Shown piece after piece: positions 1-64,000 of a stretch of 64,000 nucleotides of DNA. A program made the position numbers and the translations under genes. The first letter of the stretch is position 1, and each line of letters starts with the position of its first letter. The DNA comes from Petrosia ficiformis (taxonomy: Eukaryota > Porifera > Demospongiae > Haplosclerida > Petrosiidae). The DNA lies in assembly GCA_947044365.1 (NCBI GenBank), contig OX345636.1:24585466-24649465 (forward strand), given 5' to 3'. The notes under the pieces were generated by a model. That model did no database searches, was not told where the DNA came from, and was given only the letters and a program-made list of their open reading frames with translations.

Positions 1-465
1 AAGCTCCCAATTTAGAAAAGAAATCATTAACAGTGTCTGGATTGGAACATAGTGCCCTACAATAAGACAGTGGTTGTGCTGTTGGAAAAGTGAGTATATG
101 ATGCCTAGCCCGAAATCCCTCAAACCAAGATCGCCCAGCTAATCCATTTTGGAAAGGATGTTACTTTCCAGTTTTCTCAGCAATTTTATAAGCTAACTGC
201 ATCACATCTTCCCTGGTTAGTCCAAAGCCCATGTCGGCCATGTTGATAATGTACTCGACCATGCTCAGTTCTTCCTCTTCACTGAGAACAGTATGAGGTC
301 CAGGGTGGCATCCTAATGGTACAGTTCCATTAACCCTCCTTCTTAGGGTTTCGACAGGCACATTGTATACCCTGGCTGCTTTCTAAGTCCCATTCCATCA
401 TCAACAACACTCTTTGTAGCTGCTTCCATACTTTCATCACTCCACAACTTGTGTTTGGCAGCCAT
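1..465 (-). pseudogene. pogo/Tigger-like transposase N-terminus (CENP-B/Psq HTH), broken and cut by the window edge
   Basis: Reading the minus strand from an ATG at 465-463, the start MAAKHKLWSDESMEAA leads into a Psq-type helix-turn-helix (ARVYNVPVETLRRRVNG) and then a CENP-B-type second HTH (HPFQNGLAGRSWFEGF, RHHILTF, LSYCRAL). This order is typical of pogo/Tigger/jerky transposases of the Tc1/mariner superfamily, which bind TIR DNA before a DDE_1 domain. Two lesions are visible: one missing base near 385 shifts frame just before ARVYN, and an in-frame TAA at about 159-161 separates the two HTHs. The DDE domain would lie left of base 1 and is not seen. Certain as to family; clearly non-functional. 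Confidence 0.8.
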
Positions 466-1017
466 ACCCTAAAGTTGAGAGATATTCAAAAGTTTATAGG
501 CCTATATTAGACATTTGACAGTTCAGATAGTTAAATAAGATGATTATAAGGTTGATAGACTTGGCTAGCACAGCTGTCTATTATGTAGAGAGGTCACGAG
601 CATATTCTCATGAGCTTACACTAAAGACAGGGCTAGTCAGGCTCTATTTCACCAAAATCATATCCCAACTTACATGAATAGCAGCTAGCTTGAGCTGTAA
701 TGGCAGATATCAGATAATTATGACTCTCCACGAGAAGTTTTTCATTGCCCATGCGCAATGAAAAACTTTGACCTTGTGATGGCTAGCTAGATTGGAAGGT
801 GCAGTCCCAGTTTCCATTTACAGGTAGGGTAGTGTGTGTATGTACTGGATTGACAGTTTGGGGGAATACAGTGCAAATGTCTCATAATGGGGTCTGTCTC
901 ATAATAGTACTTGCTGATGCAAACACAGGTTACACATACAATTGGAGACTATATGCAGGTATATAATTCATTAGTACAGAGTAATTGAATTTATGACTTA
1001 GCTTTTTTTTGAATAGG
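466..1017. other. non-coding stretch with one short hairpin
   Basis: No coding signal is seen. A short perfect hairpin, GTTTTTCATTG / CAATGAAAAAC around a CCCATGCG loop, sits at about 736-765. Confidence 0.5.
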
Positions 1018-1911
1018 CAAAGATGAAACATTACATTCTACCAGTCATACAGTAACACACTCTGTTGTATTGAGACTGATTGAGGGGTTAGAAAGGAAGG
1101 GACATCATCTGTACATGGATAACTATTATTCTGGACCAATACCCTATAAAGATCTACATAAGGAAAGGAATAGGTGCATGTGGAACAGTACGTGTAAATA
1201 GGAAAGGAATGCCTGAAGAATGGATCAAAAATAAAAGTAAACAAAGAAAGAGAGATGAAATGAAGAAGGGAGAAGTGGGAACAAGAGATCTAGGTGATAA
1301 AATTACTGTCCTCCAGTGGAAAGATAAACAACTGATTTCCATGATCAGTTCAATCCACAATGATGAAATCATTTCAAAGAGAAGACGAACAAGACTGGTT
1401 ACTGGTGGTCGTGAGGAGATTCGTAAGCCTGTGATGATTGATGAGTACAACAAATATATGGGAGGGGTTGACAAGTCCGATCAACTTCTGTCATACTACG
1501 GCTTCAAACATAGAACTGTAAAATGGTGGAAAAGAGCAGCATTCCACCTGATCAATCTAGCAATTGTCAATGCCTACCTTCTGTATAAAATGTCCATACA
1601 ATCGAAACATCTTTCTCATAAAGATTTAGCAAAGGAATTGTTGCTAAAGTACAATGATGTCGAAAAATCCAAGCCGAAACAAATCATCTCTACCTCCACC
1701 AGCCAGATTTTTGGAAAGACATTTTCCTGACAAAAATCCAGCATCATCCGAAAGACCATCGACACAGTTTGAGTGTGCTATATCTAGTTTTAAGAAAGGC
1801 AAAGGAAGAAAAAGAACAGTATATTCATGTAAAGAATATAAAGTACCCTTATGTATTGTACCTTGCTTTCGCCTTTACCATACATATGTAGATCCAGCAA
1901 GATATTTGTAA
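1018..1911 (+). pseudogene. piggyBac transposase, 5'-truncated, PGBD4-like
   Basis: The translation contains YMDNYYSGP (the block holding the second catalytic Asp of DDE_Tnp_1_7), then GIGACGTVRVNRKGMPEEW, then YNKYMGGVDKSDQL with the third catalytic Asp, and SVKWW-like KWWKRAAFHLINLAIVNAYL. A Cys-poor relic of the C-terminal zinc domain follows (KGRKRTVYSCKEYKVPLC). Two frameshifts are visible, near 1160 (before GIGACG) and between 1654 and 1730 (before the Cys domain). The first catalytic Asp region is missing, so the copy is 5'-truncated. No TTAA-flanked termini were found next to it. It is a dead copy, separate from the piggyBac copies further right. Confidence 0.85.
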
Positions 1912-2033
1912 GCAAAACACATCATTTCATGCATACATATTAATGTAATACATTATTCATCACCATCATTCAGCCATTTAAGAAATGTATATAAAACCAT
2001 CTAATATTCACATACAATAATTACTTATATACT

Positions 2034-2039
<6 letters not shown>

Positions 2040-2069
<30 letters not shown>

Positions 2070-2140
2070 CTAACTGGGGTAATTTCGTGCTAGGTAAAAA
2101 CGTATGCGAATACGGAAAATATATATATATATATATATAT
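2040..2140. repeat. AT microsatellite with one 73-bp tandem duplication
   Basis: Two (TA)n tracts (2040-2068 and about 2118-2140) flank a copy of a terminal sequence beginning AGCTAACTGGGGTAATTTCG. The same sequence starts again at 2141, giving a 73-bp tandem offset. Confidence 0.8.
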
Positions 2141-2758
2141 AGCTAACTGGGGTAATTTCGTGCTAGGTAAAAACGTATGCGAATACGGAAATCCGCACAA
2201 ATTTACTCCCAACACCTGCTCATCTTCTGGAGCTCATACCTTCGCGATCTTTCATCGTATGAGAACAAGACTTATACCATTGGAATAAGGATGAGTAGAG
2301 CTAAATAATATGTGCACCTACTGTTTCGCAAAAAAAAGGGCGAAAGTAAACGTGCTTACTAACCTGGAATCAGTACAGAAGTTACAGTAAATAATATAAT
2401 AATAGTATATATAATATATTGTTATGAATATACAAATTATGTATACTATTATTATATTATCTACTAACCTTTTGTAGCATAGCATTCCACTAAAAAAAAG
2501 TCAGAACAGCAAGGAAATCCTCCATTCCCCCATTTGCACGAAATTACCCCACCTTACACGAATTTACCCCAAAATGTACCATGTGACTAAAAGTCACTTG
2601 ATTGTAAAATTATAAGAATAGTAATTTTGAAATTGATACTGTTAAATAGAGCAGTAATTGCTCTTTTGAAAACTGTAAGTCCAACAGGAATTTCTATGCG
2701 CTCAAACATCCAGCCAGACGGTTAATGAAATAATAGAACGAAATTACCCCAGTTTGCT
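2141..2758. mobile_element. 618-bp TIR element (MITE) with GGGGTAATTTCGT termini
   Basis: The left terminus AGCTAACTGGGGTAATTTCG (2141) is mirrored at 2738-2758 by ACGAAATTACCCCAGTTTGC, one mismatch in 21 bp. Both ends abut TA microsatellite, consistent with TA-targeted insertion. There is no coding potential. An internal palindrome (about 2391-2460) and further CGAAATTACCCC motifs are present. A second, partial, inverted copy lies at 22458-22640, so this is a dispersed family. Confidence 0.7.
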
Positions 2759-3052
2759 ATATATATATAATTATAAATAATAGTTACCTCGATCTGAATA
2801 CATGACCACTGAGTGCTAGGCGGACGAACTTCAGCCTTTAACAATGTCCAACGATTCTGTTCAAACAGTCCATGACCTGTAACAACTCTTTAAAAGTCGC
2901 CGTTGCCACGCAATTGGGCTTTGAAACAGCTAGACAAAATTTCAGAGAAAACACAGAAAAGGTCAACAACGCTCGCGTGATTGAACAATCACGTGAAACG
3001 CCCACGCACTCAAAAAGTTAACTTGAAGGAGAATTGCAAATGAAAACTCAAC

Positions 3053-3330
3053 GGGTGTCTCCATTCACTGGACTGGACCACTGGACTGGACTACTGGACT
3101 GGATTACTGGACTGCAAATACGAGGGCGTTGTAATAAACCCGCCTACTAATTTATATAATAATTATTATAATTAATTTATAAATTATTTTTAATTAATGT
3201 GTAAATTTATAAAATAAATTGTGTGAGAGGGGTTCATAAGCAGAACTCTCGAAATGTACACGACCGACTCGTTTTGCTGGGAAGAAAAGTTGTTAATGAT
3301 AAAAATATCATGCTTCGTTAAATGCAGGAA
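3053..3330 (+). repeat. MULE left terminal inverted repeat
   Basis: About 278 bp, partner of 7412-7656. It opens with a minisatellite-like run of CACTGGACTGGA-type units, followed by AT-rich sequence and the shared block TCGAAATGTACACGACCGAC. The end of homology is at AATGCAGG. Confidence 0.85.
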
Positions 3331-3464
3331 GACAGCAAGGCGAGTGTATGGCATTCACATGCGGGCAACGCCCACATTTTTTTAAGTGTTCGCGCTGAAC
3401 GTATGTATAACTCACCTTGGCGACACTAGTTAATTATCGATTATTCTGGTTCTTCTCGTTCGTG

Positions 3465-6400
3465 ATGGCAGAGGTTAGTGTTGTGCTTTGCTTACTAATA
3501 TTTTATAATTGCAATACCTTTTCAGAGATCATTTGCTATAGAGCTATCAGACTCAGAACATAATTCTGACATTGATTTTGATGTTTCGCCAGATTCGTTT
3601 TTTGCTGAAACTGAGATAATAGAAATAAAAGAGTCCCCTCTTAAGTCCATGGAAGCACCCAAATATAAGTAAGTTTACAGTTTTGTAGTGACTTTCACAT
3701 TAATATAATTATAAATCTGATTGTTATATCTGCAGAGATGTAATAGAAATTGTAGACAGTCCTTTCAGTAGTAATGATACACCTGATACACCTGGACATT
3801 ACAGTGAGTTGTTTATGTTGATTTTATAAGTTTGTCAAATGCATCAAGAGAGCAAATGATCGATAATACATATGGAAGTATGCAAGCATGTTACAGTGTA
3901 CAAAGAGACATGACATGGACAGATTATATATATACAATTATATACAATATCATTATATATAATAATGACTACATACACAGAAATGTATGAAATGAATAAA
4001 GAGAATACATTAAGGTTATGCATGAGCAGGAAAGGTCACATGAATAGTTAAAGTCATGAATGCTTTGTTACAGTCCTACACAGTGCCTAAAATAACTTTA
4101 TTTTTAGTACTAGTCATACATGCTAGGCAAATAATTTGTACATGTCAGTCAGTCAGTGATAAGATAGTAGCCACTCTAAAGATACCATAGCCAAAAAATT
4201 ATGCTTTTGGGTATTAACATCCTATTTTAGGTACAGACCACAATTCACACACAGCACCATGCATGCATGACACATTTTTATTACTATTATAGGTGTTGAT
4301 TGTAGTGCCAAGAAAAAATTGAAATTTGATGATGATGATGATTCTGCTTAGCCTATTTATGAACATCCTCCAGATAAGTATTCTGCTGAAGAAATAATCA
4401 AGATTCTTCTAGATCCTCCTAAAGATAAGATCTGTTACGTAAAGCCAACATTAGTTACTAAAAGCGCAGCATACATTGTAGACACTAGTAGTCTTCATAA
4501 CCTTGAGGATATTAAAAAGGACAGCTATGGGATTTGGAAATACTCTGGCTCACATCCACAGACATTTAAAGTGTACACTGAGGATGATGGCTACAAAGTG
4601 ATAGAAAAGTGTAGCAAGGGTGCATCAGGAAGCAATGTTGTATACTTACGTCGCTTGCATTGTACTCACCCCTCAAACAGTGATTTCAAAAGACTCATTT
4701 GTTTCCTTTCAGGTACGGTCAAACAAATTAAAGTTATCTGTACTGACTATCTTTCACATATTTGTTATTCTTCACTGTAGATGCTGCAAATCATCCACAT
4801 CACTGTTGTCTAGTTGTATATCGCTTACCATCAGGCTTTGTACCCACTATTTCCAGTCATGGAAACGCAAAGGATAAAAAACCATTTTTTCCTACATGGC
4901 CAAGCACACGCAACTTAATTGAGAACCAGTGCTTGAAGAATGGTCCTAAAGCTACAATAGAGCATGTTTCATTACAAGTTGGAGGAATGCTAGAATCAGT
5001 TGCTCCAGGGCAACTTCCTAGAAGTGAAAAACAGGTGACAAATATTCGGAAAAAGGAGAAGATGAAAGGAAGATGTAATCATGCCAGTGGAAATGGTGCA
5101 GATGATCTATTTCTCATCATGCAAAAGGCCCATACAGAAGATCCATCATCACAGTTTATACGTGCAATCAGAACAGCTCCAGATCCAGCCATTGTGCTCT
5201 CAAGTGATTATCAAATAAATGATATGGTTCGTTTTTGTACTTCAACTGCAGACATTAGCATTCTAACAGTTGATCCAACATTTTCGCTTGGTGATTTTGA
5301 CATTACCCCAATGACATATCGACATCTGCTACTAGAGACAAAGCGAAGTAAAAAACATCCAATCTTCCTTGGTCCAACATTAATCCACTATAGGAAAACC
5401 TTTGGTGCCTATTTATTTTTTGCGTCAACATTGGTTGGAATGTCCCCAGAGCTACAAGGAGTCAGAGCATTTGGTACAGATGGAGAGCAGGCTCTAGCAC
5501 AAGCATTAGGACATGCTTTTCCCTTTTCAGAAAGATTATTGTGTTTCATTCATGCTAGACGGAACATAAAGGAGAGGTGTCGGGAGTTCTTTATTCCAAC
5601 TGACTTAAAACAGAAGATTATGAATGATGTATTTGGTTCTAAAGTCAACGATACATATATTGAAGGGCTAGTTGACGCTCAAGATGATGACGAGTTCCAG
5701 AGAAAACTTGATGCTGTAATGGAGTCATGGCAAGGCAACCCAGTTTCAAGTACTACTAAACTGGACAGCTTCATCAATTGGTTCAATGTGAACAAGTCCA
5801 GTGCAATTCGTAATTACATGTTGCGGCCCATTCGAGAGGAGTGTGGTTTAGGCTGTCCACCTGAACCATTCACTACAAATGCAAGTGAGAGTATCAATGC
5901 TGTTCTTAAGAACAAACTTGATTACCGAAGAAGTGAGCTCCCCAATTTTGTTGAGAAAATAAGCGAAGTAGTGAACGAACAGCAAAGGGAACTTGAACGT
6001 GCTGTTATAGGTAGGGGCAAGTACCAGTTACAGCAGCAGTACAAGTTTCTTGAAGTGCCGGAAAATAAATGGTTCCGAATGAGTCTGCAACAAAGGAAGG
6101 ATCATCTTTCAAAATTGCAGTCTGTCACCATTATAGATATAAATGGAATGGGAGAACTAGAATCTGCGACTAGTGCAGCAACCCCTTATGAAACAATTCC
6201 TTCAAAGTGCTCAATGTCAGACCTATCTGTTGATGTTGAGAATGCAGCAGCACAAGTAAATATTCCTTCACCAATACTTCAAGGAATCTGGGCTAAAGCT
6301 AGGACTCTTCTTTCTACAGATGGAGCAATTGCTTCAGCTCCTGGACAGTCTCCAGAAGCAAGGATGGTTCTCAGTTATAGAAAAAAGGTACCTCACATGG

Positions 6401-7221
6401 TAACACCAAGGAAGGGCAGTGATTTTAGCTGTGACTCAAGTTGTCCAAACTGGAAGTCATTGGGACTCTGCTCTCATTCCATTGCTGTAGCTGAACTGAA
6501 TGGTAAACTTTTGGAATTTATTTCTGCTAAGAAGAAAAAGAAGAGATTTCCTAATATCACCAGTCTTGTCACAACAGGCTTGCCAAAAGGTCGAGGTCGT
6601 AAAGGTGGAGTTGCTCCACGTGTGCGTAAACCATCTCGTGCTGTCACTACAAGGATTGAAATGAACATTCCTGAAACTTCCAGTACTAATCATATCGCTT
6701 CAGCACCAATGTCAGATATACATACTGTGCCACCACCACAGTTCTCGACTACACCCCAATTCTGTTCTTCCCCAGATAATTTTTATAGCAGTCATGGTTA
6801 TTATAATTGGGGAATGAGAAACAATGTGTTTCCGCAGTCCTCTTTCCAAATTCAACCTTCTTATGAACAACTGCAACCTCCTATTCCAGGATGTTATACT
6901 GTCCCATTTTCCTATTCACTGCACATCATTGGGGGGAATATCAGCACTTGTTTTGGTTGTAAAAATAAATATAACAAGTCATTAAAGCCCCCAAATGATT
7001 TGTGTATTAAAACTCAAGATTGGCGGGAATTCATTAGTCGAAATAGTGCAACACCGCAGTCAAGGTTTGGAAATGTATATTTTCATTGCAAACCTGAGTG
7101 TGTGTTGATGCGAAACCCTTCCTTTCTTCCATCTGATCTGAATGTTCCTGATGAAGTTGCAGAAAATCTAAATGACACACACAAGCAGTACTTGCTTGAT
7201 TTTTTTGGACTGCAAATTTAA
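3465..7221 (+). CDS. MULE transposase, five exons, interrupted by one in-frame TAG
   Basis: Proposed exons 3465-3473, 3526-3668, 3736-3803, 4293-4712 and 4781-7221 keep frame throughout with GT-AG introns (3081 nt in total). The N-terminus is acidic. A small domain near YGIWKYSGSHPQTF follows, then the MULE core with VDPTF (first Asp), FGTDGEQAL (second Asp) and NASESINAVLK (Glu region). Next comes a SWIM-like finger (FSCDSSCPNW then CSHSIAV), a basic KGRGRKGG stretch and a Ser/Pro/Gln-rich tail with more Cys. The protein should act in the nucleus, binding the element's TIRs and catalysing excision and insertion. The single lesion is TAG at 4349-4351, between the acidic leader and the body. 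A downstream start could still give most of the protein. Boundaries of the first tiny exon are the least certain. Confidence 0.8.
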
Positions 7222-7411
7222 CAATAGTTAACTTATTGATTATGTTTATGCTACTTATTCAACTAGTATTAAAACTTATAGTCTAGCACATTAATTTAAA
7301 TTGCGTAAGTATATATCCATGGCGATTATATAAACTCGGCTTGTTCCTAATCTCGCGTAGGCAGACCCACCCTCTGCGTAGGTCTGGCTATGCGAGATTA
7401 CCTTGCTCCTA

Positions 7412-7656
7412 TCCTGCATTTAACAAGGCATGATATTTTTATCATTAACAACTTTTTTTCCCAGCAAAACAAGTCGGTCGTGTACATTTCGAGAGTTCTG
7501 CTTATGAATCCATTTTATTCAGACATTAAAAATAAATTATAAATTAATTATATATAAATTAGTAGGCGTGTTTATTACAACGCCCTCGTATTTAAAGTCC
7601 AGTAATCCAGTCCAGTAGTCCAGTCCAGTAGTCCAGTCCAGTGAATGGAGACACCC
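7412..7656 (-). repeat. MULE right terminal inverted repeat
   Basis: Inverted partner of 3053-3330, about 245 bp, ending in tandem CCAGTCCAGTAGT units and ACACCC. It is slightly shorter than the left arm because of indels in the AT-rich part. Confidence 0.85.
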
Positions 7657-8782
7657 TAACACAACACAAAACCATTCCGTATTTGTAAATAAGCTGACGG
7701 ATATCCTGATTTTAAACCACACCCACTTTTACAACACCAATATCTATTATTGCAAGAATGCTATATAAACTGTTTCAAAACATAGCAAAAGCTTTACAAA
7801 TTTTATTTTTTTAACTACTAAAATGTTATAATTGTCATTATTAGAGTATTTAACTATGAGAGTTTGATGAAAACACCATTCAGTACAACATTAAAAAACA
7901 TACAAAATTAATCCAAGTTCCTATCCAAAAAAATTAACATGTCTACATTATCTGCTTTTATACAATTTCTGTGTTGATTTACGATAAGTCCAGCAGTAGA
8001 GAAAATTCTTTCTGATGGTACAGATGTGGCTGGGACTATTAAGTGCATCCTTGGTAACTTAGAAACAGTAGGATAACGACCTTCATTGTTGCTCCACCAT
8101 TCAAGTGCATTTTCATGTGGAGATAACAGGTGTTCCTTTAAATAAGAGCCTACCTCAATATCTATTCCATCAAACTCCTCGGTTGTGGATTCACCAAGTA
8201 TAAATGACATTGCTGTTTCTTTTTTTTCGACATTTAGGAGACGGTAAACTATCACCACACTCATTATCATAAATATTAACTGATTAACCGCCGTCGTCGC
8301 ATAAATGCGACAGAATCGACCCACCTACTTTAAATATGTATAACTTATGAACGGGCCAAGGTAGAACCCTGTAACTTTTGCAGACGATAGATGAATAATT
8401 ATGTATACTACCAACTTTTATGTACTGTTTAATAGAACATTTCATAAAGGAAAAATCGAAAAAAAATTTTTTTTTGTTTACATATGACTAATAATTGAAG
8501 GGCTGAGTGCAAAAACGGTATAAGTCCATAATAGATTAAATTCCAAAAACCACAATAATGCGTAAGAAGCAGTATAAGATTAAATTCCAAAAACCACAAC
8601 AATAATTACCCACAACAATAATTATTACACACTTAAGAACTTCCCACATGTGACTGCAATAACATTTTTATTAAAGTTAAACTATACTTTAGAGCATAAT
8701 ATGTGATTTAACTATAGTACAGAAATCATACACAAATCATACAATGTTATACTCAAATCATACAATAATGTATTACACATGT

Positions 8783-8937
8783 CTAGTTGTCATCTCTAGC
8801 AACTGCTGTAATACTGTTGTAGAACTCTTGATACTGCTTGGGTATGTACTGGTCACTCAATTTTTTTAAATCGTTTAGTTTCGCTGGTTGAATTGGTATT
8901 TTTTTGTTGTACATGGGTTTAGTGATTAAACCATTAA
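8783..8937 (-). pseudogene. C-terminal scrap of a DUF7869-type transposon protein
   Basis: The minus-strand translation KLNDLKKLSDQYIPKQYQEF aligns by eye with VNDIRKLVDKYVPSQYVSYY at the end of the coding region at 61754-63104. The scrap continues across the TTAA element to about 9345, where VLNGLITKP resumes. It marks an insertion into the hAT gene, itself later hit by the TTAA element. No start or catalytic region is present. Confidence 0.65.
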
Positions 8938-9333
8938 CCCTTAGAGCACTGAGCCTGTTTTTTAAAATTCTTCCCATTTCCAACGTTGGCAACTCTATTG
9001 ATTTTGGCTTTCTCTACTCCAAACTTTGCTCCTTTTCCGACATGAAGTACTACTTCCACGAACTTGCTTACTGGGACCAGAGCGTGTGGGCGGGGTAAAA
9101 AAAAACCGCAAATTGAACCTCGCATTAACGGGGGGACACCCCCTTTAAAATTCCCCCCGTAGTCGTTATTTAGGCCAAAGGGCGGCCGAAAAACCATCAA
9201 CTTTTTAGCCACGTTCATCGGCTTGTGCCTGACACCAATTACAATCATTTGGAGAGCTTCGTGTAGCTAGGAACACACAGCTAACCACGTAGGGGTGAAA
9301 TGTCACATATATGTGACATCAGTGCTCTAAGGG
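8938..9333. mobile_element. 396-bp TTAA-flanked piggyBac-type MITE
   Basis: It begins CCCTTAGAGCACTGA and ends with its perfect 15-bp inverse, with TTAA on each side (8934-8937 and 9334-9337), the hallmark of piggyBac transposition. It shares internal sequence (reading CTTCCCATTTCC, then TCCGACATGRAGTACTA) with copies at 43317 and 63289. Confidence 0.85.
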
Positions 9334-10509
9334 TTAAGTACTGGATATATCAAAGAAACAGTCTTCACAAAGAGCAGTTGTGGCCACTTGTAGTGGTTTT
9401 AACACTGTAACTAGTTGTGTAAGTATGTCCCATTGATGTGGTTTTAGATCTAAATGCCTGTTGTCTGCTTTGGTTATTAATTCATCAATGATAACTGCAT
9501 TAGATGGCCCATCTTTGTTCCAATAGTCTTTCACACATAAAATAAGTGGAAAGCCACCTTGTACAGATTTCTTGAAGTAGCTTGTGCTTTGGAATATTCA
9601 AACCAATTTGCTTTTCTTCAAGTCCTTTTGTTGCAATCACACTATGCCTAAAGTGGGCAACTATCTTGATATTGATACAACTTGGTGGATTGTACTTATA
9701 CCAAGGCCAGCAGTAAAAGCCAATTGTAATGTATGACCAAAGCAGCTAATATCTGATATATTTTGAATTAGTTCTATTACAAGATTCATGTTTGCTGCAT
9801 TATCATGAATGACAGCAGTTATTCTTTCATTTGACAGACCCTAGTTTTCAATTGAGTCCTGTATTCGTTGTGCTGTATGAACTCCAGTATGTCTTTCAGG
9901 CATTTCAGCTGTTGAAACAACTTTGGTCACTAGTTTCCAATTTTTTAAGTGTGCTGTAACTGTTATATAGGCCTGTGTTGTGCAACTAGTCCAAATATCA
10001 GTTGTCAAAGCAACTTGGCTTTGTTTTTCAAGATCCTGTTTTAGTTCCTGCTTTAAAGTGTCGTATGTCTTATGACACAGAGGTAATTTGCGTTCTAGAA
10101 GGTGCTGTGTACCTTGGTTCAAGAAAATTAATTAACGTTTTAAAGCCAGCACCTTCAACAACTCTGAGTGGCCTGAGATCTCTTGCTACAAATTCACATA
10201 TATGTTTTGTTATTTCACTAGCTCGTTCATCACTACACTTTCCAGTAAATCATTCTATGGTTGTTTGCTTCCGTTTCCCATCATCATCACCTGCGCACAG
10301 TTTGTATTCCTGACAATGCCTTGAATGTAAATGTGTGAAAAGGTTTCCAGTTCCTCCTCCATCTACCAGTTTGGAGTTACAGAGTTTACAGCTAACATAC
10401 TTTTTAAAATTTTTTCCTTCTTGAGTCTCTAAAACAGGTATATCAAAGTATTGCCATACTGGGCTTTTCCTCCTGCTTGAGGCCATTCTTCTGCCATGAG
10501 GTCAACTAG

Positions 10510-10521
10510 TGCGCATGCGCA
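10510..10521. promoter_or_regulatory. NRF1-like palindrome upstream of the hAT start codon
   Basis: TGCGCATGCGCA lies 24 bp upstream of the hAT ATG (minus strand). It fits the known NRF1 consensus YGCGCAYGCGCR. The same 12-mer, or a one-base variant, recurs at 23609-23620 (piggyBac terminus) and 45691-45702. A promoter role is inferred. Confidence 0.45.
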
Positions 10522-10611
10522 AACATTGAACGGATATCCTGAATCCGGATGTTAACAATCAAAACGGATTTTGGATAATCCGGATATCTGTTGCAGCACT
10601 AGTATTTGGGC

Positions 10612-10881
10612 CTATGCATCTAATTTTGAAAGAAAATAGTTGATTCTACAGATCATCGTTCTCGTCATCAACAAAAAGCTTTTTAGATAGCAATTAATTA
10701 TTTTTCTTTTAATTGTGGAGTAATAAATACCCGAGTATGGCTGTGATTGATACACTGGACCCTTGTAGCTAGAGTCTATTATGTACTCTTCATCATATTC
10801 ATATTTTTTGTCTTCCTCCTCTTCTTCTTTCTCTTCCTTGTTTTCTTTTTCTACTATTTCTTCATTTAAACTTTGGATCAT
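10612..10881 (-). CDS. unrecognised acidic ORF (89 aa)
   Basis: Starts MIQSLNEEIVEKENKEEKEE, followed by a Glu/Asp/Lys-rich stretch and the segment SSYKGPVYQSQPYSG. The composition is low complexity and I recognise no domain. It could be an acidic leader exon of a transposase, since several families here begin this way, or simple-sequence noise. Confidence 0.25.
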   Translation of the reverse strand: MIQSLNEEIVEKENKEEKEEEEEDKKYEYDEEYIIDSSYKGPVYQSQPYSGIYYSTIKRKIINCYLKSFLLMTRTMICRINYFLSKLDA

Positions 10882-11117
10882 AAAAACTTAAATTGACGAT
10901 GTACGTCTGTGTGCCCTTACTAACCGTTTCAATTTCAGTCTGTGTTTCCTATCAATATAATTTTTATTTAGATCCGAACTCACTTTCTCCATCTGCATGT
11001 TTATGTTCCTTGCAATTTTAACGACGTTTTTCGCTTCTTTTACAGTTAATTCATCTTAAACGAATCGTTTAATTTTGTAAATGGAAACAATTCGAGTACA
11101 TGAATAATATTTGGCTG

Positions 11118-11675
11118 TAGGGGTGGGCGGTATTGGAAATTTTGATACCGGTTACGATATAAAAAAAATTACCGCGATATTACTAAATATCGACTAACCA
11201 CGTGTTCCACAGTTAGTCACACCCACAAATGTTTTAAAGGCATGAAACAGTGCCTGAAACACCAACAACAACTCATTCAGACTACTACAATACTAGTTCT
11301 ATCTGTATAGTTATGTTTTTGGTATACTGTAGTATAAGGCAAACAAAAACTATTTGTATCAATTGACCCACGCAACCACAACAACAGTTACATCATCAAT
11401 CAGAACACAAATGTAGCATCTTCTGTTGAAAAAATAGATATTTTATAAACTCTTTTCTAACTCAATCGCTACCTAGAATTGGCTAGAAAGCCAAACAAAC
11501 ACTGCTAAAGCACGATTTCAGTTCGCCATGTGCTCAAAAGTATGGGCGTGGCACGTAAATTATTTAATTAACCATGAATTTCGATATTTCGGTATGCAAA
11601 TTTTTGTAATATCGTACCGCGGTATAGAAATGAATATCGATTTTGACTAAAATACCATTATACCACCCACCCCTA
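11118..11675. mobile_element. 558-bp hAT-type MITE with perfect 8-bp target duplication
   Basis: Termini TAGGGGTGGGCGGTAT and ATACCACCCACCCCTA are inverted. The flanks TTTGGCTG (11110-11117) and TTTGGCTG (11676-11683) are identical, as expected of hAT insertion. Subterminal sequence (GATACCGG, TACCGCGATAT against ATATCGTACCGCGGTA) is also partly inverted. There is no coding sequence. This is one of the younger insertions in the window. Confidence 0.9.
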
Positions 11676-11683
11676 TTTGGCTG

Positions 11684-12120
11684 TGTATACTAATTACACT
11701 ACTTTGTCCGGAATTACCTCTTTGTGGTGGTAGTTGTTCAACCGCCTCTTGTCCTCAAGCCTTCCTTCAAACAGTTATTATTCACACAATTACAAAGAGC
11801 GGACATGGCTGATTTCATAGGTATCTCTTACCTGTATGTAATTGTCTAAATTAGTTATTTGTGCCGTTTCATTTCTTTACAACTAACGGATTGCAAAAAG
11901 CATCCAGAATTACCCCACCACACTATAATTATATACATGAATCATAATTATAATTAACTCACTGGTTTCTTGTCCATACCACAGTGAGCAGTTAAACATT
12001 AATAATACGTAGAGACAACTAGTAGACACTCGTACTTCACATCTGAAGATGTCTAACAGATCTTAAAGCATTAGGGAATGCTCAACAATGTCAACAGCAA
12101 CCATCAGAAATCACCCGTAT
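11684..12120. other. non-coding; end motif of a second dispersed element
   Basis: The sequence interrupted by the MITE ends at AAGCATCCAGAATTACC (11900-11914), a motif repeated at 22380-22394 next to the 22458 element. No gene is seen. Confidence 0.4.
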
Positions 12121-12513
12121 TCATTTTATGATCACATGAATGTTATCCCGTTTAATTTTAATGGTTTCATTAAAATGCCCTCGCACGGTAAGGGTTAATG
12201 ATGTTTTGGTATTCTCAGTAGCAGACAATGTTCCTCCTTTAGGTTTGAAAAAACCATGTGTACATTCATACATGATTACATAGTACATGCGATCTTCAGT
12301 TACGTTTACCAACATGCCATTTGCAGAAGCTATGTGTTGTATGTTATGGTAATTAATCAACCAGATTTTCCCTATAATATTAAAAACAGCACTTAAATAA
12401 CAATTACAACTATACCCTAATAATTCATACACATATATCAGGTTATCACAGTTCTCCCCACTCTTCATCAAAACGTCATGGAGGTCGTTTATTCCTAGTA
12501 GGATATTTTTCAT
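12121..12513 (-). CDS. unrecognised ORF (130 aa)
   Basis: Opens MKNILLGINDLHDVLMKSGE and ends TVRGHFNETIKIKRDN. It has one hydrophobic stretch in the middle, Cys residues (ENCDNL, GYSCNCYL, YECTHGFF) and no family I can name. It sits immediately downstream (minus strand) of the gypsy fragment but does not read like gag or pol. Confidence 0.3.
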   Translation of the reverse strand: MKNILLGINDLHDVLMKSGENCDNLIYVYELLGYSCNCYLSAVFNIIGKIWLINYHNIQHIASANGMLVNVTEDRMYYVIMYECTHGFFKPKGGTLSATENTKTSLTLTVRGHFNETIKIKRDNIHVIIK

Positions 12514-12599
12514 TATGAGGTTGTTCCAGTGAAATTTCGCTTTTCACAAAAGAGTGATTTCAGTGGTAGGTTATCTGTATACAGGTGTCCAAATAGATA

Positions 12600-12930
12600 C
12601 ATGTGGAATTTTTTTTATTTCAAAAATGCAGGCTAATCCTTCGATCTCTGAGAGTACGAGATGCGAAGCATATCGGGTTTTCTGCCTCATCGGGTAAACA
12701 TTGAGCAAGAACTGCTCCAATTCCATAATTCAAAGCATCACACGCTAGGATTAATCTGAGAGAGGGATCAAAATGGAGCAATAGTTTTGATGACATCAAT
12801 AATTTTTTGGAGTTTTGGAACATTTGACAAATTTGGTCAAAATCTGCTATAGTGTGACAGCAGTCCCAAATATGATATTAATTGAGTCACATGTTTGGGG
12901 TTAGGGGCATCTTGAATAGCCTGTACCATA
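12600..12930 (-). pseudogene. Ty3/gypsy pol, RNase H part (left half of a split element)
   Basis: From the insertion edge the minus strand reads VQAIQDAPNPKHVTQL, SYLGLLSHYSRF, then LHFDPSLRLILACDALNYGI and GAVLAQCLP, ending FASRTLRD. This is the RT-to-RNase H region of a Ty3/gypsy polymerase, including the first RNase H Asp. A stop and frame slips show it is decayed. It continues directly from the RT part at 16771-17330 once the DUF7869 element is removed. Confidence 0.85.
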
Positions 12931-12970
12931 TGTGACCGTCTACGCGAAAACCAGGCTAAAGTAACAAATT
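12931..12970 (+). repeat. left 40-bp TIR of the DUF7869 transposon
   Basis: TGTGACCGTCTACGCGAAAA followed by CCAGGCTAAAGTAACAAATT, perfectly inverted at 16731-16770. Confidence 0.95.
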
Positions 12971-13251
12971 ATTTTACCGAGTAAATATCTATAAAAAAAA
13001 AGGAAAATGTGCATATTTTTACGATCACATTTTTTTTGTATAATATTAATCTATGTTACCTTAGCTAACTGTGAGAAATGTTTAAGGATCCAACTGCCAG
13101 TAGTTTTACCAGGGCAAGCATTTAAGCTGAGCACCATCGTTTCTCCATTTTAAGGCACGGAATGTAACACGAATTGTAACAGCGAATGTAAACGGAGTCG
13201 ACGCTTCACCCCTAGCAACAACCATAGCGACGCGTCTTTTTATGCACAATA

Positions 13252-16034
13252 ATGGCCTCAAGGAATTTATCCAGTTCTTTTGCGGACTCTTTAAACAGCT
13301 TTTTTAAAAGCTCTCTCTCATCTGCTGACCAGGCTCAGTTGTCAGAAGTCTTTCTGGACTACTTAGGCGATGAAGAAACAAATGAAAGGTAAGTACAATA
13401 AATATATTCATACTGATAAATTTAAATAAATTTACATAATGTTTATTAAAATAGAATTTAGTGATGATGACTTAAGCAGTGATGATACTGGAGGCAATTC
13501 AGAAGAGTTAGATGTACCTGGAGAAGTAGAAATAGACTTTGATGATGATATAGGAAGAGTGGTGATGGCTGACACAGATAATGATGATATACCAAGAGTG
13601 GTGATAGATGACACAGATAATGATGATATAGGAAGAGTGGTGATAGCTGACACAGTTATTAATGAAGAAGAAACATCAATGAGCGGCATTGGAGAAACAC
13701 ACATAGGCTATGAGATTGTATCAATAGAAGAATGTGATTTAGACTAGAATGAGAATCAAAAAATTACAGATTTTATGGGTACTGGATGTGGATGTACAGT
13801 GAATAAAGGAAAACCTTGTTTCGACCAGTTCAACGAAACCCACTATAGTACTATGCGTAACAACTGTGCCGAGCTTGATCACAATTCTCTTGACATAGTC
13901 ATCATATCTCAAATTATGGCTAATACCAACATATCAGAATTCCTAGAGATAAGAGGAAGAAAGCATCAACGGCAGAATTATAGGACAACATTTTATCACC
14001 TCTCAAGAAAGGTAAGTAGAAAGTAACCATAATGTTGTCATATAATACATTGCTGGTATAATCGAATCTTTTAGATTTGTAAGAAAACTTTTCTCTTTCT
14101 GCATGGCATTGGAAAATGGCGATTTGAAGCATTAAAAACTAGTTTCCTTAAAGATGGACTTATACCTAGGTAAGTGCACGAAATTTTTTACTTCAAACAC
14201 TTGCTATTTGGATATTTTTTATAATAAAAAAAATAAATCACGCCATCCAGTCGCTATTTATTATTAATTTATTATACTCACTCCTTGCAGAACTCATGGA
14301 AATACTCACAGACAGCCACATAATGCTATCAGTGTTAATGATGTACAACATGTTAAGTCATTTATAACTAACTATGCTGAGGAGAGAATGCTATTTCTCT
14401 CCCAGGACGTATACCTGGTTATAAAGACTATAGATTTGAATTACTGCCATCAAGCAACTCTAAACACTCTATTCATAACCTCTACCAGATGGCTACAGCC
14501 AAAACAGTTCTATGGCCAGTTGCTTACAGTACATTCTGTGCTCTATGGAATAAATATGTGCCATACATTGTAGTTGCAAAACCCAGAACTGATCTCTGTT
14601 GGCAATGTATGAAAAATAACAACAATATTATTAAAAGTAGAAACTTTTCAGAGGAATTTAGATCACAGGTAAAGTGCACCCATTTTAATATTCCTTTATA
14701 CATGATACTGACATACAGGTATATGAGAGGGCAATTAAACACATAGAACAAGCAAAAACAGAGAGAGACTATTATAGATCTGTATGCAAGTCATCAAGTG
14801 ACTCACTAAAAAGCACTTTATCCAGGGATGACTACACCTCCTCCTGATTGCAGTATCACTCCTGTCTCAAACCAATACATTATTCATTTGATTTTGCTCA
14901 GCAGGTAAGTTACAATGTTTGATGAGAATTAGTTATTTACCTTTTTTCCATATTTCAGATCCACTTTCCTTCTAACCCTCTCCAGCCTGGACCAATGTAC
15001 TTTTTGGCTCCCAGAAAATGTACAATATTTGGAGTATGCTGTGAAGCCATACCCCGCCAAATCAACTTTTTGATAGATGAGGCAGTAGATAATGGAAAAG
15101 GTGGTAATGTAGTATCCAGTATGCTGCACTATTTTTTTGAGCATCATGGATTAGGTTAGACACACCCATCTATCGAAACATTATACTCCTGTACTATAGG
15201 AGAGACAGATGTGCATTTGCATGCTGATAACTGCTGTGGGCAGAATAAAAACCACCATGTGATTCAAGTATGTTCACTTCTAAGTGACAACATAATTATT
15301 TACAGCTTATTTTACATACTTTAGTACTTTATGTGGAGAGTCCAGAAGGGGTTACATCATTCCATTACTTATTCATTTTTACCAGTTGGTCATACAAAGT
15401 TTTCACCAGACTGGTGTTTTGGCTTGCTAAAACAGAAGCTTCGAAGATCTAAAGTGGACTGTATGGAAGACATAGTCAAAGTGGTGGAGAAATCAGCCAA
15501 TGTAAATTGTGCACAGCAAGTTGGAACCCAGTCTGGTGAGATCATTGTGCCAACATACAACTGGCAAGGTTTACTCTCTCCCTTCTTCAAACGAATCCCA
15601 TCTATAACAAAATTCCACCAATTTAAAATAACTAAGAATGACAATGGAAATGTTAATCTAACTGTCAGAAAACATCCTACACAACCGAAACAACAGTTGA
15701 CATATTGAAAAGTACATGTACATCTATACCAACAAACTTACCAGAAATTATTGAACCAAAAGGATTAAGTCTGGATAGGCAGTGGTACTTACATGATAAG
15801 ATTCGGCAGTTTTGCTCAGATGACTGTAAAGATTTAGTATGTCCAAAACCATCAAATCCACCTCTTCGAATTCTTCCACCTTTGCTACAGTCATCACCCA
15901 GTAGATCTGTAATGGATTCAGATACAGAATTGGAAGATGAGCCGCAGCCAAAACGAGAAAGATGTGCTATGAAATGTGGTAACTGTGGGCAAACTGGGCA
16001 CAACAAACGCACTTGCCCAACTAATAACATCTAA
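13252..16034 (+). pseudogene. DUF7869-type transposon protein, eight exons, few lesions
   Basis: Exons by GT-AG and phase: 13252-13388, 13462-14011, 14075-14169, 14291-14668, 14719-14904, 14959-15154, 15200-15267 and 15325-16034. The N-terminus is Ser-rich then acidic, with three 39-bp (13-aa) tandem units around NDDIPRVVIDDT. A Cys block follows (GTGCGCTVNKGKPCFDQF, NNCAELDHNSLD), then ICKKTFLFLHGIG, a DLCWQCMKN block, and the conserved core FGVCCEAIPRQINFLIDEAV, HADNCCGQNKN and VGHTKFSPDWCFGL, which I associate with DUF7869. It ends in a CCHC knuckle, CGNCGQTGHNKRTC. Lesions: TAG at 13745-13747, a 2-nt slip in TTTCTCTCCC near 14397, TGA at 14845-14847, and a frameshift near 15700. It presumably acts on the TIRs; that role and the Asp in HADNCCGQ being catalytic are inferred. 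Confidence 0.8.
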
Positions 16035-16730
16035 TAACTTCTTACCAACAAAAGATTTCACCTTTCTTTTATTTTGTTTTTGAAACGGTTTTTTTAAAAG
16101 CCACCCAATGTTCATAAGATTTCCCTTTACAGTAAACAGTCAAAGTCTCTGCATATGCACCACGACAAGGTATCAGCAAGTATAATACTTAGCACATAAA
16201 CAATTTCCCTTATCTTGACTAAGCTAAAAATACTATAAAAAATACTAACCTTAACACAAATTCACTTCTTTTACAGTAGTAAGAAAGAATGATTATCTCC
16301 TGGAATTACCTATAAAAATTGATGAAGTTGTTTGATAGTAACATTTTAAAACGGTAACAAAAAAACAATCAAGTCTTAAAAACTTACCTGTAATAGTGTT
16401 TCTTGCTCCACTCTCAACTTTATGCTCTAAAGTACAAACTAGATGGCTGTTATAGTGACAAAAAAAAGCGAACTATAGTAAGAACGCCATATTCACCTTT
16501 TCTTTGGTTCTTTGATGACATCATTTGTGATCACGTGCGCTACCGTGAACAGAATGTACGGAATGTAATAATTGTAATTAAAACGTCAATTTCTGCATTT
16601 TAACAAATGGCATTGCTGCCACTTTGACAGCGCACAAATCAGGAGTGAGTTACCCCAACGAGGAACTGATTACATTTTCTGAATGCTACAGAGTCAAAGA
16701 ATCTAGGTAGGTTAAAAAGTGGATTTTCAA

Positions 16731-16770
16731 AATTTGTTACTTTAGCCTGGTTTTCGCGTAGACGGTCACA
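16731..16770 (-). repeat. right 40-bp TIR of the DUF7869 transposon
   Basis: Exact inverse of 12931-12970. Confidence 0.95.
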
Positions 16771-17330
16771 TATATGAGACTGATTTAGTCATGAAGGAAC
16801 ATTTCTCCTTCCATTCATTTGAGCACTGTCTCTAATGATTCTAAATGATCTTCATCTGTCTTGCCAGTGACTAAGACATCATCAATATAAACAACAACTG
16901 CTGGGATATCTTATAGAAGTCCTTCCATTACTCGTTGAAATACTGCTGGGTGCCGAGGAGATGCCAAAAGGCAGTCTGGTATACTCAAAGAGTCACTTAT
17001 GTTTATTTATAATGGTAAATTGTCTTGATGATTCGTCTAGTTCGACTTCTTGGTACGCTTGGCGTATGTCTAATTTACTAAATGTTTAACCTCCTCCTTG
17101 AGTAGCTTCTATACGAGGGATAGGATAATGATCAAATTTTGCCACACGATTTACGGTGGTGACCACAGATTCTTACGGAACAGTCCTGTTTCAGTACAGG
17201 TGCAATTGGAGTGGCCTACTCTGAGGTTTTAAAATTCCCTATGACAGTAATTCTTCTATCTTTACTTTCATTGAGTAAGGAACAGTGCGTGCTTTAAAGA
17301 ACTTTGAAGTAGCATCGGAATCAACATGTA
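16771..17330 (-). pseudogene. Ty3/gypsy reverse transcriptase (right half of a split element)
   Basis: Minus-strand reading gives TPIAPVLKQD, VRICGHHRKS, FSKLDIRQAYQEVELDE, TRLPFGISSAP, then VVVYIDDVLVTGK with the YIDD active site. These are RT motifs of Ty3/gypsy pol. Several stops and frame slips are present. The reading resumes at 12930 beyond the inserted transposon. Confidence 0.85.
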
Positions 17331-17912
17331 TCTTTGCTTTGAAATCCTTCACTCTCCCTTCTTGAAATATCTTTTCATGACGAACTAACTAATGATTATA
17401 TTCATTTCATGATGCTTGGTTACTCCATCTGTTGACAAATATTATATATACCTTATTCATTTCACACTGTTTACTTCAATTTGTGTCAAATGATCAATTG
17501 TAAAACTTGATGACACAAATATATTCATTTCGTGGTACTTGGTTACTCCATCTGTTCACAAACATTATATATACCTTATTTATTTCATAATTGTTATAAA
17601 ACACAACCTGATGATGATTGCTAATCAGTTATTTACTGTTGCTACTGAAGAGAACAAAAGCTTTGTGAAGCATCCACTCCTCTGTGAGTTGATCTGAATG
17701 TGTGATCTGTTCCATTAATGTATTTAATTCTGATCATCTAAGGTGATGTTGCACTCACAATCCACTAGCACAGGTCCTGCCTAGTCTACACCATAGTCAT
17801 CCTCTAGGTATTCGCATCAATTTCAAAGTATCTCCACTAATGTTACTGAGACATTTAATAGGGGTGCACTTACTTCGTATCCACTGCTGACTTCTGCAGA
17901 ATCAGGATTTTG
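17331..17912. repeat. non-coding with an imperfect direct repeat of about 70 bp
   Basis: About 17393-17463 and 17513-17590 share ATATTCATTTC, CTTGGTTACTCCATCTGTT and ATTATATATACCTTATT. The rest shows no gene. Confidence 0.6.
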
Positions 17913-18600
17913 TCAATGCATACTATTTAGTCCAAGTATCCATAGCTGAAGTGGTGTCCTGTTATTTTCAGTCCAAAGAGAGTGGTTTGTCAGGCCTTCA
18001 TCACTTAAATATGTCCAGTTGTATTTGTATAACTGGAAAAAAACAATGTGGAGAGCATACAAATCAAAAACATCACCACTTTCAAGCACTCTGATATCCT
18101 CAAGGAAATAAAAAAAGTTGTAAAATAAACATATACAACCACAATAAAGGTCATGCCATAATCTTTCAATCCTTTGATTATGCACATGCGTCCCAAAATC
18201 ACACTGGTCCAGTCAGGACCTCTCTGGGGGTGCTCCAGCATGTACTGATTTATAAGAACATTCTCTCTTCCTCTATCAATTCTAATTCGTGAAGGAAGTC
18301 CATATTCTTCCACTGCTGTCGATGCATGGTTATTGTTAGAAGCTCTGAGGTACATAATCAGCCTGCTATAACCATCTATTGCACCATGGACTACTATATT
18401 CCATCTTGTACGTTTGTGATAACCATCACAGTGCCAAAGGCAATTTGGTGGATTGTACATGGTACACTCTCTGATGCAAAACACTCCTGGCTCAAGATTC
18501 AACTCCAGTGGGGTCAATTTGACGTTTTAACTTCTCTTTGTACTCCATATCCTTACCTCTTTAGTTGTCCAGTAACAGTCCTCTCTTGTGTTGAATGACA
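17913..18600 (-). pseudogene. integrase-core (rve-like, DDE) fragment of a Ginger-like or related element
   Basis: The minus strand gives [20 protein letters not shown] (first Asp in WHCDG), [37 protein letters not shown] (second Asp) and, after a one-base slip near 18185, [16 protein letters not shown] with the Glu position in RIERLW. These fit an animal integrase-core family that I recall as rva_4 in Pfam. The end NRTPLQLWILG also fits. It is truncated and frameshifted. It is not part of the neighbouring gypsy pol, whose integrase differs. Confidence 0.7.
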
Positions 18601-18761
18601 TAGTTGACCTTAACTCTATAGCACTTTGAACCTGAAATAGAAAGCTCAACAAGGAAAAGCAGGTGTGTGTTTGCCTCAGACAGTGTGGGGCTCGGTTGAT
18701 TGTCCCCGATATGTAGAGGGCTGATTATACAACACCTCTTAGAAATTCCTCTGCCCTGTTT

Positions 18762-19206
18762 CAGGGTTGGGTCAAGCCCTTTGAGCTTAAGCCCAGTTTT
18801 ATCAAGAGCTTGAGAGGGCTTAAAGCCCTTTTTGTTTACAAGCTCAAGGGGGGTTGAGCTTGTACAGTGCTAAATACTGGGCTTGTACTTAAGCCCACTT
18901 TGAGTTCATGAAATGTGTTTCAGTTAATAAAAAAAACCGTTCCAGCGTCATCAGCAGCAGTCAAAGGATTGTTCAGCATAGCGGGTAAAATTTATCGATC
19001 AGACAGATGTCACCTAAGTGACTCAAGATTTCAACAATTGATGTTCATAAGATCTAATTACGATGTTTTTTTTTTTGTAAATAAATGTTTATTACCAATT
19101 GTCCAAAGAAAAGGCTTGGGCTCGGACTTCAGCCTTTTAATCAAGGGCTTGAGCTTAAACTTAAGTCCAATTCAAATTAGATGGGCTGGAGCTTGACCCA
19201 ACCCTG
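18762..19206. mobile_element. 445-bp hAT deletion derivative
   Basis: Termini CAGGGTTGGGTCAAGC and its inverse GCTTGACCCAACCCTG. Flanking 8-mers CCCTGTTT (18754-18761) and CCCTGTTC (19207-19214) match at 7 of 8. Subterminal AAGCCC / GGGCTT motifs repeat in both orientations. Inside on the plus strand at about 18945-19070 the hATC block LFSIAGKIYRSDRCHLSD survives, so this is a deletion product of a coding hAT rather than a de novo MITE. Confidence 0.85.
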
Positions 19207-19214
19207 CCCTGTTC

Positions 19215-20030
19215 ACAGGTATTTGCTTTTTACAATCAGAGGCACCCTTGTGCTTGATGTCCTAATACAACTTTCCCTGGTTCAGGCCGACTTATTGCAG
19301 GTGTGTAGGTGTGTATTTACATGTTGGGTGGAATGCCCAAACTCGTAAATGAATGGGAATAATGCCTCCGATCCTGGACGATGGATCTGCTCTAAGAGTC
19401 CACTGACCCGAGTATTGCTTTCCTCAAATCCAAAAACCAAGCGTTTTATTGGCCAAGGTACTAAGCTTGAAACATTAACCAGCATAATAGATCTAAATTC
19501 AGCTCCATTGCTTTTGTTTTTTTATTTTCATGTTATTATCTATCATATCCCGATGGCCTGTGGTTATTATTATCTACTTGACATATAACATAATGTTATT
19601 ATATGATATTACAAGATGAAGGAATTAAAAGATATATATATGTTGGCTACTTCTGACTACTATAGGCTTTCTCACTATTTAAATCCGGTCATCAGGGGAG
19701 CTCCACAACAACAGGTTTCAGTCCCTTTGTAAAATTATCAATGATATAATGATTAGAGATAGAGGGGGTGTATTGTAGGGTATCATCAATCTATTCTCTA
19801 CATTATGGGATTATATTGGATTTGAAACTCACCTTTCCATTTTTGTGTAGCTGCTGCACATGTGTCTTTGTGTAAACTTGTGGTAAGTATTCAGACATAG
19901 GGGTGGGTATTTATTATATACAATTGTTGTGTGTGTGCGTGTGTGTCTGTGTGTGTGCAGAAAAACCCACGAGGTGGAGGACGGTGATACCCATCCTGTG
20001 GGGGACCACAGTCTTAATGTTTATATAAGA
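19215..20030. other. non-coding; GT microsatellite
   Basis: A (GT)n-like tract lies at about 19926-19960. No coding signal is evident between the hAT derivative and the GIY-YIG remnant. Confidence 0.5.
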
Positions 20031-20039
20031 TTATGGTTG

Positions 20040-20500
20040 CATGATGAATGTTATTAAAAACTAACTACAATGTCTGTATGGTCAGTATGTCTTAAGCCTA
20101 TGTAACCGAAATTGTTCAGGATCAAGGAGCTCTTTAGTGGTGGGTGCTTTGTCAATTGGTTGTACAGATAAATTGTCAATGGAATGGTCAGGAAAATTAA
20201 AATGGATGCTTACATAACAGTTTTGATTATTTCGAATGCCGGTGCGATGGTGGTTGATTCTTTCACGAAGTAGTCATGTTGGTGTCATTCCTATATATTG
20301 TTTTTGCACTTAGTGCACGTGATCAGTCAGATATACCACGTTGGCAGAACCACATGTGAATGTATGTCTGATGGGGTATTGTGCTGGTGCTTTTGAAGTG
20401 ATTGTTTGTGTTAATATGCTTGCATGTGACACATTTAGGATGAGAGTACTTCTGAGTTGTGTTGATAGTATTTGACAAAAAGTGGATGCCATCGCACCCC
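20040..20500 (-). pseudogene. GIY-YIG nuclease remnant, probably Penelope-like
   Basis: Minus-strand translation reads TFTCGSANVVYLTDHV, QKQYIGMTPT, LLRERINHHRTGIRN, SIHFNFPDHSIDN and LLDPEQFRLHRLKT. This matches the layout of GIY-YIG domains at the C-terminus of Penelope-like retroelements (VYL, QYIG, LR.R...H). In-frame stops replace residues after VYLTDHVH and after MTPT. No RT is seen upstream, so it is a 5'-truncated relic. Confidence 0.6.
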
Positions 20501-20542
20501 AGTTTCACCTTTCACTTTCAGAGCAGCTACCTGTGAATATAT

Positions 20543-20667
20543 GTTATAGTTATAGAATATGGACGAGGTCTATTACTGAAATATAATCCCTAGCAACGAT
20601 GGCGGCACGCCCGAGTGCACGGGATTATATTTCTGTAAAATAGACCACATACGCATTCTATAACTGA
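20543..20667. repeat. foldback hairpin of about 125 bp
   Basis: GTTATAGAATATG, GGTCTATTACTG and AAATATAATCCC on the left arm are mirrored by GGGATTATATTT, CTGTAAAATAGACC and CATTCTATAAC on the right. A small non-autonomous palindromic element is the likely explanation. Confidence 0.65.
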
Positions 20668-21320
20668 TATATAGCCACCCACTTCAATTCAAACACAAGC
20701 AACTAACGAAGGATAATGTTGATATATATGTCTTTCTTAGAAGTTCTTGTATACATGCAAACAAGTTCTGTATTGTTAAAAATACGGAAGTATGAAGCTT
20801 AGCCAAAGTGTGGGCGTTGCCCTGGACGTTTCATACACTAGCCTCTGTGTTCTTCTGCAACTAACGAAGCATGAATTTCACATCTGTAACTTTCTTAACA
20901 CTTCAACTCACCAGTAAAAGAAATGACAATTTTGAAAATGCAAGAGTTATCGAGCTAAGAGCAGTTGTTTCTGTAACGCCCCGCCCACACAATTTTCTAA
21001 TTTACGCATGTGCTATACTATTACCTTGGTTACTGCATCTGCAAAACTGGGAAGCTATAAACCGGTCTATAACATCCAAAATGCCAAATATAACACATAG
21101 CAACAACATAGTAACAGACTATATATATTAAATATATTATGTATATACTAGAGGTTCATTGAAAAATTACAGACCCATATTACCAAGAATGACATACTTG
21201 TTGTTCCCAGAATATTTTCATAAAATCAGAACTAGGTAGGGATTGCATTTCTGAGTTTTTTTCGGAGATTACTCCTCTTGCAGTTGAGTATCGACATTTA
21301 TATTTTTTTCTAAACTTACA
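20668..21320. repeat. non-coding interspersed repeat
   Basis: The segment GTGTGGGCGTTGCCC near 20812 and CTTCTAAGAAAGACATAT (reverse strand) are shared with 45060-45180. No gene is seen. Confidence 0.4.
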
Positions 21321-21329
21321 GTCTCTAAT

Positions 21330-21924
21330 TGTTTTTCATTCGGGCTAATTTTTGGTCACGCATTCGTAGAGTTTCTCTGGCTTTACACAGTGCTGTCAAC
21401 CTTTCAGGTGTTTTCATAAATCTGTGGGCATATAATATTATTATGAACTAACACACACACACACACAGAAAAAACATCAGAAAGTAACACCTAATGCTGG
21501 AAGTGCTATGAAGTGCAAGTGTGAATAGTGTGTATAAATTACTATAGTTGATTTTCTTCTGTACAGAAGTGCTACATTTCTGAGCACGGGAGTGTTGAAC
21601 AATTAGATGTTTACGATACATACTACATACAGAACAACATGTACCATCAGTCAAAAGGTGGCAACTTACACATTGAAGTGCTTGGATACTTGGATACTGT
21701 TGGTCTTTAACAGTTACACATAATACCTGTTTCCAAATACGCAACATCTTCCTTTGTTGATGAAAGAAATTGCCTATTTTTCTTCTTCTCACCAAGAGCA
21801 ACAAATTTAGCCTCTGCATTCCCCGCACAAATATGCAATTGATGTATTTTTTGTAATAAGAGATAGCTGATTCACTGTCTAGGGTTGACGCAAGAGTTTG
21901 GATCACTGATGGTTGAACATGCAT
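21330..21924 (-). pseudogene. P-superfamily (THAP9-like) N-terminal fragment
   Basis: The minus strand contains VLCVTVKDQQYPSIQALQCV, then CHLLTDGTCCSVCSMYRKHL, which parallels CAVNRCQQCSNYRKTL in the P-like gene at 57372-60333. Farther along, PERLTALCKARETLRMRDQK parallels the coiled segment after that Cys motif. A stop and frame changes separate the parts. The RNase H core is absent. Confidence 0.55.
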
Positions 21925-22379
21925 TGACCAGCAATGATGTCACAACTAATGGAGGGCATCCTGTCATATCTTGAAATCAAACAGAGCTTATATATGTAAT
22001 ACTTTTATATTGAATACATTTTTATTGGTATTCAACCCTCTAACCTTGAAAAAAATCCAGTAAAAAAGCATCTCTCTTTACCATGCCTCAAATGTGCTTT
22101 CTGTTTATTAATCATGTTCTTCCGTGGATCCCTTCGTAAAACATAGTCCGAATTTAGTTATTTACCCTACACAGTTCGACTTTACCTGCTCAACAGTCGT
22201 TCCTTTTGTCGCTCTATAACTTTTCATTCTTTCAGTTTAGAGAACTGGCAGTAGAACAGTTGTACTAGTGACACCTTGCTGATTACTGTGGCGTCTGTTT
22301 CGAATTCGTGGTGTAATTTGTCAGACTGGCTTGATACAGTAAAAAGTAAGACATTTTTTACATGCAAATTGAAAAAAAA

Positions 22380-22640
22380 GCATCCAGAATTACCAGAGTT
22401 TACTATATATATATAATTATGTATATATATTACATTTATATAATTATATATATATATAGCTTTCTGGGGTAATTTTGTGGTATTATTTCATTAACCGTCT
22501 TGCTAGATCTTTGACTATGCGTAACTCGGCGTCAAATTCCAGCCAGACTTCCTGTACACAATTCAAATTTACTATTCCTCAAACTTTGTAATCAAGTGAC
22601 TATTAGTCACATGCTATATTTTAGTTGGTTACAGGAATAT
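22380..22640. mobile_element. partial inverted copy of the 2141-2758 MITE, with neighbour end
   Basis: AGCTTTCTGGGGTAATTTTG (22458) followed by TATTATTTCATTAACCGTCT matches the inverse of 2700-2758. A TAATCAAGTGACT / AGTCACATG segment also matches. GCATCCAGAATTACC at 22380-22394 is the end of another element type also seen at 11900. TA-rich sequence lies between them. Confidence 0.65.
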
Positions 22641-22648
22641 ACGGCGAT

Positions 22649-23302
22649 TTATGCCGGATATGTTAAGTTTACCGAGAAAATGGAGTCTTCACTGCAGATT
22701 GCTTGAATTGCATCTCTTTTTTTTGTCTCTTTGACTGAAGTATTGATAAATATATAATATATATATTGAAGTGATACAGGTAGTTCCAATAGAATGATTC
22801 TTGTCTTAATTATCGAGCAAATAAATTTTTGTGGTGGTTTATTCCTCAACACATTACACGCTTGACCAAGAGCTGCCTCACACTGTTTCCAAATCTGCTC
22901 AAATTCAGCTGGTGAGTGACTACCTGCAAACACTGCTATCATTGTGTGTTTCAGTGCATGCAATTCCTTCTTGGGCAGAGGTGGCAAACTCCTACATCTT
23001 TTCATAATGGTCTCCCCAAAGAAAGCCTCTCTTCCTAGTTTTACAGCTAGTTTACCTGCCTTTGTCACTCCACGTAGCTTAGGATAACGTGCTAGAACAC
23101 TAGTTGGAGTCTGTAGAATGTCCTTGGAAATAGGAAGTGCTGTTGTCTTGGGAAGAGTAGGAGTTTGTGGGTAAATGTGGTTTTCAGTTGGATCAGCAGA
23201 AGTTGACAGCTGTGTAGCTTTGTCTGAAATAGGAGTTTTGGGGTAGGTGTGGCTTTCAGTTTGTAGATCAATAGATGTACAGATGTTTGGTTGTGTAGTA
23301 CT
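22649..23302 (-). CDS. BEN-domain protein exon
   Basis: A 654-nt minus-strand reading whose first part has two related Thr/Pro units (TESHTYPKTPIS and TENHIYPQTPTL). The BEN domain follows: YPKLRGVTKAGKLAVKLGRE, AFFGETIMKRC, LPPLPKKELHALK and FEQIWKQCEAALGQACNVLR. BEN domains bind DNA and recruit chromatin factors, and occur in transcriptional regulators and some transposon-linked genes. A good acceptor (TTTTCTTACAG on the minus strand near 23303) suggests this is a last or internal exon whose upstream exons are not found; an in-frame TAG lies shortly upstream of the open frame. It could be host-derived. The tail after NKPPQ may be intron or UTR read-through. Confidence 0.6.
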   Translation of the reverse strand, partial: STTQPNICTSIDLQTESHTYPKTPISDKATQLSTSADPTENHIYPQTPTLPKTTALPISKDILQTPTSVLARYPKLRGVTKAGKLAVKLGREAFFGETIMKRCRSLPPLPKKELHALKHTMIAVFAGSHSPAEFEQIWKQCEAALGQACNVLRNKPPQKFICSIIKTRIILLELPVSLQYIYYIFINTSVKETKKRDAIQAICSEDSIFSVNLTYPA

Positions 23303-23344
23303 GTAAGAAAACGGGATATGTTGCTCAGTCTGGTCCAGCTGCAC

Positions 23345-23588
23345 TTCCCTCTACCTGTACACCAACACCAGAAACACCAGACTTTGATTTAGATTTTTTA
23401 CAAGATAATGATGTTCCTGAACATCCACTACCACTCACATTTCCAAGTGATACACTAACTAGAAGAGTTTCTGATTTAGAAACAGGATTACAACTTTTAA
23501 CTAATCAAATGGCCACTACATTACAATGAATTGAGACTTTGTTTGTGAGTGTAATTGGTAAACAACAAAATCCTTACTTGTCTCCTAG
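23345..23588 (+). CDS. possible exon, acidic then coiled-coil-like
   Basis: Plus-strand reading gives TPTPETPDFDLDFLQD, EHPLPLTFPSDTLTRRVSDL and ETGLQLLTNQMATTLQ, then TGA at 23527. The balance of Asp/Pro then heptad-like Leu is protein-like, but I cannot name it. It ends at the TTAA where the piggyBac element inserted, and lies head to head with the BEN exon. Confidence 0.35.
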
Positions 23589-23621
23589 TTAACCCTTTAG
23601 CGACGAAACGCGCATGCGCAA

Positions 23622-23995
23622 ATAATGGATCAACTGAAAAGAACGATCACAACATTTGGCGACAAAGCCACACTTACAATTGTCATGTGACTTCCGGTGG
23701 GTGGTCCACTGCTTTAATAGTTTGCCGCGATAGGTGTGGCAGGTTGTAACGTTGCTCGCTAACATGTTGATAATATCCCTACCGACAAGGGGCCATGTTT
23801 GTCAGGAACAGCGCTGGGCCTATCGGTCCAGCGTAAATGTCAAACAGTGGGTTATTCTGGGGGGTGGGGCACTTTAAACTCCCACCGAAAGTCACATGAT
23901 AATTGTGGTGTGTCACGTGAACGTTTGTAGGTGCGGCTTTGTCCCCAGATGCTGTGATCGTTCTTTTCAGTTGATCCCAAATAATTGCCAATAAC
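23622..23995. repeat. subterminal inverted repeat inside the piggyBac left end
   Basis: GGATCAACTGAAAAGAACGA near 23627 is repeated inverted near 23950-23975, with the following AGCC, CAATTRTCATGTGACTT and CGGTGGG blocks also mirrored. Arms are about 85-110 bp around a central spacer of roughly 150 bp. Confidence 0.8.
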
Positions 23996-24418
23996 GAAAT
24001 TAATTTTGTGGTTAAAGGTCAGAAAGTTGCTCTGACTTACTCGTTCTTTTTGGGCTGTTGTGGAGTGTTCAAACCTGTTCATGGTGTTTGAAAAGTATCT
24101 GAAATGCGTTCAGGTTTGCGACAGAGCAAGATCAGAGTGCTTGTAAGGTGAGTCTGTAATTTTATTGTGTACTTACCAGTGATAGCGATTGATTTTCTTC
24201 CTGTCTTGTTGATATATAGTGCCCATACATTTGATAGTGATATTTTATCAATGCTTTCATGAACAATCTAAAGACTGACTGCCTTTAAGGTGAGTTGATA
24301 ATTATTTTTAACTGGTATATGTAATACATGTGTACACATATGCATAAAATAAAATATGACTTGAGGATTAATAAGAATGTAATGTGTGTGTGTAGTATAT
24401 AGATGAAGTGGCATGTGA

Positions 24419-25817
24419 TTATTTTTTATGGTACTTAATAAAACAGTCGCTGTCTTGCTTTCCTGTGTGGCAGAGGTATTTTGAACATGTCTCACATCTC
24501 CATTGAGTCCATTTTAGCTCCCTTTTCCTCTCATAACAATACGCACATTTACTTCTTTTAGGTGCTTTCATGGGGAAGTGATTGAAATGTGTTGGCTGAT
24601 AACAGCATACTGCTTGTGGTCGACCTCGTACCTTTCTGCTGTTATAATCCCCTATCAATTTCTTTGCTAGCTCAACTCTAAAGTCAACATACAGTGTGGA
24701 TTTAGTTGCATCTTTTTGTCGCCGTTCAACGGTTGCTTCCCCTGGCTGAGACCCTGTAGACAAAACACTAACTGGCTTATTATCCTGCCATAATGAAAAC
24801 AGCATGTTGCCACACTGCCTCTGGAGATAGTCTCCTCTATTTGGTAATCCCTTTTTAAGATGTTTTTTCAGGTCATCGGGGTATCCTACACGATTAGAAC
24901 GAATTGTTCCACAGGCATATATCCCTTTTTTGTATAAGTCATTAAAAAGCTGAATTGTTGTGAAATAATTATCACAATATACTGTGTAGTAATTATTTAC
25001 CAGTGATCTAGTTAGTTGTTTCACTACTTTTTCACATAGATGTTTTTCTGTTTTGATACCTTGTTTACCAACATATACATTGAGCTCACTTACGTAACCA
25101 TTGATAGCATCAGCCCTCACCCAAACTTTAATACCTCTTTTAACAGGTTTTAACGGAAGGTACTGCTTCAATGAACATCTCCCTTTAAATGGGATCATCG
25201 CTTCGTCAATCGAAACAGTATTGTGGGGATTGTAAGTGTTCAGAAACTTTTCAGATATTGCAGTAATTTTCCAGAGTCTATCATAGTTTGGATCGGTTCG
25301 TTGGTACATGTAGTCATTGTTGTTGGTGAAGTGGAGAAATCGTGATATTTCTATGAACCTATCTCTGGGAATCCTGTCTGCAATTGGTGAGTAGTGATAA
25401 GTACTGTCTGTCTTCCAGTAATCGTATAATGTTGGTAGTTGATTTATTCCCATTAGAATCATAAATCCAAAGTAAGCTTCGATTTCCCTAGGTGTTATTG
25501 GTTCATATTTATCAAAAGCTTCAGGTGTCAGTACTTGTTTGGCATATAGGTTTGTTTGTTCAGAAATGAGAGATAGTAAAGAAGAGACGGAAAATTTCAA
25601 GAGAATTGTGTGATAAAAAGACTGTAGGGCCACACGGTACCTTGCAAGGTACAATTAATATTGAAGACGTTTCTGACTTCCAGTTTGGGAAAGTGGATGC
25701 CTCATCTGTATCCATTGCTTCATGTACATGTACATCACTATAGATTGAAATGACATTGCATTTATAGTTTGTTTTTCAAGTTAATTATATATCATTCAAA
25801 AGTGTATTATATATACA

Positions 25818-25856
<39 letters not shown>

Positions 25857-26287
25857 CTTTTCAATTACTTGTATATATAATTATAATTGATATGCATATT
25901 ATAATTTAATGTTATACGTGCATTTGTGAAATTTTGATTTACCTAGTTTCACTGTCATCAGCTGTGTTCAGTACCACACTGCAAGAGAACAACGAAGTGG
26001 CCATTATATATTATATATATAAGTTATTTGTGTTATTAATTTTTATAATAATTATTGTATTATTCTTTTTCAGTTGTATTTTTTAATAATAGTTGTTTAT
26101 ACCTATCATTTTCAGTTATGCCAACATCTTTATGTTCCTCAGTCTCTTGATACTTGTCCCCTCTCTCTTCATCATCGTCTTCACTATCTACACCAAACTC
26201 ATCGTCACTGCCATTGCAAATTACTTCAGCTCCTAAATCCAAGTCTTCAGTCACCATTTCTATTACTTGTTGAGTGCTGTAGCTCAT
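24419..26287 (-). pseudogene. piggyBac transposase lacking the third catalytic Asp
   Basis: Exon 1 (26287 to about 26060) encodes an acidic leader with CNGSDDEFGVDSEDDDEE. A mini-exon may lie near 25943-25978. The main exon runs to 24419: ILIVPCKVPCGPTVFL, REIEAYFGFMILMGINQLP, VSIDEAMIPFKGRC (first Asp), VYCDNYFTT (second Asp), LSTGSQPGEATVERRQKDAT, LAKKLIGDYNSRKVRGRP and a Cys-rich finger (CAYCYERKR, CETCSKYLCH). The GVDxxDQL segment with the third Asp is cleanly missing between RRQKDATK and STLYVDFRVEL, in frame. A one-base slip near 25565 separates the upstream part (TVFLSHNSLEIF) from LISEQTNLYAKQV. The product should be catalytically dead even if expressed, though DNA binding could survive. 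Confidence 0.85.
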
Positions 26288-26649
26288 CGTGAATAATGTT
26301 ATAACAAAAATACTCTTGAAAGAAAACTATTTCCACTTCTGTGGGTGGGGCAGCTGATAATTAATTTTGACCGTGTTTGTAAATGGCGCTCTTTCAGGCA
26401 GATTGGCCTGAAATAGTGTGAAAACTTGTTTTATCTGAAGTACAGAGTTGCTCTAACATCATCAATAGGTAAGTGAATTCTAAATCTATCTGTATATCGA
26501 GCGATTGTGTTGTAATTGTCGTACAGTAATAAAGTTGCAAATCTGCAACCTTCGTTTTTTAGCGCATGTTTAAAAAGTTGCATATATGCAACCTTAGTCG
26601 TTAAAGGGTTAATAATGATACTTCAATAACCACTCCTACTTCTAAACTT

Positions 26650-27690
26650 CTCAAATGATCATCTGTTATATACCTCTCCTTGCACAGAGCCTGTTGGTCC
26701 AAAAGGTCCTCTAAACACATACCTTTCTCGATATATATATAAATTTCATCTACTGTTTACCACTTCTCTGTTAGAAGACATAACTCAACACAGACAAATG
26801 TGTATGCTGAACAGACCCTCTCTGATAGTGCTTTTAGAAAGTTCAATCCACGAGGACAACAAATAAACTAAAAGCATACATAGGTTTCATGATTGTAATG
26901 AACATAAACAAACTACCTTTTTTATATGACTACTGGAAAAAGGATAATTATGCCCCATTGTATGTATGTATGTATGTATATCAGTGGCTAGTAAAATATC
27001 TAGGGACTTTTAAGGAAATATTACATTTTACTGATAACAGTAAACACACACACAAAGAGAAGATCCAGAGTACGACAGGCTCTGGAAGGTGAGGCCTGTT
27101 ATTACATCAATAACAGAAACCTATTTAAACAGATACAATCCTCACCATCAGATGTCAATTGACAAGGCTATGATACCATTCAAAAGACAATATTATTACA
27201 AACAAACCTAGGGAATCAAAGTATGGATGGGTTAAAGCACAAGATCCATGCATATAGAACTATCCGCAGCAACCGAAAAGGCTATCCTGACGACATTAAG
27301 AGAGAGGCGACTACAAATTAAGGCAGGAAGGTAATTTACAAACCTGTCATCCAACTGCCAACCAGATGAAGGTACTGTTCAAAGAAGACAAAGAGAAGGG
27401 ACAAAGAAAACTTACAGCTGTCCAACTAGTGTTGTGGAATACGATAAGACATGAAGGGGGGAGTGGATCGAAGCGATCAGTTAAGAAATTACTATGAAAA
27501 AGGCAAAACTTATCTACAATTTCGTATAAATCTAGCAAAACAACCTATTGGAGAATACATGGGAAAGAAACTACAAGGACATCCTTCGTCATCATCTTAC
27601 TGTCCCACGCTACCCTTTGAAAGCTGAGAAGCATAGCCTATATTATGTACCTACTGCTACAGTAAGAAAGAAATAAATCAGCTTTTTACA
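26650..27690 (+). pseudogene. piggyBac transposase, heavily decayed
   Basis: Plus-strand fragments in order: EPVGPKGPLNTYLS, FHLLFTTSLLEDIT, FMIVMNINKLPFLYDYWKKD, EILHFTDNS, MSIDKAMIPFKRQYY, IGYPDDIKRE-like text, GGVDRSDQLRNYYEK and LAKQPIGEYMGKKLQG. The order is that of piggyBac, and many stops and slips occur. It directly follows the TTAA right flank of the previous element, so that element landed beside this relic. Confidence 0.75.
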
Positions 27691-27954
27691 ACTACATATT
27701 AAAGTTCACATCTAATATTGTTATTCTTGTACTAGTATTATTATTTATTTATAATTTCACCATATATTGTCAGTCTTATCATGACCTTTCTTATACATGT
27801 ACAGTTCATACTCATTACACATACATGCAAAACAAAACACACAATTACTTCACATTTGTATTGATATTATTCACTAACATTCACTATCATTCACTATATA
27901 TTGATACACTTCATACTAAACTAACAACTTACTTCGTGACCCTTCATTTTTCCA

Positions 27955-28181
27955 CTGACTGACAGTGGTATTTGTACGACAAAATTAGGGAGTTCTGTGC
28001 AGACAGTACAAAAGATCTCGTATGCCCCCTTCCATCAATCCCACGGAACACTCCAACTCCAACCAGAACAGCACTAGCTCTCCCATCAACTCTACCAACT
28101 CCACCTCAAAAAGGCAGTGAATCTGTGGTAAATGCGGCACAATAAGCGGACCTGTGGAGTTAATCTAGACTTAACTTAAAC
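27955..28181 (+). pseudogene. C-terminal fragment of a DUF7869-type protein
   Basis: WYLYDKIREFCADSTKDLVC corresponds to WYLHDKIRQFCSDDCKDLVC in the 12931-16770 element. A Thr/Pro linker follows, then a damaged zinc knuckle (TGTGGTAAATGCGGC then NKRTCGVN in another frame). It is preceded by an acceptor-like CACTGACTGACAG, so this is the last exon of a third copy. Confidence 0.75.
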
Positions 28182-28880
28182 TTTCATTTACCATTTTTTT
28201 TTTATTCTACAGGTTCTTCTCAGAACCCCACCACAAATATCAAGATTTCACAAAAAGCAGTTTAACTTATTTATTACACATTTTCATTTACCTCTGTCTA
28301 TTCTGCAGGAACCCCACCCCCTCCCCCAAAACACCAGGCTGTGTTCTGTGGGTCAAGGTTTCACCAAAGCCACTTCATCTTATTTAACAGGTTCTTTTCT
28401 GAACCCTCGAATGTCAGTCAAAACATTTCACCTTTGTTGTTACTGAGTAATATAGAATCATTAGAATGCATTCACTTTTCTTACAAATAATAGTAATAAT
28501 AAACTGGGATATAAAAACGCTTAAATAGTAACTCACATACCTTTAGGATGTGTTAGAAAGTTCCTTGGAGTTGTTAAAATGTTCGTTATCGATCCTTTTT
28601 CCAGTTAAAATAGCAACTGCAAAGTCCCATGTGTTCACTCAGTATACATGAAGGGGTATACTTTCTTGGACAACAGGAAGTAAAGCTATTATAGTGGAAT
28701 TTACAGTAAATGCGTATGACTGTAGCACTTGTAGAGTGAAATTCTACAGCCAGATACTGCTGTCGGTGAACATACTGGTAGAACTTGTGTCACCCTTCAA
28801 GGAAATAATAGTTAGCAGAGCTCCAGCTTGTTATTCATGTGTATAATCAATGAAAATCATATTAAATCAAATGAATGAAT
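28182..28880. other. non-coding
   Basis: Short imperfect repeats of AGGTTCTTYTCWGAACCC occur at about 28211 and 28389, with a related AGGAACCCCACC at 28308. No gene is seen. Confidence 0.4.
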
Positions 28881-29262
28881 TTGACATGAATCTTACATGC
28901 TAGACACAAACATATATACAAGAATACATGAAATTCACATGATTTGTATTTGAAAGTATTGTCAGAAGTTTCAAGTGCAAAACCAATTAAAACACCATGA
29001 AATTACTGCATGAAAAATAAATGACACCAGCTATTCACAATTACACATAATTTAACCCAATGAAAATTAGTGTATGAAATTTCATGCACACAGTCAAATA
29101 TGAAAATAACATGAAATAGGATGACTATAATTATGATCACAAAAGAATTTATATAACGTTTTTTTTGCAGATTGTTTCAGTAGTCATTACTACTATATTA
29201 GTGAAAATTTATATAAAATTTCAGAATTTTCTTTCATTAAAAACAGTAATGCATATTTATCT

Positions 29263-31935
29263 TTACATAAAGTCTAATAACCAAATTAAAGAGTCATTCG
29301 TTGCAAAACATAATGGAGGCCCGTGTTTGGTAATTTCTCGAAAAGATACACATGATAATTGGTGTACTTCTGAATTCACTTTATAAAGGTTACAAGATTG
29401 ATCATAAACACTATTACTATATACAGCAACAAATGCCGTTATATCACTAAACTCTGGCATTAGCTTTATTTTGGCAAAACTAGGCTTCCAATGGTCAACA
29501 CAGATGAAGTTATTCACAGCAAATAATATCACTCTTCCAGTATGTGGATTGAGATACTTCATTTTTTGAAACTTTTTGATGTTCCTTGTAGCATAACAAA
29601 ATTTACTTTGGAGTTGATCAAAATATTCCTCAGAAAGTATCGCTCTACTTTCAACCTATCCCCTCCAATTCCATTGCACTCTTTCCACTTGATGGTAGGT
29701 TTCCACTGCTTTCCATGAACTGGTACCATTCAAAGATCTAGATTAAATATTGAATGGATTATCTTATCAAATGATCTCTATAATGCAAATACAATGTATG
29801 TATTTACCCTGTATGTTTCAATCACTATTGCCTCAGGATGATATCGATTAAGTGCTCTTCGGCATATCCAACTGTTGAAACGTTCATATGGATACATCCA
29901 CCAACCATATACTGGGCCATCTTGCTTAACACCATCAACCAGATGATGAATAAGATGCATGGTTATCACCTCCTTCCAATCATGACTTTTCATTCTAGAT
30001 GAGAATTCAAACAGATTACTGGGTTTAAAGTCAAGATATGAAGGAACCTGAATAAGCTTGATTTCGTCTGAAGTTATTTTAATTTTTTCTTTTGTTAGAC
30101 AAAACGGGGCTAGAGGAAGTTGAGAAGCAGATGGTCTTCCTCGAGAAGTTCGTTCAAATTCAAAGGGCTGATTTTGAAATCTCCTGAGCATCTCCTCTGC
30201 TTTTCTAACTTTGTGGGAGTCTTCTTTTCCAGTGATTTAAATTAAATACATGTTCAATGACATCTTTTACCGTATGCATGGGGTCTGGGTGACACAGCTC
30301 AATGGGATTGTGGTGTGGTAGCTTCATTAGGGAGTATTTTCCTCTGCAGCCTGTTGATTTAGTAATATCACATGCTTTTGTCCTTGAGGATAAACATACT
30401 ATAAAATTATAAGATAAGTGTCGTGTTAACATACTTATTTTCTGCCTTATCAAAACTTTCATGGAATTTTTTTCTCTCAGAGTAGTCTTTCCTCAATGGA
30501 GAATGTCTTTTTTCTTGTGTCTTGTCTGGGAAGTTCACCCGATCAAAACGAAGAACAGAATCCTGGGGCAGAAATCGACGATTTTCAAGATACATCGATG
30601 ATTTTCAAGATACACTATTTTATCTAAAAAAGGGTTTCTACAACCTGTAGAGAAGATTTTGATAACTGATAAAACAAATCAATTCAATATACCTTCAAGA
30701 TGGCACCAATTGCATGCTTTGTATGCACCTGTCCCCATGATATTAAAGACCTTACAAAGCCCAGGATAATCAAGCACATACAACATTATTTCCACCTGTA
30801 GTTTAAAAGTCTCCTTATTGTGTGCGTCATAAAGCTGAAAGGAAAGTGGTACAAAGCAATGATTGTTATCTGAAAATATTTTATTGAGTTCTTACCTCTG
30901 TACCATTTAGCAGCAGCAGTTCATCCACTAAAATTTCTAGATAGTTACTGATGTTCTTTGGCTCTTTGGAACCATTTCCTGGTATGATGCCAGCTAAGAT
31001 CATATTACCATAAAGATTTCGTATCTTCCTTGGGAAATTTAAAATGGTAAGGATGATAGGCCACATTGAGTATGACACCCTATTGTGACTAAATGGATTA
31101 ACTCCATCAGTACAGAGAGCAAGAGAAATCCCTCGTTTATCTCCTGAAAAAAGTCCAGTAGAGCTGTAAGCAGTATGCCATCTACTGGACTGGTGTATGT
31201 CGTACACTTTACGTAGAATTACAATGCTACTGCAATAACTTTGCCATTGTTGTATCACCATACAGTCTTTTAATCTTTGGCCCAATTGGAAGATAAATAA
31301 ATGTTCGATAAGGCAATTTATTGCTTATATCTTTGTATCTGTCACTCATGATAAACCACTGGTTTAATAAGGAGAGGCTCTATAATTTTCATAGCTTGGG
31401 TGTATGAGCTTGGCAGATGATTTCCTCTTGGCAACAGATAATGGTGCTGCTGAAACAATTGGTCAGAAAGTGCCTCTTTACTTATACCTGGATGATTTGT
31501 AAACCATTTCATATGTTCAGCAACTGCCTGGAGAACACTGATATCACCATCATCATAGAGAGGTGATCTGTGTGCTAACTGGGAAGAGGACATTACTGTT
31601 TGCAATGCTTCAATATCAAGTACCACTCCAATTGCCACCGCTTTATCCACAAATACTCCATTACTGCCTACCACTCCTACCACTCCTTTATCCACCAATA
31701 CTTCAATATCCTGTACCACTCCAACTGCCACCTCTTTATCTACAAATATTCCATTACTACCTACATGTACATCAGCACTGTCTGTCACAAATCTATCGAC
31801 AATACCTACATGCTCTACACCAGTGCCATATACACATACGACTCCTTTCTCCACAACATCAACCCCAGATGAAGATATTGATTTAATAAGTGTAATGGTT
31901 ATAATTATTTTTTCTATCATTAGTAGTACAGACAC
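29263..31935 (-). pseudogene. CACTA Tnp2-like transposase (Transposase_21 plus DUF4218 regions)
   Basis: Minus-strand order: a Val-rich repeated leader (31935-31550), then LYDDGDISVLQAVAEHMKWF and LPRGNHLPSSYTQAMKIIEP. Next, 31285-30881 holds GISLALCTDGVNPFSHN, YSMWPIILTILNFP and NMILAGIIPG, the Transposase_21 signature. Then KLPHHNPIELCHPDPMHTVK-type text near 30300, and HDWKEVITMHLIHHLVDG, YGWWMYPYERFNSW and HPEAIVIETY (DUF4218) at 29778-30191. The last part (VNNFICVDHWKPSF) ends near 29263. Introns are likely between blocks (GT-AG pairs are visible), but phase is lost in places. The leader contains two copies of a 93-bp (31-codon) unit at 31611 and 31704. The CACTA assignment is firm; coding integrity is doubtful. 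Confidence 0.75.
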
Positions 31936-32320
31936 AGAAGAATTATGTGATTATGAAGTGAGAAGACTGGAAAATATCAGGAGAAATAAACGAAGAGGTA
32001 TGCCCTGAAATACATTATGGTTATATCTTGTAATACTTTTCTTTGATACATTATAGAGTGTTACTATATCCACCAAGTATGCTGACATGCAAAAAGGATG
32101 TATTGTAGCAGTGAAATGTAACAAATATAAAGATCGTCCGCAAATTGGTAAAGTAGTGTATGTGGAAAATGACAGATTTCAGATAGAATGGATGAATGGG
32201 AGATGTGGTGGTACGGAAAAGTTATTAAGAAAAAATTTTGTTGCTGTGGGATTAAAATTAAATAGTGACAACAAGTTGCCAGCAGCTACAATTGCCAAAC
32301 TGAAGAAGCTATATAACTAA
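31930..32320 (+). CDS. small unrecognised gene, two exons, inside the CACTA-like element
   Basis: An upstream segment reads STDTEELCDYEVRRLENIRR. After an apparent intron, 32087-32320 encodes MQKGCIVAVKCNKYKDRPQI, VVYVENDRFQIEWMNGRCG and PAATIAKLKKLYN. The second part looks like a small beta-barrel (Tudor/chromo-like) domain by its alternating pattern; that is inference. The splice phase between the parts does not match as drawn, so a lesion or a different junction exists. It may be the element's accessory protein, given its place between the transposase and the right subterminal repeats. Confidence 0.4.
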
Positions 32321-33479
32321 TTTTAAATTCATGTATCTTATTTTTGCACATTTTTTTCAAAAATTTTACCCTTTTTTTGTAGGTAAAAAATTTTAAACCT
32401 CTTTTTTTCATGTAATTTTCATATAGTTATCACACGAAAATTAATGTAAAATTCATTGTAAAATTTCATGCAGTTAGTATACATGGTGTATGAAATTTCA
32501 TGGTGTTTTAATGTGAAATTAATGTCCAGTAATTTCTAAGGAGTGCATGAAAATTCATGGAATTAATTTTAATATTGTTTTCATGTTCATGCTTTCATGT
32601 GTTCACTTTTCATGTGATTTTCATATGAAAATTTGAACAGGCTTATGACCCATGAAAACTTCACTTTTCATGCAATTTACCACAAATTTTCAAGTAAATT
32701 ACATTGGTTTTTGTTTACTAGTGTATTGTAATTCAGATGATAAAATTAATTATATACCTAGATTGTTAAAGTTAAAGAAACAACACTGTCCATCTCTTGC
32801 AAAACACTTGTTTTGCAAAAGCCAACCCTGTACTTGTGCTCTAATACAAACTTGGGGTAGTGAGAATTGGTTCATGAAAGAAGGCATAGAGTTCTGGAAA
32901 TCATTTCTGCTATTTCTTGGTCACTCAGTTAATAGTTTGAGCATGCTTGATGAAGGTCCCAGCCTTTCTGATTGGTTATGATTACTAGATGTAGCCATAG
33001 TAATAATCCCAACATAGTTTATAGGACAGAGCTACTGCAAGATTTCTTTTTGTTTAGTATCTAAAAATGGAGTAATTTCAACTGCATCATATATAAATAA
33101 ATATAAAGATAGGTTATCACAACTCAATTACAGTACTTCTATTATTTCAAAATCAATTAAAGCATTAAGAAGTTACTAGATAGAGCAATGGCAGCAAAAC
33201 ACTATGGTTCCTATTCAGAGGCTACTAAACCGGGGAAACTATTCTATGATCCTTTAATATTTACTGCTAGTTCTATGCCTTATATGTACACCGGGTTCGT
33301 TTGTCAGCTACCTCCTCGTAGTGAACCCGGTAACGCATTGTTTTGGCAGTGCAGCGAAAAGCTGACAATCACTTCTGTGAGTAGTCTAGCTCACAGAGGT
33401 GTTCAGTTGCCTAGTAATGTCTGGAAAAGTAGCTGGGGGCCCAGCCATTCTTAAGCAAGTGTCACTCTGTGGCGTGGCA

Positions 33480-34085
33480 GGACCATAGTAGCAGTCACAT
33501 GGAACGTGTGGTCATTGGTGGATAGAGCAGGTGGCGACCAGCGTATCTGCAGGAGTAGACCAGAGAGGCAAGCACAAGAAGTCCTGAATGTAGTAGATCG
33601 CAAGTTAGACTTCATGATGAAAGAGCTCAGGAGATATCGAGTGTCAGTAGCTGCAGTACAGAAGACAAAATGGTTTGGGAAGGATGTGTGGGAGGCTCAG
33701 GGGTACACATTCCTGCATTCTGGACGTCCACTTCCCAGTGAGGAGGAACGAGGGTGTTGGTATTGCACTGGATGGAAGGGCTACAGCAGCTTGGAAGGAG
33801 GCGAGGGAAGTATGGAATGCTGTTGGATCTTGTATTGTCACTGCTCGACTGAAGACTACTAGTGTTGGTCAGAGGAGACCCGGCGGTTCTAGGGAGACAA
33901 GAAATATCTATATCTCCATCATATCAGTCTATGCTCCAACAGCCAAGGCCCCACCTACTGTTATGCAGAAGTTTATGGATGATCTCCAAGACACTGTGGA
34001 TAAGATCTCACCATCAGATGTGCTCATTCTCTTGGGTGACTTTAATGCCCGAGTTGGCAGGAGAGAAGATGATCACCTATATAGT
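33480..34085 (+). pseudogene. LINE endonuclease (APE/EEP) fragment
   Basis: Reading starts TIVAVTWNVWSLVDRAGG, then LDFMMKELRRYRVSVAAVQK (Glu-equivalent region lost as Q), GKDVWEAQGYTFLHSG, a slip near 33745, NEGVGIALDG, IISVYAPTAKAPPTV and VLILLGDFNARVG with the catalytic D-x-N. This is the N-terminal endonuclease of a CR1/RTE-type LINE. Sequence stops matching at about 34085 with no RT following, so the copy is 3'-truncated or interrupted. Confidence 0.75.
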
Positions 34086-34103
34086 TATGTCATATTTATT
34101 ATA

Positions 34104-34203
34104 ATATAGGCGTCTTTGTTCCCACTGTAGAAATCCAGGACACTCAAAGACACGTAAAGGAGAGATTACCTGTCCTGAGTTACTTAAAGAGATTGAAGAT
34201 TGA
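34104..34203 (+). pseudogene. terminal exon with a zinc-knuckle-like motif
   Basis: After an acceptor-like TTATTATAATATAG, the plus strand reads RLCSHCRNPGHSKTRKGEIT then CPELLKEIED and stops. The C-x2-C-x4-H-x8-C spacing is a variant knuckle like those at the C-terminus of several transposon proteins. The rest of the gene is not visible upstream. Confidence 0.45.
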
Positions 34204-34559
34204 AGATGAAATTAAACCTGCTATTCACAATAACTATAAATAATAAATATGACATAACTATAAAGTAAACACTGTTTTGGTAAAATAACTATTACATAAC
34301 TATAACTGAAGTAAAATAATTGGTTATATCAACTTATATGCATGGGCTATATAAAGACCACCTGCAAAGTGATTCATAGACACCACAATGACCACCCATT
34401 TCTAAAGAAAGAAATGGCTACTTGATATGGTGTAATAAAAATGTTTGTAGCTCAGTGATGCGTTGGACTACAGAGCTGCTATTTCACATTTAGCAACTTA
34501 AGACATCAATAGTCATTATGAAATCATAATCTCAAAATTTAATTTCCATCCCAAGTGTC

Positions 34560-35580
34560 CCCTTTTCCTAGTCCACAACACATTTAACTACTTTTTGAGG
34601 TATAATTATGACATTCATTAAGCCAATAAATCTTTAGCGGTCCCAAAATTCCTTTGTCCAAACGTTGTGTCAAATGGGTTGCATTCGAGAGGGAAGTAAT
34701 TTTCTCTTTTGCTGCTAAACAAATAGTGTCTGGACAAAAATGTGATGTGTGACCATCTAATAGTAAAAAGAGAGGTCAAGTATGTGGAGCATATCGCAAG
34801 AAATGCTTAAGAAACCAGAATTTAAAGAGTTCCTGGTCCATCCATCCTTTCGGTGAAAATCCATGTAATGTCCCAGGAACTTCACCAATAGTTTGAGCTG
34901 CACTTAAACTTTGGGTATTCCATATAATCATAGGTGGTAAATAACTGCCACCTGCATTCACACAACCCACGACGGTGATCTGTTGCTGTTTCCCACTACT
35001 AATAGTTTTGGGATTTTTCTCTCTGTTGCTGTTTCCCACTACTAATAGTTTTGGGATTTTTCTCTCCTCAATGTGACACAACTTTGAGATCTAGGAGCAT
35101 TCCCATTTCATCTAAATTATATATTTGACAGGTTTATCTAATAAATCATTTTCTTAAAGTGCATCTTCTAAAATATCAAAATACTGGATTAATAACCACT
35201 GGATTGGTAGCTATAGCTCTGACTTTAGACAGTGAAGCAGGAGTTCGTGAAGTCACATTAGGGTGTCTTCGTAGGAATGACTCCCACCATCCACATGGTA
35301 ACATCACTGTGAGTTTTTCCAAACCTTATTTGAGAACAGCCAATCAAAAAAGACTCTAACTCATCTTCTTTTTTATCCGTCAAGTATTTTGGTATACCGC
35401 AAATGGCACTTTTCCGGACAGCCTGTTATAGTCTGCCACTGCTCTCCTTACAATTACTCCATTCCAAGTGATAGATTTAATGCCACGTTCCATTCTTTCC
35501 TCAGTCCAATTTTTTCATTCAGATTTATAGGGTGGAACAGTACAAAGGGCATTTGTACTCTTTCTTTTAAAGGGGGATGA
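34560..35580 (-). pseudogene. pogo-like transposase, HTH and DDE_1 remnants
   Basis: From right to left (minus strand): KVPFAVYQNT-like text, FLRRHPNVTSRTPASLSKVR (CENP-B HTH), then VVGCVNAGGSYLPPMIIW, GEVPGTLHGFSPKGWMDQEL, FLKHFLRYAP and LFLLLDGHTSHFCPD with the second catalytic Asp, then LDKGILGPLK. Order and motifs fit pogo/jerky elements. A 43-bp tandem duplication (34979-35021 and 35022-35064) plus several stops break it. It is a different copy from the one at 1-465. Confidence 0.75.
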
Positions 35581-35599
35581 GACAATGTAGTGCTCTGTT

Positions 35600-38500
35600 A
35601 TACAAAATGAAATAAATAAATATATATATATACTAACATTAATAATAATTTACATAATACTCTTTCTTGTTTTGCATTGAATTTCATTATCATCAGTGCT
35701 TTTGGAGGTCACACAAAACTTGACATTCTTAAGGTAATAAGTGTGGCTACTTAATATATATGTACTTTTTATCTGCTATTCTATTTTTCAATATAGATGC
35801 AAAGGTATACCTACAATAGTAGGAAATGCATTCCTTCTCGAGTTCTTGTTGCTAGAAATTCACCTTGTTCTACAATGTATCATGCATTATACATTGTTGG
35901 ATTGTTACTATATTTAAACTACGATGTCACTACATAGTCTACCTACATATCCATTTTGTCTGGAAACAATTTCTTCCTGTATAACAGCCACCCACAAGTT
36001 GGACTAGTGTGATATAATACTTTTAGCGAAAAGGCAAGCATAGGTTGTTGTCATGACAACAACAACATTCTGAAGGTCAGCAATCACATGTAATTATGAA
36101 TATTAAGTAGGCTTATCCACAACTTAAATAGCCTAAACATTTTAACTGGAGACCATTCGTAGTTATAGGAAAGATGTATCATCACTACTAGTGGTATAAA
36201 GTAGATTAATTACTGTTACAAGTCAATTGAGGCATTCAAGCAGGGTTATCAACGTTCACACAAATAAAATGGGATATAATTATGTGATTGTACACAAATA
36301 AACAAGTAAACACTACGCACATTTTCTGTCCTATGTATTTTGGAGAGAATTAGACTTGACAACTCAGCAGCACGTGGAGGATATACGGAAACTAGTGGAA
36401 TGGATAAACATTGTTGGGGCAGAGCCTCCTTTAACACGAAAAAGTATTCATGTTAGTGTTCGTATTTAGCTGGGGCAACAACGATTCTTCAAGCATTGTA
36501 AGTTTCAGCTGTTTATCTTATAAAACAACTGAAAGGAAGTGTTTGAACAAACCTCTTTTGAAAAAAATTGAAAGTCAAATAAGACCCCTTTCAGTCACTT
36601 AAAAAGTACTGCTCTTTACTGTCAGGGAATGTTTTAATAGAAACTCATGTGTTGTAATGATTGCATATTGTTGACTGATGAATTTCATTTGTATTCTCGT
36701 GCTATGCAAAAAAATGAAAAGGGAGTGTCTAAATTGTAATGAAGTGAAAGAATTAGATATAATAATTATTATTATTATAGATGTCTCCACACAGTTGTCA
36801 ATAAATAATTATATAATTATAATATTGTGATTATAATAATACATATTAGTGTTGTAATGATTGCATATACCTTTGTGTATTTGTGAATTACAGAACTTCA
36901 TTGGTAACAAAAGAAGACAAAGAAAAAGGAAAAGTATAGATGCAGAAACTAATCCAGCAAAAAAGATCACTTGAGAAACTTGAGTTCATCAAGGACAATA
37001 TTTCAGTTTTATTAGTACGTTGAAAACATAAAGTATTATACATCAAAATAGAGCTACATCTTGCATTCTCAATTCACTTAGATGTTCATCCATGCGATGA
37101 TCACACATACACTTGTTTAAGTTCAAACATGGAGTTCAAAAGGTTGCCAACTGTTAATCAAGTATCAGAAAATCAAACTTACATTGAAGAGAATTTACCT
37201 GCTAACTTTCAAGAAAATATTTAATTAACATAATTATTATTAAAATCATCTTATGCTCAGCCAACTGGTTCCAAAAAATTAGAATCATGCTTCTGTACCA
37301 TAATTATTTATATGAAAAGGCTATACAGACAATTAGTATACTCAATTACTTAGAAGCACACACTAGTAGCTAAATTATTAAGTTCTCATTTGGATGTATC
37401 AGTATTTTAAAAATACACAGTGAAAAAAAAACATAGTATAAGTTACTATATAAATCAGTGTTGTACTGTTGTTTTGATCTAGCTTAAAACATGAATGTAT
37501 AATTATAACAACTGGAGTTATACAACCTCTTATAACTGACTGAGAAAATTACATAATGTATGTGGGATATCTAAGAGCTTAACAGACACTAAATTTGAGA
37601 ACTTTCAAAAAATATGACCTCAGCACATCAAAATGCACTATGTCAGTTAGTGAAATACCATCAGCGGTTTACTTTCCAATGTCCTGGACTCCTGGTTTTG
37701 AATGACACTCTGGAAAAAATGAATTGAAGTGTTGTAATGCTTGAAAAGGGTAGGTTTATTTATGAATGTCACTCAAAAGTGTGAAATTGGAAACTAAATT
37801 ATCATTTTTTGTAATATATTTAACCAATGCAATTGCAATGGGTGTTCATTTTTTGATATAAATTTATGATCATAATCACATAATCAGTTTTATGTATATA
37901 ATTATAGTTATTTTAAAACAAAATGGGGCCCTGATGATAATATCTTCTCAGCTGACAAATCCCTGGAAGATGCTGCTACAGCTTGCTTCAAAAGATTTGA
38001 TGAACTCAAGAAAACTGAAGGAATGTGAATCTGCAAGGTATATAACACAACAGTTATCCTCTAATGATAATAGTTACAACTGCTCTCAATCTTTCTCGGT
38101 TCCTATTTATCATACATACCACTGGGAAGAAATATATGGGGAAATAGTATGAGTTTGGAAGTAACATGATATTGGTGAATCTGATCTGTCCTCAACTTAT
38201 ATGCATGTATATAATTGCTGATAACTGGCAGTAATTTATAATGCCATCTGTTAGTACGTGTACTCTGTGTGATGGTCTCATTTCTTTTGTCGTTGCCCAA
38301 TAATCTTTCACATCCCTCACCATCAGCCATTCCAAATCCTCCACTAGGAAGTTTGGTGGTGGTTCAGCTTATAAGAGCAAAATCCAGAAAAGTTAAAGTT
38401 AGCAGTTTCATTAGTTAACATTCAAAGCTCTCAACCTATTAGCATTGAAATGAGTGAGATGTGTCTTTACTCAATCTCATTACATAATAAACAACTAATA

Positions 38501-38880
38501 ACTGTCATACAACTGAATGTTAATATGTTAATGTTATTGAAGTCTCCTATTTTGAACCCGTTTTGGTGTTTTCGATTCAAAAAAAGGAAAGGAAAGTCTC
38601 GAAGACCAGAAGAATCTACTGATGTGTTATCGGATTATGGTATCGTATAATAGTTGGATGGTGGAGTAGTTGTAGGTGATAGTGGATTAATGGATGGTAT
38701 ATCTAGGCCAGATTGATGGTCCAGTGTCTTGATTGATTGGAATTGGTAGAAGGTTTTGTGGTTGAATGATTGGAATACAGCAAATCAGGGTTGTTGTAAC
38801 TGTAATTAAACTGTAGTCATTATCGATTTCACTTTAATTTTACTAATAGAATAAATAAAGCACACTGTAAACTGTAAAAT
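35600..38880. other. AT-rich region without a supported gene
   Basis: Only short ORFs occur. One plus-strand stretch near 37918-38038 (DDNIFSADKSLEDAATACF, then FDELKKTEGM) could be an isolated exon followed by GTATAT, but has no partner. No terminal repeats were identified. Confidence 0.5.
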
Positions 38881-38885
38881 AACAC

Positions 38886-40610
38886 TTGTGTTGCTGTTTA
38901 CTGTACTTAGATGAAAATGAAGTAGAAGATGAAGCTATGGTTACTGAAATTGACCAGTGTGTTGTAGATATCGAAGCTGATAAGAAAGACGAAAAGGAAA
39001 TGGAAGATTTTATGAGAGAAGGGTGTGGTTGTAAAGTATTACATGGCTCACCTTGTTTTACACAATTCCCAGCATCCCATTATCAGGAAATGAGAAACTA
39101 TTGTGCTGAGCTTGATCGTGATGCACTTGATCTCGTTGTGATGGGACAAATAATGGCTTTCACCAGTACTTCCAAGGGAAGGAGAACCAAAAGAAAGAAG
39201 TGTAAAGTATAATTTTGCCATTTATCTCTGAAAGTAAACTATCATACTATCTATACAAGAGAAACTATAATTATACCCTGCTTCACCATCAGGTATGCAA
39301 GAAGACATTCTTATTCCTACATAGCATGGGGAAAAGCCACCTCAACAATGGCCTAGTACTCAGGTAAACTTCATATCATTACAAATGGAATTTTTTACAA
39401 CAATCTAATTTTCGTTTACATGTACAACACATGGCAACTCACATTCTCAGCCACACAATGCACTTAGAGCAAATGATGGGGAAATTATGAAGAATTTCCT
39501 GTCAAACTATGCGGAACAGAATGTTGTACGAAAAGAGGTATTTAGGAGTGTTATAAAGATGCTTCTGAGGGAACATCTGTTCGGGTGATGTAATATAGCT
39601 CACTATGTAAATTATGGAAGAGATATGTGATTTATATTGTAGTTGCCAAGCCAAAATCTGATCTCTGCTGGCAATGCATGAAGAACAATTCTGCAATAGC
39701 CAGGCCTTTCAAATCTCACTGAAGTATAAAAAAACAGATGTATGTTAGTACAATTAGTACTCATGTAAGATTTACATTTATTCATTTCCTAAATGCCTAC
39801 CTGAAAGCCATTAATCATCTAAAACTACTGAAAGAGAACACTACAGAAGTCTCTGCCAAGATGCTTCAGGGGCCTTGCAGTCATTATTTACAATGACAAC
39901 ACATTTAATCCTCCCCTTGTTACTACCTCAGCAGCCCCTCTTTCTCTTATCGCCACTGTGCATTAATTACTCTTTTGACTATGCACAAGAAGTAAGATTC
40001 AATTTGAGGACTAATTATACAAAAATACACATCTCATTATAGGTACACTATCCCTGGAACCCATTCCAGCCGGGCCCCATATCCTCACTTCGAGAAAATG
40101 TAAAACGTAATTAAATGTATTGCCACTTCCTCCATACATGAAGGTGCGAGGGATGTACTCTCTTAAATGCTGACAATTGCTGTGGTCGAAATAAGAATAA
40201 CTATGTGATGCAGGTTGCTAATTTTTTTGATGTGCTAAATTGTTGAAATATTTTTCCCATTATTCGCAGTATTTCATGTGGAGGGTTGCAGTGGGCTTAC
40301 ATTGCTCCATTACCTACTCCTTTCTACCCGTTGGTCATACCAAATTCAGTCCTGACTGGTGTTTTGACCTCATAAAACAAAAGCTAAGGAAGACCAGGGT
40401 TTGGCTGTCTCCAAGATCTGGTCAATGTTGTCGATACATCTGTTGAAGTCAACCATTCTCAACTTGTTGGAACCCAGAATGGAGACGTCATTGTCCCCAC
40501 ATATGACTGGTCAGGAGCACTATCACCATGCTTTAGAAGATTGCCAAACATCAAAAGATGCCATTACATTAGAATTGACCCCATTAATTACACTACTATC
40601 TTGTAATCAT
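38886..40610 (+). pseudogene. second DUF7869-type gene copy, degenerate
   Basis: Blocks match the 13252-16034 gene in order: KEMEDFMREGCGCKVLHG and YCAELDRDALDLVVMGQI (38960-39150), VCKKTFLFLHSMGK (39295), NSHSQPHNALRAND-like text (39430), VIYIVVAKPKSDLCWQCMKN (39630), YPWNPFQPGPI (40050), NADNCCGRNKNNYVMQ (40170) and ITYSFLPVGHTKFSPDWCF (40310). Many frameshifts and stops are present and the first exon and C-terminal knuckle are not found. No TGTGACCG terminus occurs nearby, so it is truncated or from a subfamily with other ends. Confidence 0.8.
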
Positions 40611-40639
40611 GACGAGTTCAATCTGGAGATATTATGTAT

Positions 40640-41988
40640 TTATCAACTTCTAATTTGTGTAGCTTATTACCCTCGCTGCGTAGTGTAGGCGGAAGGGTAC
40701 GGTAATCGTTTTGTCTGTGTGTGTGTTAGCAATTTTTCTGGAAAAATAAAAACATTGACATTTCAAACGGGGTACTGGTAGACTTCAAATTATACAAGGA
40801 AACAAAATAACGTAGGAAATTTTCTAAAACCTTTTGGTTCTAAAGATATGACAGTTACCGTTTCACGACTTTAAGATGAAACAAGGGCAATAACGAGAGT
40901 ATATATGGACACACAAACACAAGTTATCCTGTTTCATGGCCTGTCGCTAGCCAAGAAACACTTCAAACCAAAAACAATATAGGTAATGGTTGCTACTAGT
41001 CTACTACTATACTACACCACCATTGATGCAAGCTACTTAGCTCCACCTACAGGCATGGTAGACACATCTTAAGATATATATAAAAATTATACATTTTTCA
41101 CTACGTTTTCACACATTGGAGACTTTAGAGGTAGACGAGAACTTTTTCATTGTTTTTCGAAGGAAAACAGAGAATAATTATACAAATTATACATCTATAC
41201 ATTTCTTTCATTGATATTCTTATTTTGTCTTTTAGGATATCAAGTTATAACAGTTTTAATGCCCATAAATGTTTTTCAAATTTATATGTAACAAAAGTAT
41301 TGTTTGTTTCATACACAAACTTTATTATATTTAAAGTAGTGCTTTGTATCACTTTGCCACATAGGCGAGGGTCCTGTCCCGACGGTGCTCGTTATAGATA
41401 AGTACTTAAGTGGTTTAAGCACTTACCCTCACAAGTGTGATTGGGAAACAAAGAACAATTACTGTGTGATGCACTGATGTGAGATTTTACTGATAATTAT
41501 TAATTTTTTAGATATGTGCTGATAACTAATACTGATCCAATATTATATATTAATTTAGATATTAATTTAGATATTAATTTACATTATAATCTGTATAAGT
41601 TTTAACCTGTAAGATACATCACTATAACATTCAACAACGAGGTAGCAGTGTCGAATACTTCTGTCCCTCTGTATAGGGTAGGTTTTATTGTCATAGTTAA
41701 TGTAATTGCTGTGTAATGTAATTGATATAATTTCATAATTCTATAATTACTGTGTAATTATGATAATTACAATGATAAATAATTTATAATTATTTCAGAA
41801 TATCAAGAGAAATGTTGTAAAATGAGACTTCAAATTTGGTGTCAGGAAAAGGTGAAGAATCCACAGTATCTACTAAAATACTTCAAATGAACGAAGTCCA
41901 GATGAAGATGTGAATCTAGCCCAGAAATTCATAATCATGCTTTGTTTCTTCTTCATCTCAGTTGTGTTCAACACCATCATCTTATATT
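40640..41988. other. non-coding; possible small element
   Basis: ACCCTCGC near 40671 and GCGAGGGT near 41363 are inverted and might delimit a 0.7-kb element, but eight bases is weak support. No gene is seen. Confidence 0.3.
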
Positions 41989-41994
41989 TAACCC

Positions 41995-42160
41995 TTTGAG
42001 CGCAATGCACATATATATATATGCGCAGCTTTCACTTTAATTAAACGCGGCGCACATATATATATGCGTGTAACTTTTAGCGACTTCAAACAACCCTTAA
42101 ACTATCTTAGAACTAAGAAGACCTCAACACAGCGAGTTTAAAAAGTTCCAAACAATCAGT
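41995..42160. repeat. piggyBac-type terminus and subterminal repeat
   Basis: TTAA then CCCTTTGAGCGCAATGCA, followed by ACTTTTAGCGACTTCAAACA. The latter block recurs at 44651-44675 behind another TTAA-led terminus (TTAACACTTAACC near 44572). No matching right end was found for either. Confidence 0.5.
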
Positions 42161-43312
42161 CGAGTTGTTTAAATTATCAGACACGTTCATTATTCACCTC
42201 AATCAGTCATGTTATTATTCCAGAGTAATCAGGATTCAGGCAGAGTTTATATTATCAACACACGTCATGAATATTTGGACCACACCCTCATCAAATAATG
42301 AATTTTCACAGCTTCATTTAAATTATAATCAGTCTTGTTTCAATTATCAGAAATGTTCATTATTCCAGAGTTTAAATTTTTCACCTCAATCCATAGTAAT
42401 CAGGATTCGTGGTGCTAGCCGCTTGCACTCCAATCAGTTTCAAAATGGAATATTATATAATATGACACTAACCTGGTGTAATACCAACCTTCATATCTTC
42501 TCATCAGCTTTATATCGGCCTGTAAATTGAGGAAAATCTATATTTTTCCAAACACACATAAGTACAAAACCACAAAAGCCACGCCCACCAATCATGGCGT
42601 GCACCAAGTACAATGCCATTTTGAGAAAATGAATGAAGCCGTTTTCTGAAAATTCATTTTACTTTTATAGTTACAAGAGGCTGAAGAAAGCTGAATTCTG
42701 TAGCTTTTCAGTGAAACCATAAAATTTACCTTTCTAGACACTATCAAACTCCAATCAGAGCAACTAAAGTTACCCCGCCATTGTTTCCCACCCACCGCCA
42801 CCCGTGGGGCGTGTTTAGGTTTGTTTCTGAAAATAAACTATCAGTGAAAACATTTTAAGGCTCTATAATTATACCCCCGGCTGGGTGTGGCTTCCAAAAA
42901 ATACAGAATGGAACCAGATTGTATGCAGCAAGAAGCTTGCAAGACTAGAAACTGATTGGAGTTTCATCTACCCCTCCCCCTAGTACAGCCTTGATGAAAT
43001 ACACATGACCTCATGGAGAGAAGTTTAAAGCAGTGTAGCATTTTGAGTTTTGTATCAGAAGGAGGTTCAGAAACTCAGGAGATAGAACCCAAGAGAAGTA
43101 AAAGTTCTCAATCCTCTGACTCTGAATGTGAAGGGACACAAGAAAATGACTCAGTAACTAGGTGAGTTGATGTAATTTTATTGCTAATTGTATTTCATAT
43201 TTAAATTTTCTAGTGAGGAAATGGAGTTGCAAGTAAATTTAACGATTCTGGAACCTGAATTAGCTAGTATGTTTAAGTCTTAGAAATAAACTTGAATTCA
43301 TGTTCAATTAAG
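42161..43312. other. non-coding with diverged internal duplication
   Basis: 42175-42260 and 42330-42410 share GTTCATTATTC, CACCTCAATC and AGTAATCAGGATTC in the same order. A possible exon near 43015-43160 (SLKQCSILSFVSEGGSETQE, then a GTGAGT donor) is Ser/Glu-rich and unidentified. Confidence 0.35.
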
Positions 43313-43316
43313 TTAA

Positions 43317-43450
43317 CCCTTAGCGGACTGAGCTTGTTTTTCAAAATTCTTCCCATTTCCAACACTGGCGACTCTATTGCATATATTTTGGCAACCGCTC
43401 AAGACTATAGCTTCTCTTCTAAACATTTCAGTTGTACAGTGAGGTGATAA
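43317..43450. mobile_element. truncated copy of the TTAA MITE family
   Basis: TTAA (43313-43316) then CCCTTAGCGGACTGAGC and TTCTTCCCATTTCCAACACT match the elements at 8938 and 63289. The right end is missing. Confidence 0.65.
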
Positions 43451-43459
43451 CCTAGACCT

Positions 43460-44165
43460 CGCAAGAATGGAAGCCTTTTAGATACATTTGAACAGCTATT
43501 TCTTCTTCAATGTATTTTGGAAAATCCTGGAATATATCTGCATGAAATAGAGATAAAACTATATGAACTATTTTGGAGTAGAAGTAAGTGCAGAACACTC
43601 CACTACATGGGATGTAGTCGCAAGAAAATGTATTTGGTAGCCCTACAACAGTCTGATGTTCTCAGAGGCAAGTTTATGGCAGATATTTCTGTCTATGATC
43701 CTAATATGTTGGTATGGCTAGATGAGAGTGGATTTGATAGTTCGTAAGTATGGATATAGCATTCGGGGAATTCCTCCCTATGATCAACGTTTGTTGATTA
43801 GGGGCATTAGATATACAGCCATTCCCATTGTATCACTGGAAGGTGTCCAAGATGTGTATTTATCTGAGGGGAACAACAAATGGTGACAGATTTGCTCATT
43901 TTGTGAGAAATTACTTGCTACCCATCTTACTACCTTTGAATGGTATTAATCCAAGATCGGTTTGCATAATGGACATTGGAAGTAAAGCATTTGGTCCTAA
44001 GTTAATTTTTTGGCCTCCTTACTCCCCTGACCTCAATCCTGTGGAAGGAATTTTCAGCCAAACAAAGAGGCATCATAAAGGAAAATTATAGATTGTTTGA
44101 GGCATGTATTCCAGTAAGACCTCTTCTTTCAATGGCTTTTGAAATGAACTCAGTAAATGACTGCT
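43460..44165 (+). pseudogene. Tc1/mariner-type (IS630-like, DDE_3) transposase remnant
   Basis: The reading has LENPGIYLHEIEIKLYELF (HTH), CSRKKMYLVALQQSD, ISVYDPNMLVWLDESGFD (first Asp), a slip near 43745, RKYGYSIRGIPPYDQRLL, NGDRFAHFVRNYLLPILLP, SVCIMDIGSKAFG (second Asp) and PPYSPDLNPVEGIFSQTK (third acidic residue). The segment between MDIGSKA and FGPKLIFWPPYS is shorter than usual, so a small deletion is likely. There are no flanking TIRs. Confidence 0.75.
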
Positions 44166-44571
44166 ATGATCATATTAGATTTTGTGGATATATATAATAA
44201 TTGTTGATGATACACTGTTTTACTTACAATGAAATTACATGTCCAACTCATTAAGTTTGCTCCAATAATTGTGATTATAATTATGATTATGAAAAAAAAT
44301 TGCTTCTTCTGAATTATATTCCCCAGTTGACAACACACCAGATTCATTGTTGAACCACTGCCAAATGATTGTGGTATAAGTACAGAGATTAGGTTAGTTC
44401 AGTATAAGCACGAGATACAGTTTCAGCAGGTGAAATACTTTTCTTAGCAGATGCGGTACGGTACCACCACCAGCTCGGGAGGATTGTAGTGCAACAAGTC
44501 ATGTACTTCCAAAAAATACTTTGGTCACGAAAGAGTTTTCATACCAAAATTTATTTATTTATTTATTTAAT

Positions 44572-44700
44572 TAACACTTAACCTGTGACGAGCATATAAA
44601 TGTGCCACGCCCCCAAATGGTTTAACGTGACGCGCATATTATACGTATAACTTTTAGCAACTTCAAACAACCCTTATAGTTTTACATGTTCTGTGTGTGA
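44572..44700. repeat. second piggyBac-type terminus related to 41995
   Basis: TTAACACTTAACCTGTGACG then GCGCATATTATACG and ACTTTTAGCAACTTCAAACA. Confidence 0.45.
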
Positions 44701-44789
44701 TTAATAATATTGTTCAACTAATTATTAAGCCTGTGTTCTTCCTGTCACAAAGTTTCTTTCAATAAATTATTTGTGAATGTGAGAATATT

Positions 44790-44826
44790 ATATATATATA
44801 TATATATATAATATATATATATATAT
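44790..44826. repeat. TA microsatellite
   Basis: A nearly pure (TA)n tract with one phase break. Confidence 0.85.
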
Positions 44827-45439
44827 CCTTTGATGTGATGAGGTGTCTAAATGACAAATACACCTAGCATTACGAGACATAATTCTCTGTTGGACTCCTA
44901 GCCACAACAAAGCAAAAGGGAGGGTTCAGTTGTCAAAATAACTACATTGAATTCAAAATTAAATACATCCAACTATTGAAGCTTATTGTGATAATGTTTT
45001 GATGCCTGTGGAATAATTTTCATTCTTCATAATCAGTAGTACTATAGTAGAAGGATAGTAAGGCAACGCCCACACTTTGCTTACCTGCATAGCTTTCACA
45101 TCTTATTTTATACAGCATAGACTTTTTTAACTCACTTAGTTTCACAGAAGAGCTTCCAAGAAAGCCATATTTGTGGATCTATATAGACTTGCACTATCTT
45201 CATACTTTTGTACAGTGTATCATCAACTTCATAACCTCCAGCTTCAGCCATAACTGTCACTTTCTTTATTAATATGGATCACTGATGAGGCAATTGATGC
45301 TATACAAATTTTGTACATGTAAACGATTATAACCGGTTTTGTGAACAGGTATGTAAATTTGACATTAATTCGGCGGTAAATCGGTTAAAGCCAGAGAGGA
45401 GAAAAGGAAGCATGAAATTGTGAAGACCATTCTAATGTA

Positions 45440-45658
45440 CTAGAAAACAAGGCTGATTTTGGAGATTATATTACAGAGATCTCTGATGATGCCCTGGACA
45501 CAGAAGATGAGTCTGTAGATCCTTCTTTTGACCTTATGAAGGTAGACAATGATCATATGACTGAACGTTTTTGTGAGAATTGGGTGATGCATGTGGACAT
45601 AGATGATAAAGTTTCTTTGGGACTGTTTTTAATGCTTCCAGCTATTCAAATTTCTTAG
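45440..45658 (+). CDS. unrecognised acidic exon
   Basis: The plus strand reads ENKADFGDYITEISDDALDT, EDESVDPSFDLMKVDNDHM and ERFCENWVMHVDIDDKVSLG, then TAG. The composition is strongly protein-like and resembles a leader region of transposon-linked genes, but I cannot name it. An NRF1-like 12-mer follows 33 bp later on the same strand. Confidence 0.35.
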   Translation, partial: LENKADFGDYITEISDDALDTEDESVDPSFDLMKVDNDHMTERFCENWVMHVDIDDKVSLGLFLMLPAIQIS

Positions 45659-45690
45659 CTTTACTTAGCTTAGACAACGTGTTTTTTATA

Positions 45691-45702
45691 TGCGCATGCG
45701 CA
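45691..45702. promoter_or_regulatory. NRF1-like palindrome
   Basis: TGCGCATGCGCA, identical to the site before the hAT gene. It lies between the acidic exon and a minus-strand Cys-containing ORF starting at 46181. Confidence 0.4.
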
Positions 45703-45923
45703 AACTTTACTTAAATTATAACAACCTTAACGAAAATCAACTTCTCGTTAATTTCGTTAACATTATGGGATTTACAGTATGTGCCCGTCGCATTAATAAG
45801 CTTCCACTACTCAAGCTGGAGTCTTGGATAACAGATCATATTAAACATTCCTTATTTTTATAACTTAGAAAACACAACTTAACCCGAGAAATTGGCTTTG
45901 ACAGCCTAGTTAAACGGTGGCCA

Positions 45924-46181
45924 TTACAGAATGTGAAAACATTGTACTTCATCACACCATTGTGTCTCTATCACCTTTTGAAGTCTGTCCATTGCCGAAA
46001 AGCACCTCCTACACATTCTGTGCTTTTCAATAACATCCTTGACAAAAGTCTCTGCTTCCACACCGTCATTTTCGAGCTTACTTAAAAAGATTTCCTTCCA
46101 AAATAACAGAACAGGGGCTTGATGACTCGATGCACAAGTTTCATTGGTCACTGATCCTTTCAGTGGCCACAACCAAGGCAA
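45924..46181 (-). CDS. unrecognised ORF (85 aa) with a CRRCF motif
   Basis: The text includes SSHQAPVLLFWKEIFLSKLE, ETFVKDVIEKHRMCRRCFSA and MDRLQKVIETQW. The C-x2-C followed by a Lys/Arg-rich helix resembles half a zinc-binding leader domain. No downstream partner exon was found. Confidence 0.3.
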   Translation of the reverse strand: MPWLWPLKGSVTNETCASSHQAPVLLFWKEIFLSKLENDGVEAETFVKDVIEKHRMCRRCFSAMDRLQKVIETQWCDEVQCFHIL

Positions 46182-46550
46182 AGAACAGTACTCATTTTAT
46201 CAACTCGCTATGTAACTACTTCACACATGCTTGAACCACTTACGGAAGTACCTCCCTAAAACCAAACCTACATTCCACTGTGTGCGAGTGAATGATGCTG
46301 GTGATTCCAGACCACTTCCTCGTATGCAAAGTGGGCAGCACCACCAGACTAAGCAAACTCATCATTGCTTCTGTCACACATCACCCACACTTCCGAGTCC
46401 CAGTCTCCTCAGTGATCATATAACAACTTGTTTGGTATAGTGAAACTCAACAATTGTATAATAGAGTAATTTTATTGAGCCTTAATAACACGGTAGAGTT
46501 TTTTTAATTATCAATAACAATAATAAAATTATTATTAATAAAAACTGAAC

Positions 46551-46577
46551 GTTTCGACCCAAAGGTCTTCTTCAGCA
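46551..46577 (-). ncRNA. hammerhead-ribozyme-like core of a Penelope-like element
   Basis: On the minus strand CTGAAGA, a stem GACC-TTTG-GGTC and GAAAC occur in the order CUGANGA, stem II, GAAA. Penelope-like elements are known to carry minimal hammerheads at this place. Stem III and the cleavage triplet are not obvious, so activity is unproven. Confidence 0.45.
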
Positions 46578-46755
46578 GTATACAAAAACAAAACCAAATA
46601 GCCTATTTATATATGGACAGATAACAAGTGATGACATCATGACAGTACAAAGAGTGAGAACAATGATGGTACAGGAATACAAAGGGTAGTACAGAAAATA
46701 ACAAGGTTTGACAATGATGGTACAAGAAAAGTAAACTATGACATGAAGGTTTAGA

Positions 46756-47250
46756 TTAAGTCTGTGATGGTAGAATAGAGTCCCAAGACGGATTAATGTG
46801 TACTCCAGGGTCTGTATTGATGGTGTCAGAAGTACTTTTTATTAAGATAGCTTCTCTGATCTTTCTTCTTCTCCAATTTTCTTCAACTGCTAAAACTTCA
46901 CACTTGTCCCATAGAATACTGTGACCTGTAGAATGAACATGTACTGATATAGCATTGTTATGATCTCCGATCTTGATAGCTCTCTTGTGTTCACTCATCC
47001 TGATCTTGAAAGTCCTTCCGGTTTCATCTATGTAAGTTCCACCACATTCACAATAAATGGCATAAATGAACCCCGTCTTTTCAAAGGGTGGAATCGGTGT
47101 TTTGACTTGTGTCAACATATTCCCAAGTGTGCTTTTACTGGTAAAGGCAATTTTCACTGGTAGATGTTTACAAACTACATCAAGTAGTAATTGCAACCTG
47201 GGTGTCCAGCTGATTTTATAAAGTACTTTTTTTAATATGGCTGTTTTTCA
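46756..47250 (-). pseudogene. Penelope-like retroelement, C-terminal GIY-YIG nuclease
   Basis: The minus strand reads ISWTPRLQLLLDVVCKHLPV, then the GIY-YIG domain: GFIYAIYCECGGTYIDETGR (YAIY and TYID in place of GIY and YIG), FKIRMSEHKRAIKIGDHNN, HSTGHSILWDKCEVLAVEEN and RRKIREAILIKS, ending HINPSWDSILPS. The open frame spans the whole domain without a stop. The RT domain is absent, as expected for a 5'-truncated copy. The 3' flank (46447-46620) holds the hammerhead-like core and AT-rich tail. Confidence 0.85.
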
Positions 47251-47432
47251 GCAACTCCAGAGTAGTAGTGATAAAAAGGAAATGTTTGGTTGGCTACAAG
47301 TATTTAATACACACCAAGGTGAGTGAATTCCTACCTCATCTTTGTGTTAGTTAGTTAGTACTAGTGTTGCAGATTTGCAACATCAGTCACATATGAATTT
47401 GTTTGCAGACTGCAACATTAGCCACTAAAGGG
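47240..47432. repeat. orphan piggyBac right terminus
   Basis: It ends CACTAAAGGGTTAA and contains TTGCAGATTTGCAA, like the right end of the 23593-26608 element. The matching left end was not located. Confidence 0.55.
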
Positions 47433-47505
47433 TTAAAAACTGATTAGACTTTATTTGTAACTGCTCATGTTTACAAAAACACAAAAAATGATTGAATTCT
47501 GAAAG

Positions 47506-48294
47506 TGTTTAGCAAGAGATTTTCATATAAATCCACTTATCAATGCTGGGAACTTGGTTTAGGGACTTGTTAAACCGGGAGCAGTACAGCCGGTGCACTG
47601 TTTGTGTCTTAGTTAACAATAACAATGAGACCATTAATTTCGTAGACATATCTAAAACATGTGTAGTAACATGATAGATCACTTGGAAAACAAATGAAAG
47701 TCACTAGACGAAGAGTTTAAAGAACCTGTACAACATAATGATCATGATAATTATGACAAGAAACAGTATACCTTCCACCTTCTGTATTCGTACCCCGTCT
47801 CCATTAAATCGCCTAAAGTGAAAGTGAATAACTTTTCGCAGAGGTAGACAAAATCAGTTCTCTATACTAACATAACTAAAAAGAGGGAAAATTTTGAATG
47901 AAACACAGAACAAAACAAATTACTTCCATTTTTCTTGTTAATTAAAAAAAACATACATGAAGTGGCACATACAGAGATCAAAGAAAATAGTATTATATTC
48001 ATCATTCACCTATTACTGCTGCACAATGTCTGGACCAAGACTATCATCATTTGAACCAAAGTTGTCATTATACACCTGGATACGGTTTCCACTGACTTAT
48101 CAAAAACCTCGTGCCTTCAGCCCTCAGTTTCATAACGCACTAGAAACCTTTACCTACAAAATTAATGGTCTCATTCTTATTGTTAACTAAGACCCAAACG
48201 GTGCACCGGCTCTACTGCTCCTGGTTTAACAAGTCCCTAAACCAAGTTCCTAGCATTGATAAGTGGATTTATACGAAAATCTTTTGCTAAACAC
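47506..48294. mobile_element. foldback element with arms of about 140 bp
   Basis: TGTTTAGCAAGAGATTTTCA and GGTTTAGGGACTTGTTAAAC at the left are mirrored at about 48152-48294, with only scattered mismatches over about 140 bp. The loop (about 500 bp) has no convincing gene. Right of the arm, AAACGGTGCACCGGCTCCAC repeats part of the arm once more. Confidence 0.8.
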
Positions 48295-49560
48295 AAAACG
48301 GTGCACCGGCTCCACTGTTCCTCTCAAAGACAGTGCAAAAGTACTTTAGAATTCTCATGACTCAATGACCTTGCCACACAGTACATGTCATGTGGATGAT
48401 TAACATATTTTACGTGTTGAATAATTAAACCAAATACATTTTTTTGAAACTTTTAACAGGTGGTGCTTAAGGCCCACCTAAACCCCACTGTAGACATGCC
48501 ACTGGTTGGTACAGAGCCTCTTCTACTTTTATTAGATGGTGTTCTATATTTGACAGCTTTTCAAAGATGATGTGTAATGATTGCTATAGTATAAACCACG
48601 ATTAGAAGTAATTTTATTTTTACCTGTTCAAGTGAATACCCGTTAAAGTGAATACCAGTTTGTTGGATAGACTAGGTACATCATTCTAGCATAGGTATAC
48701 TTTATCACTTTTACATGGACTTACAAAAAACTTACCAAAGCTTAAATCCAGGTTTGTATTAAAGTCAATCTCCTGTAGCAATAATCACATTCGTTATCAC
48801 ACATTAGATCCTTACAGTGCTAGTGCTAGTTTCTGTAGCATCCATAAACTGTGCGTAAGTAAATGCAACTATGGTTGACCAACATATAAATTATACACGT
48901 GTATTAGACATTTGCATTGCTATGCTTATACTCATGTTTGTAACAATGACATCTGTCTCTGGAGAAGCTGGACTCCCCAGTGAACATAAATTATAATAGA
49001 AACAGCACAAATACATGTAGATCTGATGAAAGCACTTAGCTTACTAAAGTACTTACACTCTTCTTGGTTTTTACCTGTTTAAGTATGGAAGTATTTCATG
49101 ACACGTACATTACACAAAATAAATAAAATAATAATTATATATAATTATATATACAATACATTTACGAACATACTTGATAATGCCATAGACAGTTTTAATG
49201 AAATCACAATTTGGATTAACATTTTTCTATTGACACTCTGGAGAATGATAACTGATAAGTGATAATACACAAACCATAACAGCCAATAATAATATCTACT
49301 ACTTGTAAGCTAGTAGTGATGAGTGGTAAATACTTGCAACTATTTAGTATAATATACCCATTTGACAATAGTTTCAAAGTTCAATGACTTGATTGGCTTC
49401 CTGTGCTGGAATTTCATGCCCAGAAATCGCAATGCTGAATGATTTCATCACACAGAAGTTTGTTTACTTTAAATATCCGGACATCAGTGGATAATTACCA
49501 TAATAATAATTATCTATAATTATAATAATAATAATTATTATAACAATTCTATACTTTTTA
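48295..49560. other. AT-rich region without a supported gene
   Basis: Apart from the extra arm fragment at its left edge and ATAATTAT-rich tracts near 49130 and 49500, nothing is recognisable. Confidence 0.5.
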
Positions 49561-49579
49561 TAATAAAACTTGAGTGAGT

Positions 49580-49744
49580 ATGGCGAAAAGATTAGCGAAA
49601 GGAAGGGAAGGCGGGTATTACTGGGCCCTGGTTGGAGGTGAAGAAGAGGATGAGAGGACTTTAGAAGTTGGAGAAGAAAATGTGGGACCAGGTACTGGTC
49701 TATACGTAGTGGAAAGGGTGGTGGAAATCAAAAAGAAAAAGTAG
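49580..49744 (+). CDS. short ORF (54 aa), unrecognised
   Basis: ATG at 49580 reads MAKRLAKGREGGYYWALVGG, EEEDERTLEVGEENVGPGTG and ends EIKKKK before TAG. Its GC content is higher than its surroundings. It lies just past the C-terminal end of the minus-strand piggyBac gene and could be an unrelated exon or chance. Confidence 0.25.
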   Translation: MAKRLAKGREGGYYWALVGGEEEDERTLEVGEENVGPGTGLYVVERVVEIKKKK

Positions 49745-51215
49745 GAATCTTATTAGTTATACAGCAAGTGAAGAAAATGGGAACAGAAATAGCATCGATG
49801 TTGTTTACCATCTCCTTTATTTGGAAAATGTTGATCACAAAACGTTTTTCGTGGAATTGTGACTGAAGGGCGTCCTGATCGTTTCCTATTAACTCCTTAG
49901 CTAATTCCATGCGGAAATCCTTTAAGTGCTTGATACTGGAAGAGAGATCAGGATTATAACGAGATAGAATGTAAGAATTAGTCAAAGTAATATCAAATAA
50001 GAACCAGAAAATGTACTTATAATATTTCCTGCATTTTATTCGAACATGGTAATATTGATGTAACTGGTCGTTGTGATCAATTCCACCCTTGTACTTGTTA
50101 TAATCAGCTATTGCTGAAGGACAAGGAATACTAATTACTGAACCATCTTTCTTTTTTCTATTCACATCAACCGTTTTACTAGGATCACTGTTTGTAGATA
50201 GTACAACTACTGGACGAGTATCCTGCCATATGCATACACTGAGATTCCTACATTTTCCTCACTGCACAACTGGGATACTTGATTTATTAGATTTTTTCAT
50301 CTGCCTCACAACTGGATCACCGCGTGATGATAAACCCTTTTTTACAAATTTCATAATATCACTTGGGAATCCTTTTCGGTTGGACCTCAATGTACCACAC
50401 GCATAAGTGTCTTGCTGCAAAAGATCAAGGAAAAGGTTGATACTTGAAAAATAGTTATCACAGTATATATGGTGATGTTTGCCTGCAATGGAACGAGTCA
50501 GATCTTGTACTACTCTAGTACTTAAGCCTTTCTCAGTACTTTCCTCTTTGCCAGTATACACTTGAAACTCTGACACATATCCATTTATACCATCTCCTCG
50601 CATCCACACTTTCAGTCCTCTTTTGGTTGGCTTCAGAGGCATGTATTGCTTCATCGAAGATCTGCCCTTATATTTTATCATGCCTTCATCAATACTCAAT
50701 TGACAGTTAGGTTCATACAAAGAGAGAATTTTTTCCGCCAAGTGATTTATAACAGGTCTTACTTTACCGAGCCTGTCATAATTATCGCTACCTGGACGAG
50801 AGAGTGTATCATTGTCTACGAAGTGGAGGAAGCGGCTAATTTCCAAGAAACGATTACGTGAAATCCTGTTGGCTATAGGGGAGTAATGATAGAGTTCATC
50901 GTTCTTCCAGTAATCAGGCACAGATGGGAGATTAACTATACCCATAATTATCATAAAACCAAAATAGGCTTTGATGTCTTGTACTGTGATAGGTGACCAT
51001 GTAGCATAACTATCTTCATCCATACACACAGAAGCAAACATATTTGACTGTTCTACTATATATTCTATAAAACTACTGGTGAAAAAGAGAAAGAAGATTT
51101 CAAGAGGGGAAGATGGTATATCTACTGTGGGACCAACATGATGGCTGAAAGGAAGGATTTCAATCGAAGTTACTTCAGACGTCCACTCGAATGTCTTCTC
51201 ATTACTACAATAAGT
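49740..51215 (-). pseudogene. piggyBac transposase with all three Asp, one in-frame TGA
   Basis: The minus strand is open from about 51215: WTSEVTSIEILPFSHH, VGPTVDIPSSPLEIFF, IEYIVEQSNMFASV, IKAYFGFMIIMGIVNLPSVP, LSIDEGMIKYKGRS (first Asp), HIYCDNYFSSINL (second Asp), TYACGTLRSNRKGFP, then TGA at 50259-50261. The same frame resumes GKCRNLSVCIWQDTRPVVVL, CPSAIADYNKYKGGIDHNDQ (third Asp) and CRKYYKYIFWFLFDITLTNS. Near 49890 a slip leads to RPSVTIPRKTFCDQHFP and a partial Cys domain (HRCYFCSHFLHLL). No ATG is obvious in the first block, so an upstream exon is expected. TTAA termini were not found. Confidence 0.85.
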
Positions 51216-51689
51216 ATGATAATACTGTGAGTGAAGTTAGTTAGTTGTGTGTATAATAACATAATTATAAGCATATTAATTGAATTTTTTGTTCTCACAT
51301 GTATTTTATTTCTATAAATTTACATATTATACTCACACTTTTGGGATTTCTGCCCTGCTTCTCTGGGAAATAATGGTGTCAGGACTGGGGTTGCTATTGC
51401 ATGGTGGTGAGCTATATATGTAATATTTGTGGTAATTTCTACTGTTTGTAATTTGTGCTTGTCTTACTTTGGAGTTTCATGTAGTATAGAACTCTTACAA
51501 GGATGGTTTCTATCATTGCTAATAGTAATAAAATTCATAATGATTATTAATACATGTATAATAAAATTATGTTCTTACAGTGCTGCAGAATAACTATGGG
51601 TTATCTACCAAGTATAGTGCAAATATGATTGACGTAACATCAAGGTAATAACCATACTAATTAATTATGTTTTACAATTAATTATATCT

Positions 51690-52160
51690 CTTTAGAAGAA
51701 CAGGAGAACCACCAAAAAGGAAACCAAATGTAGTGCACAATTACAACAAATTTATGCTTGGTGTGGACAAGCTAGACCAACTGATGTCATATTACAGCTT
51801 TCTACATTAGTCTGTGAAGTGGTGAAGGAAAGTGTTCCTCTGGCTAACAGAAATGACAGTGGTGATGCATATATAATTTACCAACAAACACTTACCGAAA
51901 CAAAACAGAAGTGTACACATACAGCATTTTGTAGAGAACTCATTCAAAGTCTTGTTCAGACATTATTAACCGCCAAATGTCATACTACCGAATCATCTCC
52001 AAATCTTCTATTTACCCGCCAGAATCAAAAAACTGTTCACTACCTGGAAAAAAGAAAGAAACAAAGGGACTGTGCTGTGTGCAGTGAACGAAAGGAAAAT
52101 GGAAAACGCTGCCTTACATTGTCAGCACTACTGGGTCTTCTTGAGTTCTCATAGATGAAC
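51690..52160 (+). pseudogene. piggyBac C-terminal fragment (PGBD4-like)
   Basis: VVHNYNKFMLGVDKLDQLMS (third Asp block), then SVKWWRKVFLWLTEM and a slipped tail with CAVCSERKENGKRC, a relic of the Cys-rich domain. It differs from its minus-strand neighbour and is nearer to the 1018-1911 copy in having the KWW motif. Truncated on the left. Confidence 0.65.
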
Positions 52161-52602
52161 TCTCTGTTAATACCCTGCTCCTAGAACTAGAGCTCTTCTC
52201 TGTAGTTGTTGCGCTAGCCATCTCATGCAGCAAAATTGCTGATAACTATTCAGCTGCTACTTAATTATTTAATTATTTATAGTGTTTTCTCCCATTTCAA
52301 TGGAGGAATGTGGCTTGTAAAGATTGCGTATTGGAACAACCTGCAAATAAAGTAAAGGACAGATATACATTGCGTCTTACAACTGAGATACTACTTTATC
52401 CTGTACTAAAATATGCGGGTAGTATCAGGAAAGATTACTGAATTATCTGCTGCATGTCAAAGCATTTCTGGGTATGTATGGATAGTGATTTTTGTGCTAT
52501 AGATAATATTAGGAGGAGGAAAAAACAACAGAAATGAATACAGTATCTTGAGAATCATCCAAATCCAGAGTTCATGATTTCAATCGATTTATCACAGAAC
52601 TG

Positions 52603-53813
52603 TCACATTTTTTGGCCATAGGCATTAATAACAATGGGTAAGATTAGTTTGTATGCTTCACCTGAAATCAGTTTTAGATTCAAACACCATTTTATCATTA
52701 ATGGGTGCCAGCGAATTTGCCTGGGATTTTTAATGGAAACTGCTTGAAGCTGTTCCTCCCAGAAAAGTCTGGCAAAACTTCCTTCTGGAAATGCCTTCTT
52801 TACCTGTTCACAGTTTTCATTCATTATTCCAATCAAGTCAGCACAAAGATCGTTGTCAACAGATTCACCTTGTTTCTGAGTTAAATTTCTGATTGTAGCT
52901 CTCGGCTTTTGAACTTGCTTTTCAGCTACATGAACTCTCTCCTTCAGTTTAGACATTTTAGCTTTTTTCTCTGGCATATTGAGGTAAGCGTTCATTAGAA
53001 TGACTGGTTGTATCACTTGTGCATACTTAATTTGTTTGCCTCTTACACCACTGATTGTACATGGCACGTAGTGTGTTACAATACAATTTGCATGATGAAC
53101 AATTCTTAGAATTGGTAATTATTTCACACGATTCAGTTTGAACAGTAACTTGATAATTCTGTCCATTAAAACTTATGGGAGCACGTCGATCGATGCTTGC
53201 TGTTAGCTTCCCATCATGTGAGATGATTTTACCTTCCTTTGCATGGAAACAAAGTGTGAATCAGGTTGACCACAACATACATAAAGGCGATCAAGCAACT
53301 GAAGAAATTTCATAAGAGACTCTGAATCCAATGTTTGTGGTGTGGACTGGAATGAACTACAGTTATGATGATTTACCTCATGATTGTGCACATAAAGAGT
53401 CCATGTCAAGTCTGCATGAATTGTGAGCCAATGACTAATTATGGGGGGTTGTCGACTTCCTGTTGCTTCATTACTAATTGCTTGCGTACCAATCTTACAC
53501 AAACAAATTTCAGTCAGTTGCTAACTAGAAATTAGTGTCCAGGTACTAGGTATAGTAAGCGACTGATAAAGAGACTGAATCTTAGTACATACTGGCTGCT
53601 GTTCAAGGGACTTGTCCTCAATGAACATGTTATCCTCCACATTGAAAGAGTCAGTAGAAAAAAAAGTTGAAGAAGAAATAGTTACCATATCAATCACATC
53701 AGATTCATTTCCTGAGCAAGATGACTGTCTTTTAGCCTGTGAAAGGTAATGTGTAATAGTTATAACATACTACCTGACATTTTATAGCCAATCAAGGAAA
53801 TTAAAGGAGATAG

Positions 53814-53855
<42 letters not shown>

Positions 53856-53970
53856 AACAAATCTCATGCTTATGTGTTTATATAATTTACAATACCTGTA
53901 TTCTTTTAGCACGTGCCCTATCTTTCCTGTATGATAACCTTGTACGGCTTGGCATATCTATACAGAAGTA
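52603..53970 (-). pseudogene. P-superfamily (THAP9-like) N-terminal half
   Basis: In minus-strand order: SRQPPIISHWLTIHADLTWT and TLDSESLMKFLQLLDRLYVC (53203-53502), then a Cys motif NCSSCKLYCNTLRAMY near 53090, a Lys-rich coiled stretch (KKAKMSKLKERVHVAEKQVQ), FARLFWEEQLQAVSI and QIRWHPLMIKWCLNLKLISG, which parallels MRWHPLIIKWCLYLQHFSG in the gene at 57372-60333. The catalytic core after this point is missing. Exon-like blocks with GT-AG edges remain, and the frame changes between them. Confidence 0.7.
53817..53845. repeat. TA microsatellite
   Basis: A (TA)n tract followed by CACACATACA. Confidence 0.85.
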
Positions 53971-54564
53971 ACACATTATAGCAGTACTAGTCAATAGCCA
54001 ACTTATAAGTGCATCATGTGTACAAATTTCAAATCTTGTGACTATATTATTTTCCAACTACAGGAACAAAAAAAAACTATATTTCCCAGGTAATAATGGG
54101 CCTTATCCATCAACTTAATAAGCCCAGGTATCAGTGGTAGTCCCATAAGTCCAGACCTGAAGCATAAAGGATGTCATACAAGCAATAAAATCTCTTCAGT
54201 ATAGTACTATTACTTACATAGAGGTATAAAATTCCTTCAGACCAACTATGAATGTCTGTACTGTTTACATCCTGTATTAATTTCTTGTAATTGACTAACC
54301 TAAAGTGTCCTCAGGTGATTATTATTCTTTAAGACACAAAAAAATAGGAAGATCCAGTAAGTATACTTAGTATAGACAACCATGTGACTAACTTCCGCTG
54401 TGATGGCGAAACACGGATAGGATCAAAGGCATGCCATGTACTAGTGTAGTTTGCTGTATTAAAATCACGTGATCTTCATCCGTTTCCAATCCTCTTTTGT
54501 ATATCTATGCATGTATGTGCATATAGTGCTTACAAAATCACTAATAATTGTACATTATGTATAA

Positions 54565-54885
54565 ATACAGATCAATGGACAGAGGAATTTATCACAAAAC
54601 TGTATGAAATCAGTGCACATTCAGAAGGCTTAACAACACTCCACAAGTTGAAATACCAAATTCCCAAAATGAGAGTTGATTTAGCTGCTCTGGTATAAAA
54701 TGCACCAAAGCTAAAGAATTAATACTATAAAATTATTATGAACATCATTAAGGTCTGTAGTTCAACCATTGCAGCAAATGGTCTGGTCTATGGTTTTTCA
54801 GAAATAGATGAAATGGCAAACTTTGTGGGAAACTTTGATAGGTTTTTTGATGCACTGAATGTGTCTAACTGCAGTTTATAATTGT
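54565..54885 (+). pseudogene. P-like transposase fragment, two exons
   Basis: TLHKLKYQIPKMRVDLAAL parallels FSKMRVDLAAQV of the 57372-60333 gene. After a GTATAA...TTAAG intron, the next exon reads VCSSTIAANGLVYGFSEIDE and FVGNFDRFFDALNVSN, matching EMFDKFFDCLNVRN. It retains the exon boundary of the relative at the same place. Confidence 0.7.
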
Positions 54886-55126
54886 AGTGTTTTCTGCAGA
54901 ATTTACATTTACAGGTGGCATTGTTCTTCATACGGACCAGTATTAGTTCTTCACAGTATTGACAATTACATTTCCTGTCATATTCGAGTGGCTCACACTG
55001 GGTTCCATGTCTTTTACTTATCGCTCCATCTGGCATTCCTGGATTCTCTATAGGTCTAGTGAGTGGAAATTGTCTGACCAATTCGTGTTGTTTCATCACA
55101 CCCATGGGATAGGAATAAGCATACAT
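54870..55126 (-). CDS. Cys-rich ORF, unrecognised
   Basis: The minus strand from 55126 reads KQHELVRQFPLTRPIENPGM, CEPLEYDRKCNCQYCEELI and NNATCKCKFCRKHYNYKL. Eight Cys in a short span suggest a zinc-binding domain. It overlaps the end of the P-like fragment on the other strand and may be an isolated exon. Confidence 0.35.
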
Positions 55127-55249
55127 TTTCGAAAAGTTGTGATTGATAGTGTCGAGTCAAAATGCCTAACTATTAATTAATCAATTCCTTCGTGGTTTTT
55201 ATGGCAACAACAAAATTAAACAAGATTGAAAAAATTAATAATCATGTTT

Positions 55250-55700
55250 TTGACTGAGACTAAATAAATTTAAAAACTAATAAAACGAAATTTGACTACA
55301 CACCTCTGCTTTATCACTGTCTTTCTTTGACCCAAGTGACCAGCTAGTGGTATGGTATGTGCCAGTTTCAACACTTTTTCCCTACAAGGGACTGGCAAAA
55401 TAAGTTGCATTTCTTCATCCTCAAACTTCTGTCTAGCATCACAAACTCTATATAAAAGCACTCTTCTCAGTGAACTAAATCCTAGAAGTGTGGATATCTC
55501 CCCCTTAACATATTTCTGAATCTTGTCAAAGTCTCATCTTCCAACTGCATCCTTATATCCCATCATGACTTGCATCATCCCTCAGTGATACTTCTTGTTC
55601 TTGCTTCCATTGTAATTTCTCCTTCCGCTTCCGACTTCTTCTAGACTTCCTTGACTTGCCAGGTTCACCAAAAATGTCATCTTGTAGGCCTTCCATAAAA
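55250..55700 (-). pseudogene. Ty3/gypsy pol fragment, RNase H-integrase linker and H2C2 finger
   Basis: DDIFGEPGKSRKSRRSRKRK near 55680, then QKFEDEEMQLILPVPCREKV and LKLAHTIPLAGHLGQRKTV, the start of the integrase zinc-binding domain. Stops lie between the two. It lies head to head with the LTR at 55728. Confidence 0.7.
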
Positions 55701-55727
55701 TTGACATCTTCTTCCTCTCATAGTAAA

Positions 55728-55925
55728 TGTGATATCTTTCAAGACTCCAGAACATTAGTCATGTTCATACTTTATTGTAATTATGTAGCCACTATTGTTT
55801 AGTCATTGTATTTCCAGACAATATGATTTTTAAGTGTATATATAAATCCATCCTGTTTTCATAACGATCAGTTCTAGTTGCTGCTAAGATATATGCATAC
55901 ACCCTAACTCTCTGGGACTGTAACA
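55728..55925 (+). repeat. putative 5' LTR of a gypsy element, about 198 bp
   Basis: It starts TGTGATATCT and ends GGGACTGTAACA, contains a TATATATAAA promoter-like box near 55836, and is followed five bases later by a primer-binding-site motif. The 3' LTR is not in the window, so the limits rest on TG...CA and position. Confidence 0.55.
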
Positions 55926-55930
55926 TATTT

Positions 55931-55943
55931 TGGCAACGAGGAT
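55931..55943 (+). other. primer-binding site
   Basis: TGGCAACGAGGAT, a form common in Ty3/gypsy elements, sits between the LTR and gag. Confidence 0.65.
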
Positions 55944-55961
55944 AAAACTCTGAATAAACTC

Positions 55962-56677
55962 ATGGCAGTTTTTACATTTGGTGATATTGGTGAATTTGAC
56001 TCGTCAGCAGATGACTGGAACTCGTATACTGAAAGTCTGGAGCAGTACTTGATGGCAAATGCGGTAGGAACCCTGGAGAAGAAACGTGCTGTTCTCCTTA
56101 GCTCTGTTGGAGCCTCTACCTATAAACTGATAAGAAATCTTACTTCACCTCATCCTCCTGGTTCAAGAACTTACAAAGAAATTATAGATTTGGTTCGAGA
56201 CCACTTTAACCCAAAGCCCTCTGTCATAAATGATTTTTGGATACAAAGACGTCTACTTTCTGAACCAGAATTAACTCCTAAGAAGGCTTTCGAGCTGGCT
56301 CAAGCATTAGAAACAGTTGATAAAGATGCTCGGGAGGTGATGACTTCCACCCAAGTTAATGTACTTCAGAAGAAACCTAATCGCTCAGCTACCCCTCCAA
56401 CTAACGGCCCTGTGTGTTACAGATGTGGAAACTCGCATTTAGCCACAAATTGTAGATTTATGGACGCTATCTGTCATTTCTGCAAAAAGAGAGGACACAT
56501 TGTTAAAGTTTGTCGAATTAAAAGAAACAGTGTTCATGGTGCTAGCCTCAGATCTAGAAGAACTGCTCGTATTGCTCATTTGATTGAAGAAGATGCTGAC
56601 AGAAAGACTGTACCAGCCCCTCCAGTTAATATGGAAGAAGCACTGGGAGGTGCACACGAACAGTTGAGCAGTTTAAT
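55962..56677 (+). pseudogene. Ty3/gypsy gag with two zinc knuckles, internally deleted and cut by a transposon
   Basis: MAVFTFGDIGEFDSSADDW and YTESLEQYLMANAVG open a retrotransposon Gag. DLVRDHFNPKPSVINDFW runs abruptly into IQRRLLSEPELTPKKAFELA; the central Gag segment normally between these is missing. Two knuckles follow, CYRCGNSHLATNC and CHFCKKRGHIVKVC. The frame is open until the P-like element inserts at 56678; the stop at 56700 belongs to that element's TIR. No protease or RT follows on this strand. Confidence 0.8.
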
Positions 56678-56715
56678 CATAGATTATATAGACTACGTAT
56701 AAGGGATTGGAAACG
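56678..56715 (+). repeat. left 38-bp TIR of the P-like element
   Basis: Pairs with 61557-61594, one mismatch. Confidence 0.9.
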
Positions 56716-57371
56716 GCGCACGTGATCCCATAGCATCAATGCATAAGTTTGTGACGCACTCCGTGTCCCCAGAAATCAATTAAATTTTATTACTTAGTGG
56801 TGAGGACTGATCATAGAAAAAACACCATTCCTTGCTGAAACTGGACTATTAAGGTGTTTTTTCTTGATATACATATTGCTATTGTATCGTTTTAACATCT
56901 CAATTGCTAAAACATTAGCAACAAATCATTTAAGATGTTAAAAACTATTGTTTTTTAGTACATATCATAACGAAAATGGGTTTTGCGACTCTTACTTCTT
57001 TTAATAACAGTTCTGTTGCAATATTCCCATGTAAGTTTTGTTACTGAATAAAAATACATGGGTTTAAAACAAATATAGAGAAAAAAGTTACCGTTTAGAT
57101 GTTGAAACGGTTAAGAGGTACTTATACTTTGGGGACTCTAAGCAGTGTGGTAGGTCATATAGTTCAATACTGCAGTTTTCTAGCTGAAGGTATAGCACTC
57201 CTATGTTGGTTGGTGATATTATCAATTAGTTTAACAAAAGTATTCTTTAATGATACACGATTTAAAACAAGTTCTTTACCAGTCTTGCATGCATAGCGCA
57301 TTGTATTTAGAGTGGAGGGGCTGGCTATGCGAGCAAAAAACGCAACAATGTTATGTTTGTTATTTATGTAG

Positions 57372-60333
57372 ATGGGTAAAAGAAAGTTCAGATTGTATAA
57401 CCGCAAGGGTAGAATGTCAAGTAAATTTAATTCTAAATCTCTACTTGTGAGTTTTCCTAAAACAGTTTATCTTCTGTCTCCATTCCAATCATTGTTTATC
57501 TTGAGAGAAAGATTGCAATCAACAGATTCATTACCTAAAGGTTATTCATGCACATTATTACCCTTTTACATTATTATTAATTATATTAACAGATTGGTTA
57601 GACATTGATGATGACATCTCTTGTGCAATAACATTTCGAAAACTTTACAATCCCGAACATAACATCTTCCTGTCACTCAGAATCCATCATAATGGTTCGT
57701 GGAAACTCACAATAGATAAAACCATTCTTGACACAATCAGGTGTACCTTACTGAGGGATTTACCTAAACAGATAAATTGTGTATCAGATGTTGTAGCGAT
57801 CTTTAAAGTTATTGACAGTTCTCACCTTTGTTATGGCAACCTAGAACCTAAATTTTGTAGTTTGCAAATAAAATCAGGTTAGTAGTTGTACTCTATACTC
57901 CATGACTATTGTAATTTCAACATATTGTGCTGATATTCTCAGATGCTTATGTATTGGACACCAGTACACTACCAGATAGTAACTACTGTACAGTACGTCA
58001 CAAAAATTGTGAAATACTCCTGAAATGTGCAGTGAATAGATGCCAGCAATGTTCTAATTATCGTAAAACATTACAAAAGTTTCTTGGTCGAACAAAAGAA
58101 AAAACTGATGATCAGATGACTCCAGCTAGTCATGTAAACTACAGGTATACTTTAATGTATCCTTCAATTCAACTACTATACAGTATGTAAATTACACACA
58201 GGTATTTACTACCATCTCAATTAAAGGAAAGACTGCATAATATGCATGATTCCCTTTGTGCAATGAAAGTCAAGGTTGGTCGTTTGCAAAAACTTAATCA
58301 ATCTATTCTTGACAGTGCAGTTCAACTTAATGAGGTAGACCACAAAGATCTGGTTGATTTGATGACACAGTGCAGTAAACAGGTAAACGAGACCTATTCA
58401 GAGGACTCTTTTCAAAAAATATTTTGGGATCAGCAAAAAAAAGCAGCATCTTATTCGAACTCTAAGGCCATGAGATGGCACCCACTAATAATTAAATGGT
58501 GCCTGTATTTGCAACATTTCTCTGGTAGTGCATATGAAACTTTGAAAACATCAGGAATTTTGAAATTGCCATCACAACGCACTCTCCGAGACTATACACA
58601 TTACATTAAATCAAGTTGTGGTTTTTCAAGTGAGGTCGATAATGATTTATTACGAGCTGCTGACTACCATAGTCTTGAGGAATGGCAAAAGTATGTAGGC
58701 TTGATAATAGATGAGATTCACATAAAGGAAGATTTGGTGTATGACAAGCACACTGGAGTTTTGATTGGCTTCACAGCTCTTGGAGATATTAATGATCAGT
58801 AAATAAAAATTTACTGAATTGAGCTAGCATTTACATAATTGTTTTAATATAACATAGTTTGAAAGATCATTAGATGAATCTAAAGTTGAAAAGTCTCTGC
58901 CATTAGCAAATACAATCTATGTGTTTATGATAAGAGGTCTTTTCACATCTTTCCAGTATCCTTTTGTGCAACTTGCTTGTAAAGACATGACTGGTTAGTT
59001 ATTTATCATGGTTACAATAATTGTTATAATCTAAGAACATAATTATACTTCATAAGGTGACTTACTCTTTCAACCATTTTGGGAAGCAGTGTTTAGACTG
59101 GAGAGATGTGGCTTTAAAGTTTTATCTGCTACCTTTGATGGAGCATCAATTAATCGTAGACTTATAAGGATACATGATTTAAAATCAAAGGAAATTATTC
59201 ATAAGGTCATCAACCCTTATTCTTTTGAGAATAGATATCTCTACTTCTTTTCTGATGCACCTCATCTATTGAAGACTACAAGAAACTGTTGGTTTAATAA
59301 CTCAAACCACTTATGGGTGAGAATATATATACGCAGATGCATTGTATAACTTGGTATTATAAATTCACACATGCAGTGTAGAGGAAAGAATATATTGTGG
59401 AGTCACATCTCATCACTATACTATCGAAACAGTGGAGCCAAGCGTGAAACTCCAGGATTGTCATTAGTCCCAAAACTAAAATATGAACACATATTTTTGA
59501 CTAGTTTCTCGAAGATGAGAGTTGACCTTGCAGCTCAGGTGCATGAAATACAATAATTATAAAAATCATTGTAGCATCACACATGTATGACTATCATATA
59601 GGTTCTAAGTGAGTCTGTTAGCAAAGCAATCCAATTAACAGGAGGTCCTGATGCCAAGGAGACTGCAGTATTTTGTGAAATGTTCGACAAGTTTTTCGAT
59701 TGCTTAAATGTACGTAATTATGAAAGTGCAAAGCTCCAAAGAAAAGTATTTAGATCTCCATATCGCTCTTCATCTGATTTTAGGCTTAAAGTATGGAATA
59801 TTGAATGATTTATTAAACCAAGATATATAATAATACATGTACAATAATAGTGGTTGGAAGATACCTTTTTAAAATATCTACATGAATGGGAGAAGTCAGT
59901 GAATGAAAGAGAAGGTTATACTCCAGATGAAAGAAAAAGGATGCTACTTAGTCAAGAGACAAGAACTGGCATAATAATAACAGGTACATGTATATATTAT
60001 AGAAAAGCTACCCTTAATATATAATTATGATTAATCACAGTAAAATCATTCCTGGAACTAGTGAAATACATTTTCACAATACCAGGAGTAAAAAGTTTTC
60101 TTAGTGAAAGACTGCTACAAGATCCTCTTGAAAGCTTTTTTGGCTGCCAAAGACAACGATGTGGAACACATCAAAACCCGAATGTAAAGGAATTCTGCAA
60201 GGGAACCCAGGCACTCAGAGTTATAAATTCATTTTGCAAGGATCCTGTTAAAGGAAACTGCAGAGGGAATACATCAAAAAGAAAACTAGATATGTCAAAA
60301 GAAAGTCAACCTCTACCAAAGAGAAGAAAATAG
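57372..60333 (+). CDS. P/THAP9-like transposase, ten exons, one splice-donor lesion
   Basis: Exons 57372-57540, 57593-57877, 57943-58144, 58202-58799, 58858-58993, 59057-59316, 59377-59538, 59602-59790, 59851-59983 and 60041-60333 sum to 2427 nt in one consistent frame (808 aa). Domains: N-terminal region with a Cys motif (CAVNRCQQCSNYRKTL), coiled-coil (MKVKVGRLQKLNQ), MRWHPLIIKWCLYLQ, LPSQRTLRDY, RNase H-like core with LIIDEIHIKED (first Asp) and SATFDGASINRRL (second Asp), FSDAPHLLKTTRNCW, the SKMRVDLAAQV insertion region, and LLQDPLESFFGCQRQRCGTH with the Glu. A basic tail ends PLPKRRK. The exon 4 donor reads CAGTAAAT where CAG-GTAAAT is needed: one G is lost, the only lesion seen. I could not identify a THAP finger upstream of 57372; an earlier exon may exist. 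Confidence 0.85.
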
Positions 60334-60584
60334 CCATACATATATATATCATTGACTCACCAAATTGAGGATTGGACTAAAATTGATACTTTTAAGTACT
60401 GTGACCAATAAATTACAACTACATGTACTAGTCATGTTAACTACAGGTATGATCATCATTACAATCATGCATGTACATGTCACTATGCTATAATTCAGGA
60501 AATAAGTGATTTCAATTATAATTGTCAATAAATAATCATTTTATTTTAATCATCATGTTATAGATACTAATTATAATTATTATT

Positions 60585-61480
60585 TCATGCAATATCTTTT
60601 CGGAGTGCCTTGGCTCTTTGAAGACCTTTTTTTGTCTGTTGCTTATAAAGCTCTATGAAACCACTTGCATATGAAAATCCTCTAATTGTTATCCAAAGCT
60701 CTATAATTGAATTTAAGAGGGAGTTATCATCCACTTCTAAACATCTCCAAGCGGCTATGACATCATCATTTTCTAAAATCCATGTTATTAACGAAGATTT
60801 TGTGATGTTTTGATGTTCATTGTTAACTTTTTGCTGAACAATCTTTTCCATTGCTACAAAAAGTTTATAGGTGGATTCTTTGATGTGAACTAGGCCTCCT
60901 CTGTCAATGGTAACGACCCAATCATTTGATTCATTTCCCTCTTGTACATAGCTGGAAATAAGGATATTTGTTTCTTAATTTTGCACAAACGTAGCCCCCA
61001 GCATAACGTATTGCATTCTTTTCCTCATAAGTCAGCTGATCTGGATGCTTATGGGTAAATGATGAACTCTTAACTCTATATTGATCACCTACCAATATCT
61101 TGAATACCTCATCTGTGATATATTGGTACAATATTGGACTGCTAAGTGAGCAACCAATGGAGGCTTTAATAAATTTACACCAGGTGTCTCTGAAATTGTC
61201 AGATATGCGAATGTGGTAATATCTTCCCCACATTTTTTCTCGACTTTTAGTAGTGGTGTCCTGTTGAAGTGAAGTTGATAGGTCGCTTACAAGACTGGTT
61301 GCAAAGACAGACAGACTCTCTTTATTATCTGACCTTGAGCACCATTTGAGTAACAATTCGGCAGTATGGCATGATTCAATGGCAATTGGAGTCAGAATTT
61401 TGGCAAAACCTTTGTCTGAAATGGCTGCTTGCAGGGCTTGCAAAAAAATATCAACATTTTCACACGCTATAATAATTTAA
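60585..61480 (-). pseudogene. second gene of the P-like element, conserved but unrecognised family
   Basis: After an acceptor-like ATTATTATAG (about 61471) the minus strand reads ENVDIFLQALQAAISDKGFA, TPIAIESCHTAELLLKWC, MWGRYYHIRISDNFRDTW, SSPILYQYITDEVFKILVGD and EEKNAIRYAGGYVCAKLRNK. A one-base slip near 60950 leads to SYVQEGNESNDWVVTIDRGG, LVHIKESTYKLFVAMEKIVQ, ENDDVIAAWRCLEV and LWITIRGFSYASGFIELYKQ, ending RKDIA. This looks like a conserved family I have met in invertebrate genomes without a name. Only about 110 bp separate its first exon from the TIR end, so its true 5' end is missing or supplied from outside. Convergent with the transposase; 252 bp apart. Confidence 0.65.
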
Positions 61481-61556
61481 ATCACAGTAATAATTTTAAA
61501 AAATGAAGTAATAAATAAGATAGGGTGGGGCAACGGAGTGTACAGAAATGCGTGGG

Positions 61557-61594
61557 CGTTTCCAATCCCTTATACATAGTCTATATAATCTATG
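61557..61594 (-). repeat. right 38-bp TIR of the P-like element
   Basis: Pairs with 56678-56715. Confidence 0.9.
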
Positions 61595-61650
61595 GTTTAA
61601 TAATGTACCCACATGTTTCATGAAAATGCACACACACACTCCTCACATTT

Positions 61651-61685
61651 CTCCCTCCCTCCCTCCCTCCCTCCCTCCCTCCCTC
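61651..61685. repeat. (CTCC)n microsatellite
   Basis: About eight units of CTCC, then CTCTTTCACTCTGTCACTCT. Confidence 0.95.
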
Positions 61686-61753
61686 TTTCACTCTGTCACT
61701 CTGTCTTTCACATACACAAACTCATTCACTCACTCTTTTCTCTGCTTGGCCAG

Positions 61754-63104
61754 GTTTGTTATCATGGAAAAAAGGAGGAGGTTTGTGCAACTGCCTTTGG
61801 CAGTTTGTATGGGGTGACCCAAGCCCGTGTACGACGTTTAGCCACTGAGTCAACCATGTCAACCTGTGCTCCCTTAGACAAAAGGGGAAAACATTCTAAT
61901 CGGCCGAGAAAAATACCTGATATTGTTTGTCAACAAATTGACAGACACGTAAGGTCATTTCCAGCCATGAAAAGTCATTACTCACGAAAGAAGGTTAGCT
62001 GTCGCCGCAGCTTAGTGTCACTAAAATGTATGAGCTTTATGTGCAGGAATTTGAGTTGGATAATGACAAGCCACTAGTGTCCTATGAATACTATCTACAG
62101 TATTTCAATGAAAATTTCAACATTTCATTTGGCTATCCGAAAACAGACACTTACTCTATGTGTGACCAGTTAGAAGTGCAACTCGATGCAGCTAGTGATG
62201 CTATTAAAGTTTCTGTGAGACAGCAAAAGGAAGATCACTTGCGTAAAGCAGAGACCTTCTACAGTAACCTTAGGACCGATACCAGGCTGGCAAAGGGGAA
62301 TGTGCATATTGCCACACTAACATTTGATTTTCAGCAGAACTTACCTTTGCCGAGCATACCGGTTGGTGAAGTTTTTTTTTATGCATTAGCTGTGGCTATA
62401 CGTATTTGGCATCCATGACTGTGGTAAGAATGATGCGAGTATGTATTGCAGGCCAGAGACCATCTCTAGAAGAGGAAGTGACGAAGTGATATCTTGCCTT
62501 AATCATTTCATCAGTAATCTTCCTTCTGAAGTGACCACTCTCAATCTTTACTCTGATGGCTGTGGGGGACAAAATAAAAATTTTACCCTTGTTAGAATAG
62601 GGAAATTTCAGCATATTTGCCATCACTTTCCTGTAAGAGGCCACTCCTTTCTCCCAAATGACCGAGATTTTGGGGTTACCGAAAAGAAGAACAATGAGAG
62701 AGTGTACTCACCAGAGGGGTGTCATTCAGTGATAAGTTCAGCAAGAACAAAAAAACCTTTCACTGTTGTTCCTGTTACACAAGAAATGATTCATGATCAT
62801 TCCACGCACTTCACTCGTTTCCTGAAGAAAACTGTCAAAGCCGGCACAAAGTCATTGAACATTCAGAAAGCTATATTGTTGGACTACTCCAGCCAGCATG
62901 CTTACCAAGTTTGGGTAAAATATGGTGAGCCTGATGAGGAATGGAGCAAGTTTAAACTTGAAAAACGTCGTATGATAGTGACAACATTGCCAACTGGTCA
63001 AAAGCACTCTGGCCAAAGCAAATAAAAGTGAATGACATACGAAAACTAGTGGACAAGTATGTGCCATCGCAGTATGTATCGTATTACAATTCTATGAAGA
63101 GATA
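61754..63104 (+). pseudogene. divergent DUF7869-type transposon protein
   Basis: After an acceptor (CTTGGCCAG) the text reads CYHGKKEEVCATAFGSLYG, VTQARVRRLATES, RHVRSFPAMKSHYSRKK, a slip near 62000, LSPQLSVTKMYELYVQEFEL, YLQYFNENFNISFGYPKTDT (Cys follows), LTFDFQQNLPLPSIP, a slip in an eight-T run near 62375 followed by TAG, VFGIHDCGKNDASMYC, LNLYSDGCGGQNKNFT (equivalent of HADNCCGQNKN), ICHHFPVRGHSFLPNDRDFG and finally RKLVDKYVPSQYVSYYNS. It is the same fold signature as the 13252-16034 gene but another lineage, without a zinc knuckle. Its relative is the scrap at 8783. Termini were not identified. Confidence 0.7.
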
Positions 63105-63288
63105 AGTTCAGAGACCGAAGAGGGTGAAGGAGATTAACAGTACTGTTACTTCTTTATTTAAAGATCATTATTGCATTTTGTCATCCACCAATACATGTAG
63201 ATGCATACCTCAAGTTTGAGAGTTTTGTTTAAAATGTATGTAAACCGCAGACTATGACATGATTTAACTTGACATAGAACCTAATTAA

Positions 63289-63651
63289 CTCTATATAATG
63301 CACACTGTTTGACTTGTGCTGTTATTCTCCCATGATACTCAATTGTGGTTTCAGTGACCCCGCCCACACGCTCTGGTGGGTTCCTGAAGCATTTCCTTTG
63401 GTGTAAAACCTGAAATCGTGGGTGTAGCTGGTACCAACATGCAGTGGAGTCATTTTGTTTGCCACAGTTCCAGGGAGAGCACTGCATTTGATTTAATCCT
63501 ACGAAGTGCTTGGTAAGCAAGTAGTACTCCATGTCGGAAAAGGAGCCAAGTTTGGGGTAGACAAAGTGAACGGTAGCCAAAATATATGCAGTAGAGTCGC
63601 CAGTGTTGGAAATGGGAAGAACTTTGAAAAACAAGCTCAGTCCTCTAAGAG
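63289..63651. mobile_element. TTAA MITE, third copy, inverted
   Basis: TTAA at 63285-63288 and 63652-63655. The right end reads inward TCTTAGAGGACTGAGC and then the family-specific CTTCCCATTTCCAACACTGG and TTTTCCGACATGGAGTACTA. The left terminus has diverged. Confidence 0.65.
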
Positions 63652-63736
63652 TTAAAATTATAGCTATACAGTTATCAGTTTGTAAAAACAACAGTATTTT
63701 CCAAGGAGATTTTCTCTAAATTTATTATAATTATAG

Positions 63737-63999
63737 TTAACCCTTTCCCGACTGTAGGCGTTTTCGTTATTAACCCAAATTTAATTAAGAAATTTGTGTG
63801 GGCAGAGCGCTTAATATCTATATAACATTTTCAGCACTATAACTCTCATATTTTATAAGACTCAACATTCTCATTTACTTTGTGGAAAGAAGAGTCTTTA
63901 ACAAACTCAGTGATGGAAAATTTATACTTTGCTATCAGCAGGAGAGAGAAAGGCGAACGTTTGTATGTATAGTACTCGACGGGCAACGCCCACTTTTGT
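63737..63999. repeat. piggyBac-type left terminus running off the window
   Basis: TTAA then CCCTTTCCCGACTGTAGG, comparable to CCCTTTAGCGACGAA at 23593. The window ends with GGGCAACGCCCACTTTTG, a dispersed word also found near 3364 and 45064. No gene is seen. Confidence 0.4.
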
Positions 64000-64000
64000 A

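Follow-up and report, generated by a model that had tools for sequence, protein, structure and literature searches.

When a gene of unknown function lies between exact inverted repeats, one must ask whether it moves the element that contains it or is merely carried along, and whether such an element represents a kind of transposon that has not been described. The locus studied here, in the sponge Petrosia ficiformis, poses both questions. Within the window, i.e. the whole stretch of 64,000 nucleotides that was analysed, positions 12931-16770 form a complete DNA transposon of 3.8 kb with one gene, which encodes a DUF7869 protein (Table 1). The original prediction regarded this protein as the transposase of a candidate undescribed superfamily, and these two claims fared differently.

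The element and its copies in the sponge genome

The exact 40-bp inverted ends that had been predicted were verified by computation (40/40 identical positions, or 43/43 when flanking bases are included). In the 191-Mb genome each strand has 71 matches to the 26-base terminus with no more than 3 mismatches, which makes 142 ends in total, and the reversed terminus, taken as a control, has 0. A second full copy (copy 2, C1:40689440-40693303) is 98% identical to the window copy, and partial further copies are also present. Flanks were inspected in a sample of 30 sequences (the window copy and 29 that were fetched), from which the one-ended L032, L033 and L037 were dropped, leaving 27 two-ended copies. 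Their lengths are 361-428 bp in 24 cases and 918 bp in one, while two are full length; short derivatives predominate among the copies examined. That the element is a real mobile unit is borne out by the 142 matching ends, together with ungapped empty sites for five copies other than that of the window (see below).

Table 1. Annotated features of the transposon in the window (window coordinates)
Feature	Positions	Strand	Remarks
Left target duplication	12928..12931	.	4-bp ATAT (or TA 12929-12930, 2-bp reading)
Left terminal inverted repeat	12931..12970	+	TGTGACCG..., AAAA at positions 17-20
Exon 1, transposase gene	13252..13388	+	comparison with copy 2; borders checked
Exon 2	13455..14011	+	acidic repeated leader, first Cys block; in-frame stop of window copy
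Exon 3	14075..14169	+	
Exon 4	14291..14668	+	CxxC (DLCWQC) before catalytic core; frameshift in window copy
Exon 5	14719..14904	+	first catalytic D codon 14890-14892 (SFDFAQQ); indels in window copy
Exon 6	14959..15154	+	strands 2-3 and helix 1 of RNase H core; homology to L066
Exon 7	15200..15267	+	second catalytic D codon 15226-15228 (HADNCCGQNKN)
Exon 8	15325..16034	+	third catalytic D codon 15409-15411 (GHTKFSPD), stop
CCHC knuckle, in exon 8	15975-16016	+	
Right terminal inverted repeat	16731..16770	-	40/40 identical to left repeat
Right target duplication	16770..16773	.	4-bp ATAT (or TA 16771-16772, 2-bp reading)

Target sites and empty sites

The copies share the flank pattern A-NN-[TG...CA]-NN-T, with an A three bases before the first TG and a T three bases after the last CA in all 27. 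If the duplication is read as 2 bp, the intervening pairs match in 25/27 copies (17 TA, 6 TT, 1 CA, 1 TG); if it is read as 4 bp, with the T that opens the element and the A that closes it counted as target, the flanks are identical in 24/27 (17 ATAT, 5 ATTT, 1 ACAT, 1 ATGT), the exceptions being L074, L075 and L085. Since the flanking A and T are constant, the two readings are indistinguishable. The TA predicted on both sides is present at the window copy, inside ATAT, and holds for 17 of the 25 matching pairs of the sample, but not for the other eight.

For the empty-site search 26 joins were made (L038 was not joined), of which 22 were queried and four omitted as low-complexity. At least five of the 22 (L034, L036, L085, L087 and L088) match insert-free places with no gap over the joint when 40 of 3,836 candidates are scored; within the same scored set the L088 join has 100% matches at 11 or more places, and the empty site of L087 lies inside a tandem repeat. 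These five empty sites prove simple insertion.

The window copy itself is inserted in a gypsy pol gene, whose frame had been said to rejoin once the insert is removed. The phases on both sides do agree (frames were assigned by eye), but two insert-free gypsy relatives have about 45 and 44 bp extra between the flanks, as calculated from match coordinates with the left flank assumed to be otherwise ungapped. Because 13 further gypsy copies match the left flank with a gap of at most 1 base, up to 5 bases from the joint, the missing 44-45 bp probably lie at the joint. A search for a clean empty site of the window insertion found none, both insert-free relatives being longer; this site therefore offers no clean empty-site pair and no proof of simple insertion.

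Relatives of the host gypsy on G000 contigs C6, C8 and C10-C15 are placed about 20-85 kb from a contig start or, on C6, C10 and C11, whose lengths are known, from a contig end, a placement like that of a subtelomeric repeat. Another transposon-like unit occupies window positions 3053-7656, where arms of 115 and 111 nt with inverted repeats (92-93%) and ACTGGACTGG repeats enclose an open frame of 824 aa whose Pfam match to MULE is weak (E 0.056).

The gene and its predicted product

Splicing copy 2 in eight exons yields an open frame of 776 aa, and the splice sites of the window copy check out. The protein has the acidic repeated leader, the Cys blocks, the HADNCCGQNKN core and the C-terminal CCHC knuckle, so that, with the exon borders checked, the predicted gene structure stands in full. 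A Pfam search with this reconstructed protein returned DUF7869 (E 9.2e-23) and, far under the cut-off, DDE_Tnp_ISAZ013 (E 0.052). Compared with copy 2, the gene of the window copy has one in-frame stop and several small indels, and it is thus no longer autonomous.

A structure prediction, to look for an RNase H fold with a D/D/E triad, had been suggested. The protein that was folded is not the window's own but a relative, L066, whose open frame of 654 aa lies in a single exon; it is 38% identical to the copy 2 protein (243/643 columns), and its predicted structure has the RNase H order, with Mos1 among the best fold matches. The fold sought is thus predicted for this relative, and the triad is D-D-D: D341, D420 and D462 are invariant in 13/13 members, the triad of the copy 2 protein is D448, D527 and D569, and the spacing between the second and third D is 41 residues (DD41D).

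Related families in the sponge genome and in bacteria

PF25273 (DUF7869) has 110 matching stretches in the genome, some genes being in several pieces (all 137 candidates were scored). Long inverted ends surround the gene at five of 30 loci inspected, several of which overlap (L056, L060, L061, L066 and L069); they start with TGTG and finish with CACA, and L060 and L061 are one family. Outside the sponge, using one genome per GTDB species, 34 pattern matches were obtained, of which 11 are relatives whose best segments are 30-42% identical. Going by record titles, these belong mainly to Desulfobacterales and other Deltaproteobacteria, with Thiomargarita, a Legionellales MAG, Nitrospirales, Verrucomicrobia and Anaerolineales as further hosts and at least one named isolate, Desulfocicer vacuolatum DSM 3385. 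At the four bacterial loci whose neighbours were checked these are bacterial genes (sigma-54 regulator, GAF, PAS/kinase, CheR, DnaJ). Such genes are rare, matches being found in 11/389 genomes of one class, five of the 11 being seeds, and in 1/337 and 1/398 genomes of two phyla, both seeds. An NCBIfam scan of one bacterial protein gave no meaningful match. Six of the 11 bacterial loci (L094-L098 and L102) have a single long ORF, 635-668 codons when measured between stops, flanked by TGG..CCA inverted ends; a search for ends at L099-L101 and L103 gave no convincing inverted pair, and L104, a fragment, was outside the end search.

One signature, TGnG-N12-AAAA, recurs at the 22 ends of 11 families, five of the sponge genome and six bacterial (L061, which repeats L060, was omitted). 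Of the ends, 100% have TG at positions 1-2, 95% have G at position 4 and 95-100% have A at positions 17-20, with no base exceeding 64% at positions 5-16; base-shuffled loci gave 0/150 comparable end pairs. Since the ends of families other than that of the window were placed at TG within longer inverted arms, the TG is partly by construction, but this does not apply to the fixed distance at which AAAA follows. Judged from these sequences, the terminal signature unites bacterial and eukaryotic elements, and in combination with the AWWT flanks it gives a practical criterion by which both autonomous and short elements can be found, bacteria included.

These data bear on whether DUF7869 could be a passenger, with the repeats belonging to another transposon. 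One may argue for this from the 24 of 27 two-ended copies that are short and lack the gene; yet in six bacterial elements ends with this signature enclose a single long ORF, five families of the sponge genome with differing repeat sequences likewise enclose a DUF7869 gene, and the protein has a catalytic fold and triad. A signature kept across bacteria and eukaryotes makes a passenger gene unlikely, and we rejected that explanation, which we consider extremely improbable, on the bacterial single-ORF elements and the 11-family signature. Because an RNase H fold with an invariant DDD triad and one signature in 11 families carrying the protein come together, DUF7869 is very probably the transposase of these elements, as originally predicted. 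A Pfam domain without known function is thereby given a mechanism, very probably as a DDD transposase core; no mention of DUF7869, PF25273 or the entry names was found in the literature searched.

In the tree of these proteins bacterial and eukaryotic rows interleave, with four label changes, at least two of which are made unavoidable by well supported branches; when the labels were shuffled 500 times, 20 and 23 shuffles were as low as observed. The deep branch order is unsafe because of long branches. The tree is compatible with several passages between the domains, to which it gives neither date nor direction. Two genomes of the Desulfobacteria class have DUF7869 frames of 731 and 659 aa (L120 and L117), the former grouping with the eukaryotic L057 type, and these genomes may be contaminated.

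Other DUF7869 genes were also seen. At window positions 39003-40603 lies a second, heavily broken one of similar exon order, with 67% DNA identity in part; a TGnG/AAAA end pair was looked for around it and not found. Five copies at 4.12, 22.88, 49.36, 58.12 and 62.27 Mb of G000 C1 (L043-L047), which share at least 99.9% identity across 3.3 kb, represent another lineage, young and with different ends; the two compared further indicate a unit of more than 5.9 kb with one boundary in ...CTGTTA rather than CACA. L040, which carries GHTHEDIDQ, is another lineage.

Four identical flanking bases occur at only 2/6 bacterial elements and at 3/5 loci of four further families of the sponge genome. Unequal central dinucleotides, with the A and T kept, are found at 4/6 bacterial elements and at L060, L074 and L075; L095 has perfect repeats (26/26), yet its flanks are AAAT and ATTT. 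Good inverted ends with unequal flanking dinucleotides are seen at L095 (2862-4979), L096, L098 and L102, and on the right side both L098 and L102 run on into TTTGTAAT. Such unequal flanks may stem from joins made in assembly, from recombination between copies or from a genuine property of the joining step.

Proposed mechanism of transposition

The observed ends, target, duplication and short derivatives, with the predicted fold and the invariant triad, are the basis for the following scheme. The N-terminal half, with its conserved Cys residues, would recognise the terminal repeats with their TGnG/AAAA ends, and the RNase H core (D448, D527, D569), going by its fold and invariance, would cut and join the DNA. 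The element would be excised by the DUF7869 protein and then inserted at A-NN-T, mostly AWWT, where, as flanks and empty sites indicate, four target bases would be duplicated, a 2-bp reading being formally possible. Derivatives shortened to about 424 bp that keep these ends are probably moved in trans, borrowing the DUF7869 protein, and the bacterial elements, which share both protein and signature, would form the prokaryotic branch of this group.

Comparison with known transposon superfamilies

PlavakaA, of the CMCT group (EnSpm/Mirage/Chapaev/Transib/Plavaka), resembles the present elements in its TGT...ACA termini and 2-bp duplications, as given in an excerpt of PMC12730594. According to excerpts of PMC12730594 and PMC9587614, CMCT transposases have C(2)C and H(3-4)H between the second D and the last E, and those of hAT/P/MuDR/Kolobok/Dada have C/DxxH between the second D and the last acidic residue. 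By eye, alignment A4 has neither of the CMCT motifs in the 41 residues between the second and third D, and no conserved C/DxxH between D420 and D462.

A divergent relative of IS630-Tc1-mariner (ITm) or of Zator/ISAzo13 is suggested by TA as the commonest central pair, by the DD41D spacing of an RNase H DDE/D core, by the Mos1 fold match and by weak similarity to DDE_Tnp_ISAZ013 (PF07592) over the region between the second and third D, seen in 3/13 members at E 0.018 at best, below the curated cut-off, besides the copy 2 match given above. DDE/D transposase cores in general share such a fold. ITm was rejected because insertion here is not TA-strict (8/25 matching pairs are TT, CA or TG). Among the Pfam matches listed up to E 1 there is no ITm model. 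The 3-bp duplication printed for Zator in an excerpt of PMC10045372 is not seen here either, and we regard either relationship as very unlikely.

The Sola superfamily is reportedly that of Bao et al. 2009. In the excerpts consulted, amoebozoan Sola2 elements have AT-rich 4-bp duplications AWWT (ATAT, AAAT, ATTT) and terminal repeats of 12-21 bp (PMC3627910), and Sola is described as having a DDD triad, a 4-bp duplication, terminal repeats of 11-1124 bp and an occurrence in bacteria and metazoans (PMC10741241); in an excerpt of PMC5718144 six superfamilies of eukaryotes are listed as having prokaryotic partners, and those named there do not include Sola. Read as a 4-bp duplication, the ANNT flanks found here (mostly ATAT and ATTT) equal the AWWT of Sola2, and for this reason, together with the DDD triad and the bacterial occurrence, we favour a Sola2-type reading; the claim of an undescribed superfamily was accordingly reduced to a rival.

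As a rival it would hold that a superfamily apart from Sola2, with TGnG...AAAA ends and shared by bacteria and eukaryotes, duplicates 2 bp (mostly TA) inside A-NN-T. The 2-bp reading matches 25/27 copies, L069 and L085 fit 2 bp and not 4 bp, and among transposase families only DUF7869 reaches the Pfam cut-off in the proteins scanned; if true, the unequal dinucleotides beside bacterial copies would point to some unusual step in joining. However, a single point change can account for L069 and for L085, the 4-bp reading is the AWWT of Sola2, and both triad and spread are as described for Sola in the excerpts cited, so we consider a separate superfamily unlikely. The best explanation, and a probable one, is a Sola2-type cut-and-paste family with DUF7869 as its DDD transposase and insertion at A-NN-T; Sola2-type membership on its own, judged by published descriptions rather than by protein sequence, is slightly more probable still, and a known superfamily is thus probably at hand.

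The present elements differ from amoebozoan Sola2 in their 40-bp terminal repeats, against 12-21 bp (excerpt of PMC3627910). They resemble Sola2 in having a DDD transposase with an RNase H core (triad invariant in 13/13; L066 model), in an AWWT-type 4-bp duplication (24/27 copies and five empty sites, which a 2-bp reading fits equally) and, with reference to the excerpt of PMC10741241, in the variable lengths of the repeats. Sola is described there from bacteria and metazoans; the occurrence here is 11 bacterial loci and a eukaryotic host whose gene has introns. Should the assignment to Sola2 hold, no new kind of transposon is added, and what is gained beyond it is the link from a DUF to a transposase, a terminal signature that bacterial elements share with eukaryotic ones, and five empty sites.
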